Part shown: positions 1 through 64,000 of the stretch, piece after piece
Layout of the letters: every line of letters begins with the position of its first letter
Position numbering within the stretch: position 1 is the first letter of the stretch
Virus record (IMG/VR): IMGVR_UViG_3300036715_002236
Coordinates: 1 to 64,000 of that record
Source of the DNA: a virus
Direction: 5' to 3' (one strand)
DNA: 64,000 nucleotides
Position numbers and translations under genes: made by a program
Notes under the pieces: generated by a model
What the model saw: the letters and a program-made list of their open reading frames with translations, nothing else
Databases searched by the model: none
Told to the model about the DNA's origin: nothing

Positions 1-2479
1 GGTTGAATTCTGCCACAGTCATTCCGAGAGCGTCAGCAATTTCCGCGGCCTTATTCACAAACTTTCCAGAAAGTTTCATTATTTGAGCTTTTACTTCTGG
101 CTCAAATACGTGCATTTTTTCCCTAACATCTTTCAATTGGTCTTTTGAAAGAGACTTTAGTTGATCAGGATTGTTGAACATCTTATTAATGAAATTCATT
201 TGCCCATCTTTATCCAAATCAGGTTCATCTTTCTTGATAATTTTTCCTGAATCAATTGATGAAGCTGGCGTCATTGGGATTTCTGAGTCTCTTACTCGTT
301 CAATCCAATCTACTGTATATGTAGAAATGTCTTCAAATTTAGATGGAAAGTGCTCGAACATATCCTGAACCTGTGGCCACAATTTTAGAACTTTGCTCTG
401 TTTGTTCCAGAAAGAAATTACTCTTTGGCTCGGTTTTGTCCACGCTCTACCAGACAATCCATTTGGCAAATCTCTAAAATCTGGGCCAACATCAATGTCT
501 TCCGATTCTTCTGGAGTAGCTGTTTTTTCTTCGTAATTACTTCCTTCGTTAAGTCTATCATCGGAACCGCCTTCAAAGTAAGCTTGGAGGGTTCCGTAAC
601 GCAAATCTTTCAGCAGTTCCGCTTCATTTGAACACAATATTCCAGTTTCTTCGAGAGCGTCTGTGTTCATATCAGCCTTACACTTCTTCAGTGCCATCAT
701 CAAACCTTGGTGAGTGAATCCAGAGCTACCACCCAATATACAAAAAGTAGGGAAAGTGAGAAACGTAAGAGCACCATCATCTCTCCAACTCCCATAATTT
801 TTATTCCCCGAATAATAATCGGGACTCTCAGAAACTATTTTTGAAAGAAGTTCTTGTAGTGCTGGCATACTAGCATCTCTCTTAGCTGGAATATCTTCAA
901 AGCCAGTATGAACTTTTTGGTTCATGTTTCCCTGCAACGCTGCCAACTTCTTTTTTGCGTTTGGATTGATGTGTTGTTTTTTCATCAACTCTATCTGTTC
1001 CGCGTCGCTACGAACCTTACCATGTTGTGTATTAAGCTCGTCGTAGGTAAAAATGTGTTCAACGTCCAAGAATTCCCACACTATTTGTGTAGGCCCCAAA
1101 CCAAATACGGTTGACAATTTAGAAAACGTTTCTATGTGGGGTAAAACGTCTGCTTTCTTTTTCCAAAAACTAATGGCTTTGTGGATTGGCCAGAATCTAC
1201 CCATAATGAACTTTGAATCTTTACGTGGAATATCACCGTGGAGAGGAAGGTCTTCCAGTCCTCTCAAATACTTCTTCAATTCTACCGCTGATTTGATATT
1301 CAAAGCGTAAATAGGAAGCTCTGTTCCTCCGGGACCAACATCAAGATTTTCGGATGGTTCGAGGCTTGCTCCTTCGTCGCCCACCCCGTTATATAAGTCA
1401 AATGCTTGAGGCTTGTGCCAATAGTGAATGATTTCTTCTCCCATTTCAGGATGAGTGAGAGAACCTTCGGAACTTGATTCTGAATATAGAAGTTCTTTCG
1501 ATTTTACTTCGAAGATGAATGTTACGGCTCCAGGTTGGTCATAATAAGCCAATCTCATTTTCTTTGGGTCAAATCCTTTAGTTTTGAGAGTAGCTGCTTG
1601 GCCGACCGTGATGTTCAAGTTGTCAGGATTTTCTTTCAGAATATTTTTCAACAATGGGCTAGCCAATTCTTCTACGGCTGGACGCATCATGTCTCTTTGA
1701 GCTTGAAAATCAAAACCAACGTCTTTCTTCTGCTGTAGACCAGCCATCACAGCCAATTTCTTTTTTGCGTTTGGGTCAAGATGCTGCTTTTTCATCAAGT
1801 CAGATATTTCATCATCTGAACGTTTTGCTGTTCCTGTTGCCTTATCCAATTCTCGATAAACATAAAGTTTCTTCGAATCAATAAATTCGTAGATACACTC
1901 TTCTGGTTTAGCGCCGAACTTTTTCATCAAATCAAGGACTGTATCCAATAGTGGCATAACGGATGCTTTTTTATTCCAAAATGCAATATATTTAACCAAC
2001 GGCCACAAACGTCCAGACGCTCCTAAGCTAGTTCTATAATTTTTTCCCGCCCAATCAAACGAATTGGCTATGCTCTTCACCTTCTCTGGATCGGAAATTC
2101 CTAAAAACCACGTAACATCGTAGTTAACGGACGAATCTTTTTCATCTCCTCTGAGGAAAACAATACCCATATCACCATGAGGTCCAGAAACGATAGAAAA
2201 TTTTTCTGGATGGACTTGGAATTCTTTAATCTTCCCGTGAATAACATAATGATATGCGCTTTCGTTACTTTCTTCATCATTCAGCCGATACACCAACTGA
2301 TTTGTCTTTTCATCAGCGATGAAACAGATTGCTTCCTTAGAATACGGGTCGGTTGGCAATTTTCTATCAGGATTCATTTTCCAACCCTGAGCTCGAGCTC
2401 TGCCTATTTCAATATCGGCTCTAGCCAGCCCATCATCTGGGTCTTCTTTCAGTAAGTTCTTTAGGAGCATATCATTCAT
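1..2479 (-). CDS. Large three-module repeat protein, partial (C-terminus beyond window)
   Basis: An uninterrupted reading frame runs from ATG at 2479 to the window edge (826 codons) with no stop. It has three related modules of about 270 residues starting near residues 5, 275 and 545. Each opens with an LLKN-LKE-NPD-like helix and contains a GR-W-P turn and an SFWNKKA-like segment; the first two end with LMKKQH-PNAKKKLA. The third is the most divergent. Charged and mainly helical, no signal peptide, no recognised catalytic motif. A structural or ejected virion protein is a guess. An AT-rich TTATATTTATAGAG stretch precedes the start. Confidence 0.85.
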   Translation of the reverse strand, partial: MNDMLLKNLLKEDPDDGLARADIEIGRARAQGWKMNPDRKLPTDPYSKEAICFIADEKTNQLVYRLNDEESNESAYHYVIHGKIKEFQVHPEKFSIVSGPHGDMGIVFLRGDEKDSSVNYDVTWFLGISDPEKVKSIANSFDWAGKNYRTSLGASGRLWPLVKYIAFWNKKASVMPLLDTVLDLMKKFGAKPEECIYEFIDSKKLYVYRELDKATGTAKRSDDEISDLMKKQHLDPNAKKKLAVMAGLQQKKDVGFDFQAQRDMMRPAVEELASPLLKNILKENPDNLNITVGQAATLKTKGFDPKKMRLAYYDQPGAVTFIFEVKSKELLYSESSSEGSLTHPEMGEEIIHYWHKPQAFDLYNGVGDEGASLEPSENLDVGPGGTELPIYALNIKSAVELKKYLRGLEDLPLHGDIPRKDSKFIMGRFWPIHKAISFWKKKADVLPHIETFSKLSTVFGLGPTQIVWEFLDVEHIFTYDELNTQHGKVRSDAEQIELMKKQHINPNAKKKLAALQGNMNQKVHTGFEDIPAKRDASMPALQELLSKIVSESPDYYSGNKNYGSWRDDGALTFLTFPTFCILGGSSGFTHQGLMMALKKCKADMNTDALEETGILCSNEAELLKDLRYGTLQAYFEGGSDDRLNEGSNYEEKTATPEESEDIDVGPDFRDLPNGLSGRAWTKPSQRVISFWNKQSKVLKLWPQVQDMFEHFPSKFEDISTYTVDWIERVRDSEIPMTPASSIDSGKIIKKDEPDLDKDGQMNFINKMFNNPDQLKSLSKDQLKDVREKMHVFEPEVKAQIMKLSGKFVNKAAEIADALGMTVAEFN

Positions 2480-2506
2480 TGCTCTATAAATATAAACCAC
2501 CGACTA

Positions 2507-2743
2507 TTACATGATTTTTTTCTCTGACACATCTGCTTCTGGTGGACGAGTTCCAACAGGCCAACCACGGGACTGCATTTTGTCACTAACACCTTGCGTT
2601 ATGATGTCTGCGCCCTTTTGGTTGAAGTGATTAGCAACCTTGTGCTTTTCGAGTGAATCCGCTTGCATTCCGCGAACAATTCTACCAATTTCTGCTTGAT
2701 TTGGAGTGACGCTATCATTCTTACTGAGTTTGTAGTTTGACAT
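2507..2743 (-). CDS. Small hypothetical protein (78 aa)
   Basis: Hydrophilic, no recognised domain. It lies just upstream of the large repeat gene and diverges from the operon at 2832. TTGATATATATAC, a variant of the compact promoter, ends a few bases before the ATG. Confidence 0.6.
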   Translation of the reverse strand: MSNYKLSKNDSVTPNQAEIGRIVRGMQADSLEKHKVANHFNQKGADIITQGVSDKMQSRGWPVGTRPPEADVSEKKIM

Positions 2744-2775
2744 ATGGTATATATATCAACTACTTACAAAATCAT

Positions 2776-2791
2776 CTCGACTATAATAAAA
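2776..2791 (+). promoter_or_regulatory. Plus-strand compact promoter motif
   Basis: CTCGACTATAATAAAA, a version of the motif that precedes most minus-strand genes, here 41 bases before ATG 2832. Probable promoter of the 2832-4894 operon. Confidence 0.5.
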
Positions 2792-2831
2792 AGACTTGAC
2801 CATTTTATTAATCTCTGTCAGTGTAGGAAAC

Positions 2832-3224
2832 ATGACAGAAACAGCATATTATATGGTCGCTCTCCTCGGGGCACATTACGTTGGAGATTGGCTCTGCCAA
2901 CCACGTTGGATGGCGATGAACAAATCTGTGTCTCCGAAGGTTCTCCTTCAACATCTATCCATCGTCACAGCTTGCTTGTATTTTCCCACGATGCTCTATT
3001 GTCAGCTCCACGGTCAAGAAGGGATGTCGGTGTTGTTCAAACTAAGCGTCAACGCTTTGGTGCACGGTCTGATTGATTGGAATCTTTGGAAGCACTATAA
3101 GAGAAAGGTTTACAAATTGGAGAACCCCAAAGACTTTAAGTTCTGGGAAGACAAGTCTTTCTACGACACCATTGGGTTTGACCAATTTATGCACGTCGCT
3201 ACCTTGGCTATACTTTTCCTATGA
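2832..3224 (+). CDS. DUF3307-like membrane protein
   Basis: 130 aa. I chose ATG 2832 because AGGAAA lies just upstream; an earlier ATG at 2796 has no such support. The order AHYVGDWLCQP, WMAMNKS, VHGLIDW and a final DQFMHVATLAI matches the DUF3307 family, whose conserved His and Asp residues lie at membrane-segment edges. About three hydrophobic segments. Its function is unknown. First gene of a six- to seven-gene operon, overlapping the next gene by ATGA. Confidence 0.7.
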   Translation: MTETAYYMVALLGAHYVGDWLCQPRWMAMNKSVSPKVLLQHLSIVTACLYFPTMLYCQLHGQEGMSVLFKLSVNALVHGLIDWNLWKHYKRKVYKLENPKDFKFWEDKSFYDTIGFDQFMHVATLAILFL

Positions 3225-3511
3225 CACCATTAAAAGCAACAGTTGCTCCATGCCACCTCGAAAGTTTTGGTCGAAATGGCCACAACTCAACTACATATCA
3301 TGTTCTGAACATCAGTCTTCCAAATGGAGACATTGTTTTGAGCCAGAGATATGACACAATAGAGCAGGCAAACGCTATCCAATCTATCCTCAACAACGGA
3401 TTTTCTCCCGCTATTCCTTTCGATACACCGCCGTCTACCAGATGGATGATAAATGTTGTGGGGAGACTTGCTAACTTGGAAGAGGATATGAAGAAAGTAA
3501 AAAACCTTTGA
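3221..3511 (+). CDS. Hypothetical protein (96 aa)
   Basis: Not recognised. Starts in the ATGA overlap with the DUF3307-like gene, so translation is probably coupled. Soluble, with a short charged helix (LEEDMKKVKN) at the end. Confidence 0.7.
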   Translation: MTPLKATVAPCHLESFGRNGHNSTTYHVLNISLPNGDIVLSQRYDTIEQANAIQSILNNGFSPAIPFDTPPSTRWMINVVGRLANLEEDMKKVKNL

Positions 3512-3512
3512 A

Positions 3513-3893
3513 ATGAATTCAACGAAGCAAATAATGATCATCGCTGAGTTTCTGGGTTTTAAAAATCTCAAGCACATCGATTCTCCCGATTTTTCCATAG
3601 CCGATGGAGTGTGGGCTGACAATCCTAAACATCCACCCCACGCTTGTCCGCGTATCAAGGTTCCAAATTACTTGGAAGAGTTTTACGCAATGAAGAATGC
3701 TATTACCTCTTTACCAAGTGAAAAAAGAGATTACCGAGAAGAAGGAAACTATTGGTCAGTTCTCGGTGAAGTTTGTGGAGCAGATTATGCTCGAACCGTC
3801 GATGATGGTCTTGAGAGAGTTGTTATGTCTCCGGTGTGCAAATATGCTGAGGCGTTTATTCGAGTAATTGGTAAATGGGAGAATGATCTATGA
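3513..3893 (+). CDS. Small phage protein, paralogue of next gene (126 aa)
   Basis: Shares with the next gene an N-terminal IAEF-GF helix, a central P-NYLEEFYAM block and a C-terminal AEAF-RVIGKWEN helix. The pattern recalls small phage proteins with an alpha-beta-alpha sandwich (NYLTDLNAM...RAEAFL...KWE), common in metagenomic phages. No function is known. The two copies in tandem imply duplication. Confidence 0.75.
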   Translation: MNSTKQIMIIAEFLGFKNLKHIDSPDFSIADGVWADNPKHPPHACPRIKVPNYLEEFYAMKNAITSLPSEKRDYREEGNYWSVLGEVCGADYARTVDDGLERVVMSPVCKYAEAFIRVIGKWENDL

Positions 3894-4258
3894 ACTCTGA
3901 TTCGCAACGGATAGCGATAGCGGAGGCAAGTGGGTGGATTGAATGTCGTCCAGCAACCTGTGTTCTAAATCAGTTCACGGGTATTCCACCCAAAGGGTTG
4001 TTCCGAGATCAACTCAGAGCTTGGCTACCAAATTATTTGACCGATCTAAATGCTATGCGTGAGGTTGAAATGTGGTTGTTTAATAACAAAGGAGTTCATT
4101 TTTCAAAAGGATACTATGAAACACATCTGCCAAACGCGGTGGGTGGAATGGACGGATGTTGGATGTGCATTTCCGCGACCGCTGCTCAACGAGCCGAAGC
4201 CTTTTTAAAAACACTAGACAAGTGGGAGAATGCTATTCCACAAAATAACCAACCATGA
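3890..4258 (+). CDS. Small phage protein, paralogue of previous gene (122 aa)
   Basis: Contains LPNYLTDLNAM and RAEAFLKTLDKWENA, the two best conserved blocks of the family also seen in the gene at 3513. Starts in an ATGA overlap. Function unknown. Confidence 0.75.
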   Translation: MNSDSQRIAIAEASGWIECRPATCVLNQFTGIPPKGLFRDQLRAWLPNYLTDLNAMREVEMWLFNNKGVHFSKGYYETHLPNAVGGMDGCWMCISATAAQRAEAFLKTLDKWENAIPQNNQP

Positions 4259-4470
4259 AATACCGAGTCCTAGAAATAGACAATAAATTCTATCCGCAAT
4301 ATCGACCATTTTGGAATCCATTTTGGTCGTGTTGGAAAAGATACATCGGAACAATTGAACAATTTTTCAGTAGCTACGACAGTGCCAAAGAGTTCATCGA
4401 CGAACAAATTGAAAAAGCCAGGCTGGATAAATTGGCTAAAATTAAAACAATCCACAAAGTAAAACTATGA
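4255..4470 (+). CDS. Small hypothetical protein (71 aa), tandem paralogue
   Basis: MKYRV start and an aromatic PQYRPFWNPFWS segment are shared with the next gene (MKYRI, PQYRYDWFPYWS), so the two are a duplicated pair. ATGA overlaps on both sides. Ends in a Lys-rich helix. Confidence 0.7.
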   Translation: MKYRVLEIDNKFYPQYRPFWNPFWSCWKRYIGTIEQFFSSYDSAKEFIDEQIEKARLDKLAKIKTIHKVKL

Positions 4471-4706
4471 AATACCGCATCCAAAAAAAAGGAAATTGGT
4501 TCATTCCTCAATATAGATACGATTGGTTTCCGTATTGGTCCACCATGCAGAAAATGGTAAAAATTTCCGGTGAAGTGGATTTCATCGATGAAGAATTTCT
4601 TGAATTTGATTCAGCTTTTGACCTCATTGAAGATGTTAAGCGGTTCCGTATCGAAGAAAAAATCAAAGCCAAAGTAAAGAAACCCAAAAAAATATACTAC
4701 CTGTGA
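4467..4706 (+). CDS. Small hypothetical protein (79 aa), tandem paralogue
   Basis: Second member of the MKYR...QYR...W pair. Basic C-terminal helix. ATGA overlap with the preceding gene; its stop overlaps the GTG of the next. Confidence 0.7.
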   Translation: MKYRIQKKGNWFIPQYRYDWFPYWSTMQKMVKISGEVDFIDEEFLEFDSAFDLIEDVKRFRIEEKIKAKVKKPKKIYYL

Positions 4707-4894
4707 GCACGCCCAATTATAGAGTAATAGAATCTAAGGTGGTTGGCGTGTGGCATCTGCAAGAACAACATTGTTGGATGTGGGTTAATATAGCCGAAGG
4801 CTCGGAAGTAGAAATGATAAATAAAGCATCAGATCTCACTTATCGTTCCATCTACTTCCAAGCCAAAGAAGACGAGTATCGTCCTGCCATCTAA
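4703..4894 (+). CDS. Small hypothetical protein (63 aa), GTG start
   Basis: GTG at 4703 overlaps the previous stop (GTGA). Trp- and Glu-rich, no known domain. Last gene of the operon. A short GAAGC-TTATT-GCTTC hairpin (4906-4920) followed by a T-rich run comes right after it. Confidence 0.6.
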   Translation: MSTPNYRVIESKVVGVWHLQEQHCWMWVNIAEGSEVEMINKASDLTYRSIYFQAKEDEYRPAI

Positions 4895-4910
4895 GGCCCT
4901 ACAGGGAAGC

Positions 4911-5147
4911 TTATTGCTTCTCTTTCTTGATGCTGCGGCAATACTTGACCGCTACCCAACCTGCTAAAAACGGAATCCATAGAGGCGACGTAATAGCTAA
5001 GGTTACACACACGCCTAAAAGAAAGACGCCTGCTATAATAAGAGCGGCCATAATTGTGCCCATTGTAAATACAATACCCTTCAAGATGAAAGGAGAGGCA
5101 ATTAGAAGTCCCGCGACGATAAGACAGATTTTGAGAGTTTTATTCAT
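4911..5147 (-). CDS. Small membrane protein (78 aa)
   Basis: ATG 5147 is preceded by ATAGGT; a longer frame from 5237 only adds promoter-region sequence. Two to three hydrophobic segments cover residues 5-70, with a Lys-rich cytoplasmic tail. Convergent with the 2832-4894 operon. Confidence 0.65.
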   Translation of the reverse strand: MNKTLKICLIVAGLLIASPFILKGIVFTMGTIMAALIIAGVFLLGVCVTLAITSPLWIPFLAGWVAVKYCRSIKKEKQ

Positions 5148-5210
5148 ACCTATAGAACACACCAGACAACGGATAAGTCTCAAAATTTCGCCAATAATAG
5201 TTTTTATAGA

Positions 5211-5225
5211 TTGACTATATATATA
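5211..5225 (+). promoter_or_regulatory. Compact promoter motif, near-palindromic
   Basis: TTGACTATATATATA about 75 bases before the 5288 gene. The reverse strand reads TTGTATATATATAG, so it could also fire leftward towards 5147. Confidence 0.45.
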
Positions 5226-5287
5226 CAATCTGTTCAAATAGACGTGTTCAGTTAAAAGTCAACCGCTATCCGTTCTTCTATTAACTT

Positions 5288-7309
5288 TTGAAGGACTTGA
5301 GACGCCAGAGACGGGTATTTTGCCCACTACGAACAAAAAAAACATTGAATACACAAAATATCGAGGCACAAACTGTGCCTCAGGCATTCGTGCCAAAATC
5401 CGAGGATGCGTATAAAATCGTAATCTCTATTGCTAAAGAAATCGGCGGAAAGTTAAACTTCATCGACCGGGCGTTTGTAAACAACAGCATTCTTCATGTT
5501 CAAATGAGGAAGTTGATTATCCTGAGTGAAAATCAGAATTATGTCAGAGATGGAAATCATTTCTGCTCTTTAATTGGGGTTCCGCACTCCCCCAAGGGTA
5601 GTGATTTTGCTGTTATCGGTATCGAAGGCGACGCAAAGTTCCTGCGAGACAAGTCACCGGTTTGTATGGGTGGTGAAGTAAATATCAAAACTGTTGAAGA
5701 ACAGGGTAAGAGAATACTCATCGCATATCATTCTCGCAAGGACGCCCACCACATCACTTCGGGAGCCTATCTTACTATCTGGGATAGTGTCAGAGGTTCT
5801 TTTGAAGAAGCTCAGAACCTAATCTCTGAGTATAACGAATGGGTGACTTGTGGCCGTGAAGGAAATCCAGACTTTTCATCTGAGAATTTCTACATCAAGT
5901 TGAAAAATCGAAACGACGACCGCTTTTATATCAGAGCATCCGTTGTATCAACGCATCAGAAAGTATTTTTCATCAACAACGAGTGTGAAACGCGGACTCC
6001 GGAACAAATCAAAATTGACCGTTTCCTCGACGCAGAATCCGTCGTGATGCAAATGCACGGAATTAAAATACACAAAGAAATCCGCCTCAGTGATATGATT
6101 GAAATGGCCATGAAAATTCCATATTACCAGCGTGAGTGGTATGACAATGAAAAATTCGCCCTCGCTCTGTTGACGGAGACAATTTTTGCTGGAATTTCGG
6201 TTTATCGTGGAATGTTTATGTTTCACTGTGTCTCTGAAGATGGCAAGGATGTCTTCTATATTGCCGACGGACAACAACGCTGGCGTGCAATTGAACGCTT
6301 TTTCGTCAAACGTGATTTACGTTTGAAGGAATGTTTCGTTCCGTTCAATGGAAAGCTTCTCGATTTTTCCAATATGAACTGGACAGAAATTCTCGAAACC
6401 AGCGAGCTCGTTCCGATTGTGAAGGAGTTTGTTGAGTTTGTAATGAACTCCAAGTTCCTTGTTCGTGAGTATCATAACCACAGCCATCTGTCTATGAGTC
6501 TGGAATATCGTATCGCTAACAGCGGTGCACAATTCAACCGTCAGGAAACTCGTGCCTGTTTCAACAGTCAATTGGGTATGTTGGTTCAGTTTATGACTCA
6601 GAAAGATGTTGAGATTCAGAAACTCAATCCGGCTTACAAGGAGCTTATCAAACTCAAGTTGAATAGATTTGATGATACCGTATTGGCCACTAAGAAGGGT
6701 GCGTTGAAGGATGTAAATTTGAGTATCAAGAGAATGAACATTGATTCAATTCTATCATTTGGTTATAACAGAATGAACAGTTGGGGTCCTGGCTTCAGAG
6801 AAAGTGAGGATAAGATGGACGACTTGTATGAGGCATCCAACGACTTGAACTTGGCGGCGGAAAATTGGAAGTTACTTGAAGAATATCTGTTGCTGATTAA
6901 TTCAGCAATTGAGTTCTATAATAACAACAAAAGCAAGAAATATCCCGCATACAAAAAGAAAGACCGTCGCCTTCGTGCCAAGGGTTATGCGATTGCTGAT
7001 AAGGAGGAATGGGATTTAATCATGTTCCTTATCTTAGAGCTAAAGCGTCGTCATACGGGAAAGAAACTAACGATTACCGCTGACGTTATCTCCAAAATTG
7101 TGAACCATCACTATCCTATGACGGTTCCACCTGAGAAGGTTGCTGTCGTTAAGGAAGCGGTGGACAGTGAATCGGACTATGGACACACAACCCGTATGGG
7201 GCAGAGAGATTACACGGAAATCAAATCCAAGTGGTTTCCAAGTTGGGAAGACTATCTTCTTGGCTTGGATTTGACCGAACTTGAAAAATTTGGTTTCAAG
7301 TTCGTTTAA
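5288..7309 (+). CDS. DUF262-domain protein (673 aa, TTG start)
   Basis: The central part has the DUF262/ParB-Srx-like signature: IPYYQREW near residue 276, YIADGQQRWRAIERF near 324 and an NRQETRACFNSQ block near 416. DUF262 occurs in GmrSD-type modification-dependent restriction proteins and in many anti-phage proteins, usually with an NTP- or DNA-related role. The first 240 residues and the Lys-rich end are not recognised, and no HNH nuclease domain is visible. The start is uncertain: TTG 5288 gives the longest frame; the first ATG is about 70 codons in. Followed by a strong terminator. Confidence 0.8.
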   Translation: MKDLRRQRRVFCPLRTKKTLNTQNIEAQTVPQAFVPKSEDAYKIVISIAKEIGGKLNFIDRAFVNNSILHVQMRKLIILSENQNYVRDGNHFCSLIGVPHSPKGSDFAVIGIEGDAKFLRDKSPVCMGGEVNIKTVEEQGKRILIAYHSRKDAHHITSGAYLTIWDSVRGSFEEAQNLISEYNEWVTCGREGNPDFSSENFYIKLKNRNDDRFYIRASVVSTHQKVFFINNECETRTPEQIKIDRFLDAESVVMQMHGIKIHKEIRLSDMIEMAMKIPYYQREWYDNEKFALALLTETIFAGISVYRGMFMFHCVSEDGKDVFYIADGQQRWRAIERFFVKRDLRLKECFVPFNGKLLDFSNMNWTEILETSELVPIVKEFVEFVMNSKFLVREYHNHSHLSMSLEYRIANSGAQFNRQETRACFNSQLGMLVQFMTQKDVEIQKLNPAYKELIKLKLNRFDDTVLATKKGALKDVNLSIKRMNIDSILSFGYNRMNSWGPGFRESEDKMDDLYEASNDLNLAAENWKLLEEYLLLINSAIEFYNNNKSKKYPAYKKKDRRLRAKGYAIADKEEWDLIMFLILELKRRHTGKKLTITADVISKIVNHHYPMTVPPEKVAVVKEAVDSESDYGHTTRMGQRDYTEIKSKWFPSWEDYLLGLDLTELEKFGFKFV

Positions 7310-7313
7310 CATC

Positions 7314-7342
7314 AAGGGGAGCCTAATTCGCTCCCCTTTTTT
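7314..7342 (+). terminator. Intrinsic terminator after DUF262 gene
   Basis: AAGGGGAGC, 7-base loop, GCTCCCCTT and then a T-run, 4 bases after the stop codon. Confidence 0.9.
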
Positions 7343-7365
7343 CGTGCTATAACAAGCAACCTATT

Positions 7366-7443
7366 GTCGCTTAAGGTCAAAAAATCGACTTAAGCGATAG
7401 TATTTAATCGGTTGGAAGACGCCGAGGATATTATTTCCTCGGC
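7366..7443. other. Two hairpins in the intergenic region
   Basis: TCGCTTAAG...CTTAAGCGA (about 7366-7398) and GCCGAGGA-TATTATT-TCCTCGGC (about 7421-7443). Neither is followed by a T-run, so they are not simple terminators. A minus-strand TTGACTTTATATATG lies at 7443-7457. Could be the leader of the bL12-like gene or a small RNA. Confidence 0.5.
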
Positions 7444-7502
7444 ATATATAAAGTCAATCCTCTCTTGACATTTGCTCACAACCATGATTAACTCCAGCCA
7501 TT

Positions 7503-7952
7503 ATGAACGTTGTAAATTGCACCACCCGTCTTCCTAAAACAGCCGGTTCCTATCAAGTCATTGTCAAGATTGTAGGAACAGCTCATAGCCATGAAGGACG
7601 TGCCACCGGAGTAACATGGAACGGCACCACATGGGAAGGAGCAGAACCTAATACCGTTGTTTCGTGGGTAGACCCCGTGGCAGAGGTAATCGCGGTCGTT
7701 GTTCCGAAGGTCGCCGGACCCGTCGAAGACCCATTGAACCTTTCCGTCATTCTCACCGGTTCCCAAGCCGCCACCCGCATCGGAGTCATTAAGCTCATCC
7801 GTGAACTGAACGCTCTCTCCTTGGGTGATGCTAAGACATTCGTGGACAGCGCACCAAAGGTCGTTAAATCCGACCTCTCCGTGTCTGATGCCGCAGCTCT
7901 TAAGGCCAAAATTGAGGCAGCTGGTGGAACGGTAGAGATAAAGGCTGTATAA
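7503..7952 (+). CDS. Phage protein with ribosomal bL12 C-terminal domain
   Basis: 149 aa. Residues 77-148 align along their length with the bL12 (L7/L12) C-terminal domain: LSVILTG, then RIGVIKLIREL, LSLGDAKTFVDSAPK, and a final AALKAKIEAAGGTVEIK. In ribosomes this domain recruits translation GTPases (IF2, EF-Tu, EF-G). The bL12 dimerisation domain is absent; residues 1-70 form a different Trp- and Val-rich beta domain. bL12 homologues are known in some phages. Inference: it may dock on host GTPases or replace host bL12. A TM micro-gene follows within 5 bases. Confidence 0.85.
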   Translation: MNVVNCTTRLPKTAGSYQVIVKIVGTAHSHEGRATGVTWNGTTWEGAEPNTVVSWVDPVAEVIAVVVPKVAGPVEDPLNLSVILTGSQAATRIGVIKLIRELNALSLGDAKTFVDSAPKVVKSDLSVSDAAALKAKIEAAGGTVEIKAV

Positions 7953-7956
7953 TAGT

Positions 7957-8043
7957 ATGAACGGAATAAGAGACATTCGTTTTTGGAAGGGGATTCTCTT
8001 ATTTTCCCTTCTCCTCTTTGCAGTCTATTTATCTAACAGGTAA
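7957..8043 (+). CDS. 28-aa single-pass membrane peptide
   Basis: ATG 7957, five bases after the bL12-like stop. Basic N-terminus (RDIRFWKG), then ILLFSLLLFAVYL, a typical membrane helix. Flanked by a strong terminator, so it ends the operon. Small, so only moderately certain. Confidence 0.5.
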   Translation: MNGIRDIRFWKGILLFSLLLFAVYLSNR

Positions 8044-8056
8044 CCGCTCGTATATA

Positions 8057-8096
8057 CAAAAACTGGATAGTCCAAAATGGGCTACCAGTTTTTTTC
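8057..8096 (+). terminator. Intrinsic terminator after bL12-like operon
   Basis: AAAACTGG...CCAGTTTTTTT with inner ATAGTCCA/TGGGCTA pairing and a three-base loop, 14 bases after the micro-gene. Confidence 0.85.
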
Positions 8097-8099
8097 TTT

Positions 8100-8412
8100 T
8101 TAGCGATAGAGGGTCGAAAAATCTGTATAGGAAAAACGGCTTTTTGAGGATTTCTATAGGATAAGAAAAAGCTCAAATGGAATTAAGTTCAAAAAATTGA
8201 CATAGTGGATAGGGCTCTTAGTCAAGGGAGGGAATTTTTAGATATTCGTATATAAGAAAAACTGGGCGGCAAAACCAGGGCAAACAATAAAACATACATC
8301 GCGACCCCTCCCCTACCCAGGGGGTCCCCCACTCAGAAGATGCCACCTAAACCCGGCCTAAACTGCCCCCTAAGTGGGGGTCCAGATGCCCGTCTTTTGA
8401 ACGGTCCCGGCC
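8100..8412. other. Non-coding stretch with GC-rich inverted repeats
   Basis: No credible gene. The left part is AT-rich. From 8302 on there are runs of C and G with inverted repeats: GACCCC/GGGGTC (8302-8326) and CCCCCACT (8326-8333) with AGTGGGGG (8373-8380). Unlike its surroundings in base composition. Confidence 0.5.
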
Positions 8413-8820
8413 CTACCCCAGAGGGGGAGGGGTGTTCGGGTTCCCACCAGTCAACACGGCGACCAGACTCATCCCTTGGAAGCCCGGTCCCTTGAACATC
8501 CGTTTCACCTTACTCTGCGCTTCCTTGTCCGTCCGGCCCTTCGTGGTGTGGCTTGTGAGCATCCACTCTCCTTGGCCGTGGAGCCTTCTCCATATGCCGT
8601 AGTAGTTCACAGTTGCGAAGGGGTTGAAAACGTAGGAGGGTTGTCCGCCGTATAGCGAACGTTGTTGTGAAGAACCTCTTCGACTTCTTTCCATGCACAC
8701 TTGTTGAACCTATCGCAGTTCACATACACCAACAGCCCTCCTCTATCCGTGTGGTGGTATACTCAGATGGTTCTTTACTCGTATCATTGCTCCCACGGAA
8801 AGGTTGTTGACTCTCTCCAT
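8413..8820 (-). pseudogene. Small phage gene broken by two compensating frameshifts
   Basis: A compact promoter at 8841-8855 precedes ATG 8820. The ATG frame is protein-like for about 21 codons, then meets TAG. The +1 frame continues coding-like (GGLLVYVNCDRFNKCAWKEV) to about 8610, after which the ATG frame resumes (NYYGIWRRLHGQGEWMLTSH). So one base was gained near 8755 and one lost near 8612. Either decay or sequence error. Function unknown. Confidence 0.6.
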
Positions 8821-8861
8821 GTGGCTTAGAGTGACGATGTTTTTATAAATGTCAACCACTA

Positions 8862-9308
8862 TCAGACTCGGGCGTGAAGGTAGGTGCCATTATACTGAGT
8901 TGAGGGACATTTGAAATAAAGCTCCGTGGCGTTCTTGAGTTCGTCCGCGTATCCGTCAGAAACCCGAAACAACGCTGACCGCTTGTTTCCGCCGACCTGC
9001 ACCACATACTTGTTTTGAATCAATAGTAGAGCGAAATGATGCTTCAGATTTTTGGTCACATAATCGCTGTTATCGATTTGGTTGGAGTCAATCAGCCACT
9101 GATTGAAGATTTCAAACATCTTAAATGGGACTTTCTTGAACTTCGTCAGCACATCGTTGATGACCTTATAGTTTTCAGGAGTCCGAATGAGTTCAGAGCC
9201 GACTCCGCGTTCAGCATCTTTGACACGAATTTCGGTGAGTTCACGATCAAGTCGTTCAACGAGACTGATAAGTTGTAAGTTGGTGAGGCTGTGAAGTTTC
9301 AAGTTCAT
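8862..9308 (-). CDS. Hypothetical protein (148 aa)
   Basis: ATG 9308 follows compact promoter 9329-9343; an apparent longer N-terminus is the promoter translated. Helical N-terminal half, predicted soluble. Not recognised. Confidence 0.8.
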   Translation of the reverse strand: MNLKLHSLTNLQLISLVERLDRELTEIRVKDAERGVGSELIRTPENYKVINDVLTKFKKVPFKMFEIFNQWLIDSNQIDNSDYVTKNLKHHFALLLIQNKYVVQVGGNKRSALFRVSDGYADELKNATELYFKCPSTQYNGTYLHARV

Positions 9309-9345
9309 AGGAACAGATTGATGAGGGCTTTTATAAATGTCAAGC

Positions 9346-9570
9346 TTAACCGGCGTGGAATGAGGAAAGAATGACACCGGCCTTCGTGCCGCCAGCGGCG
9401 TCGCCGATGAACGTTACGGTCACGTGCTCAGGAGAAGCCCATGCACAGGAAACGTCTCTGATGGTAGGAGAAATCAAACGAGCAGCCTTGGCGGACTTGG
9501 CGGCGACCACACACGCGCTGTAGGTGTCATAGCCGGAGTTCTTGTCTTGGGAGAGGAGATAAAGCTTCAT
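9346..9570 (-). CDS. Small conserved phage protein (74 aa)
   Basis: MKLYLLSQDKNSGYDTYSACVVAAKSAKAAR: this start (MKLYLL-Q---GYDTY-SCVVAA-S---A) is a recurring phage family of unknown function. Promoter variant at 9591-9605. Confidence 0.75.
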   Translation of the reverse strand: MKLYLLSQDKNSGYDTYSACVVAAKSAKAARLISPTIRDVSCAWASPEHVTVTFIGDAAGGTKAGVILSSFHAG

Positions 9571-9591
9571 GGAGTAAGAGTGGCAACTTTG

Positions 9592-9867
9592 TTATAAAAG
9601 GTCAAGGACTTTCTTAGCCTTAGCGAGACGAACTCCTTGGTATTTGGCGACACTGGCTTCCTGCTTGGTTCCGATGGCGTTATAGGTTATCATCGTAGCG
9701 TAAAAGAAATCGTGAGCCGCCATATACAGTTTCTTAATGTCTTCCGGCTTGACTTTGTTTTTTCTGGCAATAGTCTTGCGGGCCATAACCTTGTCATCGT
9801 GCGGCAATGCCGTGATAAGGGTTATGATGTTCTTCTTTGGGATATTACAGACGAAGAAGCGTTCCAT
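9592..9867 (-). CDS. Hypothetical basic protein (91 aa)
   Basis: ATG 9867 sits one base after the stop of the gene at 9869, so it is read as its downstream partner. Lys-rich, helical. No motif recognised. Confidence 0.65.
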   Translation of the reverse strand: MERFFVCNIPKKNIITLITALPHDDKVMARKTIARKNKVKPEDIKKLYMAAHDFFYATMITYNAIGTKQEASVAKYQGVRLAKAKKVLDLL

Positions 9868-9868
9868 G

Positions 9869-10150
9869 TTAATTAAAAACTGAGAGCGTGCCTTCATCCT
9901 TAAGGTCTTGCAGTTCGCTCTTGGTATAATCGAACGCAGGGCTTTTGTAACCGTTGATAGCTTCGGCGTTCACTTGGAAACTCCGTTCTCCGGTCTCCCC
10001 CGTGGCGCTGCTGTTGATGACAGGATAAGATTCGAAACTGGTGACTTTGTAATAAATGTCGCCGTGGATAACGTGGGCATCCTTCATTTTCAGGATGGTG
10101 CCAAGGCGAATCATTTCACCGTGCTCAAGATAACCAACGTCGTTCTTCAT
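9869..10150 (-). CDS. Hypothetical protein (93 aa)
   Basis: Compact promoter 10171-10185. Beta-rich (IRLGTILKMKDAHVIHGDIYYKV), possibly a small barrel. First gene of a two-gene unit. Confidence 0.75.
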   Translation of the reverse strand: MKNDVGYLEHGEMIRLGTILKMKDAHVIHGDIYYKVTSFESYPVINSSATGETGERSFQVNAEAINGYKSPAFDYTKSELQDLKDEGTLSVFN

Positions 10151-10181
10151 ATTGCTGAGAGTGATGATGTTTTTATAAATG

Positions 10182-10550
10182 TCAAGACTTCTGCTTGTCT
10201 TTCTTTGCCTTGTTCAGAGCCTCACGAGCGGATTTGATGGTTCGTTCAGCAGCCTCAAGGAAATCCTCAGCAATCTCAGGACGCTGCATCATTGCCTTGA
10301 AGTCGTCGTTGTAGGGGTTCAGATTAACGACGGTGTTGCCGTAATGAACGAACACAGTGAAGTCGTCAGCGTGACGGGAGGGTTCTACGCTGATATAATT
10401 GCAGTAGCCGTTGAAGGGAACGTCCACTTGGACTCGCTTCCAATTAGCGTCAGCGATACCTGCGAGGATAGCCTTGCCGAACTGCTCAGGATTCTTTTCG
10501 AAATCGCCTTGAGCGTCGTTATGGAGAATGACAGTGGTGAGAAAGCCCAT
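10182..10550 (-). CDS. Hypothetical protein (122 aa)
   Basis: ATG 10550 follows compact promoter 10571-10585. A longer frame from 10685 runs through the promoter and is not used. C-terminal Lys/Glu-rich helix. Not recognised. Confidence 0.75.
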   Translation of the reverse strand: MGFLTTVILHNDAQGDFEKNPEQFGKAILAGIADANWKRVQVDVPFNGYCNYISVEPSRHADDFTVFVHYGNTVVNLNPYNDDFKAMMQRPEIAEDFLEAAERTIKSAREALNKAKKDKQKS

Positions 10551-10581
10551 GTGAGTTAGAGTGAGAGTTATTTTATAAAAG

Positions 10582-10743
10582 TCAAACCTTAAGTGAAGCG
10601 TGTAGCCATGCTTCTTTCGGATTGGAGCCCCACGCCAAGTGGCTCGTGCTCTTTGGCGTGCGGCGAATGTAAACAATCCACCCACAGAGGCGCTTACTGA
10701 CCGCCTTCGGATACTTCTTAAGAACCTTTTGTTTAGCGGTCAT
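10582..10743 (-). CDS. Small conserved phage protein (53 aa)
   Basis: MTAKQKVLKKYPKAVSKRL with NPKEAWLHA at the end: a phage family recognisable by KYP-AV and the AW---A helix, function unknown. Its stop lies inside the promoter motif of the next gene. Confidence 0.7.
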   Translation of the reverse strand: MTAKQKVLKKYPKAVSKRLCGWIVYIRRTPKSTSHLAWGSNPKEAWLHASLKV

Positions 10744-10757
10744 GTAGAAGCCTCCGA

Positions 10758-11024
10758 TTAATAACCGCGCCGCGCGGCGAAGAAAATGCGGCCGGTATCG
10801 TGGTTTGTGATGGAATTGGGGTTCGATTTAAAACCAGCAGCGGTGAGTTCGAGATCAATCTTGTCGAACACGCCTCGGGTGGTGGTATCAGGGCTGCCGC
10901 CCATGACACCGGTGAGAGTGAGGAGGGCAACGGCGTCCTTTTCGGTAAGGTCCAACGTCAAACGGACGACGGGGACGGGCTTGGATTCAACGAGGCGAAT
11001 GGCCTTAACTTTGGATGTGCTCAT
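10758..11024 (-). CDS. Hypothetical protein (88 aa)
   Basis: Beta-strand N-terminus then a helix (LTEKDAVALLTLTGVMGG), a fold plan frequent in small phage proteins. Starts 3 bases after the 28-aa membrane peptide, same operon (promoter 11326-11340). Confidence 0.75.
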   Translation of the reverse strand: MSTSKVKAIRLVESKPVPVVRLTLDLTEKDAVALLTLTGVMGGSPDTTTRGVFDKIDLELTAAGFKSNPNSITNHDTGRIFFAARRGY

Positions 11025-11027
11025 ATT

Positions 11028-11114
11028 TTAAAGGGAGAGATTGAGAAGGAGGGAAAACAACCCTATGGCGAGCCATAGGGCGATACCCTTGAGAATGATG
11101 TAGAGGTTTTTCAT
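11028..11114 (-). CDS. 28-aa single-pass membrane peptide
   Basis: ATGA overlap with the gene at 11111 and just ahead of the gene at 11024. MKNLYIILKGIALWLAIGLF, one hydrophobic helix. Confidence 0.55.
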   Translation of the reverse strand: MKNLYIILKGIALWLAIGLFSLLLNLSL

Positions 11115-11305
11115 GCGACCTTTGCGGCGTCAACGGCCGACCAATAGGCCCGATAAGCAACCATGGCGTCGAGATATTCGGGGGAACGAGGCGTGTGGCC
11201 GTTCTTCTTGAGACTCTTACGGAGAATGGCGTTCTTCTCATTCATGGTAGCGAACAGTGCGGCGAGCTCAGGCGTGGAGACGTTGTAACCGGTGTTGATG
11301 TTCAT
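11111..11305 (-). CDS. Hypothetical protein (64 aa)
   Basis: Compact promoter 11326-11340 then leader with TCACTGT and CACATG at 11305. Helical, with a PEYLDAMVAYRAYWSA helix. Leads a three-gene unit. Confidence 0.75.
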   Translation of the reverse strand: MNINTGYNVSTPELAALFATMNEKNAILRKSLKKNGHTPRSPEYLDAMVAYRAYWSAVDAAKVA

Positions 11306-11336
11306 GTGATAGACAGTGAGACTTATTTTATAAAAG

Positions 11337-11561
11337 TCAAGAATATCTTGAACCAATCATAACCCAAGTGAACCACAGAGGATGCTTGTCGTCGGCTGGG
11401 TTGTTCTTCGGGTGGCCGCGATATCCGAGAGGATTGTTCAGATACCGTGCATACTGATGCTTTAAACAAGCTGGGTTCAGTTTCGCACGTTCTCCGTCGG
11501 GGTTGTTAGCCATGCAGGCCTTATACCACCCCCAACCCTCAGTCTTGTATTCATCTTCCAT
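11337..11561 (-). CDS. Hypothetical protein (74 aa)
   Basis: ATG 11561 lies one base after the upstream stop; an alternative ATG at 11573 would overlap by 11 bases. Trp/Asn-rich. Last of a four-gene unit from promoter 12162-12176. Confidence 0.65.
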   Translation of the reverse strand: MEDEYKTEGWGWYKACMANNPDGERAKLNPACLKHQYARYLNNPLGYRGHPKNNPADDKHPLWFTWVMIGSRYS

Positions 11562-11562
11562 G

Positions 11563-11694
11563 TCAGCGGCCATTGCGTGCCCGTGCCGTTATAATCACAC
11601 CGTCAGCCTTAGTGATGGTTGGGCCAGTGAAAATACATTTCCCCTTAGCATTCTTCAAGAGCCCCTTGAGAGTGACTTTGTATTTGTTGGACAC
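11563..11694 (-). CDS. Small basic protein (43 aa), GTG start
   Basis: GTG 11694 follows the upstream stop by five bases, with GGAAGAAG about a dozen bases before it, one of the few SD-like sequences here. Lys-rich, ending in RARNGR. Confidence 0.55.
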   Translation of the reverse strand: MSNKYKVTLKGLLKNAKGKCIFTGPTITKADGVIITARARNGR

Positions 11695-11698
11695 GAGT

Positions 11699-11932
11699 TT
11701 AGAGCTTCTTCCAACGTTTGATGTAGCTCGAGCGGCCGGTGCAGGTGCCATCGGCGTGACAGATAACATGACCGGTCCAAGGGAACCAATAAACGTGAGC
11801 CACGTTCTGGCCGGACGCGTCCTTCCGCATCGTGGTTTTGTAAGTCTCCCCCTCAAAGTCTTGGAGGCAGATGACGGTCGCGCCCGTGAGAAGAGCGAAG
11901 ATGGACTTGATTGGGTCGGTGAGATATTTCAT
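11699..11932 (-). CDS. Hypothetical protein (77 aa)
   Basis: Hydrophobic N-terminal segment (IKSIFALLTGATVICL) then a polar part with two Cys. ATGA overlap with the gene at 11929. Confidence 0.7.
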   Translation of the reverse strand: MKYLTDPIKSIFALLTGATVICLQDFEGETYKTTMRKDASGQNVAHVYWFPWTGHVICHADGTCTGRSSYIKRWKKL

Positions 11933-12141
11933 GTGTTGGAAAGTTTGTAAGAGGGAGGGTTGAATGCGCCGATGAAAACGGTTTCGACCTTGTTGCTCGT
12001 ATAGAGATTCATCAGAGCCTCAAACGTGTCGCCCTCACTCAGACCTGCCCCTTCCGAAATCTCTTGAAGGGTGTAGGACTCATCCGGCGTCAGATTGTGA
12101 AGGCCGATGAGCGTGGCGTGAACGAGTGTGCTTGGTTCCAT
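11929..12141 (-). CDS. Hypothetical wHTH-like protein (70 aa)
   Basis: The YTLQEISEGAGLSEGDTFEAL segment reads as a winged-helix recognition region (inference). Compact promoter 12162-12176. Confidence 0.7.
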   Translation of the reverse strand: MEPSTLVHATLIGLHNLTPDESYTLQEISEGAGLSEGDTFEALMNLYTSNKVETVFIGAFNPPSYKLSNT

Positions 12142-12178
12142 GTGGCTCAGAGTGACAGAGTTTTTATAAAAGTCAAGA

Positions 12179-12372
12179 TTAGATTAAAGACTTCTTGATG
12201 TAACCCTGCCGGGCCATCCGCTTCACTTCCTTTTGATGACCATCAGCGTGTCCTCATAGTCGATGCCGCCACCGAGAGTGAGAAGCTCGTCTTTTCTGTT
12301 TCGGATAGAGTATTGCAAGCCCTTACGGCCTTGGTATTGAGCCCATATCTTGATGATGGTGGGCTCGTTCAT
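12179..12372 (-). CDS. Small protein with probable homopolymer frameshift
   Basis: ATG 12372 (ATGA overlap with the next gene upstream). The frame as written stops at 12223 after 49 aa. One more A in the AAAA run near 12230 would extend it to a stop at 12179, adding a basic tail (KEVKRMARQGYIKKSLI). Confidence 0.55.
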
Positions 12373-12593
12373 AGATACGTGAGAGCCCAAACGAGCCCAT
12401 AGTGGAGAGTGTAGGTCACGCAGCCGGTCAAGGCGATGAACTGCCACGGCTTGAACTTCCGGCCATCATCCGACTGAGCGTAAATGATGAGGACACCCGC
12501 GATGAGGCTGATGAGCCACATGAGGAACGCCTGGCCGAGGTCACTGTTGAACCAAAAATCCTCAGCCGGCGTGTAGACGACAACGCGGTTCAT
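12369..12593 (-). CDS. Two-helix membrane protein (74 aa)
   Basis: ATG 12593, one base after the upstream stop. Hydrophobic segments near residues 19-35 and 50-70. Confidence 0.7.
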   Translation of the reverse strand: MNRVVVYTPAEDFWFNSDLGQAFLMWLISLIAGVLIIYAQSDDGRKFKPWQFIALTGCVTYTLHYGLVWALTYL

Positions 12594-12594
12594 T

Positions 12595-12885
12595 TTAGTT
12601 AGAAACGGAAACGGTTCCGGCGAAGAGGCTGATGGACGAACTCTCATCGAAGTAGAGATTGTTGAGCGGCCAGTTGTCGAGCGGAACATCCGAGGTCGGT
12701 CTTTTGGTCAGCTGCTTTACGATAAGCGGACAGAAGGCGAGGTCGTTGCCGCCGGGAGCAGTTTCCTGAACGACCACACCAACCATGCTGACATCTTTGG
12801 TGACGACGTTGAGAACCATGCCGAGCTTAAGCTTGGACTTGGTGAGGGTGGCCGGGGCGGAAACAGTATCGATAGTTGCTTTCAT
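12595..12885 (-). CDS. Hypothetical protein (96 aa)
   Basis: Compact promoter 12906-12920. Beta-rich (KLKLGMVLNVVTKDVSMVGVVVQET), like small phage SH3-like proteins. Not recognised. Confidence 0.75.
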   Translation of the reverse strand: MKATIDTVSAPATLTKSKLKLGMVLNVVTKDVSMVGVVVQETAPGGNDLAFCPLIVKQLTKRPTSDVPLDNWPLNNLYFDESSSISLFAGTVSVSN

Positions 12886-12916
12886 GTTGATTAGAGTGAA
12901 GTGGTTTTTATAAAAG

Positions 12917-13204
12917 TCAAGCGTTGTGTGGGAACATACGACGGATTTTTTCATTCTGCTTCTCGTCCACCATCTTGTAATAGGCTCCCTTGCCCATCCA
13001 CGCGAAGGTGTAGCCCCGGCGGACGACTTCTGCGTTCTGAACGACTACATAGCCCCACTCGCGCCAGAGAGCCTTGACTCCGGTGAAGATAAGGAGGCCG
13101 GTTCCGACCAAAAGAACCAAGAGAGCCGCGAGGGGCGTGATGGCAATCAGTGTCGCTCGGCGCCCGAAGGTGTTCTCGATGTTGGCAATATTACGGTTTT
13201 TCAT
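12917..13204 (-). CDS. Membrane protein (95 aa)
   Basis: One long hydrophobic segment at residues 18-45, then a basic soluble tail. Six bases downstream of the 13211 gene, so cotranscribed. Confidence 0.7.
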   Translation of the reverse strand: MKNRNIANIENTFGRRATLIAITPLAALLVLLVGTGLLIFTGVKALWREWGYVVVQNAEVVRRGYTFAWMGKGAYYKMVDEKQNEKIRRMFPHNA

Positions 13205-13210
13205 AAGATG

Positions 13211-13432
13211 TTAGTTGGTGTAAACGACCGGAGCTTCGATGTTGGCCTTATGCCACGCGTCAGCCCATGCGGTGATTACTTCGAGACCACCTTCACCGAT
13301 GTTGAACCCTCTGATGTGCTGCATCAGATTAGGGTCAAGCGCAGGGATAGCCATCTTACCATCCTCAAAGGCCTTCTTACCAAGTTCGGCGGCGGCCTTG
13401 CAACGTTCGGTAATAAGTGTTTCGTTTCTCAT
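13211..13432 (-). CDS. Small conserved phage protein (73 aa)
   Basis: FNIGEGGLEVITAWADAWHKAN is typical of a phage family ending in W--GW/W-DAWH-AN; function unknown. Compact promoter 13453-13467. Confidence 0.75.
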   Translation of the reverse strand: MRNETLITERCKAAAELGKKAFEDGKMAIPALDPNLMQHIRGFNIGEGGLEVITAWADAWHKANIEAPVVYTN

Positions 13433-13473
13433 GTGACTGACAGTGATACTTATTTTATAAATGTCAAGACCGA

Positions 13474-13908
13474 TTAACGTAGGAGGGTCACTTTGCCCGT
13501 CTTGATGTTCACGGTAGCGAACGCCCGTTCGCCACGAAAATTGACCGGAATAACCTTAATCGGGTCGTCAAAGCAAAGAGCGTCACCACGAGTAATCATG
13601 TAACTGTGTTTGACCTTAACAACCCGATGGAGATAAACCTGTTCGTAGTTGGTGACTGCGATGATGTCGCCCGTCTTAACCTCATCCCACGTGCATTTTT
13701 CCATGAGGACGATTGAATCCTCGTCGATAGTCGGAGCCATCGAACCAGTCTCAGCGATGGCCCGCATCTCCAAAGCACCTTTGTGAGAAGCTTTGGCCGT
13801 TTCAACAGAGCGGAGAGCAGCGTTGGACAGATTGACAACCTCGAAGTCCGTCGCAGTGGCTGCGGCGGACAGAAGGACGGTGAGGAGGAGATACTTGATG
13901 AACTTCAT
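13474..13908 (-). CDS. S26-type signal-peptidase-like serine peptidase with signal peptide
   Basis: 144 aa. Residues 1-19 are a clear signal peptide (MKFIKYLLLTVLLSAAATA). Then come the family blocks: ETGSMAPT (Ser56, as in GSMEPT), GDIIAV, YLHRVV (His94) and TRGDALCFDD with Asp at 114-115. A His in place of the bacterial Lys matches the archaeal/ER-type S26B branch. It should act in the periplasm or on the membrane. The small size means no cap domain. Its substrate is unknown. Compact promoter 13928-13942, flanked by a GIY-YIG element. Confidence 0.7.
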   Translation of the reverse strand: MKFIKYLLLTVLLSAAATATDFEVVNLSNAALRSVETAKASHKGALEMRAIAETGSMAPTIDEDSIVLMEKCTWDEVKTGDIIAVTNYEQVYLHRVVKVKHSYMITRGDALCFDDPIKVIPVNFRGERAFATVNIKTGKVTLLR

Positions 13909-13984
13909 TCCTCTACAATGACGACATTATTATAAATGTCAATATAATAAATGTTTGAGTCTTACGTCTGATACTTATTGGTGT

Positions 13985-14698
13985 ATGAAACAAACAGGTA
14001 TTTACGGACTACAAAACAAATTCAATGGAAAGTGGTATGTTGGGCAAAGTGTTGATATTGAAGGTAGATGGAGAGAATACAAATCGATACGTTGTAGGAG
14101 TCAACCCAAGCTCTACAACGCTCTACTAAAACATGGATATGAAGGCTTTGAAAGAGTTCTTCTCGAAGAATGCACACTTGAACAGTTACCAGAACGTGAG
14201 GAATACTGGGTGAAGGAAAAGAATAGTGTCAAGAACGGCTACAACTGTAAGTCTGGAGGATTCAAGGGCGGCAAACATTCCGATGAGACTAAGGAAAAAC
14301 TAAGACTTTCCAAACTCGGTAAGCCAAATAGTCCTGAATGTATTGCCAAACAAAAATTATACAGAGCAACCGATGAGACAAAAGAGAAAATATCGAAATC
14401 ATTGCTGGGAAATCAATTCCGTAAAGGAATACCGAGCACCGATAGAGAGAAGGAGAGGTTGAGCAAGTTCTTTTCCGAAATACCAAGAACAGATGAATGG
14501 CGGGCAAACATCGCAAAATCAGCTACTTGGGTTGGGAAAGTGTCAGCTGAGGCTAGAAAGCGTGGTGACGATAAGAGAAGAGGTGTTCCACGCCCAATCG
14601 AAATGGTTGCTAGAATGAGCGCCACAAAAACAGGAACCAAAAGGAAATATCTTCCAGATGGCTCTTTTGTCATGGTGAAACCTCAAGCGCTCCAATAA
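13985..14698 (+). CDS. GIY-YIG homing endonuclease with NUMOD3 repeats
   Basis: ATG 13985 opens with MKQTGIYGLQNKFNGKWYVGQ, the GIY...YVG core; the catalytic Glu is expected in EREEYWVKE. The C-terminal part has repeated HSDETKEKLRLSKLGK-type NUMOD3 DNA-binding units. Free-standing mobile gene inserted between a minus-strand promoter (13928) and the end of the 14683 gene, which it overlaps by 16 bases. Lacks the MGRKK ORF found at sister copies. Confidence 0.85.
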   Translation: MKQTGIYGLQNKFNGKWYVGQSVDIEGRWREYKSIRCRSQPKLYNALLKHGYEGFERVLLEECTLEQLPEREEYWVKEKNSVKNGYNCKSGGFKGGKHSDETKEKLRLSKLGKPNSPECIAKQKLYRATDETKEKISKSLLGNQFRKGIPSTDREKERLSKFFSEIPRTDEWRANIAKSATWVGKVSAEARKRGDDKRRGVPRPIEMVARMSATKTGTKRKYLPDGSFVMVKPQALQ

Positions 14699-15108
14699 GT
14701 TTCTGATGTGGGATCGCATGACCTCGGAGTGCCGATGGGGACAAGGATGGTCTTGTTGGGGTGGTAGTTTCCGGGCATCGTGCCACGGTGACAGGGAACA
14801 CCCTCGTCGTTGAGCTCCAGCTTGTCCGACACGGCGAACTTGTCCATCACAAGGGCGTTGACCGTCTTGGAGCGGTGGAGGATGCCGTTCTTCTCAAGAT
14901 ACGTGCGAAGGACGGTGGAGGAGTTCATCACTTTGGGCTTGGCGGCCCAACGGACGTGCTTGGAGTGAAGGAGAGCCTCAGCCTCATACTCATTGAAGCC
15001 CATCTTGTCGAGCAACGCGACCACGGTGCGCCATGAATTGTAGAGCTTTGCGGCGGCACAGTCACTCGTGCCGTTGACCATATTCTTGACGTTGAAGTTG
15101 TTGTTCAT
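14683..15108 (-). CDS. Conserved phage protein (141 aa)
   Basis: Contains LYNSWRTVVALLDKMGF and a NEYEAEALLHSKHVRWAA helix, a pattern I know from many phage proteins of unknown role. Compact promoter 15129-15143. Confidence 0.75.
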   Translation of the reverse strand: MNNNFNVKNMVNGTSDCAAAKLYNSWRTVVALLDKMGFNEYEAEALLHSKHVRWAAKPKVMNSSTVLRTYLEKNGILHRSKTVNALVMDKFAVSDKLELNDEGVPCHRGTMPGNYHPNKTILVPIGTPRSCDPTSETYWSA

Positions 15109-15139
15109 GGGTATGACTATGGCAGTTATTTTATAAATG

Positions 15140-15331
15140 TCAAGGCTTCTTCCTAAAAAGAAACTCATGCAAACTCATATCGTGGATATATTCGAGACAC
15201 TTATCAAGCTGGTCTGCCGTCATGTGAGCCATGAGGTGCCAAATCATCCGCCCACTGATAACAGCGGTCAGAACGGCGAACATCAGCAAGACGCTGAGAG
15301 TGATGACGATGAGGAAGATAATTGGTGTCAT
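15140..15331 (-). CDS. Single-pass membrane protein (63 aa)
   Basis: ATG 15331 (ATGA overlap upstream). Hydrophobic residues 3-25, then a helix rich in His, Met and Glu. Stop falls in promoter 15129-15143. Confidence 0.7.
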   Translation of the reverse strand: MTPIIFLIVITLSVLLMFAVLTAVISGRMIWHLMAHMTADQLDKCLEYIHDMSLHEFLFRKKP

Positions 15332-15606
15332 TCGAGGGATTTCCAGATTCGGGTGAGAATGGGAAGGATAAGCTTTTCGAAACCAAACGTGATGGGCGTC
15401 ATAATCAGACCCACGAACAGACCAGCAATCCAAATTATTGGGCCGCTGAGGAACACAACCAAACAGGCTTGTTTAAAAGAGTGCTGACGGAACGGATTGT
15501 AGCCTAAGCCACTATAGGAGTTGTCGATGAACAGAATGGCAATCATCCCGAGGACGCCCCAAACGAATCCCACTAAGAGGATGATGGTTGAAATTGGTGT
15601 TTGCAT
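15328..15606 (-). CDS. Multi-pass membrane protein (92 aa)
   Basis: Three hydrophobic segments (about residues 5-27, 46-70 and 70-86). Follows the ArfA-like gene by four bases. Confidence 0.7.
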   Translation of the reverse strand: MQTPISTIILLVGFVWGVLGMIAILFIDNSYSGLGYNPFRQHSFKQACLVVFLSGPIIWIAGLFVGLIMTPITFGFEKLILPILTRIWKSLE

Positions 15607-15610
15607 GTGA

Positions 15611-15739
15611 TTAGTCGGTGATACGGTTGTTCCGGCGGTAGGAGCCCGGCCCCTTCTTCGTCCGATGGATTTGATGGCCCATCTTAGCGCCAGAGGTGAA
15701 GATTGAGCGAAGCTTCTTTTTAGTCGTCGTGTGTTTCAT
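15611..15739 (-). CDS. ArfA-like ribosome-rescue peptide (42 aa), putative
   Basis: ATG 15739 after compact promoter 15760-15774. The end RTKKGPGSYRRNNR matches the ArfA hallmark K-KKGKGSY-RK, and the preceding LRSIFTSGAKMGHQIH has the same spacing as ArfA's hydrophobic helix (ALLHDPLFRQRV). ArfA recruits RF2 to ribosomes stalled without a stop codon; the basic tail sits in the mRNA channel. Known ArfA is often cut by a tmRNA-linked control; none is visible here. Identification rests on the short motif only. Confidence 0.5.
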   Translation of the reverse strand: MKHTTTKKKLRSIFTSGAKMGHQIHRTKKGPGSYRRNNRITD

Positions 15740-15776
15740 GGGTCTGACAGTGAGACTTTTTTTATAAATGTCAAGC

Positions 15777-16241
15777 TTAGTAGTCATAACGTTGGGAGAA
15801 ATCTTCAAGACTGCTAACATCGTTGTTTCGGTAAAGATAAATACCGAGGCAGGTCGAATGACCAACAGCTTTGTTCTCCCATCCATTTGACCTTACCGCT
15901 TGAGCGTCATTCTCTTTAATTTTCTTGAGAATGGCTTTAATCGTGGCACCGGTGTCGATGAGGTCATCGAGGATGATGTAGTTGCCTTGGAAAGCCATTC
16001 CAGACTCAACATCATTGTCGGAATGAGAACCGTCTTTCTTGCGAACCACGCAGAGATTCTTGTTCAGCTTGAGGGCCAACTGAGCCCCCATGACCATTCC
16101 ACTGACACCACGGACAGCGATGGTGTCGATGTCCTTTAGTTTGAAGTGCCTTTTGAGCGTAGCGATGGCCTTGGCGAGAGAGGTCTTGCGGGTCGCCTTG
16201 ACGAAGATATTCTCGAGGTAGTAAACGCAGGTCGATTTCAT
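15777..16241 (-). CDS. Type I phosphoribosyltransferase-family protein
   Basis: 154 aa. The PRPP-binding loop is clear at residues 88-100 (NYIILDDLIDTGAT), and RGVSGMVMGAQLA at 44-56 fits the pyrophosphate loop. Family enzymes move ribose-5-phosphate from PRPP to a base. The substrate cannot be read: the hood region does not match a named enzyme. Would act in nucleotide salvage in the cytoplasm. Promoter CTCGACATTTATAAAA at 16261-16275. Confidence 0.8.
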   Translation of the reverse strand: MKSTCVYYLENIFVKATRKTSLAKAIATLKRHFKLKDIDTIAVRGVSGMVMGAQLALKLNKNLCVVRKKDGSHSDNDVESGMAFQGNYIILDDLIDTGATIKAILKKIKENDAQAVRSNGWENKAVGHSTCLGIYLYRNNDVSSLEDFSQRYDY

Positions 16242-16283
16242 ATAGACACCGTATTTATTATTTTATAAATGTCGAGCCTAATC

Positions 16284-16556
16284 TCAAAGATTGGCCAGAA
16301 AGTTGTGCATCTCCAGCTCTTGGCGCTGAATGTCTTTGAAGATGTTCACAGCACGAGCTGAAATGGTTTCGACGCTCAACGCCTTGAAGTAATTGGCGAT
16401 AATCATCTTGTTCGTGGAACTAATGTCCGCGCCGACATTAATCATATGGATGCACTCCGCCTTGGAGCTCTCGTAGCTATCGTAGTCCAGCTCCATATCC
16501 CAAAGAAAGGACTCTTGGAGAGAACCGGGAAGGTCGTTGAAGGAAGCAGGTTTCAT
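16284..16556 (-). CDS. Hypothetical protein (90 aa)
   Basis: ATG 16556 after compact promoter 16577-16591. Acidic, helical. Not recognised. Confidence 0.75.
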   Translation of the reverse strand: MKPASFNDLPGSLQESFLWDMELDYDSYESSKAECIHMINVGADISSTNKMIIANYFKALSVETISARAVNIFKDIQRQELEMHNFLANL

Positions 16557-16594
16557 GCTTCCGACAGTGACTAACTTTTTATAAATGTCAAGCC

Positions 16595-16801
16595 TCAACC
16601 TTCGGCCAAGAACTCTTCATAGTCCCGAATAGTCTGTGCATACTCTTCCTCGTTACGGAACATTGCGTAATACATCCAGAAGAAGGGACAGATGGGAAGA
16701 GAAAGAATGACCACGAGACGAGGAATTCGCTTGGTCTTGGCAGCCACATTGCAACCACGCCCAGCGTTTTCCCAAAAGTTTTGCCAGATGTTTTTGTTCA
16801 T
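16595..16801 (-). CDS. Single-pass membrane protein (68 aa)
   Basis: Basic N-terminus, hydrophobic residues about 29-47 (LVVILSLPICPFFWMYYAMF), acidic tail. TAATG overlap with the upstream gene. Confidence 0.7.
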   Translation of the reverse strand: MNKNIWQNFWENAGRGCNVAAKTKRIPRLVVILSLPICPFFWMYYAMFRNEEEYAQTIRDYEEFLAEG

Positions 16802-17157
16802 TAGAAAAGTTTCTTGATTGCGAGACCGGCGAGGACGAGAAGAAGAATGACACCCAGAACCACACCACCAACCACCAGCGGGCTGTTTGAGCTATTGTCT
16901 CCGTAAGTGGTCACACCGTCCACAGGGACGACCTCGGTGGAAGTAGTTGGTGCCATGACCTGATTAGGCTGAACCATGACCACGTGCGAACTCGGCCGGG
17001 TCATTTCCCAGAACATCCACCAATGAACCAAACTCGGGCCAGAGCTGTAGTGGTGCTGATGGATTTCCACGGTGTGAGGAACGACATGGGGGAGCTGGGT
17101 GTGAAGCCGGATGCGGCGCCGGATGACTTGACGGGTGAGCGGAAGGATGAGCGCTCA
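16801..17157 (-). CDS. His/Pro-rich membrane protein, frameshifted in a C-run
   Basis: ATG 17157 (ATGA overlap) opens a frame of SAHPS/HPAP repeats that runs to 16964. The frame giving a sensible C-terminus (VEIHQHHYSSGPSLVHWW, then a hydrophobic helix and KKLF) is the +1 frame to 16801. Removing one C from the CCCCC run near 17083 joins the two into a His-rich protein with one C-terminal membrane segment. A GTG at 17070 could start the second part alone. Confidence 0.6.
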
Positions 17158-17349
17158 TGGGTGACGCTCCGAAAAAGATGCCATCCAATAGGCGAGAACG
17201 ATACGTGAGTCAGGCCGACTCAGACCGTAGGCGTCTTGGAGATACGGCGCCGCGCCATACATGTTGGTAACGCCAGAATCACGGAGAGAGTCGAGAAACT
17301 TCAGGTGAGAATCTTCAACGATTTCAGGGCGAGGAGTGGGTGAGGACAT
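17155..17349 (-). CDS. Small conserved phage protein (64 aa)
   Basis: HLKFLDSLRDSGVTNMYGAA, then PYLQDAYGL and an AYWMASFSERH end: a widespread phage family of unknown function. Compact promoter 17369-17383. Confidence 0.8.
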   Translation of the reverse strand: MSSPTPRPEIVEDSHLKFLDSLRDSGVTNMYGAAPYLQDAYGLSRPDSRIVLAYWMASFSERHP

Positions 17350-17379
17350 GAGATTAGAGTGATAAAGTTTTTATAAATG

Positions 17380-17598
17380 TCAAGACTTCCATTCAACTTC
17401 CATACCGTCGTTGATTTCAGCAACGCAGATGTCAATGTCGATGTCATCTAAGTCCACGATACCGTAGTGCTTAGCGTGGTCACGAACAATCTTGTAGGCC
17501 TTGTCACGGTTGCCATCGGTCTGACGCCAAAGGGCTTCGACCACATCGATGCTACCGCTGTTGAAGGTGTGAAACTTGAGCTGTTCAATCTTGTCCAT
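17380..17598 (-). CDS. Hypothetical acidic protein (72 aa)
   Basis: Compact promoter 17618-17632. A helix followed by an Asp-rich LDDIDIDICVAEINDG segment. Not recognised. Confidence 0.75.
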   Translation of the reverse strand: MDKIEQLKFHTFNSGSIDVVEALWRQTDGNRDKAYKIVRDHAKHYGIVDLDDIDIDICVAEINDGMEVEWKS

Positions 17599-17628
17599 AT
17601 TTGGAGAGTGAGACTTATTTTATAAAAG

Positions 17629-17901
17629 TCAAGAACTAATCGGTCGAATGACGATTCCCTCATGGGCGGGAAGGTTGGTCATGTGCTCAAAGATTTCCAT
17701 CGGCGTCCACGGCGCTCTGAACCACGAACCTCCCTTGTGGGTCCGTTTGAAGTAAAACACCACAGAATCCTTGACGTGCTGTGCTCCGTGGAACGTCCAA
17801 GCCTCAAGTATCGGCCCATGACTCGGAGAGTCGGGAGGACAGAAGGCGAGCGCGGGGAGGGTATCCCCGAACTCACAGTCACGATAGTTCAAGCGTTCCA
17901 T
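17629..17901 (-). CDS. Hypothetical protein (90 aa)
   Basis: ATG 17901 lies one base after the stop of the 17903 gene. Beta-rich, with a cluster of aromatic residues. Not recognised. Confidence 0.7.
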   Translation of the reverse strand: MERLNYRDCEFGDTLPALAFCPPDSPSHGPILEAWTFHGAQHVKDSVVFYFKRTHKGGSWFRAPWTPMEIFEHMTNLPAHEGIVIRPISS

Positions 17902-17902
17902 C

Positions 17903-18244
17903 TTAGTGAGTGTGTGAGACTTCAGCGGGCTTACCATCCCAAAGGAAGGCCCCAGCGTAGGAGGAGACGCGAACGTAGTAGCCCTCGCCCATGTGGTCAG
18001 GACGGAAACCCTTCACGATGTCACGGCCCGCGTTGCTGTTGAGGTCGGGAACAGCCTTACCGTAAAGGCTAATCTTTTCATCAGGCGTTTCGATGTTCCG
18101 AAGCTCACGGAGAGTCACACGAGCCGCGGAAACCTTGGTGACAAGGTAGAACGTGGCGTTGGTCTGGTCATAGCCCCACGAGGAGTGGAGAACATCACCG
18201 ACCTTGGGGAGACGAAGAGCAACAGCAGGATTGATTAGGTTCAT
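17903..18244 (-). CDS. Hypothetical beta-rich protein (113 aa)
   Basis: PKVGDVLHSSWGYDQTNATFYLVTKV resembles the opening strands of SH3/KOW-like barrels. Promoter 18265-18279 (CTCGAC variant). Confidence 0.75.
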   Translation of the reverse strand: MNLINPAVALRLPKVGDVLHSSWGYDQTNATFYLVTKVSAARVTLRELRNIETPDEKISLYGKAVPDLNSNAGRDIVKGFRPDHMGEGYYVRVSSYAGAFLWDGKPAEVSHTH

Positions 18245-18287
18245 GTGAATTACAGTGACGACTTTTTTATAAATGTCGAGCTAATTC

Positions 18288-18473
18288 TTACGGTAAGAGA
18301 AGTTGAAGAAGGCAGGCTAGAGAAAGCCCACCTGTGAGAACACCCATCACAACCAGCATCTTGGCCGTCTGGGGCTTGTCCCGAGAATGGTCGGCCATGA
18401 TGAACTGGGTGAGGGACATGGCACCGCCCAAGGCGAACGTCATGCCATAGACAAGTTGGACGGCGGGTTCCAT
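18288..18473 (-). CDS. Two-helix membrane protein (61 aa)
   Basis: ATG 18473, five bases after the 18478 gene. Hydrophobic residues 5-24 and 40-60. Confidence 0.65.
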   Translation of the reverse strand: MEPAVQLVYGMTFALGGAMSLTQFIMADHSRDKPQTAKMLVVMGVLTGGLSLACLLQLLLP

Positions 18474-18477
18474 GAGA

Positions 18478-18735
18478 TTACGTCTCCCGAATAGACTCAG
18501 CGAAGGAGAGCGGGAAACTGAGAGAGTGGCCCACGGTGAAAACACCGCGAGGCTTCACTTCAAAGAGGCCGACCTTGTAGGAGCCGTCGATGAAATTGAC
18601 GAACACGTTCTTGCCATCAAGAAGTTCGACATCATCATAGGTGAGCTCCTTAGCACGGGGAGCGGGAACCGTGTCCTCAGTGAGAACGGTGCCGATTTCA
18701 GGAACTTCGTCAGGAACGATATTGAGCGGATTCAT
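18478..18735 (-). CDS. Hypothetical protein (85 aa)
   Basis: Compact promoter 18756-18770, which ends in the GTCAAT variant next to a GIY-YIG element. Acidic N-terminus, beta-rich end. Confidence 0.7.
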   Translation of the reverse strand: MNPLNIVPDEVPEIGTVLTEDTVPAPRAKELTYDDVELLDGKNVFVNFIDGSYKVGLFEVKPRGVFTVGHSLSFPLSFAESIRET

Positions 18736-18821
18736 TTGGATATGGTGGTTGATGATTTTATAAATGTCAATAATAAAGCGAATGTTCTCAGTTTTATGTT
18801 CTCAGTGATATACTTATAGAC

Positions 18822-18965
18822 ATGGGAAGAAAGAAGCTATATCATACAAAGGAAGAACAAGATGAACGAACAAGGCGCAACTCAAAAAGATACTATAAAA
18901 ACCATAGAGATGTTATTTGCACAAAGCGCATGTTGCGGTATCTACGGATTAAGAAACAAGCTTAA
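18822..18965 (+). CDS. MGRKK small ORF overlapping GIY-YIG gene (47 aa)
   Basis: Reads MGRKKLYHTKEEQ...RYYKNHR...MLRYLR. Near-identical ORFs begin the elements at 25951, 37738 and 40192, each out of frame with the endonuclease start. Basic, with paired Tyr (RYY-NR), like small DNA-binding segments found with mobile endonucleases in large viruses. Preceded by TATACTTATAGAC. Confidence 0.5.
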   Translation: MGRKKLYHTKEEQDERTRRNSKRYYKNHRDVICTKRMLRYLRIKKQA

Positions 18966-19561
18966 CGGGAAATGGTATGTTGGACAGAGTTTGGATATTC
19001 GTGCCAGGTTGATGCTATATCGTCGGGGGCGCTTGTCGAAGACAACCAAAACTCTATGCCGCGATAGCGAAGTATGGATTTGATGGCTTCGAAACGCACT
19101 TGTTGGAACAGTGTGCGGCAACCACCCTAAATGAGCGTGAAATACATTGGGTGAGCTTTTATAATTCGGCTGAGAAAGGATATAATCTTACAGAAGGTGG
19201 GAACAACGGAACACCAAGCGAAGAGACGCGCCTAAAGTTATCAAAGTCTCATATGGGACAGAGCAGACCTTGTTCAGAAAAAACAAAAGAGATAATGCGT
19301 AAGCGTATGACTGGAAGGACGATACTTCCAGAGTGGCGTGAAAAACTCAGATTAGCCAATATAGGAAAGAAGCACAGTGAAGAAACCAAAAAAACAATGA
19401 GCCTGTCACAAAAAGGAAATCGTGGAAGTTCTGGAAAACATTGGATAACGAACGGACAAACATCCCGCCAGATAGATGTAAATATCATACCTGACGGGTG
19501 GAGAAAAGGACGTTTAATCCAAAAAGTTGCTGTAAGCGTCGGAATCCAAGCTCAAAACTAA
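18862..19561 (+). pseudogene. GIY-YIG homing endonuclease, frameshifted
   Basis: Frame one (18862-19083) has CCGIYGLRNKLNGKWYVGQ; frame two (to 19561) has FDGFETHLLEQC, the Glu region NEREIHWV and NUMOD3-like SEETKKTMSLSQKG units. Removing one A from the AAAA near 19050 restores an intact gene like the copies at 25991 and 37778. Its 3' end overlaps the 19514 gene by 48 bases. Confidence 0.75.
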
Positions 19562-19852
19562 CATTCTGGTTCTATCATACGTTTGAATGCTGACCTTCGT
19601 GCCCTTGTAGTTCATCGAGCCGGAGAAGTCGTAGGTGGCGTAGGTCTTGTAAGTCCACTTGATGAGAGCGGAGAGGAAAGGGTTGAGGAGCTCCGTGTAG
19701 CCCGTAACCGGATTCTCGGTCAGAACGAGCTCACCTTCGGGAAGGAAGATGCCCATCGCGTCGAGCTTGGCGACGAGGTTGAGGTCGGGCTTGCGAAGGG
19801 CCTTGCCGTTGACCGTGTTGTTCGTATTGGTGAGATATGAGGTAAGGTTCAT
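19514..19852 (-). CDS. Hypothetical protein (112 aa)
   Basis: Compact promoter 19873-19887. Central LVAKLDAMGIFLPEGELVLTEN segment. The final 16 codons are overlapped by the GIY-YIG element, whose arrival may have changed the C-terminus. Confidence 0.7.
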   Translation of the reverse strand: MNLTSYLTNTNNTVNGKALRKPDLNLVAKLDAMGIFLPEGELVLTENPVTGYTELLNPFLSALIKWTYKTYATYDFSGSMNYKGTKVSIQTYDRTRMLVLSLDSDAYSNFLD

Positions 19853-19883
19853 GTGGATTACAGTGACGGTATTTTTATAAATG

Positions 19884-20093
19884 TCAAGCTAATGTTATCG
19901 TCGTCCACGCCGGCCACTTTTTGATGAGGGTAGCTTGAACTTTCTTGAGATCTTTCAATGGAATAGTAAAGCGAGAGAAGTTCCGACGTTTCTCTCCGAG
20001 AATCTCTACAAGCACCAGATCCTCATCATACCAACGCTCAGCGTTGGACCAACGAATCACTTTTAGTTTTTGTCCATTACATGTAATCGTCAT
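19884..20093 (-). CDS. Hypothetical protein (69 aa)
   Basis: Promoter variant 20112-20127. Basic, beta-alpha pattern with a C-terminal LKKVQATLIKKW helix. Not recognised. Confidence 0.65.
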   Translation of the reverse strand: MTITCNGQKLKVIRWSNAERWYDEDLVLVEILGEKRRNFSRFTIPLKDLKKVQATLIKKWPAWTTITLA

Positions 20094-20156
20094 AAAGGTA
20101 TCAACATCAACATTTATAAAATGTCAATTAAATTGGCGTTTTAGATTGGTTGGTTG

Positions 20157-21023
20157 TTACATATCAAAGCGGGGCACAAAACCCGTTGACATGTCCTTAA
20201 TACGTTTTGTGACGTATTCATCGAATGGCAACAGCAAAGCTTCTGCGTCTTGGTGATAAAACGACGTTCTTGTTTTAGCGCCAATGTGCTTCGACATGAT
20301 AAGAGACAAAGCATCTCCCGTTAGAGCACCTGACCGCATGAAGGGATTTGCCCAAAAATATAGCCACTCAAAACTTGCGAGGGCAGAAAACCGTGTAAAC
20401 TGGTCGTTGTTGGCATCCCAAGCGATGTTCCAGAACGTGGTAGCCTCAGCCCGAATCTGGCTAATCCACCGACTACGAGGATGTTCAAAAAGCCACAGAA
20501 AGTCACCGTTGGTATCGGTGCCATACTGAATCCGACGACATTGGAACGTTCCACCCGTGCGTGCTGTGAAAAGAGGCTGGTATTCGTGAGAAACCACACA
20601 CATATCCTCAAACCGCTTGACATCGACGGGAAGGCTCGGGAATGGAGCGTAATCGGTATCCCAGACACGACTACTATAAACGTTTGAGTCTTCCTTGGCG
20701 TAGTTCATCGTCCAATCGTAAAAACGTTGAGTCCGAGGAACCAAAGGAGTAGCAAAGGAGTAGCAGGGAGAATTACCTAGTCCAGCGAAACGCTCCTTCC
20801 ACAGTTCCTTCCCACCTTCCGTAACCTGCTTGGCGAAGAACGTGTTATACTTCTGAGCGAGTCCTAGCCGCATCCGGAACAGACCGAATGCCAGCTGATT
20901 GAGTTCGTTCGGGTTGTGTAACTCCGTTTCGTTCACCCACTTACCAAACATTTCTTGGAACTCCGCGCCCATCGCGTCGTATGGAGGTTCTGCGATAACG
21001 TGGCGGAAGTCGATGGGATTCAT
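20157..21023 (-). CDS. Hypothetical protein (288 aa)
   Basis: One of the larger genes of this block, own compact promoter 21044-21058. Aromatic-rich and soluble, with repeated Trp/Phe motifs. A WLYFWANPFMRSGALTGDAL stretch recalls helical segments around active sites, but I cannot assign a family: it lacks the Fic HPF-GNGR signature despite the NPF. Function unknown. Confidence 0.8.
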   Translation of the reverse strand: MNPIDFRHVIAEPPYDAMGAEFQEMFGKWVNETELHNPNELNQLAFGLFRMRLGLAQKYNTFFAKQVTEGGKELWKERFAGLGNSPCYSFATPLVPRTQRFYDWTMNYAKEDSNVYSSRVWDTDYAPFPSLPVDVKRFEDMCVVSHEYQPLFTARTGGTFQCRRIQYGTDTNGDFLWLFEHPRSRWISQIRAEATTFWNIAWDANNDQFTRFSALASFEWLYFWANPFMRSGALTGDALSLIMSKHIGAKTRTSFYHQDAEALLLPFDEYVTKRIKDMSTGFVPRFDM

Positions 21024-21054
21024 GTCGCCAACGGTGACAAACTTTTTATAAATG

Positions 21055-21327
21055 TCAAGCCGTAACGAGCTCAGGCGTGGGTTTCTTTATCTCAACTACA
21101 GCAGGAACTCGCTCATAGAGCTTCTGAGAAGCGCCACGAGTCTTGCCGTCATGCTTTGTCTCGGAGTTGAGACGAAGTTCGTTTGCCTTTACCATTTTCT
21201 TAAGGCGCATGTAAATGGTAATGTAAAGAACACCTGGGTTCTTTGCCATCGCATCTTGAACCGTGAAGCGCACCTTGGAGGGCAGCTTCATCAGAAAATT
21301 ATACTTGGCGCGGGGTTTTTTATTCAT
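21055..21327 (-). CDS. Small basic protein, possible winged helix (90 aa)
   Basis: VLYITIYMRLKKMVKANELRL followed by a Lys/Thr/Gly-rich loop reads like a winged-helix domain; a DNA-binding role is inference. Shares a transcript with 21337-21982. Confidence 0.65.
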   Translation of the reverse strand: MNKKPRAKYNFLMKLPSKVRFTVQDAMAKNPGVLYITIYMRLKKMVKANELRLNSETKHDGKTRGASQKLYERVPAVVEIKKPTPELVTA

Positions 21328-21336
21328 ATAGAAAGA

Positions 21337-21549
21337 TTACGTTGGGTCTTCTCCGGTCAAAACCTTGAGGAGAGACATGTGGGATTTGCCAACTTGTGCG
21401 AGCCTTTCGCACGTTGAAATGAGCGCCGCTGAGATTTCTTTAATGGTGGAATTGAGCGCCTCAATCTGCTTGGCTTGAGCCAGCTGAACTTCGTTCAGAC
21501 GGTTTACTTCCGTCTGATACTTCATTAGAACTTCGATGGTTTCATTCAT
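21337..21549 (-). CDS. Coiled-coil protein (70 aa)
   Basis: ATG 21549 (ATGA overlap). Heptad-like run LMKYQTEVNRLNEVQLAQAK through residue 60. Probably a small oligomer. Confidence 0.7.
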   Translation of the reverse strand: MNETIEVLMKYQTEVNRLNEVQLAQAKQIEALNSTIKEISAALISTCERLAQVGKSHMSLLKVLTGEDPT

Positions 21550-21740
21550 GGTGTAGCGGAGACAAACTTGGGCGCAGGTTGGAGTTGGTCTTGGCGGAAC
21601 CATCTCGCGGAGATGATACCGACAAAACGAACGCTTGCTACCGCGTTATCGGTAGATGTGTAGGTGGATACGATTACTCCGGTCAGCCCGTGAGCGTCTG
21701 AACTAGGGTCATTGATTTGAACAGAGTCTTTGGGTTTCAT
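21546..21740 (-). CDS. SH3/KOW-like small protein (64 aa)
   Basis: KPKDSVQINDPSSDAHGLTG then strands ending FVGIISARWF: the layout of KOW-like barrels. ATGA overlaps on both sides. Confidence 0.65.
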   Translation of the reverse strand: MKPKDSVQINDPSSDAHGLTGVIVSTYTSTDNAVASVRFVGIISARWFRQDQLQPAPKFVSATP

Positions 21741-21982
21741 GTTTTAAAACGGTCGTAGTTTTTCTCCAAGGCTTCCTTGGCATCGAAGAGGCCAAGGCCG
21801 GTGAGATCCCTATAGCGCTTGATGGCCTGGATGCGGTCGCCGTCAGCGTAGATTTTTGCGATAACAGGGGGAACGGTAGGGAGGTCGCTGGCGGCCGGAT
21901 CGAACTCAACTGATGTCACGAGAGGCAGAAGTTTCTGCACAAGTGCCAGCAATTCGGCGTTGGATGTAATGGTAAGTTTCAT
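21737..21982 (-). CDS. Protein with partial bL12 C-terminal-domain-like segment
   Basis: 81 aa. Residues 49-72 (DRIQAIKRYRDLTGLGLFDAKEAL) match the central helix-turn-helix of the bL12 C-terminal domain (V-VIKAVRE-TGLGLKEAK-LV), the surface that contacts translation GTPases. The last strand and helix of the domain are missing. N-terminal 40 residues form another alpha-beta unit. Heads a four-gene unit from promoter 22002-22016. Confidence 0.6.
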   Translation of the reverse strand: MKLTITSNAELLALVQKLLPLVTSVEFDPAASDLPTVPPVIAKIYADGDRIQAIKRYRDLTGLGLFDAKEALEKNYDRFKT

Positions 21983-22094
21983 ACGATGACGGTAACAGTT
22001 AAATTATAAAAGTCAAGAAGGAATCGAAACGAACTTATCATTAATTCAAATCTTACTCACCTTGTCCGGCGGATTTCGGTGGCTTCGTTGAATA

Positions 22095-22520
22095 TCATGT
22101 GAGTAGGAAAGTAAGGCCCTTAGCGTATTTCTTGACTTGGTTCTTTGAAGGTTCGTCGGAAAGGTTCACCAGCATGTCCTTGATTTTAACAGCCGTAGCC
22201 AAAACGTTGGGTTTGACCCGAATCAGATAGTCCTCATAGGACTCGCCCTCAATCTTAGTCATGGAAACCACGGCGGTAATGACTTCCTCAGAAAAACCGA
22301 ACATGCGAAGCAGTTCGACGGTGGCAACCGTGTCTTCGAGAATGTCATGGAGTAGAGCCACCTGCTTCTCCAAGGGATTCTTGAATAGAGCAGCAACGGC
22401 GCGGGAATGGGTGATATACGGAGTGACCTTATCGTTCCGCGTCTGGCCAAAGTGGAAGTGCTCCGCAACTGCGTCAGCGCGGTCTACCAAGTTGGGTTGA
22501 TTGAATAGGTGGTCTAACAT
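22095..22520 (-). CDS. HD phosphohydrolase, SpoT/MESH1-like
   Basis: 141 aa from ATG 22520 (promoter 22541-22555). Shows TPYITHSRAVAA (metal His), VALLHDILEDT (HD pair plus ED) and VKIKDMLVNLSD (final Asp), the order of RelA/SpoT-type (p)ppGpp hydrolases and MESH1. These act on guanosine tetraphosphate or NADPH; the substrate here is inferred. Could dampen the host stringent response. A 13-codon ATGA-overlapping ORF follows at 22098. Confidence 0.75.
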   Translation of the reverse strand: MLDHLFNQPNLVDRADAVAEHFHFGQTRNDKVTPYITHSRAVAALFKNPLEKQVALLHDILEDTVATVELLRMFGFSEEVITAVVSMTKIEGESYEDYLIRVKPNVLATAVKIKDMLVNLSDEPSKNQVKKYAKGLTFLLT

Positions 22521-22551
22521 AAAAAAAGTGTGGATGATTATTTTATAAATG

Positions 22552-22797
22552 TCAATACAGTTCGACAATATTTTTCTTAGAGGGCCGATATTTCTGTTTA
22601 CTGAAGTATTTCAGTGAATCGGGATTATCGATGGGGGAGGCTCCACGTGGACCCTTCAGGTTGTAATAGAGAGGGTCAGCGTCCTTCGCGAAGAGCAGAA
22701 AGTCGCCGCTGTGGGCCCATTTTGAAACGAGATTGAATACTCCACCGAGCTTTTTAGCGTCGGCGTAGGTGAGGTCGGTTTTTCTGGATTTAATCAT
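22552..22797 (-). CDS. Hypothetical basic protein (81 aa)
   Basis: No family recognised. Last in the unit 22552-23367; its stop lies in promoter 22541-22555. Confidence 0.7.
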   Translation of the reverse strand: MIKSRKTDLTYADAKKLGGVFNLVSKWAHSGDFLLFAKDADPLYYNLKGPRGASPIDNPDSLKYFSKQKYRPSKKNIVELY

Positions 22798-22803
22798 GGT
22801 AGT

Positions 22804-22977
22804 TTATGCGGATGCGATAAGGCGAATGAGGCCGGAAATACCCAAGCCAGCGGCTAGGCCTCCGAGCATACCGATGTAAATCGGTCGAATGTGTTCGATG
22901 CCGGCTCCAAGTGCCATACCAACACACATGGTAAAAAGAATGACATGGAGAAATACAGGGAAGTATCGGGAGTTCAT
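22804..22977 (-). CDS. Two-helix membrane protein (57 aa)
   Basis: ATG 22977 overlaps the preceding stop (ATGA). FPVFLHVILFTMCVGMALG and a Gly-rich second helix. Confidence 0.65.
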   Translation of the reverse strand: MNSRYFPVFLHVILFTMCVGMALGAGIEHIRPIYIGMLGGLAAGLGISGLIRLIASA

Positions 22978-23150
22978 AGAGATTTTACGTTTTCTGCGTT
23001 GAAGTCGTAGCCGTTGCCGGCGAGGTCAACCACCGTGTAAACGATGGGGCGACCAACACCTGCGTTGATTTGGAGAATTGTTCCGCCGTAACAGAGACAA
23101 CTGTTGGGGAAGGTGGCAATCACCCTGTCGCCTATCTTGATAGGTTCCAT
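22974..23150 (-). CDS. Small beta-barrel-like protein (58 aa)
   Basis: MEPIKIGDRVIATFPNSCLCYGGTI fits an SH3/KOW-like barrel. Four bases after the 23155 gene and ATGA-overlapping the next. Confidence 0.65.
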   Translation of the reverse strand: MEPIKIGDRVIATFPNSCLCYGGTILQINAGVGRPIVYTVVDLAGNGYDFNAENVKSL

Positions 23151-23154
23151 GTTC

Positions 23155-23367
23155 TTAAACTTCCTTGAACAGTTCGTCCCACACTTCCGGCGGCGTGCCG
23201 GTCATCAGGAACTCACGCTCATCAGCGGTGAGGTAGGGGAAGGCCCTCTGAATGAGGGCCCCGTTCTCTCGCGCGAGATTGCCGATGAGGAGAAGCTCCG
23301 GTGTGAGCTTCGGCATGTCCATCGTGTAAGTCTTGCCGTCGAGCTGACAGCGCTTGGTAATCTTCAT
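23155..23367 (-). CDS. Small conserved phage protein (70 aa)
   Basis: GKTYTMDMPKLTPELL and YLTADEREFLMTGTPPEVWDE are hallmarks of a very common phage family (GK-NTM...L--DEREFL-TG-T---WD). Function unknown. Compact promoter 23388-23402. Confidence 0.85.
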   Translation of the reverse strand: MKITKRCQLDGKTYTMDMPKLTPELLLIGNLARENGALIQRAFPYLTADEREFLMTGTPPEVWDELFKEV

Positions 23368-23398
23368 GGTTAGATACTGTGTGAGATTTTTATAAATG

Positions 23399-23572
23399 TC
23401 AAGACTTGACCAGCTTTTTCTGCCAGATACGGATGTAATCAGAATCGTAACCGACATTGACAAGACGACGCTTTTCTGCTCTCGCTTCCTTGAGAGTTAG
23501 AGAGCTGGTATGAAGTTTCCAACCCTCGTTCCCAACGTCCGTCCAATAGATTTCAACAGTGTAGTTCGTCAT
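23399..23572 (-). CDS. Small hypothetical protein (57 aa)
   Basis: ATG 23572 after promoter 23593-23607 and leader. Beta strand, then LTLKEARAEKRRLVN helix: the short beta-alpha form common here. Confidence 0.7.
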   Translation of the reverse strand: MTNYTVEIYWTDVGNEGWKLHTSSLTLKEARAEKRRLVNVGYDSDYIRIWQKKLVKS

Positions 23573-23603
23573 GTGGGTCACAGTGAAGACTATTTTATAA
23601 AAG

Positions 23604-24128
23604 TCAAGCCAAGACCGGCCCCAACCAACTGGCTAGCCAATAACTCCACTTGTGCTTGAAACGATTTCGGCGGAGATAGTTGTAAGTCTTGGCCATCTTA
23701 TCCCGAAGGTCGTAGAGTCGCTTGTCCTCAAGCGTGTAAGTGTTCCCGCGCTTGGTGTTGCACGGAGAGCAGAGAGGTCGCATATTCCACACGTTGTTCT
23801 TGCCACCCTTGGAGGCCGGCAGGATGTGGTCTCGGTTCATCAGAACGTATCCACCGTCGTGCTCGGCATAGAGGTCAAGATGAAGTCCGCCCTTCTGTTC
23901 AGAACCGTGGCCCACCTTGTCTTGGGTGAGGATAATCTTGGTGCCCTCAAGACCACAGAAGACACACTTGCAACCGTGCAGGCCGAACACCTTCATGCGG
24001 GTGATGGAATACTTCCGGCCCTCATGCACCAACGTTCTGCTGTTATCATTGGTCATGGCCCGATGGATAACCTCGTTGACCGGAAGCTCTCCAAGAATCT
24101 TGGAGCCGGGATTATGTTTAATCTTCAT
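23604..24128 (-). CDS. HNH endonuclease
   Basis: 174 aa. Zinc-type HNH: Cys55/Cys58 (CKCVFCG), RDHILPASKGGKNNVWN (Asp100-His101 and Asn near 112) and RPLCSPCNTKRG (Cys120/Cys123). The N-terminal 50 residues may bind DNA. It has the same compact promoter (24149-24163) and orientation as the surrounding phage genes, unlike the GIY-YIG elements, so it may serve the phage rather than being a recent invader. Could also be a packaging-type HNH. Confidence 0.85.
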   Translation of the reverse strand: MKIKHNPGSKILGELPVNEVIHRAMTNDNSRTLVHEGRKYSITRMKVFGLHGCKCVFCGLEGTKIILTQDKVGHGSEQKGGLHLDLYAEHDGGYVLMNRDHILPASKGGKNNVWNMRPLCSPCNTKRGNTYTLEDKRLYDLRDKMAKTYNYLRRNRFKHKWSYWLASWLGPVLA

Positions 24129-24159
24129 GTGAATTACGGTGAGATATTTTTTATAAATG

Positions 24160-24567
24160 TCAAGAAACCTTTTCAACTTTCCAAACATTGACGACCTTAG
24201 TAGCCATGTTCGTATTCACAAGGTCATAGACCTCGCCATCCTTCACGACAAGCACGTGGCCGTTGACGTGAACCAAATAGGTTCCAACGGAGAACTTGCT
24301 CAGAATATACATGAGGGTGCACCCTTCGATGGGAACCAGAATGAACCGATGACCGAACATGGTTCTCTGACGACCGAGCAGAGCGCCCGTATCAACCCCA
24401 CGATTTCCTCGAATCTCCGGACGATACAGCTTGGGCTGTTCACGAACAAGAAGGTATTCCACGTCCTGATAAGAAACCCCGGTGACGAAGCAGATGGAGG
24501 TCGGAACACAAGTGCCCCGAATTCCGCGGGGAGCCAAGTTCTGAATCTTCAGTTGGTTAATAGTCAT
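24160..24567 (-). CDS. Papain-fold cysteine-peptidase-like protein
   Basis: 135 aa. GTCVPTSICFVTGVSYQDV with Cys20 at the head of a helix and HVNGHVLVVKDGEVYDLVN with His104 before a strand is the Cys/His layout of C39-like peptidases. The same layout appears in the gene at 49719. Function and substrate unknown. Promoter 24588-24602 (CTCGAC variant). Confidence 0.6.
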   Translation of the reverse strand: MTINQLKIQNLAPRGIRGTCVPTSICFVTGVSYQDVEYLLVREQPKLYRPEIRGNRGVDTGALLGRQRTMFGHRFILVPIEGCTLMYILSKFSVGTYLVHVNGHVLVVKDGEVYDLVNTNMATKVVNVWKVEKVS

Positions 24568-24610
24568 ACGACCAACAGTGTATTATATTTTATAAATGTC
24601 GAGCTTAAAT

Positions 24611-24672
24611 TGGTGGATGGTATCGGATTCGAACCGATGACGAAGCGCTCTACCAGACTGAGCTAACCACCC
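24611..24672 (-). pseudogene. tRNA remnant lacking the anticodon arm
   Basis: 62 nt. Acceptor GGGTGGT/ACCATCC, D-arm GCTC-AGTCTGGTA-GAGC, T-arm ATCGG-TTCGAAT-CCGAT and a genomic CCA are all intact. Only 8 bases separate D- and T-arms where about 27 are expected, so the anticodon stem-loop is gone. Amino acid unassignable. Confidence 0.7.
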
Positions 24673-24679
24673 GAAAGTT

Positions 24680-24892
24680 TTAGGAGCACATACAAGTGCC
24701 CCAATCTTGACAACAGCTACTAGACCACATTCTGCAACCTTCGCAATAGGTCATTGTGCCGAAGCAAAAAGGACACTCACTGCCACCAGAACTTTTACGT
24801 TGTTGGTGCCGGCGTGCGCGCTCAATACGACGATTCTGGCCACTGGTGAGTGGGCGAACCCCCTCCTTGACATTGTGACACGTAGGCTTCAC
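24680..24892 (-). CDS. Cys-rich zinc-ribbon-like protein (70 aa)
   Basis: Residues 40-69 carry CPFC, CEGC, SCC and CMC motifs, enough for one or two zinc sites. Basic N-terminus. ATGA overlap with the 24889 gene. Confidence 0.7.
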   Translation of the reverse strand: MKPTCHNVKEGVRPLTSGQNRRIERARRHQQRKSSGGSECPFCFGTMTYCEGCRMWSSSCCQDWGTCMCS

Positions 24893-25125
24893 AGGAATGA
24901 CACGAGTTCAGCAAACGTGGAGAAATGGGTGTATTCGTCTTTATACTCCTGCGCATCATTGTTCCAAATGCGCTGACGGAGGATGACGGCGGAATCGAAA
25001 GCGTCACGGGTAACCGCCTCCTCACAATCGCCGGAATCACAGAAGTATTCCTTTGAGGCGGGGTAATACGTGAAGCCAAAGTTGTTCAGAACCTTGACCT
25101 CTTCAGCGGTGAATGACGTTTCCAT
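24889..25125 (-). CDS. Hypothetical acidic protein (78 aa)
   Basis: Compact promoter 25146-25160. EEVKVLNNFGFTYYPASKEY start, helical centre. Not recognised. Confidence 0.7.
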   Translation of the reverse strand: METSFTAEEVKVLNNFGFTYYPASKEYFCDSGDCEEAVTRDAFDSAVILRQRIWNNDAQEYKDEYTHFSTFAELVSFL

Positions 25126-25163
25126 GTAGGTGACAGTGAATACATTTTTATAAAAGTCAACAG

Positions 25164-25193
25164 CAAAAAAAAGGCGAGCCTTTCGACTCGCCT
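25164..25193 (-). terminator. Intrinsic terminator after the 25223 gene
   Basis: On the minus strand GGCGAG-8 bases-CTCGCC, followed by eight T. Lies between the 25223 stop and the 25146 promoter. Confidence 0.85.
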
Positions 25194-25222
25194 TCTTAGG
25201 ATGAAACCAACACTTACCTAAA

Positions 25223-25864
25223 TTAAACAGCAGCCTTCTCAGCCTCCAGCTCCTCCTTGGAGAACGGGGTGATGGCCTTCGTCACCGTGGTCTGCTTCTT
25301 CGTTTTCTTGGGGTCGAGGTAATCCTCGGGCCCGTGCTTCCGCTTGAAGCCACACTTGTCATAGATAGCGCATCCGTGGCACATATCATTGAGGAACCGA
25401 TTGGGGTAGTGGCAGGTATCGTCGGAAGCGTAATCAATGATGCCCGGCTGACCGCTACCGAAGTAGTTAGGGTCATTCGTCCAAGGATAGACCTTCTTTA
25501 CAACTTCCTCCTCCTTGCCGTTCACCAGCTCCACGACCTTCTCGACCTTGACGGCGACCAGCTTCTGCTTCTTGACCTTCTTGGGGAGCTTCTCCTTGGA
25601 AATCTTCGGAGCAATCTTGGGCAACTTACCCTTGTTGTTCTTCACGAGCTCCACAATCTGCTCCTTGGTGAAGCCGGCGTCGAGATACTTCTTAGCCTCC
25701 CGCGAAGTGTATTCCTTAATCATCCGCTCTTCTGACCCACCAAACTTTTTGGCGAGCGTCTTGGCGAAGTATTCTTGGTTTGCGAACGATTTGATGCCCG
25801 AGATTGCACATACCGGAAATATGTATTTTCCGTTTGGACTACGTTCAAATGCTGTGAGTTTCAT
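25223..25864 (-). CDS. Basic protein with C-terminal Cys cluster (213 aa)
   Basis: Three parts: an N-terminal alpha-beta region; a Lys/Val-rich linker (about 70-120, LPKKVKKQKLVAVKVEKVVE); and a segment with four Cys (CHYPN...CHGCAIYDKCGFKRKHG) near residues 160-185 that could bind zinc or an Fe-S cluster. No family recognised. Promoter variant 25884-25899 beside a GIY-YIG element; strong terminator downstream, so a single-gene unit. Confidence 0.75.
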   Translation of the reverse strand: MKLTAFERSPNGKYIFPVCAISGIKSFANQEYFAKTLAKKFGGSEERMIKEYTSREAKKYLDAGFTKEQIVELVKNNKGKLPKIAPKISKEKLPKKVKKQKLVAVKVEKVVELVNGKEEEVVKKVYPWTNDPNYFGSGQPGIIDYASDDTCHYPNRFLNDMCHGCAIYDKCGFKRKHGPEDYLDPKKTKKQTTVTKAITPFSKEELEAEKAAV

Positions 25865-25950
25865 GTATCCAAGGTGATTGTTTTTTTATAAATAGTCAAT
25901 AAAAATCGATTATTCCCACGTTTTATGTTCTCATCTTTATATTTATAGAC

Positions 25951-26100
25951 ATGGGAAGAAAAAAACTACATCGAACAAAGGAAGAACTTAATGAACAAAT
26001 TAGGCAACGATCCAACAGATACTATAAACGAAACAGAACAGAAATCTGCAAAAAACGCATGTTGCGGTATTTACGGACTACAGAACAAGCTGAAGCCTGA
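25951..26100 (+). CDS. MGRKK small ORF overlapping GIY-YIG gene (49 aa)
   Basis: Same MGRKKLHRTKEEL...RYYKRNR...MLRYLR plan as at 18822. It overlaps the first 110 bases of the endonuclease in another frame. Confidence 0.5.
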   Translation: MGRKKLHRTKEELNEQIRQRSNRYYKRNRTEICKKRMLRYLRTTEQAEA

Positions 26101-26791
26101 TAAATGGTATGTCGGACAAAGTTTAAACATCAATGCTAGATTGAACAAAGCTTATAGGCACGGCCATTGTCAAAAACAACCAAAGATATACAACGCTTTA
26201 AAGAAATATGGCTATGACGGTTTTGAAAAAGTTATATTAGAAATATGTTTGAGAACTCAACTGGAAGAAAGAGAAATTTTCTGGATAAAAGACAAGAACT
26301 CAGTCGAACTTGGATACAACGTATTGTGGGGAGGTAGGGCTTGTAGTGAAGAAACTATTCAAAAACTTCGTAACTCTTTGAAGGGAAAATTTGTTGGAAA
26401 AGATAGGTGGTGGGCATATGGAAGGCAGAGGTCAGAAGAAACTAAAAGAAGAATTGGACTAGCAAACAAAGGAAAGAAACATACACAATCGTCTAAACAA
26501 AAGCTCAGAATAGCTCACACCGGCAAACATCTATCGGAAGAACATAGGAAAAATCTACGACTGTCTCAGTTGGGCAAAAAACATTCGTTGGAAAGAATAG
26601 AAAATATACGAAACTCTCTAACTGGAAAGACTGGAAGAATAACGTCTGACAAAACCAAGCAGAAAATACGTGATAAACTTAAAGGCAGGGTTATGTCTGA
26701 GGAACATAAGGCCAAACTCAGAAAACCTCACAAAGTAAAGAGAATCCACACAATAATGAGTAATGTCGGCCAAGTCGTAAACAATCCGTAA
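25991..26791 (+). CDS. GIY-YIG homing endonuclease with NUMOD3 repeats
   Basis: 266 aa, intact. ACCGIYGLQNKLKPDKWYVGQ core, Glu region LEEREIFWIKD, then at least four NUMOD3-like units (SEETKRRIGLANKGKKH, SEEHRKNLRLSQLGKKH and similar). Plus-strand insertion beside promoter 25884; its 3' end runs over the 29-codon gene at 26728. Confidence 0.85.
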   Translation: MNKLGNDPTDTINETEQKSAKNACCGIYGLQNKLKPDKWYVGQSLNINARLNKAYRHGHCQKQPKIYNALKKYGYDGFEKVILEICLRTQLEEREIFWIKDKNSVELGYNVLWGGRACSEETIQKLRNSLKGKFVGKDRWWAYGRQRSEETKRRIGLANKGKKHTQSSKQKLRIAHTGKHLSEEHRKNLRLSQLGKKHSLERIENIRNSLTGKTGRITSDKTKQKIRDKLKGRVMSEEHKAKLRKPHKVKRIHTIMSNVGQVVNNP

Positions 26792-26817
26792 AGGCTAAAT
26801 AAATCTCTTGTTTTCAT
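26728..26817 (-). CDS. 29-aa single-pass membrane peptide
   Basis: Complete expression context: compact promoter 26838-26852, TCACTGT leader and CACATG at 26817. MKTRDLFSLYGLFTTWPTL then LIIVWILF helix. Its downstream 64 bases are overlapped by the GIY-YIG gene on the other strand, so a longer original gene may have been cut short. Confidence 0.5.
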   Translation of the reverse strand: MKTRDLFSLYGLFTTWPTLLIIVWILFTL

Positions 26818-26855
26818 GTGGCTTACAGTGACAGGTATTTTATAAATGTCAAGAG

Positions 26856-27092
26856 CTACCGTTGACCCCAGCTATTATGCTGAGTCACAAAGATGTCGCC
26901 GGCCTGAGTCACGTAGAAGATGCCTGGCCACTTCTCATTGAACTCACAGAGGCTGCCGTCCCAGAACCAACGTGGCGGCTTGCCTGCTTCCTGCTCTTCA
27001 TCAGAGCAAGCGATGTAGTCGAGCTTGTCCTTCAACTTCGGAGGCAAGCTGCCGTGGTAGAGATAAATCCAGCGGTGAGGGTGTGAGGACAT
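26856..27092 (-). CDS. Hypothetical protein (78 aa)
   Basis: ATG 27092, one base after the 27094 stop. Trp/Gly-rich beta sheet pattern (KWPGIFYVTQAGDIFVT). A frame extending to 27251 is a shadow. Confidence 0.7.
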   Translation of the reverse strand: MSSHPHRWIYLYHGSLPPKLKDKLDYIACSDEEQEAGKPPRWFWDGSLCEFNEKWPGIFYVTQAGDIFVTQHNSWGQR

Positions 27093-27093
27093 G

Positions 27094-27264
27094 TTAGGGA
27101 TTGTGCATCTGATTGAGTTCAGCGATGCTGAACTGCGGGTCCTTATCACCCTCCTTGTGCATGAAATGGTCTTGGGTGGAGAGAGTCTCGAGGGCGATGA
27201 CGAGGTCATCACCCGTGAAGCGTTCGGCCAGATAGTCGCTGGCCTCGACAAAGTCTTTCTTCAT
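27094..27264 (-). CDS. Hypothetical protein (56 aa)
   Basis: Start uncertain: ATG 27264 or, overlapping the previous stop, ATG 27276. Acidic, helical. Confidence 0.65.
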   Translation of the reverse strand: MKKDFVEASDYLAERFTGDDLVIALETLSTQDHFMHKEGDKDPQFSIAELNQMHNP

Positions 27265-27268
27265 GGAA

Positions 27269-27424
27269 TTAGGCATCCATCAGACTGCAGATGCCGAGGA
27301 AACCAAAGAAGGCGAACCAACCCCAAGTTTCAACCTTGTAGCCGTGGGTGATGAGCCAACCCGCGCCACCTAAGCAGCCAATGGTGAGGATGGTCTGTGA
27401 GACGATTTTAGTCGTGTTCTTCAT
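27269..27424 (-). CDS. Two-helix membrane protein (51 aa)
   Basis: ATG 27424, four bases after the 27429 gene. TILTIGCLGGAGWLI and WFAFFGFLGICSLM segments. Confidence 0.65.
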   Translation of the reverse strand: MKNTTKIVSQTILTIGCLGGAGWLITHGYKVETWGWFAFFGFLGICSLMDA

Positions 27425-27428
27425 GGTA

Positions 27429-27758
27429 TTAAGCAGTGGGAGTGGTGGAGAGGATGTCGGCCGGGCAGGTGACGCGGCCCGTGAAGCGACCAGCCTTGGA
27501 CTTGTCAACGATAGTGACGACGACCTTGACGGGGTTGATTTTCACGACCAGCGCGGCCAGGCCACGAATGTAGCTGGGGTTCGCCGTCTGAACGAAGTAG
27601 AGCGTGTCGCCTACCGTGATAGAACGCTTCAGGCGTCGAGCTTCGATAGCTTTGAGGCCATCGAGACGGAAGTTTAGAGCTTGATTAATGGAAGCAAGGG
27701 AAGCATCGAGCTTACCCGAACTAATATCACTGAGGATGTCGGTTGAAGTAATGTTCAT
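27429..27758 (-). CDS. Hypothetical protein with barrel-like C-terminus (109 aa)
   Basis: Compact promoter 27779-27793. N-terminal helix, then ITVGDTLYFVQTANPSYIRG and strands of a KOW/SH3-like barrel. Four-gene unit. Confidence 0.7.
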   Translation of the reverse strand: MNITSTDILSDISSGKLDASLASINQALNFRLDGLKAIEARRLKRSITVGDTLYFVQTANPSYIRGLAALVVKINPVKVVVTIVDKSKAGRFTGRVTCPADILSTTPTA

Positions 27759-27799
27759 TTGAATAGACTGAAGACTTATTTTATAAATGTCAAGAAAAA

Positions 27800-28745
27800 G
27801 TTGGTGAGTGGGACTCGAACCCACAAGTTTTTTCAAACTAGCGGCACGTCTACCGGGCTCACTATCCAGCTCTATCCACTAAAATAGTTGACCGATTGAG
27901 GGATTGAACCTTAGAGAGTGCGAGGAGGCTCCCGCCTTGGCACCAAGCCGCTTTACACTTATGCGGGGAGCAAGTATCTCTCCCACACGCCTACATTTAT
28001 CTCATTTACCGGCCATAAAGTATCTGCTCCCGAATCGAACAGTTTTCTGTGTTATACAGCTATAGACCACTACCTCTGGATCCTTGAGGCTTGAGCAAAA
28101 AAATTTTTCGGACTTATACCGCACCCTGACGAACTCCGGTAAGCCGTTCCTGATTGGCCGTGCTCACCTTGAGAGGTGTTTGCTTCGCGTCAACGAACTT
28201 GTTGACGAATGAATCGGTCGTGAGGGGATCGAAACCCACTATCGCCGCTAAGCGACACTCCATTCAAAGTAGAGAGAGCATCCTTTATCACTTACCGCGT
28301 AGCGGAGTTGTGATACTGCTGACGACCAAATTGATGATTAGTTCTATGGACGGGGATGGATTCGAGCCACCGACCTCCCCGTGAAAAGGGGCGCTCTGAC
28401 ATCTGCTTCGATTCGCCTTTTGGACTAGAAGTTTGTAGTCTCGTCTTTCAACGTGGTTACCTGACTAAGCTTTTGGTCCATTCACCACACCTACTGGATT
28501 TTGAATCACTGAGCTACCGACGCACAGAACTTACCATTGACTGTTAAAGAACTATCCTCAGTTGCTTCCACGCTGAGGAACCGTGGTATTTCATAATGTT
28601 CAGTTGACGAGCGGAGTATTTGTATACAGATGGGAGGCACATCGGCCATCACCCGCAGCGTTTATTTCTCAGCCATCCGAAAGACATCGGAGGTCGATTT
28701 CCCGAAGGGTTTCGACTTCATCCAAAGAACAAATCTGACGATGAC
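27800..28745 (-). ncRNA. Large structured RNA locus with interrupted tRNA-like modules
   Basis: About 950 bases without a credible gene behind compact promoter 28751-28765. Hairpins include GTCGA-AA-CCC-TTCG-GGG-AAA-TCGAC at 28693-28716 and CCTCAG/CTGAGG at 28556-28578. Five T-arm-like segments occur. One module (28347 to about 28525) has a Glu-type anticodon arm (CCCC-TTTTCAC-GGGG, anticodon TTC), a pairing T-arm and D-stem GCTC/GAGC, but about 110 bases sit in its D-loop and its acceptor is imperfect. Another (27801) has a Phe-like GAA loop. GACCGATT near 28212 pairs with AATCGGTC near 27889. Either decayed tRNAs or one composite RNA. Confidence 0.5.
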
Positions 28746-28750
28746 ATTTA

Positions 28751-28765
28751 TTTATAAAATGTCAA
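28751..28765 (-). promoter_or_regulatory. Compact promoter before the tRNA-like RNA locus
   Basis: TTGACATTTTATAAA pointing into the gene-free region 28745-27800; no ATG-led gene follows. Confidence 0.55.
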
Positions 28766-28774
28766 CTAAAAAGA

Positions 28775-29047
28775 TTACTCATTCGAAAGAGTAATCGAAC
28801 CGTCAAACAGCTCGTGAGAACCGGAACTGATGGCGGGGAGGAGGAAGACGCTGCCAACCGTGTCGGAACAGCCCACACGATGCAGAACATGCATTGCCTT
28901 CTCATGATCCACCTCACAGACCATGCCGATGTAGTAGCCGATGCCACCAACGGTGCTGGAGTAAGTGAACTTGTAGAGACTGCCAACCTTGAGATCCTTT
29001 CGGGTCAGTTTGGCAGCGGGCTTCTTAACAGTATTGATAGTAATCAT
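28775..29047 (-). CDS. Hypothetical protein (90 aa)
   Basis: Compact promoter 29066-29081. LKVGSLYKFTYSSTVGGIGYY and following strands suggest a small barrel. Not recognised. Confidence 0.75.
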   Translation of the reverse strand: MITINTVKKPAAKLTRKDLKVGSLYKFTYSSTVGGIGYYIGMVCEVDHEKAMHVLHRVGCSDTVGSVFLLPAISSGSHELFDGSITLSNE

Positions 29048-29077
29048 TGGAGTAGTATTGTGTTATTTTATAAAATG

Positions 29078-29326
29078 TCAAGCCACATGTGGGCGGTTCT
29101 TTAGGATTTCACGGATGAAGTCAAGCTCGGCACACATAGCATCTACAGTGTGCCGCTCGTTCTTAGTGTATTCATATCCACAGGTGCACTCAGGACAACC
29201 ACAAAGCGTATGACAGGATTGAAAGGCGTGCAGCCGTGCTCTACGTGAATTGAAATAGCGCAGGAGCCGTGGCGTTGACCACCTGACCAACTGATGCCGT
29301 TCCGCACCTTGTGAGGGAGTAATCAT
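29078..29326 (-). CDS. Small Cys/His-rich protein (82 aa)
   Basis: CHTLCGCPECTCGYEY offers four to five Cys for a zinc site. Helical C-terminus. Promoter 29345-29360. Confidence 0.7.
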   Translation of the reverse strand: MITPSQGAERHQLVRWSTPRLLRYFNSRRARLHAFQSCHTLCGCPECTCGYEYTKNERHTVDAMCAELDFIREILKNRPHVA

Positions 29327-29356
29327 GTCACAAATATAGATTGTTTTTATAAAATG

Positions 29357-30067
29357 TCAAGCCTTCAATTCAGGCCTTTTCTTTCTCCACTTCTGATAAA
29401 CGCCTTTCTTTTTTAAGACTCTACGAATGACATAGGCGCTTACTCCCAATCGCTTTGCCATTCTTTTTGGTCCACACTCTTGATACATTTTCACTATCGC
29501 TTCTTCCATTTCAACATTTACTTGCACAAAGATTTTTCCTGTTGCGGCTGACCTAAGTTTTTCTCTGTGCTCCTCCGAAACTATTCCACTACTTCTGTTT
29601 TTTGATAATCCAGTATCCCAGGTTATTTTTCTGCCCGACATCTTGTTGCGCATCATCTCTGTGTGCTCAGTCGTCCACATATTTTTTGTCGTTGTTGTTC
29701 TCCACCTTCTAAACTCAGGAGACGCAAATGCCTTTTTCAGTGACACCGATCTATTTTCTAACATTCTTATTCGGTCTTCTGATGGCATGTTAGTTGTGGT
29801 ATCTCCGCCGGTTCCCCCGAGAGTTATGTTGTATCCAACATTCTTATCAGTCGTATTCAGCTCCCTTACCCAGTAAACTTCTCTTTCTGCTAAATGAGTG
29901 AGGGAGCTACATTTTTCTATTGTAATCTTCTCAAAGTTTTCTTTTCCATACTTCTTTACGGCTCTCCGCAAAAGAGTTCCAGATCCAATATAGCTAGGCC
30001 TATTACGGGCATCTTTACCAACATAAATCTTTCCATTTATTTTATTTCTCGTCTTGTATATTATCAT
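29357..30067 (-). CDS. GIY-YIG endonuclease with C-terminal HTH
   Basis: 236 aa. MIIYKTRNKINGKIYVGKDA core and LAEREVYWVRE Glu region. Unlike the plus-strand copies it has one NUMOD3-like unit (SEEHREKLRSAATGK) and ends with a helix-turn-helix (PKRMAKRLGVSAYVIRRVLK). A separate lineage. No standard compact promoter; TTGTATATTTATCC lies before the start. Confidence 0.85.
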   Translation of the reverse strand: MIIYKTRNKINGKIYVGKDARNRPSYIGSGTLLRRAVKKYGKENFEKITIEKCSSLTHLAEREVYWVRELNTTDKNVGYNITLGGTGGDTTTNMPSEDRIRMLENRSVSLKKAFASPEFRRWRTTTTKNMWTTEHTEMMRNKMSGRKITWDTGLSKNRSSGIVSEEHREKLRSAATGKIFVQVNVEMEEAIVKMYQECGPKRMAKRLGVSAYVIRRVLKKKGVYQKWRKKRPELKA

Positions 30068-30109
30068 ACTGGATAAATATACAAGACAAGAACAAATATT
30101 GCGCTCACT

Positions 30110-31210
30110 TTACTTTTTTAGCACTTGGTATATCAACTTTTTATAATCTTCTTCATTCAACTGCTTTCCATCAAGTAGCTTGAACGCCATGCCAGACCGA
30201 TTAGTTTGTCCATAAGCCTGCATGATTGCGGCCGCCGCGTCTCTCCGAGAGACTCGCTTGAGTGGTGATAGTGGGGCAACAAAATTTTTCATATACGAAA
30301 CAATCTCTTCAACCTCTTTATGAGCATCGCAGATATTGGAAATCATACCACGCGCCTCATTAGCAATTTCATAATCAAAAGCTTCTTCACAATAAGCGAA
30401 GAACTCTTGATAGGCCGGCTTACCAGCGATTAGCCAAACATCCAAAACTTTCTCTATATTGGATAGCTCCGACTTCATTCTATGTTTGCACAAATACTCA
30501 GCACCCTTGACCTTACGGATGGACTGACCGTTGTTGTAGTAAACGCACAGGCCCTCCATACCCTTAAACTGCTCTACAGCATTCTTCATTTCTTCAACAG
30601 AAGAATATGAGAACGAACGAGGGCGAGGAACACCCCATGCCTTGGCCGTAGTGTCCAGCGAAGTCTGTGTGACGTAGCGGTAGTCTGCGTGGTATATAGC
30701 CCCGGTAAGATATAGGATGGGTTCAGTTCCGTAGTCTATGACAATTTTGTTTAAAGGGGAGCACCACTCATACACCACAGTCATCTCTTCCGACTCTACC
30801 CAACTGTTATTAAACGCTTTTGGATATTTCTGTTTGAGAATCTCAATTTCCCAACCGTTCAACGGTTGGAGAGAAGCGTCCAATGTTCCGCGGGTGCGAA
30901 CGATGAGATTTCCTTTGTATTTTGATACGAGCAAAGTCGAACCATCAATCTTTTCCATCAGTTCTGCGTCTTGAAGAGAAGACGGAATTCCGTCGAGGGA
31001 AGGCTGCTCGTCCCAGTTGAAAAATTTCTTCCAAGACAGAGAAACAGGAAGACCGTCCTTAGTCCATACAGATGAACGAAATATAAGATTTTCAGGAGTA
31101 TATTTGGAGCCGATAGAAATTGGTTGAACAAGCACAAACTCTTCATTCCCAATGAAATGAGAATGTTTCATAAAGCTGTCTTTGTCGATTTTTTCTAAAG
31201 AAATTTTCAT
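30110..31210 (-). CDS. T4 Rnl1-like RNA ligase
   Basis: 366 aa. Nucleotidyltransferase motif I is MEKIDGSTLL with adenylated Lys87; MTVVYEWCSP is motif III-like, GMEGLCVYY motif IV and RKVKGAEYLCKHR motif V. The C-terminal third is helical as in Rnl1. Such enzymes seal 5'-phosphate/3'-OH RNA ends, classically repairing tRNA cut by host anticodon nucleases. Compact promoter 31243-31258. A tRNA-Lys gene is 1.2 kb upstream; no polynucleotide kinase is in the window. Confidence 0.85.
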   Translation of the reverse strand: MKISLEKIDKDSFMKHSHFIGNEEFVLVQPISIGSKYTPENLIFRSSVWTKDGLPVSLSWKKFFNWDEQPSLDGIPSSLQDAELMEKIDGSTLLVSKYKGNLIVRTRGTLDASLQPLNGWEIEILKQKYPKAFNNSWVESEEMTVVYEWCSPLNKIVIDYGTEPILYLTGAIYHADYRYVTQTSLDTTAKAWGVPRPRSFSYSSVEEMKNAVEQFKGMEGLCVYYNNGQSIRKVKGAEYLCKHRMKSELSNIEKVLDVWLIAGKPAYQEFFAYCEEAFDYEIANEARGMISNICDAHKEVEEIVSYMKNFVAPLSPLKRVSRRDAAAAIMQAYGQTNRSGMAFKLLDGKQLNEEDYKKLIYQVLKK

Positions 31211-31336
31211 GTTTTTGAAGTAAAGATGTAGAGTGAGCTAGATTTTATAAAATGTCAAGTGTGTAATGAAAATTTTACACCACCTACCAACAACAGTTTT
31301 TCAGCAGAAGAAATACTTGAAGAACAAGGTAGTCAA

Positions 31337-31366
31337 CAAAAAAGGGACTCCTTTCAGAGTCCCTCT
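31337..31366 (-). terminator. Intrinsic terminator after the 31392 gene
   Basis: Minus strand AGGGACTC-TGAAAG-GAGTCCCT followed by a T-run, right behind the 31392 stop. Confidence 0.9.
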
Positions 31367-31391
31367 TAAGTCTATGAACAACAACTAGACG

Positions 31392-32045
31392 TTAGAAAAC
31401 GTTTAGGAAAATAACGATAGAGACAACCACCCACGTTGCGCAGGTGAGGACAGCCCCACAACACTTAGCCTCAGTCCAACTCCGGTCTTCATTGACAACC
31501 TGCCACTTGACAGACTTGTTCCAGAAGTTGCCTTCCTTGGAAACCATCACCTTACGCGGAAGGAAGTTACGACGATAAAACCAAATACAGAGGACATTCC
31601 ACGCGAGGAGAATAGGGACACCAACTGCGATGCCGGAGAACTGCTTCACAAGGTCAACGGCATCCTTGCCCATGACCTTCCACCCAATCACGAACATGGT
31701 AAATCGACCAGCATCGGTCTTACTGAACTTATCGATACCATCCACGATAGAAACATCCTTACCGAACGTGGCATCCTTCGTCTCATGGAGAACAGCCTTC
31801 GCGGCGGAACCCATTGCCGTGCCGACGTTATTACCAAGGTCAGCCCACTCATTTGCCTTAGCAGCGAGCGTCTTGGGCATCTCCACTGGCGTTACCGGAG
31901 CGGGCTTAACCGCATCCTGAACGACATGGATGGTGACTTCCTGCGGCTTGGGAGCCGTGGTTTCCTGGCCGTGGCCAAGAACAGCGCCGAACGTGAAGAA
32001 CACGATGAGCGCGATGAATGCGATAATACGATTGAGGTTTTTCAT
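31392..32045 (-). CDS. Secreted or inner-membrane protein (217 aa)
   Basis: Residues 1-25 are a signal peptide or anchor (IIAFIALIVFFTFGAVLG). A Pro-rich, Ala-rich outer region follows, then two membrane helices near 145-160 and 195-217. Function unknown; an envelope-exposed protein such as an exclusion factor is conceivable. Single-gene unit: promoter 32078-32093, strong terminator. Confidence 0.75.
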   Translation of the reverse strand: MKNLNRIIAFIALIVFFTFGAVLGHGQETTAPKPQEVTIHVVQDAVKPAPVTPVEMPKTLAAKANEWADLGNNVGTAMGSAAKAVLHETKDATFGKDVSIVDGIDKFSKTDAGRFTMFVIGWKVMGKDAVDLVKQFSGIAVGVPILLAWNVLCIWFYRRNFLPRKVMVSKEGNFWNKSVKWQVVNEDRSWTEAKCCGAVLTCATWVVVSIVIFLNVF

Positions 32046-32130
32046 GTAGTTGAAGTAAAGATACAGAGTGACCTAAGTTTTATAAAATGTCAAGAAGATG
32101 TGGAGAGAAACTGTTTGCGGGTGACCTTGA

Positions 32131-32358
32131 TTACCTACCAGCAACACGGTGAGCACATGGTTTGAACTTCACCAACTTTCCACCCTTGCTCATGTAGCCT
32201 AAGTCACGGAGGATGAGATTCATAACTGTCAACTCATGCATGAACAAAAGACCATCAGCCATACCACTCTGTGCGGCGAGGTAGTTGGGAGACTTAAGAA
32301 ATACGTTGTAAACGGTTTGGGCGATTTGCTTGTTCGTGAGAATTCCAATGTTTTTCAT
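32131..32358 (-). CDS. Small hypothetical protein (75 aa)
   Basis: ATG 32358, seven bases after the 3' end of tRNA-Lys, so probably on the same transcript. Helical. Confidence 0.7.
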   Translation of the reverse strand: MKNIGILTNKQIAQTVYNVFLKSPNYLAAQSGMADGLLFMHELTVMNLILRDLGYMSKGGKLVKFKPCAHRVAGR

Positions 32359-32364
32359 AAAAAG

Positions 32365-32441
32365 TGGTGGTGCCACCCGGACTTGAACCGGGAACCAATT
32401 GCTTAAAAGGCAACTGCTCTAACCAATTGAGCTATGGCACC
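32365..32441 (-). tRNA. tRNA-Lys (UUU)
   Basis: Complete 77-nt cloverleaf: acceptor GGTGCCA/TGGCACC, D-stem GCTC/GAGC, anticodon stem GTTGC/GCAAT around CTTTTAA (anticodon TTT), T-arm CCCGG-TTCAAGT-CCGGG, encoded CCA. The only intact tRNA in the window. PrrC-type anticodon nucleases attack this isoacceptor, which fits the nearby RNA ligase. Confidence 0.95.
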
Positions 32442-32448
32442 TAAAGTG

Positions 32449-32601
32449 TTAAGATGATTTCAGTTTTGCCACCATCTTACGGATTGGAGCGAGGTCGACG
32501 AGGACAACACGGAGGGCAATGTCTGGATGACAGGCTTTGTTGATGATACCCTCGAGAACCTTGATAGTTTCTTGTTTGAGCTTGTCGTCCACAGATGACA
32601 C
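32449..32601 (-). CDS. Small helical protein (50 aa), GTG start
   Basis: GTG 32601 has TAGG just upstream and promoter variant TTGACTTTTTATATT at 32613-32627. DDKLKQETIKVLEGIINKA helix. Eight bases before tRNA-Lys. Confidence 0.55.
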   Translation of the reverse strand: MSSVDDKLKQETIKVLEGIINKACHPDIALRVVLVDLAPIRKMVAKLKSS

Positions 32602-32627
32602 CCTACCTAAGAAATATAAAAAGTCAA

Positions 32628-32762
32628 TTACTTTTTCTTACGCTCTCTGATTTTCGCTTCGAATAACTTTCCCGAGCGAACTGACTGCGTAGGCGTAGGT
32701 AGAGGAGCTAACTTTGGGTGCCCCTTCTCAAACTTCTCGCCGTTGCAGTTGCTAATCTTCAT
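32628..32762 (-). CDS. Small basic protein (44 aa)
   Basis: ATG 32762. Pro- and Lys-rich, ends in AKIRERKKK. Stop abuts the promoter of the next gene. Confidence 0.55.
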   Translation of the reverse strand: MKISNCNGEKFEKGHPKLAPLPTPTQSVRSGKLFEAKIRERKKK

Positions 32763-32815
32763 CTCACAAATAGATATGAATTACTTGTGAGAAGTTGTCA
32801 AACTATTTTCGAAAA

Positions 32816-33007
32816 TTATCGATTGACGAGCGTGAGTCCAAGCCGCCCCTTGCCTACGAAACGTCCCTGAGCATCAAACGTGTCACCGTTGATTTCACGT
32901 GCAACAAGTCGTTGATTCTCATTGAGAATGGCATAGTTGTTTTCGCTGTTCTTCTGAACGTAAGCGATAACTTTTCCGGATGGGCCTCTGACGATTTCTA
33001 CTGACAT
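32816..33007 (-). CDS. Hypothetical beta-rich protein (63 aa)
   Basis: Strands EIVRGPSGKVIAYVQK and RLVAREINGDTFDAQGRFVG. 19 bases after the 33027 gene. Confidence 0.65.
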   Translation of the reverse strand: MSVEIVRGPSGKVIAYVQKNSENNYAILNENQRLVAREINGDTFDAQGRFVGKGRLGLTLVNR

Positions 33008-33026
33008 GATATTTTAGTTGGGTTGA

Positions 33027-33203
33027 TTATTTTTTACGAATGAGGTATTTCGCTGAAATCCACTGTTCAATTATTTCAGCCATAGTTTCTCGCTGAATAT
33101 CGGTCAAGTCTAGTCTACGTTTGTCCGTGGCTCCATCAAAATCGAGAACAGCTTCAGCATCTTCAATTGCGTCTACAAGATCTTCTATCAATTCTTTATT
33201 CAT
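33027..33203 (-). CDS. Small helical protein (58 aa)
   Basis: ATG 33203 after promoter 33222-33237. Acidic N-terminal helix, basic end. Not recognised. Confidence 0.65.
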   Translation of the reverse strand: MNKELIEDLVDAIEDAEAVLDFDGATDKRRLDLTDIQRETMAEIIEQWISAKYLIRKK

Positions 33204-33233
33204 ATTTGAAGACTACTGCCTAATTATAAAATG

Positions 33234-33611
33234 TCAAGACTTATCGGAAATTTTGAATGAGGTGAGAACTTCGATTAGTTCGGCTGAACAGATAGCTGTT
33301 TCAGCGAAGTTCAATCCGTTCGAAAAAACAATCGCAGAAAACTTTTCGCGTAGCTCAGCCTTTTCATCGTAGGATAGCTCGATATTCTTCATCACATTCT
33401 TTCGTGAAATCACATCTAAAATTTCTTTACAGTAAAATCCTGAATAGTTACTTTCCAAAGAGATTACTTTGGCTTTCCACGCCGACCCCTTAGATCTTAG
33501 AGGTGGAAGACTAACGGTGTCGCCTACACTCACGTTACGACCTCCATCCAAATAGGTGACGTTCATGCCCATTGGGCTCTCAACAACAACAACGCCGGTG
33601 TAATTTCTCAT
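33234..33611 (-). CDS. Hypothetical protein (125 aa)
   Basis: N-terminal barrel-like half (VSVGDTVSLPPL), C-terminal helical half. Compact promoter 33631-33646. Confidence 0.75.
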   Translation of the reverse strand: MRNYTGVVVVESPMGMNVTYLDGGRNVSVGDTVSLPPLRSKGSAWKAKVISLESNYSGFYCKEILDVISRKNVMKNIELSYDEKAELREKFSAIVFSNGLNFAETAICSAELIEVLTSFKISDKS

Positions 33612-33652
33612 GCCACCAGACTAGCTAAACTTTTATAAAATGTCAACGAAAA

Positions 33653-33687
33653 AAGAGAGCCCGATCAAGGAACTCTCTTTTTTGACC
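33653..33687. terminator. Bidirectional terminator hairpin
   Basis: AAAAAAGAGAG...CTCTCTTTTTT between promoter 33631 and the large RNA locus; second stop signal for that RNA. Confidence 0.7.
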
Positions 33688-33757
33688 ACGATTGACCAAC
33701 AATCATCAGTTTAACGTCATCAGGGGACGTAACCGTTGTTACACGGAAATTGATTCA

Positions 33758-34705
33758 CAGAAAAGACGAACCTTGCGGGCTCGTCTTTAGTTATTAGATT
33801 AGGTTGGCTTGAGAATACAGCGTTCCTCGATACATCTTTCATGGGATTATAGATTCCCCATTTTTCCATCATCCTTTCGGACGGTAATGTTCATGGTTGC
33901 CTTTTTCGTATCAGGCGATAGACTCTCTCTTAAACTACTCGACACCTTTTTCAACTGTCTATGGGAGCTACCCACAAACGAGCCTACTCGTTGTATCAAA
34001 CCTAAATGACCTTGCGAGCCACCTAAGCTCTCCATTCCTTTCGGTGGAGACTTTAACCACTTACGTTTAAGAGGATTACAGTGCTTGTGCTTTTAATTTC
34101 CATTAATAGTAGAATTGCCTTGCGGCTTCCAAAAACGATGTGCTGTAATGATGGCCGGTTTCCCTTTTGGAGAACCCGATACCACCCACCGCCATACCTT
34201 TCCCTTGCGAGGACTTGGGCCGTTCTAATCGAATGAGCAGCTGGTCGTAACCAACGTCACCGACTCTAACTGGATTAACCCACTTGGCTGCAAAACCTCG
34301 CAGTATAATCCTTACGCTTCAGCTTACTTCCTCGTCGGGTGTTGTGCTTTTCTCCAAGATGCCATCTTGATATTTTCCCTCAACCACTTGGTCGTCAGGA
34401 TTTCGACTAGAGAACTGCTCCGACTTCGGACCTACTCCTACCTATTAGTAGAAGCGAGAGCCTACGCTTGTATAACTGACCGCGATGCGGCGACAGTGTT
34501 TGGAACACCGCCTTTCCCTACCTTTCGATAGACGTATCTTTACCAACCCTTGCGAGCTGGAAGGACATCATACTGCCCTTAAATTGTTAAACTGTAAAAG
34601 AACTAAATTGGAGCGAATCTACGATTTGATACGTAACCTCTCTACGGTTGTAGAGTGTGCTAACATACACCAGCCTTCGCGTAACTGACTGAACTTATGA
34701 CTATG
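33758..34705 (-). ncRNA. Large structured RNA, GNRA-rich (candidate GOLLD/ROOL-like or new class)
   Basis: About 950 bases with no gene, a compact promoter at 34713-34727 at one end and a terminator (33761-33788) at the other. On the minus strand there are many hairpins closed by GNRA loops: CTATC-GAAA-GGTAG (34518-34531), CCAGCTC-GCAA-GGGTTGG (near 34555), TCTCCA-CC-GAAA-GG-AA-TGGAGA (34029-34050), GCC-GCAA-GGC (34117-34126), and GAAA or GCAA loops near 33875, 34013 and 34207; TCCG-AAGT-CGGA lies at 34419-34430. GNRA loops often dock in tertiary contacts. Phage RNAs of similar size and ornament are GOLLD and ROOL, often near tRNA genes. Class not assignable by eye. Confidence 0.75.
33761..33788 (-). 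terminator. Probable terminator of the large RNA
   Basis: Minus strand AAGACGAGCC-CGCAA-GGTTCGTCTT followed by TT. Confidence 0.65.
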
Positions 34706-34712
34706 ACAGGTA

Positions 34713-34727
34713 GTTTATAAATGTCAA
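34713..34727 (-). promoter_or_regulatory. Compact promoter of the large RNA
   Basis: TTGACATTTATAAAC directed leftward into the GNRA-rich region; no gene starts downstream within 950 bases. Confidence 0.65.
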
Positions 34728-34729
34728 GC

Positions 34730-34972
34730 CTTTCGACTAACTAAATTGAGATTTTCCATTCTATCCCCAGCCAAATATTTGCAAGTGTCTTTTATCTACT
34801 TACTTATACTCCATTATCTATCTTCTGCGCGTCATCTTTTACAACTTCGCACTTGGTTTCAATAGCGGCCGCGACTTCGGAATCGCGTCTGGTTCATCTT
34901 AACGGGGAGCTTTTCAAAACTTGAACTGTCGAAAGAACACCATCACTCTACACGCTTATATATAACTGTCAA
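34730..34972 (-). other. Gene-free stretch behind a promoter variant
   Basis: TTGACAGTTATATATAAG at 34956-34972 points left. The 220 bases that follow hold no ORF above 12 codons from ATG. A coding-like frame (RRDSEVAAAIETKCEVVKDD) would need one base removed after an ATG near 34900, so it may be a broken 30-codon gene. Confidence 0.4.
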
Positions 34973-34982
34973 ACAAAAAGCG

Positions 34983-35204
34983 TTAAGCAATCCAAAATTT
35001 CCAAACTTTTTTCGGATACTGAGACGTAAGGTTCGCCATGAAGGTTTCAACTGCCCACTGTGGAAAGTTGCTGGCGAGGGTGAGTGCCACATTCGATCCG
35101 TCGTCAATCGCATCACCCGTTTTGCTATCAAGGATGGGCTCACGTTTCGTAAGTCGTTGACCCATAAGGGTTACTAGCTTGTTATTCTGTGATTTCGTGG
35201 TCAT
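34983..35204 (-). CDS. Hypothetical protein (73 aa)
   Basis: ATG 35204; overlaps the membrane gene upstream by 23 bases. Ends with a basic, aromatic QYPKKVWKFWIA. Not recognised. Confidence 0.6.
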   Translation of the reverse strand: MTTKSQNNKLVTLMGQRLTKREPILDSKTGDAIDDGSNVALTLASNFPQWAVETFMANLTSQYPKKVWKFWIA

Positions 35205-35382
35205 TGGGGGGAAAAAAGATTGCGACGATAATAAAGGCAAGAAAGAGGAGGGCATACCCTAACATCCAAAGAGCCCACACAAGGGGCCCAGCGAGCAACC
35301 GAGAGGACACTACGCCCCATTCCCACCCACATGCCCCAAGGACAATCCATGCCGACAGTAGGATGTGGAGGAGGGCAATCAT
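35182..35382 (-). CDS. Two-helix membrane protein (66 aa)
   Basis: Hydrophobic residues 2-20 and 30-57 (WALWMLGYALLFLAFIIVAI). ATGA overlap with the 35379 gene. Confidence 0.7.
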   Translation of the reverse strand: MIALLHILLSAWIVLGACGWEWGVVSSRLLAGPLVWALWMLGYALLFLAFIIVAIFFPPNDHEITE

Positions 35383-35504
35383 TGAAATGGCGGGAAGGAG
35401 AAGTCACACAGACCCTCTCCAAAGCCATCGCTCATCTGCCCACAGAACTCCTCACCAAGTTTTTTGGAAGGAAACTCGACGATGATTTGATATGGTTTGT
35501 TCAT
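35379..35504 (-). CDS. Small hypothetical protein (41 aa)
   Basis: ATG 35504. MNKPYQIIVEFPSKKLGEEF then a Gly/Phe-rich end: beta-alpha unit. Four bases after the 35509 gene. Confidence 0.65.
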   Translation of the reverse strand: MNKPYQIIVEFPSKKLGEEFCGQMSDGFGEGLCDFSFPPFQ

Positions 35505-35508
35505 AAAA

Positions 35509-35976
35509 TTACCAGGCGAACCCACCAAGCCCACCCGAACGACGGAGCACCGTGGAGGCGCGTCTGGTAGAGATACGGTCACGGATGGTGCCAGCGGAGA
35601 CGAGCCCCTTGTTGAAAATGTCGATGAACGGTTGGAGAGCCTTCTGGCGCTTCGTGGTGATGTAGACCGACACCGTGTGGGTGATGTGCGGGCCCTTACC
35701 CACCGTCACGATGTTGTGCTCATCCGAGCTATAGGGCTTCTTGGCCACTTCGATGGCGTAGGTGCGAGCCTCAAAGCCGCTGCCAGCACGAGCAGCGCTG
35801 ATGGGGAGAGTGGCGATAACCCAGCCCCGATTGGTGACATAGTGGAGCGTGAGAACTCCACGATGGTTGCCCTCATAGACAAGCTTGTTCTTGGACTTCC
35901 AAGATGGGCTCTTGAGGTCGGACTTGAGAATACCCTTGGGCAACTCAGGAGACTTAACGGTGGCGGTCTTGTTCAT
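35509..35976 (-). CDS. Hypothetical protein (155 aa)
   Basis: ATG 35976 after promoter 35997-36011. Basic; central beta strands (GVLTLHYVTNRGWVIATLPI) and an Arg-rich tail, possibly nucleic-acid binding (inference). Four-gene unit. Confidence 0.75.
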   Translation of the reverse strand: MNKTATVKSPELPKGILKSDLKSPSWKSKNKLVYEGNHRGVLTLHYVTNRGWVIATLPISAARAGSGFEARTYAIEVAKKPYSSDEHNIVTVGKGPHITHTVSVYITTKRQKALQPFIDIFNKGLVSAGTIRDRISTRRASTVLRRSGGLGGFAW

Positions 35977-36007
35977 GTGGTTTAGAGTGACGTTGTTTTT
36001 ATAAATG

Positions 36008-36226
36008 TCAAGACTCAACGTTGTGAGATTCGACGGGAAGTAAATAGCCGTCGGTCTCGTTATCGGCGGCGAATTTCCATGCTAACTCCTTATCGAAGAA
36101 AATCTTGGCTATGGACATGTTACCGTGAAAAACGACATGAACTTTGGTGGTGTCGTTGAAACTGAGAACTTTACTCGGTATTTCGTGCATGGGAACCACA
36201 GTTCCTTTACATTTTTCGCATATCAT
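36008..36226 (-). CDS. Small CxxC protein (72 aa)
   Basis: MICEKCKGTVVPMHEIP: one Cys pair near the start. ATGA overlap with the gene at 36223. Confidence 0.7.
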   Translation of the reverse strand: MICEKCKGTVVPMHEIPSKVLSFNDTTKVHVVFHGNMSIAKIFFDKELAWKFAADNETDGYLLPVESHNVES

Positions 36227-36399
36227 ACCGGCACGACCTCCGCGGTTCCCTTCTTTGTGTCGAGTTCGATGGTGACATACTCACCATACTCAAACCACTT
36301 TTCAGCAACTTCACGAGCCTCATCGGCATCGTCCGGCTCTAAGAGGCGAAAAGCTTCATCAATAGCGTCGGGGTTTTTAAACGTGATTTGGATTTTCAC
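36223..36399 (-). CDS. Small conserved phage protein (58 aa), GTG start
   Basis: GTG 36399 in a GTGA overlap. KIQITFKNPDAIDEAF...AEKWFEYGEYVTIELDT: a very common phage family (FEYGEY-T-E-D), function unknown. Confidence 0.8.
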   Translation of the reverse strand: MKIQITFKNPDAIDEAFRLLEPDDADEAREVAEKWFEYGEYVTIELDTKKGTAEVVPV

Positions 36400-36668
36400 T
36401 TGACATTTCCTCCAAAGACTTTCTTGAGAGCCTCAATCGGCCCCCAAGCGGAAAAGGAGTTGTATTTCTGGCTGCCCTTGTAGTCCCACACACCACAACG
36501 TTCACCATCAACGGTAAATCCCCAGCTGTTGCTGACCTTACTGGGGTCATCTTCACAGTTAGCCTTGAAGCCAATCAGCTTGGTGACCTGAGCGACAGTA
36601 AGACCTTCAATGGTGGCAGTTCGGCTGTCACCAGCTTCATCGACGGGAAGAATAATGGGTTTGGACAT
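36396..36668 (-). CDS. Conserved phage protein (90 aa)
   Basis: SWGFTVDGERCGVWDYKGS and a final FSAWGPIEALKKVFG match a phage family of unknown role. Compact promoter 36687-36702. Confidence 0.8.
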   Translation of the reverse strand: MSKPIILPVDEAGDSRTATIEGLTVAQVTKLIGFKANCEDDPSKVSNSWGFTVDGERCGVWDYKGSQKYNSFSAWGPIEALKKVFGGNVK

Positions 36669-36709
36669 AAAATTAGAATAAGGATGTTTTATAAAAAGTC
36701 AAGCTTTAA

Positions 36710-36982
36710 TTACATTGAGCTATACAGGTTCATCCACGCTCTGGCTGTCCGATTGTCGTCAATCATCTGCCAAATCGTGTCTGCATAATACTCATAGTTG
36801 TTCTCGGTGAAGACCGTTGGTTCAAAGATATGAACACAAAGGTCTGAGGATTCTCCTGTTCCATATTCGCCTCTACCACTGAAAGTCATACCGTCGATTT
36901 TTCCTTTGAATACAAACGACACCTCTGCGCAACCATCTTTGACTTTAAAAGAAAATCCTTTGACTTTAAAAGAGTCTTTCAT
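36710..36982 (-). CDS. Hypothetical protein (90 aa)
   Basis: Beta-sheet N-terminal two thirds with alternating FSFKVKDGCAEVSFVFKG, helical end. One base after the 36984 gene. Confidence 0.7.
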   Translation of the reverse strand: MKDSFKVKGFSFKVKDGCAEVSFVFKGKIDGMTFSGRGEYGTGESSDLCVHIFEPTVFTENNYEYYADTIWQMIDDNRTARAWMNLYSSM

Positions 36983-36983
36983 G

Positions 36984-37247
36984 TTAGCTGAGTTTGCTGG
37001 CGTAAGGGTGATAACGAACGCGAGACTTGAAGTAGTCCTTGGAGGGGCCTCGAGGAGCCGTGTGCGAAGCCGTCCACAACTGGCCCTGATACTTCATCAG
37101 AATGTGGGCAGACTTACCCATGCGGTTCAGAGCCTCGAGGATGGTGGTCTTGATGACCTCCGACTCCGTGGCGGGGAACTCATGTTTCTCCAAGATGATT
37201 TCAGCGGAACCGGTGTTGACCGCGAGCAATTGCACTTTGTTGTCCAT
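36984..37247 (-). CDS. Hypothetical protein (87 aa)
   Basis: ATG 37247 after promoter 37268-37282; the long upstream frame is promoter read-through. Helix-sheet mix, basic. Confidence 0.7.
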   Translation of the reverse strand: MDNKVQLLAVNTGSAEIILEKHEFPATESEVIKTTILEALNRMGKSAHILMKYQGQLWTASHTAPRGPSKDYFKSRVRYHPYASKLS

Positions 37248-37293
37248 GTAGATTACAGTGAGGATTATTTTATAAATGTCAAGCTTTACCGTG

Positions 37294-37650
37294 TTAATAG
37301 TCCAAAGAATCCACCGTATGAGAGGCTGCGTCAATAAGCTCAGCATTAGCGCAACCAACGTGCTCCTCCATGTCGAAGAGGGCATTCTCAATCGAGCCCA
37401 ATTCATATTGAAGGTCATAGGAGTTATCCGTTGCTTCGTCAAGAAGGTAGCCTACAATCTCCGCGAGAAAATCCCACTCTTCTCCAAGATTAGAAAGATT
37501 TCCCTCTTCCTTTTCCAAAGATTCCACAAGGCGATCTGATTCTCGAAGAAGTTTTTTAACTTCACGCTCTCTCTTGATGAGGGCGGCACGGCTCTGCTTG
37601 ATTTCGGTGGCACGAAATGCCATCTCTTTAAGAATTTCTGTTACGTTCAT
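37294..37650 (-). CDS. Coiled-coil protein (118 aa)
   Basis: Long charged helix in residues 15-60 (REREVKKLLRESDRLVESLE), acidic C-terminus. Promoter 37670-37685 next to a GIY-YIG element. Confidence 0.7.
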   Translation of the reverse strand: MNVTEILKEMAFRATEIKQSRAALIKREREVKKLLRESDRLVESLEKEEGNLSNLGEEWDFLAEIVGYLLDEATDNSYDLQYELGSIENALFDMEEHVGCANAELIDAASHTVDSLDY

Positions 37651-37737
37651 GGGAATAGAATTGATGAGTTTTTATAAAATGTCAATCAAAATAAGTGATT
37701 TTCTGATGTTTTATCTTCTGACTCAATACTTATAGTC

Positions 37738-37881
37738 ATGGGAAGAAAGAAATTACATCGAACAAAAGAAGAGAAAAATGAACAACATCGAATCCGTTCC
37801 GCTAGATACTATGAGAGAAACAGAGCCAAAGTCTGTGAAAGAGTCATGCTGCGGTATCTACGGATTAAGAAACAAGCTTAA
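37738..37881 (+). CDS. MGRKK small ORF overlapping GIY-YIG gene (47 aa)
   Basis: MGRKKLHRTKEEKN...RYYERNR...MLRYLR, same plan as 18822 and 25951; preceded by ATACTTATAGTC. Confidence 0.5.
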   Translation: MGRKKLHRTKEEKNEQHRIRSARYYERNRAKVCERVMLRYLRIKKQA

Positions 37882-38716
37882 CGAAAAATGGTATGTTGGG
37901 CAGAGCTTGGATATGCACAAGCGTTGGTTGAATGACTACAAACGAATGAAGTGTTCTCGCCAACCAAAAATTTACAATGCTCTCAAAAAATATGGCTACG
38001 ATGGATTTGACAAGGTGATATTGGAGGAATGTCCAAACGATATTAATTTTTTGAATCGGAGAGAAATTTTTTGGATAAAATATTACAATTCTATGTTGAA
38101 CGGATATAATCTTACCGGAGGAGGTGGAGCAAAAGGAACATACTCACCTGAATCAATTGAAAAAATGAGAAATGCCCAACTGGGGAAGAATCATACGGAA
38201 GAAACAAAAGAAAAAATCAGAAAAATTACCACTGGAAAAAAACAATCTAACGAAACAATATCGAAGAGAAAGTATTCAAATAAGAATTTCAAACACACTG
38301 AGACATCGAAGCGAAAAATGTCCATCTTAGCTACCGGAAGAAAACATACAGAACAGACGAAGAAAAAATTATCTGAGATGCAAATGGGTCGGATTCGTTC
38401 TCCTCGTTCCGAAGAAACAAAGCGAAGAATCAGTGAAGCAAAATTGGGATGGAATCCTTCAACCGAAACACGAATGAATATGAGTAAGGGTCAAAAAGGA
38501 AGAATTTTTTCCGACGAACATCGACGGAAAATATCTCAGAGTGTAAAAGGAAAAATTATGCCAATTGAGGCGATAGAGAAAATTCGTCAATGGAATCTTG
38601 GAAGAAAATGTTCCGAAGAATCAAAAAAGAAAATGAGTGAGTCCCGAAAAAAATATTTGGAGAGAAAAAAAGGGATAGCGAATTCCACTTCGCCAGAGCC
38701 CCTGCTCTCAAAGTAA
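37778..38716 (+). CDS. GIY-YIG homing endonuclease with NUMOD3 repeats
   Basis: 312 aa, the longest copy. SCCGIYGLRNKLNEKWYVGQ, Glu region LNRREIFWIK, then six or more NUMOD3-like repeats (TEETKEKIRKITTGKK, SEETKRRISEAKLG, SDEHRRKISQSVKG). Last nine bases overlap the end of the helicase gene on the other strand. Confidence 0.85.
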   Translation: MNNIESVPLDTMRETEPKSVKESCCGIYGLRNKLNEKWYVGQSLDMHKRWLNDYKRMKCSRQPKIYNALKKYGYDGFDKVILEECPNDINFLNRREIFWIKYYNSMLNGYNLTGGGGAKGTYSPESIEKMRNAQLGKNHTEETKEKIRKITTGKKQSNETISKRKYSNKNFKHTETSKRKMSILATGRKHTEQTKKKLSEMQMGRIRSPRSEETKRRISEAKLGWNPSTETRMNMSKGQKGRIFSDEHRRKISQSVKGKIMPIEAIEKIRQWNLGRKCSEESKKKMSESRKKYLERKKGIANSTSPEPLLSK

Positions 38717-40105
38717 TTCCAAATGTTCTGCCAAATCGCCATCGTTTAAGGTATCAAGACAATTAAGTTTTGCCTGAACGCGACGACAAATATTTTCTTC
38801 AATGGTTTTTGCCCCATAGACAATGATTTGATAGGACTTGGTAAGACCGTTTAATCGCCAAATTCTTCCCAGAGCCTGACGAAGATTCTGTGCCGACCAG
38901 TTCGGGCTGATGATGGAAGCTCGAGCGTGTTTACCGTTCAAGTCGTGGAGGGAAATGCCCGTGCCACCCGCCGCGATGTTGATAATAAGAATCCGCTTCG
39001 TGTCCGCGTTGAAGCCGGTGATGTCCGCCTTACGGTCAGAATCACGTTGACCACCGACCACGAAACCGATTTCCTCCGCGGGAATTTTCCAAGTGTCAGT
39101 GAGACGCTTGAAGATGCCACCAACGGAATCTTCAAAGTTGACGAAGATGCAAACCGACTTCCCCTCATCGTAAAGCTCACGAGCCTTTTCCGCGAACAGA
39201 GGAACCTTGCAAAGTTCGGCGAGACGACGAGCCTTCATCATCACCGCGAAGATGTGCTCACTGTAGCCCTTGCTCTTTTCCTCGAGCTGAGCCAGTTCAT
39301 ACTCCATTTCATCGTAGACCGACTGAAGCTTCTTTTGGTTTGCACCAAGGTCGAAGGCATCCGCGACGATGTGAGACTCAGGGAAGATTTTCCCGAACAT
39401 GTCAACGGTCATCCGCGACGTGCACTTGGTCGTCTGATAAAGATAGTTGTGGAGAGCCATCATCGACTCAGTGGCTTCCTTCGAAATCATGTCCCAGCTC
39501 ATCAAGCCGAAACGACCAACCCACTTAGCACCGTGGATACGGCAAAAATCGTTGAAGTTATAAAGCTTGTGCATGTTCGTCAGATAACCGAACGCCTTCA
39601 TCTCCAAAGGAGAACAAGCGACGGTTGCAGACGACACAAGGACACGATACCCCTGCAACTTGAGAGCGATGAGCATCCACGAATTCGAGGTGTTCGCACC
39701 CTTGCACTTGTGGCCCTCATCGACAATGACAAGGGAGTTTTGGGGAAAGGAAAACACGGGGATTTCCGTAATCGCGTTGACCTTAAGTGTGGACGGGTCC
39801 TTCAGCTTCTTCCACTTCATCCAGCGGGTAGAACCGCGGGAGAGTTTTTCGAAGTTGACGATAGCCTTCGGTTTGAGGTTGAAGAGTTTGACGACGCTCT
39901 CCCAAGCTGGAATGACAGCTTTGGGAGAAATAACGACCACAGAAACATTCATCTCCCGAGCGATAGCAGAAGCACAATACATCTTACCACATCCGGTTTC
40001 GGAAGTGTCTACTGCGAAGCCGTTGATATAAAGGCTATCCACCAAGGTCTTAACGTGGAGGATTTGCGGTTCGAGCAAGCCACTCGAGTTGATTGTGTTA
40101 GTCAT
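38708..40105 (-). CDS. SF2 (SNF2-like) DNA helicase/translocase
   Basis: 465 aa. Motif I TSETGCGKMY (Lys41), motif II VIVDEGHKCKG (DEGH), motif III SSATVACSP, motif V NIAAGGTGISLHDLNG, motif VI QALGRIWRLNG: the SNF2-type pattern seen in phage UvsW/recombination helicases. Residue 42 is Met where Walker A has Thr/Ser, which could reduce Mg-ATP binding. Likely role: branch migration or strand remodelling during replication. Promoter variant 40126-40140. A 420-codon frame on the opposite strand is a shadow. Confidence 0.85.
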   Translation of the reverse strand: MTNTINSSGLLEPQILHVKTLVDSLYINGFAVDTSETGCGKMYCASAIAREMNVSVVVISPKAVIPAWESVVKLFNLKPKAIVNFEKLSRGSTRWMKWKKLKDPSTLKVNAITEIPVFSFPQNSLVIVDEGHKCKGANTSNSWMLIALKLQGYRVLVSSATVACSPLEMKAFGYLTNMHKLYNFNDFCRIHGAKWVGRFGLMSWDMISKEATESMMALHNYLYQTTKCTSRMTVDMFGKIFPESHIVADAFDLGANQKKLQSVYDEMEYELAQLEEKSKGYSEHIFAVMMKARRLAELCKVPLFAEKARELYDEGKSVCIFVNFEDSVGGIFKRLTDTWKIPAEEIGFVVGGQRDSDRKADITGFNADTKRILIINIAAGGTGISLHDLNGKHARASIISPNWSAQNLRQALGRIWRLNGLTKSYQIIVYGAKTIEENICRRVQAKLNCLDTLNDGDLAEHLELL

Positions 40106-40191
40106 TTAAATGAGGATGAATTGATTTTTATAATAGTCAATATAAATAGTAAATTTCTCACTTTTATCTTCTCACCGTTATACTTATAGAC

Positions 40192-40415
40192 ATGGGAAGA
40201 AAGAAGCTATATCACACAAAGGAAGAACAAGATGCAAACATTCGAGCCAAGTCAAAGCGCTACTACGAACGAAACAGAGAAGCTGTCAAAGCCAGAGTCA
40301 TGTTACGGTATCTACGGACTCAGAAACAACATGGATAACCTCAGGAACAGAGAATAAAAAGTTGGGAAAACTTCAGAATATTCCAGAAGCGTGGACGCTT
40401 TTTGAAAAAAGATAA
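40192..40415 (+). pseudogene. Internally deleted GIY-YIG element remnant
   Basis: Keeps the head of the element: promoter-proximal TTATACTTATAGAC, an intact MGRKK ORF (40192-40338) and an endonuclease start ending at SCYGIYGLRNN. Then most of the gene is missing and only a tail like KLQNIPEAWTLFEKR remains before a stop at 40415. Sits beside promoter 40126-40140 like the full copies. Confidence 0.75.
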
Positions 40416-40426
40416 ATACCAACGGT

Positions 40427-40498
40427 TCACTTCTTGAGAGTTTGTGCTAACATCTTGGTAGCCATCACCTTGTCTTGGCAGTAAGTGGCGCACTTCAT
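40427..40498 (-). CDS. 23-aa peptide, translationally coupled
   Basis: ATG 40498 overlaps the stop of the 40495 gene (ATGA). Basic, Cys2. Short, so tentative. Confidence 0.4.
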   Translation of the reverse strand: MKCATYCQDKVMATKMLAQTLKK

Positions 40499-40713
40499 GT
40501 GGTTTTGGGCGGAACTTTGGACTCAGCTGAAATCAGCTCTAAGGAGTTGATTACCAGTTCCATAAAGGTTTTCTTGTCGATGAGGATGTTTACATCCGTG
40601 CCGCTACCATTGGCAGCGGCGGTGGCGACCTCGTCAGCCTCATCATAGGTCTCGAATTCCCCGATATAGACGGGCTTGCAGTTGAAGGTAATTCCGTAGA
40701 ACTTGGTTTTCAT
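40495..40713 (-). CDS. Hypothetical protein (72 aa)
   Basis: Beta strand (FNCKPVYIGEFETYDEADEV) then helix: the small beta-alpha type of this block. ATGA overlap with the 40710 gene. Confidence 0.7.
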   Translation of the reverse strand: MKTKFYGITFNCKPVYIGEFETYDEADEVATAAANGSGTDVNILIDKKTFMELVINSLELISAESKVPPKTT

Positions 40714-40955
40714 AGTATGGTTGCGATTTTAAGGTTGTTCCCGTTGATTGGACGGACAAGGTAGGACACGTTGCGGTCACTGTTCCAACCCGTCCACACA
40801 AACCGTCTCCCGTCGAACAGAACCACCTTTGCGGTCAGTTTCTTGACATCATCCCATCCGTTCGGACAGGCAACCTCGAGATACTCGCGGTTGATATCAG
40901 GCCGAAGAGAGTGGCGAACAACAAGTTCCTTGGAAAGAAGAATGGTAGATTTCAT
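40710..40955 (-). CDS. Hypothetical protein (81 aa)
   Basis: ATG 40955 after promoter 40976-40990. Beta-rich with Arg/Trp. Not recognised. Confidence 0.7.
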   Translation of the reverse strand: MKSTILLSKELVVRHSLRPDINREYLEVACPNGWDDVKKLTAKVVLFDGRRFVWTGWNSDRNVSYLVRPINGNNLKIATIL

Positions 40956-40995
40956 GTAGACAACACTGATGAAGTTTTTATAAATGTCAACTAAA

Positions 40996-41580
40996 TTACG
41001 GACACCGGTAGACTCGTTCAAGGGTCGTGACTTTGAACTTTAACTCATTGCCCACCGGGGCATCTGGGTTAAAACCTCGCGGCTGAACGCGGGTGAAGTT
41101 GTTGATAATCTTGAAACGGTTATTTAGGTGCTGAGCTAGGTGGTAAATATCCAGAGTATTGTCCCCGAAATTAAAACTTGACAAATATAGATTTTCCACA
41201 CTGGGAGTGTCGATGAACTGTTCCGAAATCTTTTGCTCAGCCTCCATAACCGCCTCCCCGCGAACCTTCGCCACAGTTTTACCAAACTGATAATCAGCGG
41301 AGCTTTTACCCCCTTGGTTGGTTTTTACTTGGAGAAGAGCCCTGTAATCGGGAAGATGGAAATCAACAACACCGCCCGACTCGTAAAAGGTGGCTCGGAC
41401 TTCGTAGTGCTTGAACACTTTGTGCATGATACGTTCGTAGGCGAGGCCGGCGCCGCCGCCGTCCATCTTAAAGTCAGTCGCGGCAATGTAGCTCTCATTG
41501 AGACTGTTGAACCGACGAAGGGTTAAATCGTGAGCACGCTTAACTACTTCAGCGAAAGGAACGTGATTGGTGTTGGTCAT
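40996..41580 (-). CDS. PD-(D/E)XK-like nuclease-fold protein (194 aa)
   Basis: GGGAGLAYERIMHKVF gives the helix with Glu49; VVDFHLPDYRALLQVKTNQ gives Asp73 and Q84-x-K86, i.e. the QxK variant of the PD-(D/E)XK core. A DNA end-processing or restriction-like role is possible. Promoter 41604-41619. Confidence 0.6.
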   Translation of the reverse strand: MTNTNHVPFAEVVKRAHDLTLRRFNSLNESYIAATDFKMDGGGAGLAYERIMHKVFKHYEVRATFYESGGVVDFHLPDYRALLQVKTNQGGKSSADYQFGKTVAKVRGEAVMEAEQKISEQFIDTPSVENLYLSSFNFGDNTLDIYHLAQHLNNRFKIINNFTRVQPRGFNPDAPVGNELKFKVTTLERVYRCP

Positions 41581-41621
41581 GTGAGTGCCGATAGTGAGAC
41601 TTAATTTATAAAAGTCAAGAA

Positions 41622-42074
41622 TTACTTCTTGGCCACCGGCATCTTATTGAGGAGGGCAGCCTTCTGAGCCAGAATGTCAGCAATCTGCGCATCCAGCTTA
41701 TCGATAGCAGCCTGAAGAACCTCAGACTGAGAAACCAGTGAGGCGCTGGAACAGAGAGCCACATCCCACTTACAGGTGTGTTCAACGTAGCCGTGAGCCG
41801 CATCAATCTCGTAGAGGAGTCCGGCGATAGCGATGAATCGCTTCGTTTCCAGATGGATGGGCAGGACGGCACAGTCAGACCCATGAGAGACAGGCATCGT
41901 AACCTCCAAGATTGAGCCGTTGTAAGTCGCTACTTGACGGACAAAACCCTGATTACCATGTGTGAACTGATTGACCGCAACATCGGCACGATGAAGGCTG
42001 TGGGGGAAGTTGAGAAGCCCGAAGTCACGGGCGAGTTTCAAAACGGTAGTCTGGGAGGCAGAAATAATCTTCAT
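41622..42074 (-). CDS. Hypothetical protein (150 aa)
   Basis: Starts SQTTVLKLARDFGLLNF (helix), beta centre, and ends in a coiled coil (VLQAAIDKLDAQIADILAQK). Promoter 42094-42109. Confidence 0.75.
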   Translation of the reverse strand: MKIISASQTTVLKLARDFGLLNFPHSLHRADVAVNQFTHGNQGFVRQVATYNGSILEVTMPVSHGSDCAVLPIHLETKRFIAIAGLLYEIDAAHGYVEHTCKWDVALCSSASLVSQSEVLQAAIDKLDAQIADILAQKAALLNKMPVAKK

Positions 42075-42105
42075 ATTGGCGAACGTAGTATGTTTTTATA
42101 AAATG

Positions 42106-42801
42106 TCAAGAGGATTTAGGAGTCCACTGCTTGAGGAGTTGGCGGTTCATACGAAACTGTCCTAAGAGCGTGGGATTGAAGTGAATAAAGCCATCTCGTT
42201 TAAGATGAAGCGTAGTTCGGCCCTTTTGAGAAATGGAAAACTTCATCAAAGTCTTTCCCGTATCAGGGTCATTCAGCTTATTACCGCTCCAGCAAAGGTT
42301 GTTGCAGTGTTGGAGGATTTTCCAGAAATTTGCCACATAGACTTGAACATAGCGATACGTTTCAATCTCATGTTTAACAACGACTAAGATAGTTGATTCA
42401 CGCACATCACAGTCCGTATTTTTAGCAACCATGCGATAACCATCGATGATTCTGTTTAGGACTTCCGACCCACACTTAGCCTTGGCAAATTCGGAAATCT
42501 GAAACCCAGAGCTATCAGCTTTGTCGAGAAAGTATTCAAGAGGCGTCTCAACAAAGTTGCTGGTGGTCGTGGTCTTGCACTCAATGGGGACACCGGCTCC
42601 CCGGTGGAGGATAAAATCCACAACGTTGCCAAACTTATTTCCACCACGAGCCACTCCACCATGTTCGCCGAGGCTCTCAGATCCAATAGCTGCACAAACG
42701 TCGGATTCAACATTGAACATTTCAAGTTCATTGTTGTAGGTAGAATAAAGAGCGGCCTTAATCTTGTTAAAGTCGTTGACGGTAATTGACGTTTGATTCA
42801 T
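42106..42801 (-). CDS. PD-(D/E)XK-like nuclease-fold protein (231 aa)
   Basis: ATG 42801 after promoter 42822-42836. Residues 52-78 (RGGNKFGNVVDFILHRGAGV then PIECKTTT) give Asp62 and Glu74-x-Lys76, the full core. A conserved-looking GGVARGG loop precedes it. Second such fold within 2 kb; no methyltransferase partner adjacent. Confidence 0.65.
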   Translation of the reverse strand: MNQTSITVNDFNKIKAALYSTYNNELEMFNVESDVCAAIGSESLGEHGGVARGGNKFGNVVDFILHRGAGVPIECKTTTTSNFVETPLEYFLDKADSSGFQISEFAKAKCGSEVLNRIIDGYRMVAKNTDCDVRESTILVVVKHEIETYRYVQVYVANFWKILQHCNNLCWSGNKLNDPDTGKTLMKFSISQKGRTTLHLKRDGFIHFNPTLLGQFRMNRQLLKQWTPKSS

Positions 42802-42838
42802 GTCGGTGACATTGAGACTTGTTTTATAAATGTCGAGC

Positions 42839-43015
42839 TTAATCTTGAATATCGCTGAAGACCTGGTCATCAATACAAAAAGATCCTTCCAAATAGTCTG
42901 TATCGGTGGGTAGTGATTCGTTGTCGGCTTGCTTGATGGCGTCCTCAAGGGACTCAGCTTCAATGTGCATGACGGCAGTGACTGTCCAGCTGACGGGAAT
43001 TTTATAGGTTTTCAT
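42839..43015 (-). CDS. Small beta-alpha protein (58 aa)
   Basis: MKTYKIPVSWTVTAVMHIEA then SLEDAIKQAD. Same size and plan as the genes at 43220 and 43717; likely paralogues. Confidence 0.7.
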   Translation of the reverse strand: MKTYKIPVSWTVTAVMHIEAESLEDAIKQADNESLPTDTDYLEGSFCIDDQVFSDIQD

Positions 43016-43216
43016 TTAGAGAAGGCGGTCAGAGAAGATGTTGAGAAGGTCGTCCTCATTGTCAACACCGTGGCCGTATAAATCGGTCACGGCATCGTCA
43101 ATCAGTTTGTCGTTGGCGTCAATCCACTGCTTGTAGATAAAGCCTTGGCCATTGAAGTCGAGGCGATACGCATGTTCAGTGGTTACACCGTGAGAAACAA
43201 TTTCGATGCGGTTCAT
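43016..43216 (-). CDS. Hypothetical protein (66 aa)
   Basis: Acidic, with FNGQGFIYKQWIDANDKLID. Between two 58-aa paralogues on one transcript. Confidence 0.7.
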   Translation of the reverse strand: MNRIEIVSHGVTTEHAYRLDFNGQGFIYKQWIDANDKLIDDAVTDLYGHGVDNEDDLLNIFSDRLL

Positions 43217-43219
43217 AAA

Positions 43220-43396
43220 TTACTCCTTGATGAGCGTGACAGAACCGATTTCCACATAGTCGTCCTCAGTGTCGGTAATTTGAGAATCTTCAAATTCTCC
43301 ATTGGCGACGATTTCCTTAGCCTCCTCAGCGGTTTCAGCTTCGACTTCGATATACTGAGTGCGTTCAAATTGTAAAGTAACTTGGAATTTGTTCAT
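43220..43396 (-). CDS. Small beta-alpha protein (58 aa)
   Basis: MNKFQVTLQFERTQYIEVEA with AEEAKEIVANGEF and a final EIGSVTLIKE. Typical phage V-AE-AEEA family. Weak promoter variant 43416-43431. Confidence 0.7.
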   Translation of the reverse strand: MNKFQVTLQFERTQYIEVEAETAEEAKEIVANGEFEDSQITDTEDDYVEIGSVTLIKE

Positions 43397-43433
43397 AGGG
43401 TTATATTGGATGATAGAATATAAAAAGTCCAGC

Positions 43434-43715
43434 TTAATCGTTCAAAATCGTGATGGTAAACTTTCTGTCCTGATCGGTGAAAACTTCCATCTCACCGTCA
43501 TACCCGTCCTCATCCCAAACCGGAAAGAAGGTCATCAGCTTTCCCGTCCTTTCTGACTCAACGTTGAATCCCACATCACACGCGTCGTCGTAGACACGGC
43601 TGTAGAGCGGGCCAAACTTTCCAGCCAATGCGGTGAAGTCACTGCGCTCAGCAACACCACAGCCGTTTTCCCAGCTGAACATATCGGAGCTGTAGATGGG
43701 AATCTCGAGTTTCAT
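43434..43715 (-). CDS. Hypothetical acidic protein (93 aa)
   Basis: Beta-rich, aromatic. One base after the 43717 gene. Not recognised. Confidence 0.7.
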   Translation of the reverse strand: MKLEIPIYSSDMFSWENGCGVAERSDFTALAGKFGPLYSRVYDDACDVGFNVESERTGKLMTFFPVWDEDGYDGEMEVFTDQDRKFTITILND

Positions 43716-43716
43716 G

Positions 43717-43896
43717 TTATGCCTTTTGAACGGCGTTGACCTTCACGATTTCAGAGATAATCTCACGACCATCTCCGTTAACGAAGTCATTTTCACCAAA
43801 CTGTTCTGCAAGGGCTTGGGTCTCGGCCTCCACTTCAATTTCGTGGATGGTTTCAACGTGGATGGTTACAATATACTTTTTCATGTAGTTTTTCAT
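43717..43896 (-). CDS. Small beta-alpha protein (59 aa), duplicated start
   Basis: The leader-plus-start string CATGTAGTTTTT is repeated in tandem, giving ATG 43896 and ATG 43884 (MKNYMKKYIV). Same family as 42839 and 43220. Promoter TTGATATTTATAAAA 43916-43930. Confidence 0.7.
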   Translation of the reverse strand: MKNYMKKYIVTIHVETIHEIEVEAETQALAEQFGENDFVNGDGREIISEIVKVNAVQKA

Positions 43897-43926
43897 GTAG
43901 TTACAGTGATGAAATTTTTATAAATA

Positions 43927-44112
43927 TCAAGTCTTTTGGACGCCGGCGAGACTGACAGTGACTTTGGTTGCGTTCCACGAACAGAGATAGCCCACGATGT
44001 CGCGGGCGGCCCACTTGGCAAAACGCTTGTTGATGGTGTCAACGAAAACCTGCTTCGGGTCTTCGTCGGAGAAGTAGTAGGTGACTTTCCATGTGCGAAC
44101 TTGAGGAATCAT
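43927..44112 (-). CDS. Small conserved phage protein (61 aa)
   Basis: RTWKVTYYF...VDTINKRFAKWAARD...TKVTVSL: a phage family with the NKRFAKWAARD helix. Promoter 44132-44146. Confidence 0.8.
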   Translation of the reverse strand: MIPQVRTWKVTYYFSDEDPKQVFVDTINKRFAKWAARDIVGYLCSWNATKVTVSLAGVQKT

Positions 44113-44190
44113 TTTTGTAGAATGAGACTTATTTTATAGATGTCAAGCTTCATTCACGTCGAGTCCGATCAGAAAAAGATCGTTTTCGGC

Positions 44191-44206
44191 TTGACTTTTT
44201 ATAAAA
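44191..44206 (+). promoter_or_regulatory. Plus-strand compact promoter motif
   Basis: TTGACTTTTTATAAAA, opposite to neighbouring genes. No plus-strand gene is convincing downstream; it reads antisense to the 44254 gene. Confidence 0.45.
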
Positions 44207-44253
44207 TATGTTTATGCTTGCGCTACGGCGAGGCTGCGCTGGTTTCCAGAAAC

Positions 44254-44895
44254 TTAAGTCCTTGATAACAAAGCTCTTCTGGTTTCAGCAGCAGCCCAAT
44301 CTTCGGGTGTTGGCCACTCCGGTTCGAGTCCAGCTTCAATTTCCCACGGTTCCATTTCATTGTCATCTGTTTTATGTATAGGTTTTTGCGACATCCACAA
44401 TTTCACCGTAGGAGTCAGTAATTTCCAACCCTTTCCAGATTTTGACTTTTCTAATATTGAGATAGTGTGATAACGTCGGATTTTTTTCTGGGAGGAAAGC
44501 TCGTAACATGTTCCTGTGAACAGTTCTCCCGATTTGTGTATAAACGTGTAAACTCCCAATGGATAATCTTTTTCGTTTTTTGGACAAGGGCAAGAAGCGT
44601 CGAATTTGAGATTGTAAACTTTTGATTTTTCAAATTTTGCAACATCCAGATATTTTTGTTCCACAACCAGCAACTCTACTTCTGTAAGATGTGGAAGTTC
44701 CTCAACAACGATAAATTTGAAGCCTGCTTCACCGTGTAAGTTCCACGCATTCTGTAACTTAGCGTTTCTGTGCTTATTGTTGCGGAGGGTATATCTGTGG
44801 CCATATCGCCAACGTTCTTCCATCTGTATAGAGCTACCAACATAATATTTTTCACTTTCAATGTGGACAATTTTGTATATTCCTTTCATGATCAT
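44254..44895 (-). CDS. GIY-YIG endonuclease family protein
   Basis: MKGIYKIVHIESEKYYVGSS core (ATG 44889 or 44895) and VELLVVEQKYLD as Glu region. About 213 aa with no NUMOD3 repeats, so a different subfamily. Bounded by plus-strand promoter motifs at 44191 and 44959. Confidence 0.75.
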   Translation of the reverse strand: MIMKGIYKIVHIESEKYYVGSSIQMEERWRYGHRYTLRNNKHRNAKLQNAWNLHGEAGFKFIVVEELPHLTEVELLVVEQKYLDVAKFEKSKVYNLKFDASCPCPKNEKDYPLGVYTFIHKSGELFTGTCYELSSQKKIRRYHTISILEKSKSGKGWKLLTPTVKLWMSQKPIHKTDDNEMEPWEIEAGLEPEWPTPEDWAAAETRRALLSRT

Positions 44896-44958
44896 AAATA
44901 TAAATCAATTTTGATTATCAACGACTTATATGAGTATTTGTGTGCCTTCAAGTAATTC

Positions 44959-44974
44959 TTGACATTTTATAAAA
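44959..44974 (+). promoter_or_regulatory. Plus-strand compact promoter of the 44.97 kb RNA
   Basis: TTGACATTTTATAAAA in exactly the form used before minus-strand genes, but facing right into a gene-free region. Confidence 0.6.
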
Positions 44975-45215
44975 AGTCTGAGAGTATGGCGACCTCATCA
45001 GTAAGGGAGCGAACCTGAAAGTGATGTGACGGATAAAACCGAACGATTGGGGGACCGGCGGCTGCGCAAAGCGCAGGGACATTCCCGTATCAACGAGTTG
45101 CACAACACCAGTTTCCCTTATGACCATGCGAATGTAAAAGAATTCGTCGTCGCCAGGCTCCGACCAGAAAAAATCACCCCTTCATAGCGCCGTAACCCGT
45201 TGATGGTCAAAAACA
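44975..45215 (+). ncRNA. Candidate plus-strand structured RNA
   Basis: No gene. Helices by eye: CTGCGC-AAA-GCGCAG (45062-45076), CGG-ATAAAA-CCG near 45030, CGAAT/ATTCG near 45129, and long-range pairs GGCGAC (44988-44993) with GTCGCC (45149-45154), TGACCAT (45121-45127) with ATGGTCA (45203-45209). GC-rich compared with the AT-rich sequence after 45215. No terminator seen, class unknown. Confidence 0.5.
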
Positions 45216-46012
45216 TAAAATTGAAAATTTTTATTGAGAATGAGTCCTAATATCGAAAATTTGTAAAAAATGTAAAAGTTGTAAATGTAAAATTGGTAAA
45301 AACCGCATTTATTATAAATCCATAATTATCAACCAGTTACGTTAAATGACCGAATACCAGTGATTTACATAATTTGTAAAAATCTGGATGGATGAATTTT
45401 TATAAATCCTTCCCCCCTCCTTGGACCACCCCGCTCTGATTTCAAGCTATACTCATATATCTTTGAAGTTGTATCAAGTCCGATATTCCTTCAGTTGTTT
45501 AATGTGTCGTTTCGCTTCGCTCAACCGACAAAGCTAACCAGGATAGGTAGTAGGTGCCCCGAAAAAAGCGGCGGCTAAAATAATGATTTTTGGTCGGGTC
45601 TGTATAAACTACTACAGACCAATTACTTAGCTCATAAAATAGTTGGTCTACTGAGTCTGCCTATCTCAGTATAGGTCTGTCTGGATTAGGCAGGGTAAAA
45701 TGGGGCAGGGGGGCACCTAAGCGAGAAGTTTTGTCAAACGTAATCTTTCCCACCTCTGGCGCTTATTCCACTCTATACTGAACTCAGAAACGGTAGGCAG
45801 GGCACCTAGATCGGTTGGAAGAGTCAATGTAGAATCTTTCTTCAAAGCTTTCTCAAATAACATCCTGAACTTGCTGTTGTTCTTAACTGGGCCCTAGCAA
45901 AACCGCTAACCTAAATTTATTTACAACTATCTTTTCGGAATAGCATGCAACCTTGGCGTCTCTTCGTCTGGTCCACCTACCTAAAACGTGGCAAATCCAA
46001 CAGGCGCCAGGT
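45216..46012. other. Gene-free region: AT-rich direct repeats and hairpins
   Basis: 45256-45300 has repeated TTGTAAAA/ATGTAAAA units and another at 45373, iteron-like. Hairpins GGTCTGTA/TACAGACC (45597-45620) and TACTGAG/CTCAGTA (45649-45671). GGGCACCTA occurs at 45711 and 45800, inverted at 45551, and again at 47092. Possible replication origin or regulatory hub; no gene seen. Confidence 0.45.
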
Positions 46013-46222
46013 CTAATCATCGCTTAAATCGCTGGACTCGACGTTCTGAATGATTCTGAGTCGAGCACCATCTTTACTACGACTTCCGTAAACGGGTGAC
46101 AATAGTTTATATACTCTCAGAGCCTCTTCCCAATCGTCGTCAAACCATTCCACGGACTCATTGAGAACGATGGGTTTGCCCGGCCCCATATCAACTGGCC
46201 ATACATGATGAAGCCCAAACAT
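46013..46222 (-). CDS. Hypothetical protein (69 aa)
   Basis: ATG 46222 chosen: GGAGGAA lies ten bases upstream and the TAATG overlap couples it to the membrane gene. Longer frames would overlap it heavily. Not recognised. Confidence 0.6.
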   Translation of the reverse strand: MFGLHHVWPVDMGPGKPIVLNESVEWFDDDWEEALRVYKLLSPVYGSRSKDGARLRIIQNVESSDLSDD

Positions 46223-46500
46223 TAGGCGTTCCTCCAGCATTTTCCAATCCAACCGGCTAACTTGATGGCTCCTAAAATAATAAGCCACATCAGTATTACA
46301 ACTTCTACCGCAATCATACCGAAGAAGAGTTGAGACTGACTGTTCTTTGGGACATCCGTGTGAACCGCTGCAGTGACAATGGCACCCATTAAATGTAGTC
46401 CACCATAGAAGAGCGCACCAACGAGTCCAAAGGCAAGAAGACCGAGGAGAGCCTCACCGACACCTAAAGCAATGTTACGAAGAAATCGAAAGAGTTTCAT
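46222..46500 (-). CDS. Multi-pass membrane protein (92 aa)
   Basis: ATG 46500 (ATGA overlap). Hydrophobic segments near residues 10-45 and 60-85, basic tail. Confidence 0.7.
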   Translation of the reverse strand: MKLFRFLRNIALGVGEALLGLLAFGLVGALFYGGLHLMGAIVTAAVHTDVPKNSQSQLFFGMIAVEVVILMWLIILGAIKLAGWIGKCWRNA

Positions 46501-46682
46501 GTATGATAGATGGCTCCGCGTAGAACCCAACCGATAAGAATTAGAACACCCACCATGTAAACCAAGATGGTATAGCTCATACTTTTCTTACCATACTCTT
46601 CATAGAGTAACCCACCTAGCATAGTCCCCAAGAAGAAGGCTACGCCAAGAGTGAGTGTCAGGGTCGGCGACGAGAAGTCCAT
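46497..46682 (-). CDS. Two-helix membrane protein (61 aa)
   Basis: TLTLGVAFFLGTMLGGLLY and YTILVYMVGVLILIGWVL helices. Third gene from promoter 47052. Confidence 0.7.
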   Translation of the reverse strand: MDFSSPTLTLTLGVAFFLGTMLGGLLYEEYGKKSMSYTILVYMVGVLILIGWVLRGAIYHT

Positions 46683-46684
46683 TT

Positions 46685-47029
46685 TTACGAGGTGGCGACC
46701 ACATCAGCCTCGGCCGGAGCGACCGGAGCCCTGTCACGGTTCTTGAACTCAGGCTTCATGGAGTTGAGCCAATATCCCGCGGAATACACGAGAGGCTTGG
46801 CAAGTTTCTTCTCCAGCACCTTATGGCTGGTAAGCCGATAGAGAGACATGCTCTCAATTAGATTCTTCAACTTGACCCGATAGTGATGACCGTTGAGAAT
46901 CTTGAACTCAACACCCTCATCAACCGGAATGGCATCCTTGTTGAGCTTGTGGCGCTTAAGCGCATCCGGCGCAAGAGTGCCCTTAGCGGTGAAATTGTGC
47001 CCACGGTCAGCTGTCTTTGTATTACTCAT
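46685..47029 (-). CDS. Hypothetical basic protein (114 aa)
   Basis: ATG 47029; promoter variant TTGACTATTTATATA at 47052-47066, the rightmost compact motif on the minus strand. Lys/His-rich. Confidence 0.7.
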   Translation of the reverse strand: MSNTKTADRGHNFTAKGTLAPDALKRHKLNKDAIPVDEGVEFKILNGHHYRVKLKNLIESMSLYRLTSHKVLEKKLAKPLVYSAGYWLNSMKPEFKNRDRAPVAPAEADVVATS

Positions 47030-47111
47030 ATAGAGAGACACTGACAGCTCGTATATAAATAGTCAAGAACTATTTGCCTAAATCAAGGCAGGGCACCTAA
47101 CTTATTGATAA

Positions 47112-47735
47112 TCAACTATTCAACTGAATAACAATATCTTCCATCGCAATAAGACGATTTGCTACTTCTGCCGCACATTTAGGGCTCCTTACATCTAACT
47201 CTTGAAAATACAAGGCTGAACCTCCCGCGTTATTCCAGAGCTCAACATCACGCTTAATGCAACTCACTAAAATATCTTGTCTGCCGTTATTCAATAAAAC
47301 GAGATTGTCGGTGCTCAAACTCATGGCTAAACGCTCCACCCCATACTTACCAAAATTCTTATGAACCCACGCAGCTTTACCCGCCCAACTTCCAGGATCG
47401 GCCATATACGCTTTACCCACAAAATGAACATCCCCAGAACTCAACGCATACGCTTTCTCAAACATCAGCCAACTCCAGTCATACACCGGAACATTCTCCC
47501 AGAACTCCCGCCCATGACATATATCAAACAACACCTCAGGCACAAAATGTTTCTGCAGCATATTCTCCTCAAACAAACCATCATTAGTATAAGGCAATTG
47601 CAAATCATCGAGGTATTGCGCAGCCAATGTAGTGAAGTTTGCTAGAACAGCATCTATAGTGAAAAAGAAACGTGGAGCGGTTTGGGCTGGGCGTGAGAGG
47701 GAAGCGGAAGGAAAATAAATGTAGGAAGAAGACAT
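47112..47735 (-). CDS. HAD-like 5'-nucleotidase-fold protein, probably inactive
   Basis: 207 aa. RFFFTIDAVLANF aligns with the HAD start D-D-GVLADF, but the nucleophile Asp is Thr26 (Asp28 kept). Later, LLNNGRQDILVSCIKRDVE and WNNAGGSALYFQ match the C-terminal region of phage 5'(3')-deoxyribonucleotidase-like proteins, with the DD pair also lost. May bind a ligand or partner without catalysis. Start ATG 47735. Confidence 0.65.
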   Translation of the reverse strand: MSSSYIYFPSASLSRPAQTAPRFFFTIDAVLANFTTLAAQYLDDLQLPYTNDGLFEENMLQKHFVPEVLFDICHGREFWENVPVYDWSWLMFEKAYALSSGDVHFVGKAYMADPGSWAGKAAWVHKNFGKYGVERLAMSLSTDNLVLLNNGRQDILVSCIKRDVELWNNAGGSALYFQELDVRSPKCAAEVANRLIAMEDIVIQLNS

Positions 47736-47949
47736 TCGCAATATATAGAAAAAACTGGGCGTTTTAAAACGAAAAAAATTCTGTGGCTGGAGGATTAGCC
47801 CTGAGCATCTGCCTTCACACTATTCTTCTATATTATATCCCTGTCTTCCCACTTCTCCCCATTTCCCTCCACTTTATCTTTCCTCGGACCTTTAGAGCCT
47901 TCCAGATGCCATATGATTACATTCTAGAGACTATTGGGTATATACAAAG

Positions 47950-48240
47950 TTATAAGTTCATTTGCCTTGCTTTCTTTTCTGTGTCCAATCTCTCTAATTC
48001 TTTTTGGGCTTGCTCTCTTGCTATCCAACCATATATACAAAGCGGTTGGTCTTTGTTTATGTTAAGATTGACCAAACAGTTACTCGGTTCTTCCCTTAAC
48101 ATGTTCCTTAGTTCTTTCTTTATAGGCGTGCTAGCATCCAATGCATCCCAAATGCAATCAAGGAATTGTTTTCCTTTTAGATTGTTCGGGTATCTGCAGA
48201 TTACTGAGCAATCTTCTGAGCGTATAATAAAGTATCTCAT
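47950..48240 (-). CDS. Tandem paralogue family member 3 (96 aa)
   Basis: MRYFIIRSEDCSVICRY, KKELRNMLREE, LVNLNINKDQPLCIYGWIA: shares this plan with the next two genes upstream. ATGA overlaps link all three. Function unknown. Confidence 0.75.
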   Translation of the reverse strand: MRYFIIRSEDCSVICRYPNNLKGKQFLDCIWDALDASTPIKKELRNMLREEPSNCLVNLNINKDQPLCIYGWIAREQAQKELERLDTEKKARQMNL

Positions 48241-48524
48241 GCAAGTTGTTTATCTAATTCGGCTATAACAACCTTAGATTCTTCTATAGTCATCCAACCG
48301 TGTATAGATAAGTCGGTGAATTTGTTTATGTTCAGATTGATTAAGAGTCCTCGCTTATCTTCTCTTAACATAGCTCGTAGTTCTTTTTTTACATCCGTGT
48401 CAGCGTTTAGCCTCGACCAAACCCACTGCTTCATTCCTTCCTGTCCGAAAGTCATTCCTTTTAAATCGAATAGAGATTTGCAGATTACCACACAGTCGAT
48501 TGAATATGATATAAAGTATCTCAT
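48237..48524 (-). CDS. Tandem paralogue family member 2 (95 aa)
   Basis: MRYFISYSIDCVVICKS, KKELRAMLRED, LINLNINKFTDLSIHGWM. Closest to member 3. Confidence 0.75.
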   Translation of the reverse strand: MRYFISYSIDCVVICKSLFDLKGMTFGQEGMKQWVWSRLNADTDVKKELRAMLREDKRGLLINLNINKFTDLSIHGWMTIEESKVVIAELDKQLA

Positions 48525-48817
48525 GTATATAACATCCGTCTTGATAGTTGGTCGGGAGTTTTCCAGCCGTTTACGGATAACTTTCTATCTACTATCTTGT
48601 CGGTTGACATTAGGTAGGCACACGCTCTTATTTTTGGTCTTCTTAACATTTGTTCGCCGACAGTCGTTTCCCTTAACATGGTTCTCAGTTCTTTGCACAC
48701 AGCATCAAATGCGGGTAATTTATACCACTTTTTTCCCTGATAGGTGTGTTTGTTCATGTTGATTGTTGACATACATATGATTGTATGGTTATCTGCTATA
48801 GCTACGTAGTATCTCAT
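48521..48817 (-). CDS. Tandem paralogue family member 1 (98 aa)
   Basis: MRYYVAIADNHTIICMS, CKELRTMLRET, RKLSVNGWKTP. Most divergent of the three. Confidence 0.75.
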   Translation of the reverse strand: MRYYVAIADNHTIICMSTINMNKHTYQGKKWYKLPAFDAVCKELRTMLRETTVGEQMLRRPKIRACAYLMSTDKIVDRKLSVNGWKTPDQLSRRMLYT

Positions 48818-48993
48818 ATATTTTCTCCCATGTAGTATGGCGGTTTGGTTACTTCTCTTTCTACGTGTTCGTTAAAGATTCTGACTGTTTCTGCGTGAGC
48901 TTCCTCCATCTCTTCTTTCGTGTGATTATAGAATGGGCTACAATCTTCAACATTGATTGTCCATTCACATTTTAGTTTACGTGGTTGGTTCAT
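48814..48993 (-). CDS. Small hypothetical protein (59 aa)
   Basis: Starts MNQPRKLKCEWTINVEDC; Glu/His-rich helix. ATGA overlap with member 1, 17-base overlap with the upstream gene. Confidence 0.7.
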   Translation of the reverse strand: MNQPRKLKCEWTINVEDCSPFYNHTKEEMEEAHAETVRIFNEHVEREVTKPPYYMGENI

Positions 48994-49360
48994 TGTTTAT
49001 TTCCATGAAGCTAACGGATTCCGAATAGTAGCCGTTTGATTCTCCAATCCATTCAATTACAAATGATGAGTAATTAGCCTCAATTCCAAAAATTGTTTTT
49101 GTGGCTGACTCTGATGATGGATAACCGCTGACGATAAGTTCAGTTGCTTTCGTTACTTCGTGGTTTAAGATATACTCTAAATCACCTTTTACGGAATCAA
49201 TTTTTACTACTTCACAGCAGTCTTGATCGTGATAAAGAACAAAGTGGCGACCTGATTTGGTCTTGATATTAACAAGTTTGGAGTCTTCTTTAGCTCCGAG
49301 AATTTCTGTGATGATTTCGCCTTTTAATACAACGGCGAAGTTGCTATCTGTGTTTTTCAT
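48977..49360 (-). CDS. DUF7448-like phage protein (127 aa)
   Basis: EILGAKEDSKLVNIKTKSGRH followed by FVLYHDQDCCE and a final WIGESNGYYSESVSF are the conserved blocks of a common phage family (DUF7448, by memory). Function unknown; the paired Cys and Asp could bind metal. Confidence 0.75.
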   Translation of the reverse strand: MKNTDSNFAVVLKGEIITEILGAKEDSKLVNIKTKSGRHFVLYHDQDCCEVVKIDSVKGDLEYILNHEVTKATELIVSGYPSSESATKTIFGIEANYSSFVIEWIGESNGYYSESVSFMEINNEPTT

Positions 49361-49373
49361 ATGTTTAGTAGTG

Positions 49374-49664
49374 TTATCCCTGAGGAACATCTTCAACGAT
49401 TATTGTGTTACGATACTTAAAGGCCATACAGACCCACGCAATGTTAGCAGTGACCATGCAAACTGCTCCAAAGGTTGACCAAGGTTGTCCTAGCGATGGA
49501 TAGTAGTAGAGATTCCATATACCCCAAACAGTGTAGAATAGGGAAAGAGGCCAGTAAAGGCCCCGCACAGCTTTATCTACGGATAGCTTATAGACATTCA
49601 TCCATCCTGCCCATGCACCTAAAAGTTCAAAAGAACCGTTGACTATATCATTTATAGTTTGCAT
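49374..49664 (-). CDS. Conserved phage membrane protein (96 aa)
   Basis: Four short hydrophobic stretches; INDIVNGSFELLGAWAGWMN and LFYTVWGIWNLYYYPSLGQ are typical of a phage family resembling one half of a SWEET/PQ-loop fold. Function unknown. Confidence 0.75.
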   Translation of the reverse strand: MQTINDIVNGSFELLGAWAGWMNVYKLSVDKAVRGLYWPLSLFYTVWGIWNLYYYPSLGQPWSTFGAVCMVTANIAWVCMAFKYRNTIIVEDVPQG

Positions 49665-49718
49665 ATTAAAGTGAGTGATAATGTTCCATTGGAAGAAATT
49701 TAACTGTCCAGTCTTCGC

Positions 49719-50195
49719 TTAATTTTTACTCTTAGCTTCAATTTTGGAATACTCAAGAGAAAATTTAAATGGGTTTGGTGTGAATTTCCAAATTCCAAAC
49801 AAAGGTTCGTTTTGGTCTTTGACTCTCCACATATCACGGTGAACTCCATCGATAACAACCCAAGTATGATTGTGGCTTTCCAACAAGTAACGGCCGCGAG
49901 GATAGAACTTTGAAAAGTTCATGGGAGTAATCTTTCCTCGTTTTAAAGAAACACGCTTAAATTTTCCGTTTAAAACCTTTCCTTTCTTTCGTTCAATCCA
50001 ACGATCTGACCAAAATCCTTCATTTGATTTTCTACCAGCCTTTCGGAGAATGTCATAAATTTCATCGTATGGCAGACCTGACAGAATAGCGAAAGCTCTC
50101 ACAGAGCAATCGTTTATTTGATATGGTCGCCTTGAATAATTACGTCCGCCGTCATCCAAGACCAAAGGATAGAAGTTTATTCGTGATTTTTCCAT
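49719..50195 (-). CDS. Papain-fold cysteine-peptidase-like protein
   Basis: 158 aa. INDCSVRAFAILSGLPYDEI (Cys30 at helix start) and GRYLLESHNHTWVVIDGVHR (His110) give the Cys/His layout also seen in the 24160 gene. Start ATG 50195 overlaps the previous gene by 19 bases. Confidence 0.6.
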   Translation of the reverse strand: MEKSRINFYPLVLDDGGRNYSRRPYQINDCSVRAFAILSGLPYDEIYDILRKAGRKSNEGFWSDRWIERKKGKVLNGKFKRVSLKRGKITPMNFSKFYPRGRYLLESHNHTWVVIDGVHRDMWRVKDQNEPLFGIWKFTPNPFKFSLEYSKIEAKSKN

Positions 50196-50335
50196 TTCCA
50201 AAATGATAACAGGTCACGGAGTTTCTGCAACCAATTTCTTTTGTCTCTATAATAAGGCAAAGGAACAGCTTCATCCCAAGAGCCATCGTGAGTTTGGCAC
50301 AAGTCTGTTGGTGGGGATTTTGTCTCTGGCTTCAT
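50177..50335 (-). CDS. Small hypothetical protein (52 aa)
   Basis: ATG 50335 (ATGA overlap). Basic, Trp-rich end WLQKLRDLLSFWKWKNHE. Confidence 0.65.
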   Translation of the reverse strand: MKPETKSPPTDLCQTHDGSWDEAVPLPYYRDKRNWLQKLRDLLSFWKWKNHE

Positions 50336-50556
50336 CGAAGCGATGCTAATGCTATGGAAGCTAAAATAAATAGCCCAAGCAATGAAAGAGCCATAATCCA
50401 AGAGAATACAGCGATGGAGGCTAATACAAGGAGAAGGATGGTTCCATACATGCGAATGGCAAACTTACAGTTGTAGTCAGCATTTTCGACTGAAATCCAA
50501 TTGACCAAAGTAAGGCCGGCGAAGAAGGTAAAGACGAGAAGATTGATTAGTTCCAT
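50332..50556 (-). CDS. Membrane protein (74 aa)
   Basis: Three hydrophobic stretches; MELINLLVFTFFAGLTLVNW first. One base after the 50558 gene. Confidence 0.7.
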   Translation of the reverse strand: MELINLLVFTFFAGLTLVNWISVENADYNCKFAIRMYGTILLLVLASIAVFSWIMALSLLGLFILASIALASLR

Positions 50557-50557
50557 A

Positions 50558-50848
50558 TTATTTTTCTGATTGAGCTTGTTTTATCCAGCGGATATAGTTT
50601 TTGTCGTAATCGGAGAGAGGTCGACCTGGCTCAGATTTTTGTAGAGGGACTGTTCCGAGAATGTGTTCGTATGCTTTCTCAAAGAAGTCGAGATTGGCTT
50701 GTTCAACGCTGGAGGTGTCGTGTGGGCACAACTCCGACATAACGTGATAGCGAAGTTTCATAAAAGTATCTATCAAATTCTTCTTATTCTTTAGTCTTGT
50801 TTCAGCCATTATTCCACAAGACTCTTTTACAAATTGACAAATTCCCAT
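50558..50848 (-). CDS. Hypothetical helical protein (96 aa)
   Basis: Helical, with LDFFEKAYEHILGTVP and a basic middle. One base after the 50850 gene. Not recognised. Confidence 0.7.
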   Translation of the reverse strand: MGICQFVKESCGIMAETRLKNKKNLIDTFMKLRYHVMSELCPHDTSSVEQANLDFFEKAYEHILGTVPLQKSEPGRPLSDYDKNYIRWIKQAQSEK

Positions 50849-50849
50849 A

Positions 50850-51323
50850 TTACTCCTTAAACATTTCCCTAACGGTATTGTGGAAGATTTGAGTCAATTG
50901 TTCCGACATAGCAAATCTGTCTTTGTTGAAAGTTACGGAGGTGCGAATGTTGCCATCCTTATTACGTGCTGTAGCTGCTTTCCAGTCACAGAGCATTTCG
51001 AGTAGATCGATGAGGGTCATGTCATTGACTCCATTCGGCCAATGTTGGGGATGGTGTCGGTTTTTGGCATAGTGGTTATCCGTGGCAGGTTTCACCTTCT
51101 CAAGTAAGGAAGCATACTCAGGCGAACCATACTTAGTTTTAATAAGCTCTGGCCCAAATTCACCAAAGATTTCCGCTTCAGGACTTTCTAACTTACTTTG
51201 GTCATGGAGTCTTGCTCGGTTGTCTAATTCTTCTATCATTTGATAGAGGTAAGACCTAACTGCGTGGATATGCTTTATGGTTTCAAGCTTTCCAATGATA
51301 ACTTTGTCGTCTATGGTATTCAT
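50850..51323 (-). CDS. DUF5662-like phage protein (157 aa)
   Basis: HDQSKLESPEAEIFGEF, NHYAKNRHHPQHW and LIDLLEMLCDWKAAT match DUF5662, a phage family with HD-domain-like His/Asp spacing. Probable metal-binding hydrolase; substrate unknown. ATGA-type overlap with the next gene. Confidence 0.8.
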   Translation of the reverse strand: MNTIDDKVIIGKLETIKHIHAVRSYLYQMIEELDNRARLHDQSKLESPEAEIFGEFGPELIKTKYGSPEYASLLEKVKPATDNHYAKNRHHPQHWPNGVNDMTLIDLLEMLCDWKAATARNKDGNIRTSVTFNKDRFAMSEQLTQIFHNTVREMFKE

Positions 51324-51490
51324 TTTTTAATTGTGACCATTGTATAACGTGCATCTTTAACTCGTTCGAAGAACGCGATAATTTTCAACACGAAGATGGC
51401 AAGATATGCGTTGATGCGTTTCATGTCTTCTTCAGCCATGAGAAGATCGGATTCATACCAACGGAGTTTTACAGTTTCAAATAGTTTCAT
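51320..51490 (-). CDS. Small amphipathic/membrane protein (56 aa)
   Basis: One moderately hydrophobic helix INAYLAIFVLKIIAFFERV. ATGA overlaps both sides. Confidence 0.65.
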   Translation of the reverse strand: MKLFETVKLRWYESDLLMAEEDMKRINAYLAIFVLKIIAFFERVKDARYTMVTIKK

Positions 51491-51720
51491 TTTAGTGGTA
51501 GTAGTCTGACGGTGAAAAATGCTCTGGGACCGAACTCAGTTGGATGCACAATGGAGAAATTACATTCTATAAGTTTTTCTTGGCTCCATCCAGTATGGCT
51601 GTTATCAGGAAATTGCCCTAAATTCTTTTCAATGTAATATTTACCATCATTGGCGAGAACAAAAAGTTCTTCGTCTCCGAGGCGTTCAAAGTAAGATGGC
51701 ATGCCGGCGGGATTGTTCAT
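51487..51720 (-). CDS. Hypothetical protein (77 aa)
   Basis: ATG 51720 (ATGA overlap). Beta-rich. Not recognised. Confidence 0.7.
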   Translation of the reverse strand: MNNPAGMPSYFERLGDEELFVLANDGKYYIEKNLGQFPDNSHTGWSQEKLIECNFSIVHPTEFGPRAFFTVRLLPLK

Positions 51721-52136
51721 GGTGATATGGTAATTGGAAATGCACTTGACTGTGGAACCGTTATTGGAATCCAAGGAGAATAGATTATTCCTGGGGTATA
51801 AAAGGCCGGATTAATGGAGCCTAACATTTTCCAATTTGATTTTTTGGATTTTGGTGATTTCTTTTTGGATTTCTTTGGGTATCTCTTCAATAGAAGGGAC
51901 ATAGCTTCTCGAAGAGTAATCTTTTCGTAAACTCCAATCAAGTTATCATACCCAATATGGTGAATAATATAAACAAAGGTTTCACATGGCGATGAAACTT
52001 TTAAACCATAAGCCAGTGTTGAATTGAAGGATGTCTTTGATTGGTGTATCATTTTAATCGGATCAAGACTATCGACCTCAATTCTATTGCCATTGTCCCT
52101 GCCACCAACTAATAAAACTTTATAAGGAGGATTCAA
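51717..52136 (-). CDS. Hypothetical protein (139 aa)
   Basis: YKVLLVGGRDNGNRIEVDSL strands, a Lys/Ser-rich linker near 90-105, and a Pro/Ile-rich tail. Not recognised. Confidence 0.7.
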   Translation of the reverse strand: MNPPYKVLLVGGRDNGNRIEVDSLDPIKMIHQSKTSFNSTLAYGLKVSSPCETFVYIIHHIGYDNLIGVYEKITLREAMSLLLKRYPKKSKKKSPKSKKSNWKMLGSINPAFYTPGIIYSPWIPITVPQSSAFPITISP

Positions 52137-52408
52137 TATACTTCCTCCAACACAGTTCTGCGTTTTTGATTTTTTCTAATGGCTTTTTCTTTTTTCAATT
52201 CTCTTTCTTTTTCCTTGAGAGAGGCAAATGTTACATTGGCATCTTCGTAAGACATCCATTCAGGAGTTCTACGAGCTTCAAGAACTTTTGGCCAAGAAAC
52301 TAAAGTATAATATCTCTTAGTTAGTGGGATTGGAATAAACCAAAATCTTTTAACTTTGACGACACAGGCCCGTCCACCTTCTGTTACGAGTTTAATTTGG
52401 TAGTTCAT
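52133..52408 (-). CDS. Hypothetical basic protein (91 aa)
   Basis: Beta start, then a charged helix (LKEKERELKKEKAIRKNQKR). Overlaps the coiled-coil gene by 17 bases. Confidence 0.7.
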   Translation of the reverse strand: MNYQIKLVTEGGRACVVKVKRFWFIPIPLTKRYYTLVSWPKVLEARRTPEWMSYEDANVTFASLKEKERELKKEKAIRKNQKRRTVLEEVY

Positions 52409-53021
52409 TTGTAGGTGTTTGTAGTGTTATCCACTTCCAAAATTTTAGAAGTTTGCTTGCTTTCTTTTTCTCTAAAACGGAAATGTATTTCCGAAGAGAA
52501 TTGACTTCCGAGGCCCAGTTGGCTCTTTCTTCGTGCCACGTAGAAGCTCTAGGATTCATTTCCTCTGGGGGAGAATCCTTTGGAGGATTTCCAATTTTAT
52601 CTCGCAAAGCGCCGGCGATAGTCATTGCATTATCTGCAACTTGAGCCGCTTGCTGTTGTCCTTGGAAATACAAAGATTCTCTATTTTTTGATTTCTCTTC
52701 TAAATCTTTAACTTCCGATTCAAGAAACTTAACTCTTGATAAAAGGTATTCTTTTTTGGCGAGTTCATCTTTAAAATTTCTCTGGGATTCTATTCTCTCA
52801 GCTCTCAATTTAGCATTACTTTCTTGAATCTCTTTCAGAAGTTTTTCAGCTGTATTTGCTCGGTCTGTCCTTGCCAAGATGTCTTGTTGTAATTTGTCAA
52901 TTTCTGCTCCGGCGTAAATGAGACGCATGCCGTGGTCATAATGAAGCTGGCGTTCAGCTTCACTCATTCCGTTCATCCTTTTTCTCGCGTCGTTGATAAT
53001 TTCTTGTGTAGTCTGTTTCAT
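52392..53021 (-). CDS. Coiled-coil protein (209 aa)
   Basis: Long heptad pattern from residue 35 to 125 (LQQDILARTDRANTAEKLLK and on), a Pro-rich hinge and a second helix. Scaffold-like; no catalytic motif. Confidence 0.75.
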   Translation of the reverse strand: MKQTTQEIINDARKRMNGMSEAERQLHYDHGMRLIYAGAEIDKLQQDILARTDRANTAEKLLKEIQESNAKLRAERIESQRNFKDELAKKEYLLSRVKFLESEVKDLEEKSKNRESLYFQGQQQAAQVADNAMTIAGALRDKIGNPPKDSPPEEMNPRASTWHEERANWASEVNSLRKYISVLEKKKASKLLKFWKWITLQTPTNELPN

Positions 53022-53206
53022 TTGTATTGAATTATTTCGGGTTTATCCTTACATCCGCTATAAGTAACAAGACAACGTGAACCATCTTTGTCGATATAAA
53101 GACGATTGATTCCCGCCGAACCCTTGGAGTGATTGATTTTATTAATTTTGTCGGCGATGGCTTCTCCTTGCCATTCTTTCTTTGGTCTGCCACGTTTAAT
53201 TTGCAT
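53018..53206 (-). CDS. Small basic protein with AT-hook-like start (62 aa)
   Basis: MQIKRGRPKKEW: RGRPKK resembles an AT-hook, so DNA binding is possible. First gene after the sigma-70-like promoter 53214-53241. Confidence 0.7.
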   Translation of the reverse strand: MQIKRGRPKKEWQGEAIADKINKINHSKGSAGINRLYIDKDGSRCLVTYSGCKDKPEIIQYK

Positions 53207-53213
53207 GTAAGAA

Positions 53214-53241
53214 GTATTATCGATTCCTTCTCTAAAGTCAA
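53214..53241 (-). promoter_or_regulatory. Sigma-70-like promoter
   Basis: Minus strand TTGACT, 16 bases, TAATAC, eight bases before ATG 53206. Confidence 0.6.
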
Positions 53242-53253
53242 TCCCATTTGCGA

Positions 53254-53727
53254 CTAACCTAAGCTGTTATCCATCTTGTAGATACAATAGTCAGAATTTT
53301 CAAATACCACTTCAAATGGAAGCACTGTATTTTCTTGGTATGTTCCTATCGAAGTGAATCCGACATTTTTCACATTTCGCCTAACGGTGAAGAAAGCACA
53401 TCCGTCAGAAGTTAATAAGTAATTTACACTACCAATTACAACCATTTGAGAATGTTTCTCCAAGGTATTTAGAACGTAGTTGCAGATAATCGTGTCGTAT
53501 TTGCCTGTTGGATGTTGTGGTTTGTAATGAAAATCGTAACTATCAAAACCGAAGTGATTAGCGTCAAAGCCTCTGCCACACCCATAGTCAAGAGTTCCCC
53601 CAAATCAAATTGTTCTGATGAAGATAGCGTGTTGGAGCAGAAGGTTTATTCCGTCCAATGGCTGTCTTATGACTAGAGAGTTGTGCGGAGGCTATCACTT
53701 TCTCGGACCAATTAATTTGTTATTCAT
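53254..53727 (-). pseudogene. SAM-dependent methyltransferase-like gene with two frameshifts
   Basis: Downstream part reads LDYGCGRGFDANHFGFDSYD, KYDTIICNYVLNTLEKHSQ: SAM-binding motif I and following strands of a class I methyltransferase. The preceding EKVIASAQLSSHKTAIGRNK is in another frame. Removing one G from GGGGG near 53602 and adding one base near 53717 joins both to ATG 53727. About 157 codons when repaired; small-molecule or DNA target unknown. Confidence 0.65.
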
Positions 53728-53929
53728 AGATTCTTTCCCGACGTTCGAGGTAAACTAAATTTGGTTTGGTATTTGTATCTTCTTCACGAGCAATGTGCCA
53801 TTTGTCACATTCTCTTTTAGAATCATTTGATTTCAAAAATAAATCGGCATCTCCATAGGTGAATACGCGAGATTCTATGCGACGATACTTCTTAAACACA
53901 CGAAAATATATTTGGTTAACGATACTCAT
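53720..53929 (-). CDS. Small basic protein (69 aa)
   Basis: Arg/Tyr-rich, no motif. Overlaps the methyltransferase-like start by 8 bases and the SLOG gene by ATGA. Confidence 0.7.
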   Translation of the reverse strand: MSIVNQIYFRVFKKYRRIESRVFTYGDADLFLKSNDSKRECDKWHIAREEDTNTKPNLVYLERRERIYE

Positions 53930-54561
53930 GCTACCTTGGCTCCCTTGTAAACTTGCATGTTCCTCAAATCTACATGATATGAGTTATCCTGAAGGTTCAT
54001 TGTTTTCCTCTGCTTAAGATAAACTCCCATCGTCTGTGCAGTCCCACCGTCCTTGAGGTATTCCTTGTTTCCGAAAGTAAAAGCGATTGCATGAGTCGAG
54101 TTCTTTGCAATTCTACCGTTTCTGTCAAACATACCACTACCAGCCACAATATCAGCTCCTGTGTCAATAGCATCACATATCTCAGCAAGAGTATCACGAC
54201 CTAAAACATCAGAAAATAACTTGTGATAGTAATTACAGGTTCCGCCCGGATTTGTCTTCCAATCAATATCACCATTATCTTTGAACCTTCTTTCTTCAAG
54301 ATTAAATTCACATGGAAGATAGAGTCTCAGAGCAGGTGCATGTCCAGCAAGGAATAAGGCCACAGCCAAATGGTCGGCCCAAGCTGCTCCACCTGAGATA
54401 AGCATGTTGTTTCCTCCCTCTTTTTCCGCCACACCCAAAACAAATCGACGAGCTATGTCGGTCATATGGGAGTAAGATGTCGCAGTCAATCTCTTACCGT
54501 CTTCATAACGACCAGCTGTTCCGATGATGGCTATTGTATTCAATGTGTTCACGATTTCCAT
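53926..54561 (-). CDS. SLOG/DprA-like nucleotide-binding protein (211 aa)
   Basis: TIAIIGTAGR at the first strand, LISGGAAWADHLAVALFLAG (GGA-GAD type loop) and LYLPCEF: Rossmann-like SLOG superfamily (YpsA/DprA-related). Members bind nucleotides or NAD-derived ligands. Role here unknown; a second related protein is at 60098. Overlaps the exonuclease by 13 bases. Confidence 0.7.
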   Translation of the reverse strand: MEIVNTLNTIAIIGTAGRYEDGKRLTATSYSHMTDIARRFVLGVAEKEGGNNMLISGGAAWADHLAVALFLAGHAPALRLYLPCEFNLEERRFKDNGDIDWKTNPGGTCNYYHKLFSDVLGRDTLAEICDAIDTGADIVAGSGMFDRNGRIAKNSTHAIAFTFGNKEYLKDGGTAQTMGVYLKQRKTMNLQDNSYHVDLRNMQVYKGAKVA

Positions 54562-55100
54562 CCTTCTGTTTGTGGGAGAATCTTTTCAAAAGCAAGTTTT
54601 TCCAAGCGAGCACCATTCAAAGCGTTGTGTAATTTTGCTTCTGGTTCCAATCCACAAGCCATGAGGATTTCATCCAAACTCATAGATTTACCAAACTTTT
54701 GATATGCCAAACTATGAAGGTCAACGGCTCGATAGCCGAATGGCCACATAAAGGATGCTGCTAGGGGAAGGTTACGGTGAATCTCTTGAATGAATGGAAT
54801 ATCAAACGAACCGACTTGTTGACCACCTAAAAGATTAGGCAAAGCATTTTTTACTTTCCATTCCATGAAACTCAAATAGAGATCAGCCTTAGTCTGTTTC
54901 TTTGGGTCAAGACATTGTTCTCTGGTAAAGCCATTAATACTTAGTGAAAAATCATCAATGTAATCGTCTGGGTCAAGACGACATTCTCCGTAAAACTCTT
55001 GACCTGAGAGAAAGTCTACTGCACCTAAACTAAGAAGTCCGCTCTTCTTTGGGTCAAGGCCGGATGTTTCGTCATCAATGATAAGAAAGTTATAAATCAT
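54549..55100 (-). CDS. DnaQ-like (DEDD) exonuclease
   Basis: 183 aa. ExoI LIIDDETSGLD (Asp9, Glu11), ExoII GSFDIPFIQE, ExoIII LHNALNGARLE. In active DEDDh enzymes ExoIII reads H-x4-D; here the Asp is Gly, so one metal ligand is missing and activity may be reduced or a nearby acid may substitute. Resembles single-domain phage 3'-5' exonucleases. Sigma-70-like promoter 55107-55135. Confidence 0.8.
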   Translation of the reverse strand: MIYNFLIIDDETSGLDPKKSGLLSLGAVDFLSGQEFYGECRLDPDDYIDDFSLSINGFTREQCLDPKKQTKADLYLSFMEWKVKNALPNLLGGQQVGSFDIPFIQEIHRNLPLAASFMWPFGYRAVDLHSLAYQKFGKSMSLDEILMACGLEPEAKLHNALNGARLEKLAFEKILPQTEGWKS

Positions 55101-55106
55101 ACTAGA

Positions 55107-55135
55107 ATTGTCTACTAAAATTAGTGTTTTGTCAA
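55107..55135 (-). promoter_or_regulatory. Sigma-70-like promoter
   Basis: TTGACA, 17 bases, GACAAT, just before ATG 55100. Confidence 0.55.
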
Positions 55136-55450
55136 TTACAAATCCAACTTGGTTCTCTCCAAAAATTCCAAACCTAATGGAGTCAGAGGATTAGCGTATG
55201 ACCATTCAGACAGAACTTTGTGTTCGATGAAGCCCATATCAACAAACTTCTTACACATTGGACTTATTATATCAAGATTGGGTGCTCCGAATGGACCCCA
55301 GCCATCACGAGGCATTAATACATAAACCACAATATTATCATGGCAACCTTTTAAAAATCCTATCTCTTCATCCGAAACGGAGTATGTTTTTCCAATGGTG
55401 ATGTAGGTATTTCCACCATAACAACTATCGATGATAAGTTTGTTTTCCAT
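55136..55450 (-). CDS. Hypothetical protein (104 aa)
   Basis: Alpha-beta, DEEIGFLKGCHDNIVVYVLM. Its stop touches promoter 55107-55135. Not recognised. Confidence 0.75.
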   Translation of the reverse strand: MENKLIIDSCYGGNTYITIGKTYSVSDEEIGFLKGCHDNIVVYVLMPRDGWGPFGAPNLDIISPMCKKFVDMGFIEHKVLSEWSYANPLTPLGLEFLERTKLDL

Positions 55451-55453
55451 AAA

Positions 55454-55867
55454 TTATGACGCTTTGTTCATTGGTAGCAAGTCGAAACTGATTAGTTCGT
55501 AGTTTCCTATCTTTTTGTTTTCATCAAGAACACCGAATCCTCTAGGACGCAGGCCCCAGAGAGGGACTGTTCCTTTATCATTTTCTATTATCTCTGCCAA
55601 AACTTCTCCCATAGGTGTTTTGAGTGTTTGTGCCTCTATTATTAGGTTATTACCGTCTAGTTTGGCACTGTTAACAATGTGACTGGCTTTACTTAAATCA
55701 ATCGTTTCAGTTTGATAATGATCGTCACTCCAGATACACCCAATAGAACGCTTTTCATCTATTTGCTTTTGATATTCGAGGAGAGCTTTCTCCACCACTT
55801 CACGCGGATAGATGCGACCATTCTTATTGGGTGTATCTGTGATTAGAGCTATGCCAGAGAATTTCAT
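55454..55867 (-). CDS. Prohead-protease-like protein (137 aa)
   Basis: TPNKNGRIYPREVVEKALLEY, LSKASHIVNSAKLDGNNLII, TLKTPMGEVLAEII and GLRPRGFG...ISFDLLPMNKAS follow the order of phage capsid maturation proteases (T4 gp21/S78 type): N-GRIYP, SH, TP-G, RG-G, FD--P. The His of SHIV is retained; the Ser of the usual S-RG is Pro-Arg-Gly here. Shorter than virion proteases and set among metabolism genes, so possibly a repurposed copy. Confidence 0.65.
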   Translation of the reverse strand: MKFSGIALITDTPNKNGRIYPREVVEKALLEYQKQIDEKRSIGCIWSDDHYQTETIDLSKASHIVNSAKLDGNNLIIEAQTLKTPMGEVLAEIIENDKGTVPLWGLRPRGFGVLDENKKIGNYELISFDLLPMNKAS

Positions 55868-56682
55868 TTCTTGATTCGTTTGTCGTCACGGTTTTCGTTA
55901 AGAAAAGTCTTTCTATACTGTTCCCAACCCTTAAAATTACCAGACTGGCCAGAGTGCCACTGAGCTTTTGCTACATGTTCAAACGGACTCCAATGACCAC
56001 TTGCTGCAAGCTGGTCGTGTAGGTCGTAATCCTTCTCTGGCTTGATTTCTCCGTCAAAAGTGAGGTAGGAGGTTCGGGCACAACGTGCTGTGGCAATTTT
56101 GAGGCGTTGTTCATGGGTGATACCATCCGGCATTTTATCACCAAATGGGATATGCCATTCTCCTGTAGGAACGACTGTTGGAGTGCTGTTATTATATTTT
56201 TCCAGCATCAAATAGGCTAGAGCCTGAAACTCAGGCTGAGCAGCTTCGTGAGCGCGAAGGGAGAAGAAGTTGCCATACTCTGAGGCAGTGAGGATGACGG
56301 TTGTATTCATCCAACTTTCTAAGAGTCTATTGCTCAGTTGTTTATGAAGACCCAACTTTTCGAGTTTTTCCACGGTTTCAACCGCTCTATCGCGAGCTTC
56401 AAACCATATTCTTTTTGCTTCATTTAATTCTTCTCCAACCAATTCAATTTTTGCTGACATGCCTGATTGATTTTTTCCCCAAAAAACTGGAACCGCCGGA
56501 TTATTTTTTACATCGTCAAGCATTTTCTTCATTGGAATAGCTCGAGAAGAAGAAGCGTTTCTTGAAAACATTCGGTGTGTATTAACTTCCGCTAAAATAA
56601 ATCGAGGAAATGTCAATAACCACGTAGTTAATCTGTTTCCACTTGTGTTTACCGAATCTAAAATAATATCAGCTTTTATCAT
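55864..56682 (-). CDS. thyX: FAD-dependent thymidylate synthase ThyX
   Basis: 272 aa. Signature HRMFSRNASSSRAIP at residues 36-50 (RHR-S-N--S-R family motif). Makes dTMP from dUMP with methylene-tetrahydrofolate and NADPH, serving phage DNA synthesis. C-terminal SPFEHVAKAQW, GNFKGWEQYRK blocks agree with the larger phage ThyX form. Own sigma-70-like promoter 56689-56718, ATGA overlap with the next gene. Confidence 0.95.
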   Translation of the reverse strand: MIKADIILDSVNTSGNRLTTWLLTFPRFILAEVNTHRMFSRNASSSRAIPMKKMLDDVKNNPAVPVFWGKNQSGMSAKIELVGEELNEAKRIWFEARDRAVETVEKLEKLGLHKQLSNRLLESWMNTTVILTASEYGNFFSLRAHEAAQPEFQALAYLMLEKYNNSTPTVVPTGEWHIPFGDKMPDGITHEQRLKIATARCARTSYLTFDGEIKPEKDYDLHDQLAASGHWSPFEHVAKAQWHSGQSGNFKGWEQYRKTFLNENRDDKRIKK

Positions 56683-56688
56683 ATTGGT

Positions 56689-56718
56689 GTATTATCCATA
56701 TTTTTGTTCAAAAGTCAA
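56689..56718 (-). promoter_or_regulatory. Sigma-70-like promoter of thyX
   Basis: TTGACT, 18 bases, TAATAC, seven bases before ATG 56682. Confidence 0.6.
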
Positions 56719-56997
56719 CGTTTTAAGGTTCCAACACTCCTTTCTACGTTCAGCCTCAACATATAACCATTCTTGGTTTCTGATATATTCTCTTAGAGCT
56801 TCGTGTAGCTCTAGATGTTGCCTGTTATAATTTCCAACAACGGCCCAACATTTCTCAATCTCCAAATCATTGTAGAATTGTTCCATGTAGCAACGCCTGT
56901 ATGTTTCGTTTTCTTTGGTAAGTCTTGCTAGTTCTTTATTATATCTTTCTCTTTCAATTTGTCGGCAACGTTCTAATTGGTCAAATGCATCGACCAC
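56692..56997 (-). CDS. Helical protein (101 aa), start uncertain
   Basis: GTG 56997 is the first start codon of the frame. The frame stays protein-like for 22 codons upstream (NYIRRLSTFSLGLHNTGDIV) but lacks a start; one added base at an ATG near 57062 would supply it. Charged helices (ERYNKELARLTKENETYRR). Confidence 0.65.
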   Translation of the reverse strand: MVDAFDQLERCRQIERERYNKELARLTKENETYRRCYMEQFYNDLEIEKCWAVVGNYNRQHLELHEALREYIRNQEWLYVEAERRKECWNLKTLTFEQKYG

Positions 56998-57064
56998 TTC
57001 ATTAACGATGTCTCCAGTATTATGAAGTCCTAAAGAAAACGTAGAGAGTCTTCGGATATAGTTG

Positions 57065-57358
57065 TCATTCTGATTTTTCCTCTAAACTCCAAGAAATTGC
57101 ATCGACCATCAAGTGATGACAAATTATAGACTCTTCTATAAGTTTTATCATCTTCTCAAGTCTTTTTCGTTTCTCTGGGTCAGTTGTTGCCTCAAGTTTG
57201 GTATTGAAATAATTCAAATCTTCGATAGAAAGAGCTTTATTTTTCTCTTTGTATTTTTTCAGAGATGCTTCATGTTTTTGTCCATTTTCAAAACCAAGAT
57301 TGTAGAGATTCAGACAACCAATGAAGATAAGAATAACTGATGCTATTAGAAGTATCAT
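57065..57358 (-). CDS. Membrane-anchored coiled-coil protein (97 aa)
   Basis: Hydrophobic residues 1-19 (MILLIASVILIFIGCLNLY), then a charged helix to the end. Spanin-like layout, but no evidence for lysis. Confidence 0.7.
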   Translation of the reverse strand: MILLIASVILIFIGCLNLYNLGFENGQKHEASLKKYKEKNKALSIEDLNYFNTKLEATTDPEKRKRLEKMIKLIEESIICHHLMVDAISWSLEEKSE

Positions 57359-57367
57359 TCAATTGTC

Positions 57368-57562
57368 TCACTCGTATTTTATTGTCCATTCACTGTCATT
57401 GTAGATATGGTCGAAAAGGGAATCGTCTTCCGACGTTCCTTCTTTGACCTTGAGTTTTTTACAGAGAGCCGTGTAAAGTTTAACTTCTTTATCTTGGTTA
57501 GCTTTCACTAACTTAATAAAGTTGGTCACAGTTTTCTTGTGCTTTTTATCGAGTATTATCAT
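57368..57562 (-). CDS. Small phage protein (64 aa)
   Basis: Lys-rich helix, acidic end SLFDHIYNDSEW. Preceded by sigma-70-like promoter; ATGA overlap with the QueC-like gene. Confidence 0.75.
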   Translation of the reverse strand: MIILDKKHKKTVTNFIKLVKANQDKEVKLYTALCKKLKVKEGTSEDDSLFDHIYNDSEWTIKYE

Positions 57563-58251
57563 TTTTTGAGTTTACGCCTCTTAGGTTTTAAAGTCAACGT
57601 TTTTTCCTTGATAAGAGCTTCTTCTTTTTTCGTAGAAGCTATGAGTTCTTTTAACTGTATTTGTAGTTCTTGCATCTCTGTGCACTTCTTATCTGTTCCA
57701 AGTCTCCAATCTTCTCCAGCTTCGCTTGTGGAAATCAAGTCAAACACGTTCTCGCGCTTAACATAATACCTCAATAGGTCTTTTTTCATTTCCCATTCAA
57801 ACGGAAAGTAAATGTTTGTCGTCCTTCCTTTAAAAGCGTCAAAGTTACTGGCCAGACCATAAATCCATTGGCGGTAGTGCCAAACATCATCGTGCTTGAC
57901 CCAGCCGAAGGCGACTTCATCAGTAGGTGAAGTCATTGTTGCTATATACATCCAAATAGGAGGTTGGGTTAGTCCAAATTCTCCGTTTTTGAATAGTTCT
58001 GGCCAAGCAAATTCTCTCGCTCTGTGGATTTTGTCTTTAAACTCCTTGTGCAAAACATGGAATATTCTAAGTCTGGCCGCTTTCTCCGCGGTAGATTGGT
58101 CTTCGTTGTTCGACAGTGAGACGCTTACCGGGTAAACTTCTTTACCCTCTTCGAGATATTTGAGAATGACAGCGGTAGAATCAAATCCACCAGACCAAAC
58201 TACGGTCATGGCTTTTTCGTCAACCTTCGGTAGTGGAAGTTTTTCGTTCAT
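57559..58251 (-). CDS. QueC-like PP-loop protein (230 aa)
   Basis: MTVVWSGGFDSTAVILKYLEEG is the PP-loop (SGGFDS at residues 20-25), and PIWMYIATMTSPTDEVAFGW plus the YFPFEWEMKKDLLRYY region match QueC, which makes 7-cyano-7-deazaguanine for queuosine or deazaguanine DNA. QueC's C-terminal zinc cluster (C-x-C/C--C) is absent: only one Cys near GTDKKC. So the activity may differ. No queD/E/F in the window. GTP-derived precursor use is unknown. Confidence 0.75.
   Translation of the reverse strand: MNEKLPLPKVDEKAMTVVWSGGFDSTAVILKYLEEGKEVYPVSVSLSNNEDQSTAEKAARLRIFHVLHKEFKDKIHRAREFAWPELFKNGEFGLTQPPIWMYIATMTSPTDEVAFGWVKHDDVWHYRQWIYGLASNFDAFKGRTTNIYFPFEWEMKKDLLRYYVKRENVFDLISTSEAGEDWRLGTDKKCTEMQELQIQLKELIASTKKEEALIKEKTLTLKPKRRKLKK
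57569..57597 (-). promoter_or_regulatory. Sigma-70-like promoter
   Basis: TTGACT, 17 bases, TAAACT, inside the end of the QueC-like gene, ahead of ATG 57562. Confidence 0.5.
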
Positions 58252-58853
58252 TGTTTAATTTTGATTAAGTCCACACGGTCACAGTCACTCATACGAGCGC
58301 TAAGACCATCACATAGATGAAGAATCCACGCCTCACGACTATGTGGAGCCACTGGGGAACCCCATTCACGCTGTCCATGATGGCTTAGAATACAGTGTAG
58401 AACATCCTCTTCTATGTCCTTACATAGACCTGTTCTCTCTACAGCCTTACTCCAAAAGATAGCAGAACGAGAGATGTGGTGGATGGTGCGTTTGTGAAGT
58501 GCTGGCCTCCATTCTGTAGTTCCGTTACTGTAGAAATGACAAAAATAGTCGTATATCTTACCGATGTCGTGAAATAAAGCGGCAAGAACAAGAACCTTTT
58601 GGTTTACTTCTTTATTGCCAAATGCATTTGAGCGATACCCATTAATAACACATAGAGAAACAACTTCCATTGTGTGTTGAATGAGTCCTCCATCACCATA
58701 ATGATGACCTTCGGGAAAAGAACAGGCGCTCCAACTACGAAATTCCGGCATCTTCAAAACCTCTTCGGAAATAGCTACGGTATCAGCACCAAGGCCGCTA
58801 ATGATTTCTCTCAACTCTTTTAGACAATTATCAGACTGTTGTTGTGTTCTCAT
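58248..58853 (-). CDS. HD-domain phosphohydrolase, YhaM-like
   Basis: 201 aa. GHHYGDGGLIQHTMEVV (His60), AALFHDIGKIYDY (His95-Asp96), ILSHHG and HLCDGLSARM, the pattern of the HD half of YhaM-type 3'-5' exoribonucleases. No OB domain, so substrate could be nucleotides. ATGA overlap with the QueC-like gene. Confidence 0.8.
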   Translation of the reverse strand: MRTQQQSDNCLKELREIISGLGADTVAISEEVLKMPEFRSWSACSFPEGHHYGDGGLIQHTMEVVSLCVINGYRSNAFGNKEVNQKVLVLAALFHDIGKIYDYFCHFYSNGTTEWRPALHKRTIHHISRSAIFWSKAVERTGLCKDIEEDVLHCILSHHGQREWGSPVAPHSREAWILHLCDGLSARMSDCDRVDLIKIKQ

Positions 58854-58864
58854 TCATTCTTTCC

Positions 58865-59206
58865 TCAATCATTTTTAAATAGGCGTCTGTTCGGGTCTTT
58901 CTTTTTTTCTTCCTCTTCTCTCCCCAACTTTTCTCTTTCTGGGCGTGTAGCTTCCCAATTCTTATCAAACTCTTCATTTGAAAGGTTGATAGCTTTCTCA
59001 TAGTCTCCGCCAGATGCTTCAGCGTATTCAATCGCCTGTTTAACTGCGTCAGGTAGACTGTTAAATGGAAATGCTGTAGCATTCATCAAAAAATCACCAA
59101 TTTTGTCTTCGGTGAGATTAGGGTATGCTGCGAGAAGTTGTGTCAACGCATTCATGTTGGAAGCCTTCTCTTCCGGCGTAGCTTTACGAACATTTGAATA
59201 TTCCAT
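58865..59206 (-). CDS. Hypothetical acidic protein (113 aa)
   Basis: Helical, EEK-rich end. A one-base overlap with the upstream gene. Not recognised. Confidence 0.7.
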   Translation of the reverse strand: MEYSNVRKATPEEKASNMNALTQLLAAYPNLTEDKIGDFLMNATAFPFNSLPDAVKQAIEYAEASGGDYEKAINLSNEEFDKNWEATRPEREKLGREEEEKKKDPNRRLFKND

Positions 59207-59397
59207 TAGTCGATCCTCGCTACGGTATAATAGTCGGAAACTACCGATTCAGTGTTTCCAGCATTGTGTTTCTTGCAATACTTCTCAGCGTTCTTTCGGT
59301 AGGCAAATTCTTTAATCCAAAGAATCTCTGGACCACTCCATCTGTCGTATGACATAACTGTTACTCTTACTTTCTTTTTCTGTGCTTTCATAACCAT
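59206..59397 (-). CDS. Small basic protein (63 aa)
   Basis: Beta strands with Lys; ATG 59397 or 59391. The upstream gene may end here if its A-run is one base longer. Confidence 0.65.
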   Translation of the reverse strand: MVMKAQKKKVRVTVMSYDRWSGPEILWIKEFAYRKNAEKYCKKHNAGNTESVVSDYYTVARID

Positions 59398-59542
59398 TTT
59401 TTAGTTTTGTGATCGTTTTATAAAAATCCCATAGAGACTTTAGTTCGATTATAGTATCATTCTCTGCAGTAATATTCAACTTCATTCTGATTAAGGTGGG
59501 AATAGTCAGTATCCCTAAAATAAATGAGATTGTATTTGTCAT
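59312..59542 (-). CDS. Membrane protein, C-terminus doubtful (76 aa as read)
   Basis: MTNTISFILGILTIPTLIRM helix, then IELKSLWDFYKTITKLK. The rest overlaps the next gene by 86 bases and looks like its shadow. One extra A in the AAAAAA near 59402 would stop the protein right there (KLKKWL), giving a normal overlap. Confidence 0.6.
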   Translation of the reverse strand: MTNTISFILGILTIPTLIRMKLNITAENDTIIELKSLWDFYKTITKLKNGYESTEKESKSNSYVIRQMEWSRDSLD

Positions 59543-59543
59543 G

Positions 59544-60101
59544 TTAGCTTACCTTTGTGAATTGTGACCAATGATATATGCTTTCAGCAAATTGTTTGGC
59601 TGTATATGGAGCAAATGTTCCGCCGTTCTTCTCGAGAAAGTTTCGAGCCATTGTTAGTGGAGACATTGGTTCGTTGTCCCAAGGACCACACATAAGGGCC
59701 ACGATTTCCCAATCAAATCTTCCATCACAAGTGCCGTCGTTTTCTAAAAGAGTATCCCGAGAATACAAAACTATCTTGGCAAAACTCACAGGTAAACGTG
59801 TTCCCTTTTTAGCATGAACTTCGATGTATGAGTCTTCACCTTCTCTTCGAGATGTAACCTTAGCCCGAAGGTGACTGACGTTGTTTATATTAGCCCAAGG
59901 ACATCCAAACAACTTTGAGAGATTCTTTTCTTCGATAGGAACGACAACCACTTGGCTTAAGTCTTTACGACCTGTTCCAGGCGTTCTTTTGTCCCAATGC
60001 TTCTTGACGAGCTTGATTAAGGCATCTGGCTTACCGTTAAAGGTGCTGTGGTTGCCCTTCTCATTCTGTTTAATAGCGAAATTTGACCATCCGATTTTCA
60101 T
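59544..60101 (-). CDS. DUF3228 protein (185 aa)
   Basis: RDGEDSYIEVHAKKG, VLYSRDTLLEND, DWEIVALMCGPWDNEPMSPL and TMARNFLEKNGGTF follow the DUF3228 family blocks throughout. Length is near family size. Function unknown; widespread in bacteria and phages. Confidence 0.8.
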   Translation of the reverse strand: MKIGWSNFAIKQNEKGNHSTFNGKPDALIKLVKKHWDKRTPGTGRKDLSQVVVVPIEEKNLSKLFGCPWANINNVSHLRAKVTSRREGEDSYIEVHAKKGTRLPVSFAKIVLYSRDTLLENDGTCDGRFDWEIVALMCGPWDNEPMSPLTMARNFLEKNGGTFAPYTAKQFAESIYHWSQFTKVS

Positions 60102-60460
60102 TTTTTTCTCCTTGCTAGATTTAGTGCGGTTCCCGATTTTTCTTTACCGGGACGAACCCAGGCAATGTCCATACAACTTGCTTCAGTCATTGCAGTATCT
60201 CTTGACTCATCATCAGAGAATCCTCCGATAGTAGGAAACTGGCCAGCGTTGTGTCTCGGGGAATTAAACATGTGATACACAACAACATTTTTTCCCGTTA
60301 GATAAATTTGTGCAAAAAAGTCAGAACCTTTGAAATCTCCGACGACAAAGTGAGTGATGCCATCACGGATAGCCGCATCAATCCACGGAACGTAGATTGC
60401 AGTAAACTCTCCTTGGGAAAGGTCGCCGTGGCCGGATATAAATGCGGTCTTTGCTTTCAC
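60098..60460 (-). CDS. SLOG-like nucleotide-binding protein (120 aa)
   Basis: AFISGHGDLSQGEF, ITHFVVGDFKGSDFFAQIYL and a C-terminal SGTALNLARRK: Rossmann-like, related to SLOG or nucleoside deoxyribosyltransferase-fold proteins. Conserved in phages, role unknown. ATGA overlaps. Confidence 0.7.
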   Translation of the reverse strand: MKAKTAFISGHGDLSQGEFTAIYVPWIDAAIRDGITHFVVGDFKGSDFFAQIYLTGKNVVVYHMFNSPRHNAGQFPTIGGFSDDESRDTAMTEASCMDIAWVRPGKEKSGTALNLARRKK

Positions 60461-60915
60461 AATTTTAATGCCTTCCTTTCAGCTTTCGTGAGTTTAGAAA
60501 GAGCCGATTCCTTAAGAGAGTTTTTAGCCGACTCTCTGGCTTTTTTAGACAAAGCAGCTTTTTCATCCTTGATTTTTTGTTTTTCCAAATCTTCTTGGGC
60601 TTCTTTCTGTAAGTATTTGTGAATTTCGTTGTCAGTCATGTCAAAAAATGACACCGGAAAACAATCCGAATAGCTCACCTTAGCGGATTCACAATTTTTA
60701 CTGATGTAAATTGGAAAATAACCATCAGCCCCAACTCTTTGTGGTTTTGGCATAATGTCCCCTTCATAATAATCGAATGCCCACCAGTAGTCCTTACCAA
60801 GCTTGAAAAATTTAGCAATAGCTCCAACCACACGAATAGTCTGTGTTTCGAGTATACCAGCTTTCTCATTGGAGATAGCCACAGCATCATAGTAGTCTTT
60901 TAGTATTTTGTTCAT
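60457..60915 (-). CDS. Hypothetical protein with coiled-coil tail (152 aa)
   Basis: ATG 60915 (ATGA overlap). N-terminal alpha-beta domain; last 50 residues Lys/Glu/Ala helix. Confidence 0.75.
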   Translation of the reverse strand: MNKILKDYYDAVAISNEKAGILETQTIRVVGAIAKFFKLGKDYWWAFDYYEGDIMPKPQRVGADGYFPIYISKNCESAKVSYSDCFPVSFFDMTDNEIHKYLQKEAQEDLEKQKIKDEKAALSKKARESAKNSLKESALSKLTKAERKALKL

Positions 60916-61406
60916 GGGATTGGGTCGTAACCTTGTTTTTGAGCTTCTTCTTTGCAGAGAGTGCGGTTCCACGATGGCTTACCATTTTTTAAACGATAAG
61001 TCGTGCCATACTCTCCAGTGACTTCACAGGTATGTGAAGATTGACTTTCGATTCCGCTTACATAGGAATACCACAGTTTTTGGAAAAAAGGAGGAAGTTT
61101 GCTGTTACCCTGCCACGTTAGATGACCAAACTTCTCTTTACAAATAAAACCATGAATGGACGCATCAATACCTTGAGCACGAAGATGAGTCACGAGCTCG
61201 GTGCCAGTTTGAGCCAATTCGGAAATAAGTTTCGACCAACCTGCTCCATGTTCAAAACCGAAACGGAGATTGACTCGAGCATCATCTGGCAAATCCTTGG
61301 TGTAGCAAAGAACGTCGGGGCTCTTCTCCAAGAAAATCAGAGGAAATTTGTTGACCAATTCAATCTCCCACGGTTTGAGGTTAGTTTTTTGAAATTGATG
61401 GCTCAT
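60912..61406 (-). CDS. Conserved phage protein with CxxTGxxG motif (164 aa)
   Basis: LRFGFEHGAGWSKLISEL, CKEKFGHLTWQG, SSHTCEVTGEYG and a final WNRTLCKEEAQ: a phage family often carrying zinc-binding Cys pairs. Here the second Cys of CEVCG is Thr. Function unknown. Confidence 0.75.
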   Translation of the reverse strand: MSHQFQKTNLKPWEIELVNKFPLIFLEKSPDVLCYTKDLPDDARVNLRFGFEHGAGWSKLISELAQTGTELVTHLRAQGIDASIHGFICKEKFGHLTWQGNSKLPPFFQKLWYSYVSGIESQSSHTCEVTGEYGTTYRLKNGKPSWNRTLCKEEAQKQGYDPIP

Positions 61407-61633
61407 AGTCGTAGTTTGTAGGCATTTATCAACCGATTTTTAATTTCGGTGATTTGTTCTGGATAAAGTTTACGTAGTGGGTCATGGTCGCCGTCGTCTT
61501 CGAAGGCGGCATCAACAATGTCCTGAAAATTTTTAAGAAGTTCATCATCAGTATCGAGTTCTCCCCGACCTCCGCAACAGAAGCAGTATTCTCCATATCC
61601 GTCTCCATTACACTTGTAACATGTCTTTGGCAT
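61403..61633 (-). CDS. DnaJ-type zinc-finger-like protein (76 aa)
   Basis: TCYKCNGDGYGEYCFCCGGRG: CxxCxGxG repeats like the DnaJ central domain, then an acidic helix. Confidence 0.75.
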   Translation of the reverse strand: MPKTCYKCNGDGYGEYCFCCGGRGELDTDDELLKNFQDIVDAAFEDDGDHDPLRKLYPEQITEIKNRLINAYKLRL

Positions 61634-61884
61634 TAGATTAGAGAATTTAAGATTTCTTCCTTGGTAAAATACTCCACGTAATTGAGGAGATATGCTTCCA
61701 AGAGTCTATTAGGTATTTTCTCATCATTCGAGGAATAGTCAAACCTATTTTTAACGCATCTAAAATGTGTTGATGTTCTAAGAATTACAAGATTCGCTTG
61801 GCACAAATCTTGAGAACGGACTCCGTGAATTTCAAACGGAGATGCATCAAGTCTCAAACAATCAATGATTAATAGTTTTTTCAT
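61633..61884 (-). CDS. Hypothetical protein (83 aa)
   Basis: ATG 61884 (ATGA overlap). MKKLLIIDCLRLDASPFEI start; alpha-beta. Not recognised. Confidence 0.7.
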   Translation of the reverse strand: MKKLLIIDCLRLDASPFEIHGVRSQDLCQANLVILRTSTHFRCVKNRFDYSSNDEKIPNRLLEAYLLNYVEYFTKEEILNSLI

Positions 61885-62375
61885 AGTGTCTTTGGGCAAC
61901 CAATGTTTTCAAAGTAAACGCGATTCGAAGCTTCCTTTAGCTCCTCCTCTTTTTTTAATTTATCAAGTCGCGGACCTTCAAGATATTTGTCAAACGTTTC
62001 TCCCAATAGAATCAGCTCAGCACGTGTGACAGTAGAATCCTTTGGGGAAATTTCGGCCACGTTTACCGTTCTGCGTGGAGTAAAACTTCCGCGCCTTACT
62101 CCGCCATAATAAAATGAATCTCCAATCCAAACGGACAGACCCGATGTGTGGGTGTAAGTAGAGCTGTGAGTGTCCGGTTGGCCTGGAATTTGAACCCAAG
62201 CCGAATAAACCCAATTTTCTGGAGTTTGTATCATCGATTTGACGATGCCCTTGATAAAACAAGAAGGTTCTGGGTCAACGGGCTCTGCAGGAGGGTCTGG
62301 CCAAGGTTCTGGTGGAGAAACTGGCGCAGGAATTCTCTGAGGAGACTTAGAGCTAAATAATTTGAATATGTTCAT
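61881..62375 (-). CDS. Hypothetical protein with Pro-rich N-terminus (164 aa)
   Basis: Residues 10-38 are Pro/Glu-rich (PAPVSPPEPWPDPPAEP), a beta-rich centre (SVWIGDSFYYGGVRRG), helical end. ATGA overlap with the coaD-coaE gene. Confidence 0.7.
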   Translation of the reverse strand: MNIFKLFSSKSPQRIPAPVSPPEPWPDPPAEPVDPEPSCFIKGIVKSMIQTPENWVYSAWVQIPGQPDTHSSTYTHTSGLSVWIGDSFYYGGVRRGSFTPRRTVNVAEISPKDSTVTRAELILLGETFDKYLEGPRLDKLKKEEELKEASNRVYFENIGCPKTL

Positions 62376-63472
62376 GTGAGTGATTTCCCGAGACGATGGA
62401 GAAGTTGAAAAACTTCATAGGTCATAGCCATTTCCGAAACTTGTGTCCAGATGACGCCGTGGCCATCCTTTAAGATTTTGTCGCCTATGACAACTTTTTT
62501 ATCGTGATAGGTATATTGAGACTGCAATCGATTGTTTACCTGTGTATCACTGTATCCGCGCTTCCTAAGTCTCTTAAGATACTTTTTAGATTCGGGTTCA
62601 CGAACCAAGATAACGTTGTTGTTACAGAGAAATAACCAATCGAGTTCCGCTAACAAGGCGCCTTCCAAAAGGACAATACCTTTCTTACCTCTCAGTTCTT
62701 CACGTAGAAGAGTGAGAATTGGTTCACGATAAATGGAGTTCAAAACGTTGAGTTTGTCTTTGTTCCCAAATACAATCTCACCAAGAGCTTTTCGATCTGA
62801 GGTGCCGAATTCTCGAAGGATTTCTCCACGAACCTCCTCAGCGAGAGGAGTTGTCTCCGTTAAGAGACGGTGAGCGAGCAAATCCATGTTGACATGATGT
62901 ATCGTGCAACCAAATTCATGTTGCATTTCATCAACCAGATACTTACAGAAGGTAGATTTTCCAGCTCCAATAATTCCAGTCACTCCAACGATGGCCTGAC
63001 CGAGCTTAGCCTCAACTGCTTCCTTGATATTCAAAGGAAGATAGTCGTGAACCAAGCCCTGAAATTTGGCCAGCGCCTTGGAGGCAGATGAGCTTACGTG
63101 AGATAGTTTTGTGTCAGAGAAAAGAAGAATAGTCTCCAAATTCCTCTGTTGGGTCAGCGTGATTTCGTTGATGAGCTTCTCATAATCGAAGTCTTGAGCC
63201 GTCCGCGCTCCCTTGATAAGATGGGTGTAACCGTTGATACGAGCGTAGTCTGCGGTTAGATTGTTAATCTCCACAACCGATACGTTGTGTTTCTTGATGC
63301 TTGGAATGGCTTTGATAAGAGCAATACGCTCCTCCACGGAAAACATGTATTTCTTGCTTGGGTTATTGCCAATACCAATCGTTACAGTAGGAAACATCGC
63401 ACAGGCACGGAGGACAATGTTCAAGTGTCCAAGTGTAAATGGGTCGAAACTACCAACATATAAGGCTTTCAT
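62372..63472 (-). CDS. Fused CoaD-CoaE: phosphopantetheine adenylyltransferase + dephospho-CoA kinase
   Basis: 366 aa. Residues 1-158 are bacterial-type CoaD: GSFDPFTLGHLNI (T13-L-G-H16), IKGARTAQDFDYE (87-97, matching RGLRA-SDF-YE), SHVSSSASKALAKF. From 161 it is CoaE: GVTGIIGAGKST (P-loop Lys172), VNMDLLAHRLL, DRKALGEIVFGN, LNSIYREPI. Together they turn 4'-phosphopantetheine into CoA in two ATP-using steps. Bacteria normally have separate genes; animals use a fusion (COASY) with another CoaD type. Both halves keep their motifs. ATGA overlaps on both sides. Confidence 0.9.
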   Translation of the reverse strand: MKALYVGSFDPFTLGHLNIVLRACAMFPTVTIGIGNNPSKKYMFSVEERIALIKAIPSIKKHNVSVVEINNLTADYARINGYTHLIKGARTAQDFDYEKLINEITLTQQRNLETILLFSDTKLSHVSSSASKALAKFQGLVHDYLPLNIKEAVEAKLGQAIVGVTGIIGAGKSTFCKYLVDEMQHEFGCTIHHVNMDLLAHRLLTETTPLAEEVRGEILREFGTSDRKALGEIVFGNKDKLNVLNSIYREPILTLLREELRGKKGIVLLEGALLAELDWLFLCNNNVILVREPESKKYLKRLRKRGYSDTQVNNRLQSQYTYHDKKVVIGDKILKDGHGVIWTQVSEMAMTYEVFQLLHRLGKSLT

Positions 63473-63735
63473 AGTTCTTTAAGTCTTTCAATTTCTTTCC
63501 GGATGTCAAAATGAATAACGGAACCGATTGGACCGCATTCGTAATCATTCTCCGTCATCCAGCTAAGGATTTCTTCTAACAATTCAACGGTGGGTTTTAC
63601 TTGTGCTTTCATTTTGTCGTATTGTTTGAGTTTATTTTCACCAAATTCAGTGAGGGTTTGGCCATTCTGTTTAAGCTGGCGCAGAGCTTCTTGTTCAGTT
63701 TTTATTGGGTTGGAGAGTCTATCGGCTAGATTCAT
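63469..63735 (-). CDS. Hypothetical helical protein (88 aa)
   Basis: Helical, TEQEALRQLKQNGQTLTEFG. ATGA overlap with coaD-coaE and with the next gene. Confidence 0.7.
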   Translation of the reverse strand: MNLADRLSNPIKTEQEALRQLKQNGQTLTEFGENKLKQYDKMKAQVKPTVELLEEILSWMTENDYECGPIGSVIHFDIRKEIERLKEL

Positions 63736-63998
63736 TTTCCATCCTTTACTACGAAGAAGTTTTCGGTGAGACTATCGGTGTTGATAACCATTCCTTTTTC
63801 GAACCAATTCTGGCCTTTTCCAACGTAATATGCCTTATCGGTATCGTGTGGAGAGAGAACAAGGTCGATGGCCGGAGAATCCATCGTTCTGCCGTCAAGA
63901 TAAGCCTGAATAGAGTGGCAGAGTCCTTCCATGCGCCCGAGTTCTGTTTCGTTACATTGTCCACGCTGTTCCGACCAATACTTACACAGCCAAAGCAT
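63732..63998 (-). CDS. Hypothetical protein (88 aa), start may lie outside window
   Basis: ATG 63998 is two bases from the window end, so an upstream start cannot be excluded. CKYWSEQRGQCNETELGRME then a beta-rich end. Not recognised. Confidence 0.6.
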   Translation of the reverse strand: MLWLCKYWSEQRGQCNETELGRMEGLCHSIQAYLDGRTMDSPAIDLVLSPHDTDKAYYVGKGQNWFEKGMVINTDSLTENFFVVKDGK

Positions 63999-64000
63999 GT

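Follow-up and report, generated by a model that had tools for sequence, protein, structure and literature searches.

The 64,000-nt stretch of DNA analysed here (the window), which is part of a 68,437-base IMG/VR virus record, almost certainly encodes on its minus strand a diverged member of the GOLLD class of RNAs. The explanation that best accounts for the evidence, with a probability of roughly 85%, is that of a phage-encoded noncoding RNA of the GOLLD class, about 930 nt long, that has two domains and would form cages. Within this explanation, GOLLD membership through the 3′ domain, the promoter-terminator unit and the location in a phage close to a tRNA are computed results. GOLLD itself is a known class that is found widely in environmental phages and has a solved structure, and the RNA of the window is a new, distant member of it. 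GOLLD RNAs are two-domain molecules in which the 5′ region is less conserved; many exceed 800 nt, they are often located near tRNA genes, and few other natural RNAs are known to form cages without protein. The RNA described here has this layout: it is about 930 nt long, both of its halves are structured, and it lies in a virus record with a tRNA-Lys gene 1.3 kb away (Table 1).

Table 1. Features of the GOLLD locus and its surroundings (positions are those of the window)
Feature	Position	Strand	Basis or remark
Promoter of the GOLLD RNA	34700..34727	-	TTGACA, 16-nt spacer containing TTTATAAA, CATAGT
5′ domain of the GOLLD RNA, probably a strongly diverged form	34195..34693	-	fold z -3.6
Block like the conserved GOLLD 5′-domain block	34465..34530	-	covariance models, descriptor
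3′ domain of the GOLLD RNA	33806..34194	-	full match, RF02032 positions 1-416 of 416
Variable linker region of the 3′ domain	34070..34132	-	unpaired model positions
P21 hairpin, GUUUGUGGG-UAGCU-CCCAUAGAC	33957..33979	-	Rfam alignment; at the place of L21a
Most conserved GOLLD hairpin, GGGGAAUCUAUAAUCCC	33843..33859	-	common to the pattern-found GOLLD loci
3′ end of the RNA: hairpin plus T tract resembling an intrinsic terminator	33761..33788	-	sequence; 11-bp stem in the fold
Second, back-up terminator-like hairpin, ahead of the next gene's promoter	33649..33680	-	sequence
tRNA-Lys(UUU)	32365..32441	-	1.3 kb downstream of the RNA, same strand; ARAGORN

The assignment comes from the 3′ domain, which the Rfam GOLLD model RF02032 matches at 161.1 bits (E 2.5e-43, 34194-33806 on the minus strand), exceeding the curated gathering cut-off of 150 bits by only 11 bits; in 14 control genomes the model had no match (0/14). 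Canonical pairing is present at 84 of the 92 scored model pairs, a count that is biased upward because the alignment is fitted to the structure, but whose margin over controls with the pair partners slid by 1-3 columns (33-46% canonical) is large. Relative to the family consensus, 33 of the canonical pairs are unchanged, 8 carry one-sided and 43 two-sided changes. The preliminary description had proposed a GOLLD, a ROOL or a new class, and had pointed to the Rfam models and to compensatory changes as ways of deciding; the models single out GOLLD, end to end and over the cut-off with no match to ROOL, and the two-sided changes are of the compensatory kind. The linker of the 3′ domain contains no tRNA according to ARAGORN.

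Close homologues of the RNA were not found in either the phage records or IMG/VR. Specifically, BLAST against 50,697 phage records gave no match, and a further viral pattern search gave no relative closer to the window. A pattern made from the most conserved GOLLD hairpin retrieved 115 stretches in IMG/VR (52 groups at 90% identity, with 87 of the 115 in one loosely linked family), to which the window RNA can be aligned only over the last 100-140 nt of its 3′ half. In bacterial genomes the strict pattern found nothing, and a relaxed version found the mycobacterial GOLLD as well as unconfirmed matches. With RF02032 the window scores 161 bits, as against 296-319 in other phages; divergent members score 226.6 bits (L238, a GOLLD on a 372-kb phage contig), 197.3 bits (L245, a prophage-derived GOLLD of Mycobacterium sp. 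D16Q14) and 80.9 bits, below the cut-off (L239). The last of these, a GC-rich GOLLD-like RNA at positions 1501-1916 of IMGVR_UViG_3300050120_000335, matches the model from end to end while scoring under 150 bits, and therefore Rfam, judging from such a sequence, misses divergent GOLLD members. Two of the other contigs carry further RNAs, namely a pistol ribozyme near a tRNA in a phage contig (L252:3134-3200) and, in the viral contig L234 (977-1395 and 3654-4064), a tmRNA gene that shares its strand with a GOLLD RNA about 2.3 kb away.

The 5′ half is more difficult to place, and neither BLAST nor a profile HMM aligned it with the 115 pattern-found GOLLD stretches. Among the covariance models, R1 (built from 30 relatives) has its best score in the region at the block listed in Table 1, although a weak one (10.6 bits, E 0.24), R2 (more divergent members) gives the same block 11.1 bits (E 6.8), second in the 64 kb, and R3, a poor model of hand-picked divergent members with only 4 pairs, missed the window. 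Such weak or absent scores would be expected of a chimera in which the GOLLD 3′ ring domain is joined to an unrelated 5′ fold, giving a different cap and perhaps another subunit number, and the solved GOLLD env-38 lends itself to this idea, since its 5′ domain, which forms the cap, is structurally separate from the 3′ domain and is known to vary (PMC12286853). A chimera is nevertheless unlikely, and the block speaks against it. In the window it consists of a GNRA hairpin (CUAUC-GAAA-GGUAG), GGAAAGG, a stem, a small hairpin and UAUACAAG, and in the relatives, as compared by eye, of a GNRA hairpin, GGAUAAAG, a stem, a hairpin and GAGUAUACAAG. An ordered descriptor of the block, which was written from the relatives but after the window had been seen and is thus supporting, not decisive, has this site as its only hit in 128 kb of strand and hence in the 64 kb. 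Of 2000 shuffled 5′ domains 7 contain it, and it is found in 36 of 43 relatives as well as in L238, L239 and L245. In addition, the mycobacterial L245 and the jumbo-phage L238 provide intermediate 5′ forms. On balance, the 5′ domain is probably that of other GOLLD RNAs, strongly diverged.

A further possible departure concerns the contacts between the two halves of the cage. In env-38 the half-shells are joined by the self-kissing loops L21a (bridge B8) and L21b (bridge B9) and by an A-minor contact (PMC12286853). In the window, the P21 loop that corresponds in position to the self-kissing L21a contains AGCU, which is self-complementary, and the second hairpin, P21b (L21b), is deleted in the Rfam alignment of the window; an alternative pairing is possible, with a hairpin ACGAG-UAGG-CUCGU beside P21. 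A single P21 hairpin is also present in L238, apparently in L245 and probably in the GC-rich L239, with the loop reading AGCU in L245 and GGCC in L239. Lake-type relatives apparently have two P21 hairpins, and automatic folding gave at least two in 43 of 51. The second inter-shell loop thus seems to be missing from the window RNA, whose cage, if any, may differ. It is doubtful, though conceivable, that the cap has a fold unlike that of the solved GOLLD cap and that, with one self-kissing loop instead of two, the architecture or subunit number differs; if this were true, the GOLLD ring domain would be a base for exchangeable caps.

The apparent loss of P21b and the low family score could also be taken as signs of a decayed relic that is transcribed but has lost the ability to assemble. 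This is very improbable, as decay would not give 84 of 92 pairs kept in the face of 43 two-sided changes, and the promoter and terminator are intact.

The RNA occupies a gene-free minus-strand stretch between an ORF ending at 34983 and a gene starting at 33611, and the predicted unit runs from about 34693 to 33761, from promoter to terminator. The preliminary description had delimited it correctly: TTGACATTTATAAA begins at 34727 and the terminator hairpin, with an 11-bp stem and a T tract behind it, occupies 33788-33761, both on the minus strand. Its estimate of about 950 gene-free bases is borne out too, the ORFs inside the region being no larger than chance would give (62 and 50 aa on the minus strand, up to 67 aa on the plus strand). 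Relative to dinucleotide shuffles, the minus strand has a fold energy z of -5.5, compared with -1.1 for the plus strand, and each half on its own folds better than shuffles, the 3′ half with a z of -3.0. When GNRA-capped hairpins with at least three uninterrupted pairs are counted, the minus strand of the region has 7 and the plus strand 1, whereas dinucleotide shuffles have 2.1 on average and reach 7 in 3 of 300 cases. About nine hairpins with GAAA or GCAA loops had been reported earlier; the excess on the transcribed strand holds, with 7 in the region itself and 9 in the best overlapping 970-base window, which is the maximum of the 64 kb. Given these energies, the hairpin counts and the position of the richest window, the excess of structure is real and specific to the minus strand.

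The promoter belongs to a class that is repeated along the same strand. The minus strand of the window contains 46 matches to TTGAC-N(1-4)-TATAA and the plus strand two, with 0.3 expected, and the GOLLD promoter is one of these 46 near-identical minus-strand copies, which span 44146 to 1401 (e.g. 42109, 33646, 29081, 19887 and 15143). The class aligns as TTGACATTTATAAA-N8-TCACTNT followed by ATG: in 40 of the 46 the first ATG is 25-27 bases past the start of TATAA, 41 copies are followed by the start of an ORF of 40 aa or more, a Shine-Dalgarno-like word was found at none of the 46, and TTTATAAA, between the -35 and -10 elements, is unusually conserved. A promoter had been recognized here before, as a compact one; the promoter stands, but instead of a compact phage promoter with TATAA as its -10 element, TTGACATTTATAAA is better taken as part of a sigma-70-type promoter of normal spacing (TTGACA-16-CATAGT), with the ATG near +1 in the class. 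Because the start point set by the -35 and -10 elements and the 16-nt spacer falls on or beside the ATG, the genes of this class are apparently leaderless, each with its own promoter. Only two of the 46 copies lack the ATG, namely a poor copy at 1401 and the GOLLD promoter, where its absence agrees with a noncoding transcript that begins near 34693. Indeed, this regular class allows the start of the GOLLD RNA to be predicted: the -10 position and the equal distance to the ATG in the sister promoters put it at about 34693, not at 34727. Two copies (32093 and 31258, minus strand) differ from the rest of the class by a longer common leader, in which CTTTACTTCAA..ACATG precedes the start codon. 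A further gene-free stretch, of 255 nt (34728-34982, minus strand), lies upstream of the GOLLD promoter; it has a promoter-like site at 34972 (TTGACAGTTATATATAAG) and folds no better than shuffles (z 0.25).

With a gene on the same strand directly downstream (33611-33234), the region might instead be a structured untranslated leader or an operon spacer and not a stand-alone RNA. This is highly improbable, since a separate promoter of the class, at 33646, serves the gene, with the ATG at the usual distance, and two terminator-like hairpins lie ahead of it. A simple terminator scan listed neither hairpin, because in the first most of the T run is taken up by the stem itself, and in the second the loop is long. 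Finally, a ROOL RNA or a new class, which the size and the richness in GNRA loops would fit as they do several classes, can be dismissed, as no Rfam family other than RF02032, ROOL included, matches the region even at E up to 1.

The surrounding genes are those of a phage that is, as far as its proteins indicate, distant from described phages: its helicase has one match, at 24%, in the phage collection, and pattern searches of IMG/VR found no relatives of the protein encoded at 33234-33611 or of the RNA ligase. This ligase, resembling T4 RNA ligase 1 (30110-31210, minus strand), is located close to the tRNA-Lys and the GOLLD RNA, and the three could have a role in tRNA upkeep during infection. 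Genes of the GIY-YIG type or resembling homing endonucleases are found around the RNA (29357-30067 and 44254-44895 on the minus strand, 37778-38716 on the plus strand). Elsewhere, the gene at 62372-63472 (minus strand) encodes a cofactor-synthesis fusion of a cytidylyltransferase-like N-terminal domain with a dephospho-CoA kinase C-terminal domain, and ThyX (55864-56682) and a QueC-like protein (57559-58251) are encoded near it.

GOLLD env-38 has been solved by cryo-EM as a closed, hollow 14-mer cage without protein, in which the linker of the 3′ domain lies unresolved in the interior; GOLLD expression rises during lysis of phage-infected cells, and tRNA or ribosomes are candidates for the cage content (PMC12286853). 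By analogy, the RNA of the window would be transcribed during infection by the machinery that reads the dozens of one-gene minus-strand promoters, would fold into its 5′ and 3′ domains, and its copies would join by loop-loop and A-minor contacts to form a closed, hollow cage enclosing the linker. That it self-assembles in this way is likely. As to function, the preferred but tentative guess is that, late in infection or at lysis, the cage contains tRNA, ribosomes or other cargo or acts as a decoy for them; for the GOLLD of a Lactobacillus brevis prophage, a passage in PMC7567579 (citing Harris and Breaker 2018) describes the RNA as dispensable for phage production.

A distant member is informative about what a cage may require. 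The parts kept are (i) the 3′ ring domain, (ii) probably the block of GNRA hairpin and AAAG and (iii) a self-complementary P21 loop, and the parts that would be dispensable are most of the 5′ sequence, the tRNA in the linker and probably the second inter-shell loop; the two lists narrow down the requirements for cage formation.

Compared with known systems, ROOL, another large RNA of phages, likewise assembles into a hollow cage of RNA but differs in sequence and fold. The common lake or env-38 type of GOLLD (RF02032) shares with the window RNA a complete 3′ domain with its conserved pairs and motifs, a length of more than 800 nt, the location in a phage close to a tRNA and probably the 5′ block of GNRA hairpin and AAAG, whereas the 5′ domain of the window is unalignable with it by sequence, P21 is shorter in the Rfam alignment and the linker is without a tRNA. 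The mycobacterial L245 has the 5′ GNRA hairpin followed by GGAAAGGYGG and, apparently, a single P21 with an AGCU loop in common with the window RNA, but it lies within a tRNA island, carries a tRNA in its linker, has a much higher GC content and is overall unalignable. L238 shares the 3′ domain and, as far as the Rfam alignment of the window shows, a single-hairpin P21, and its 5′ block is intermediate between the lake type and the form in the window.
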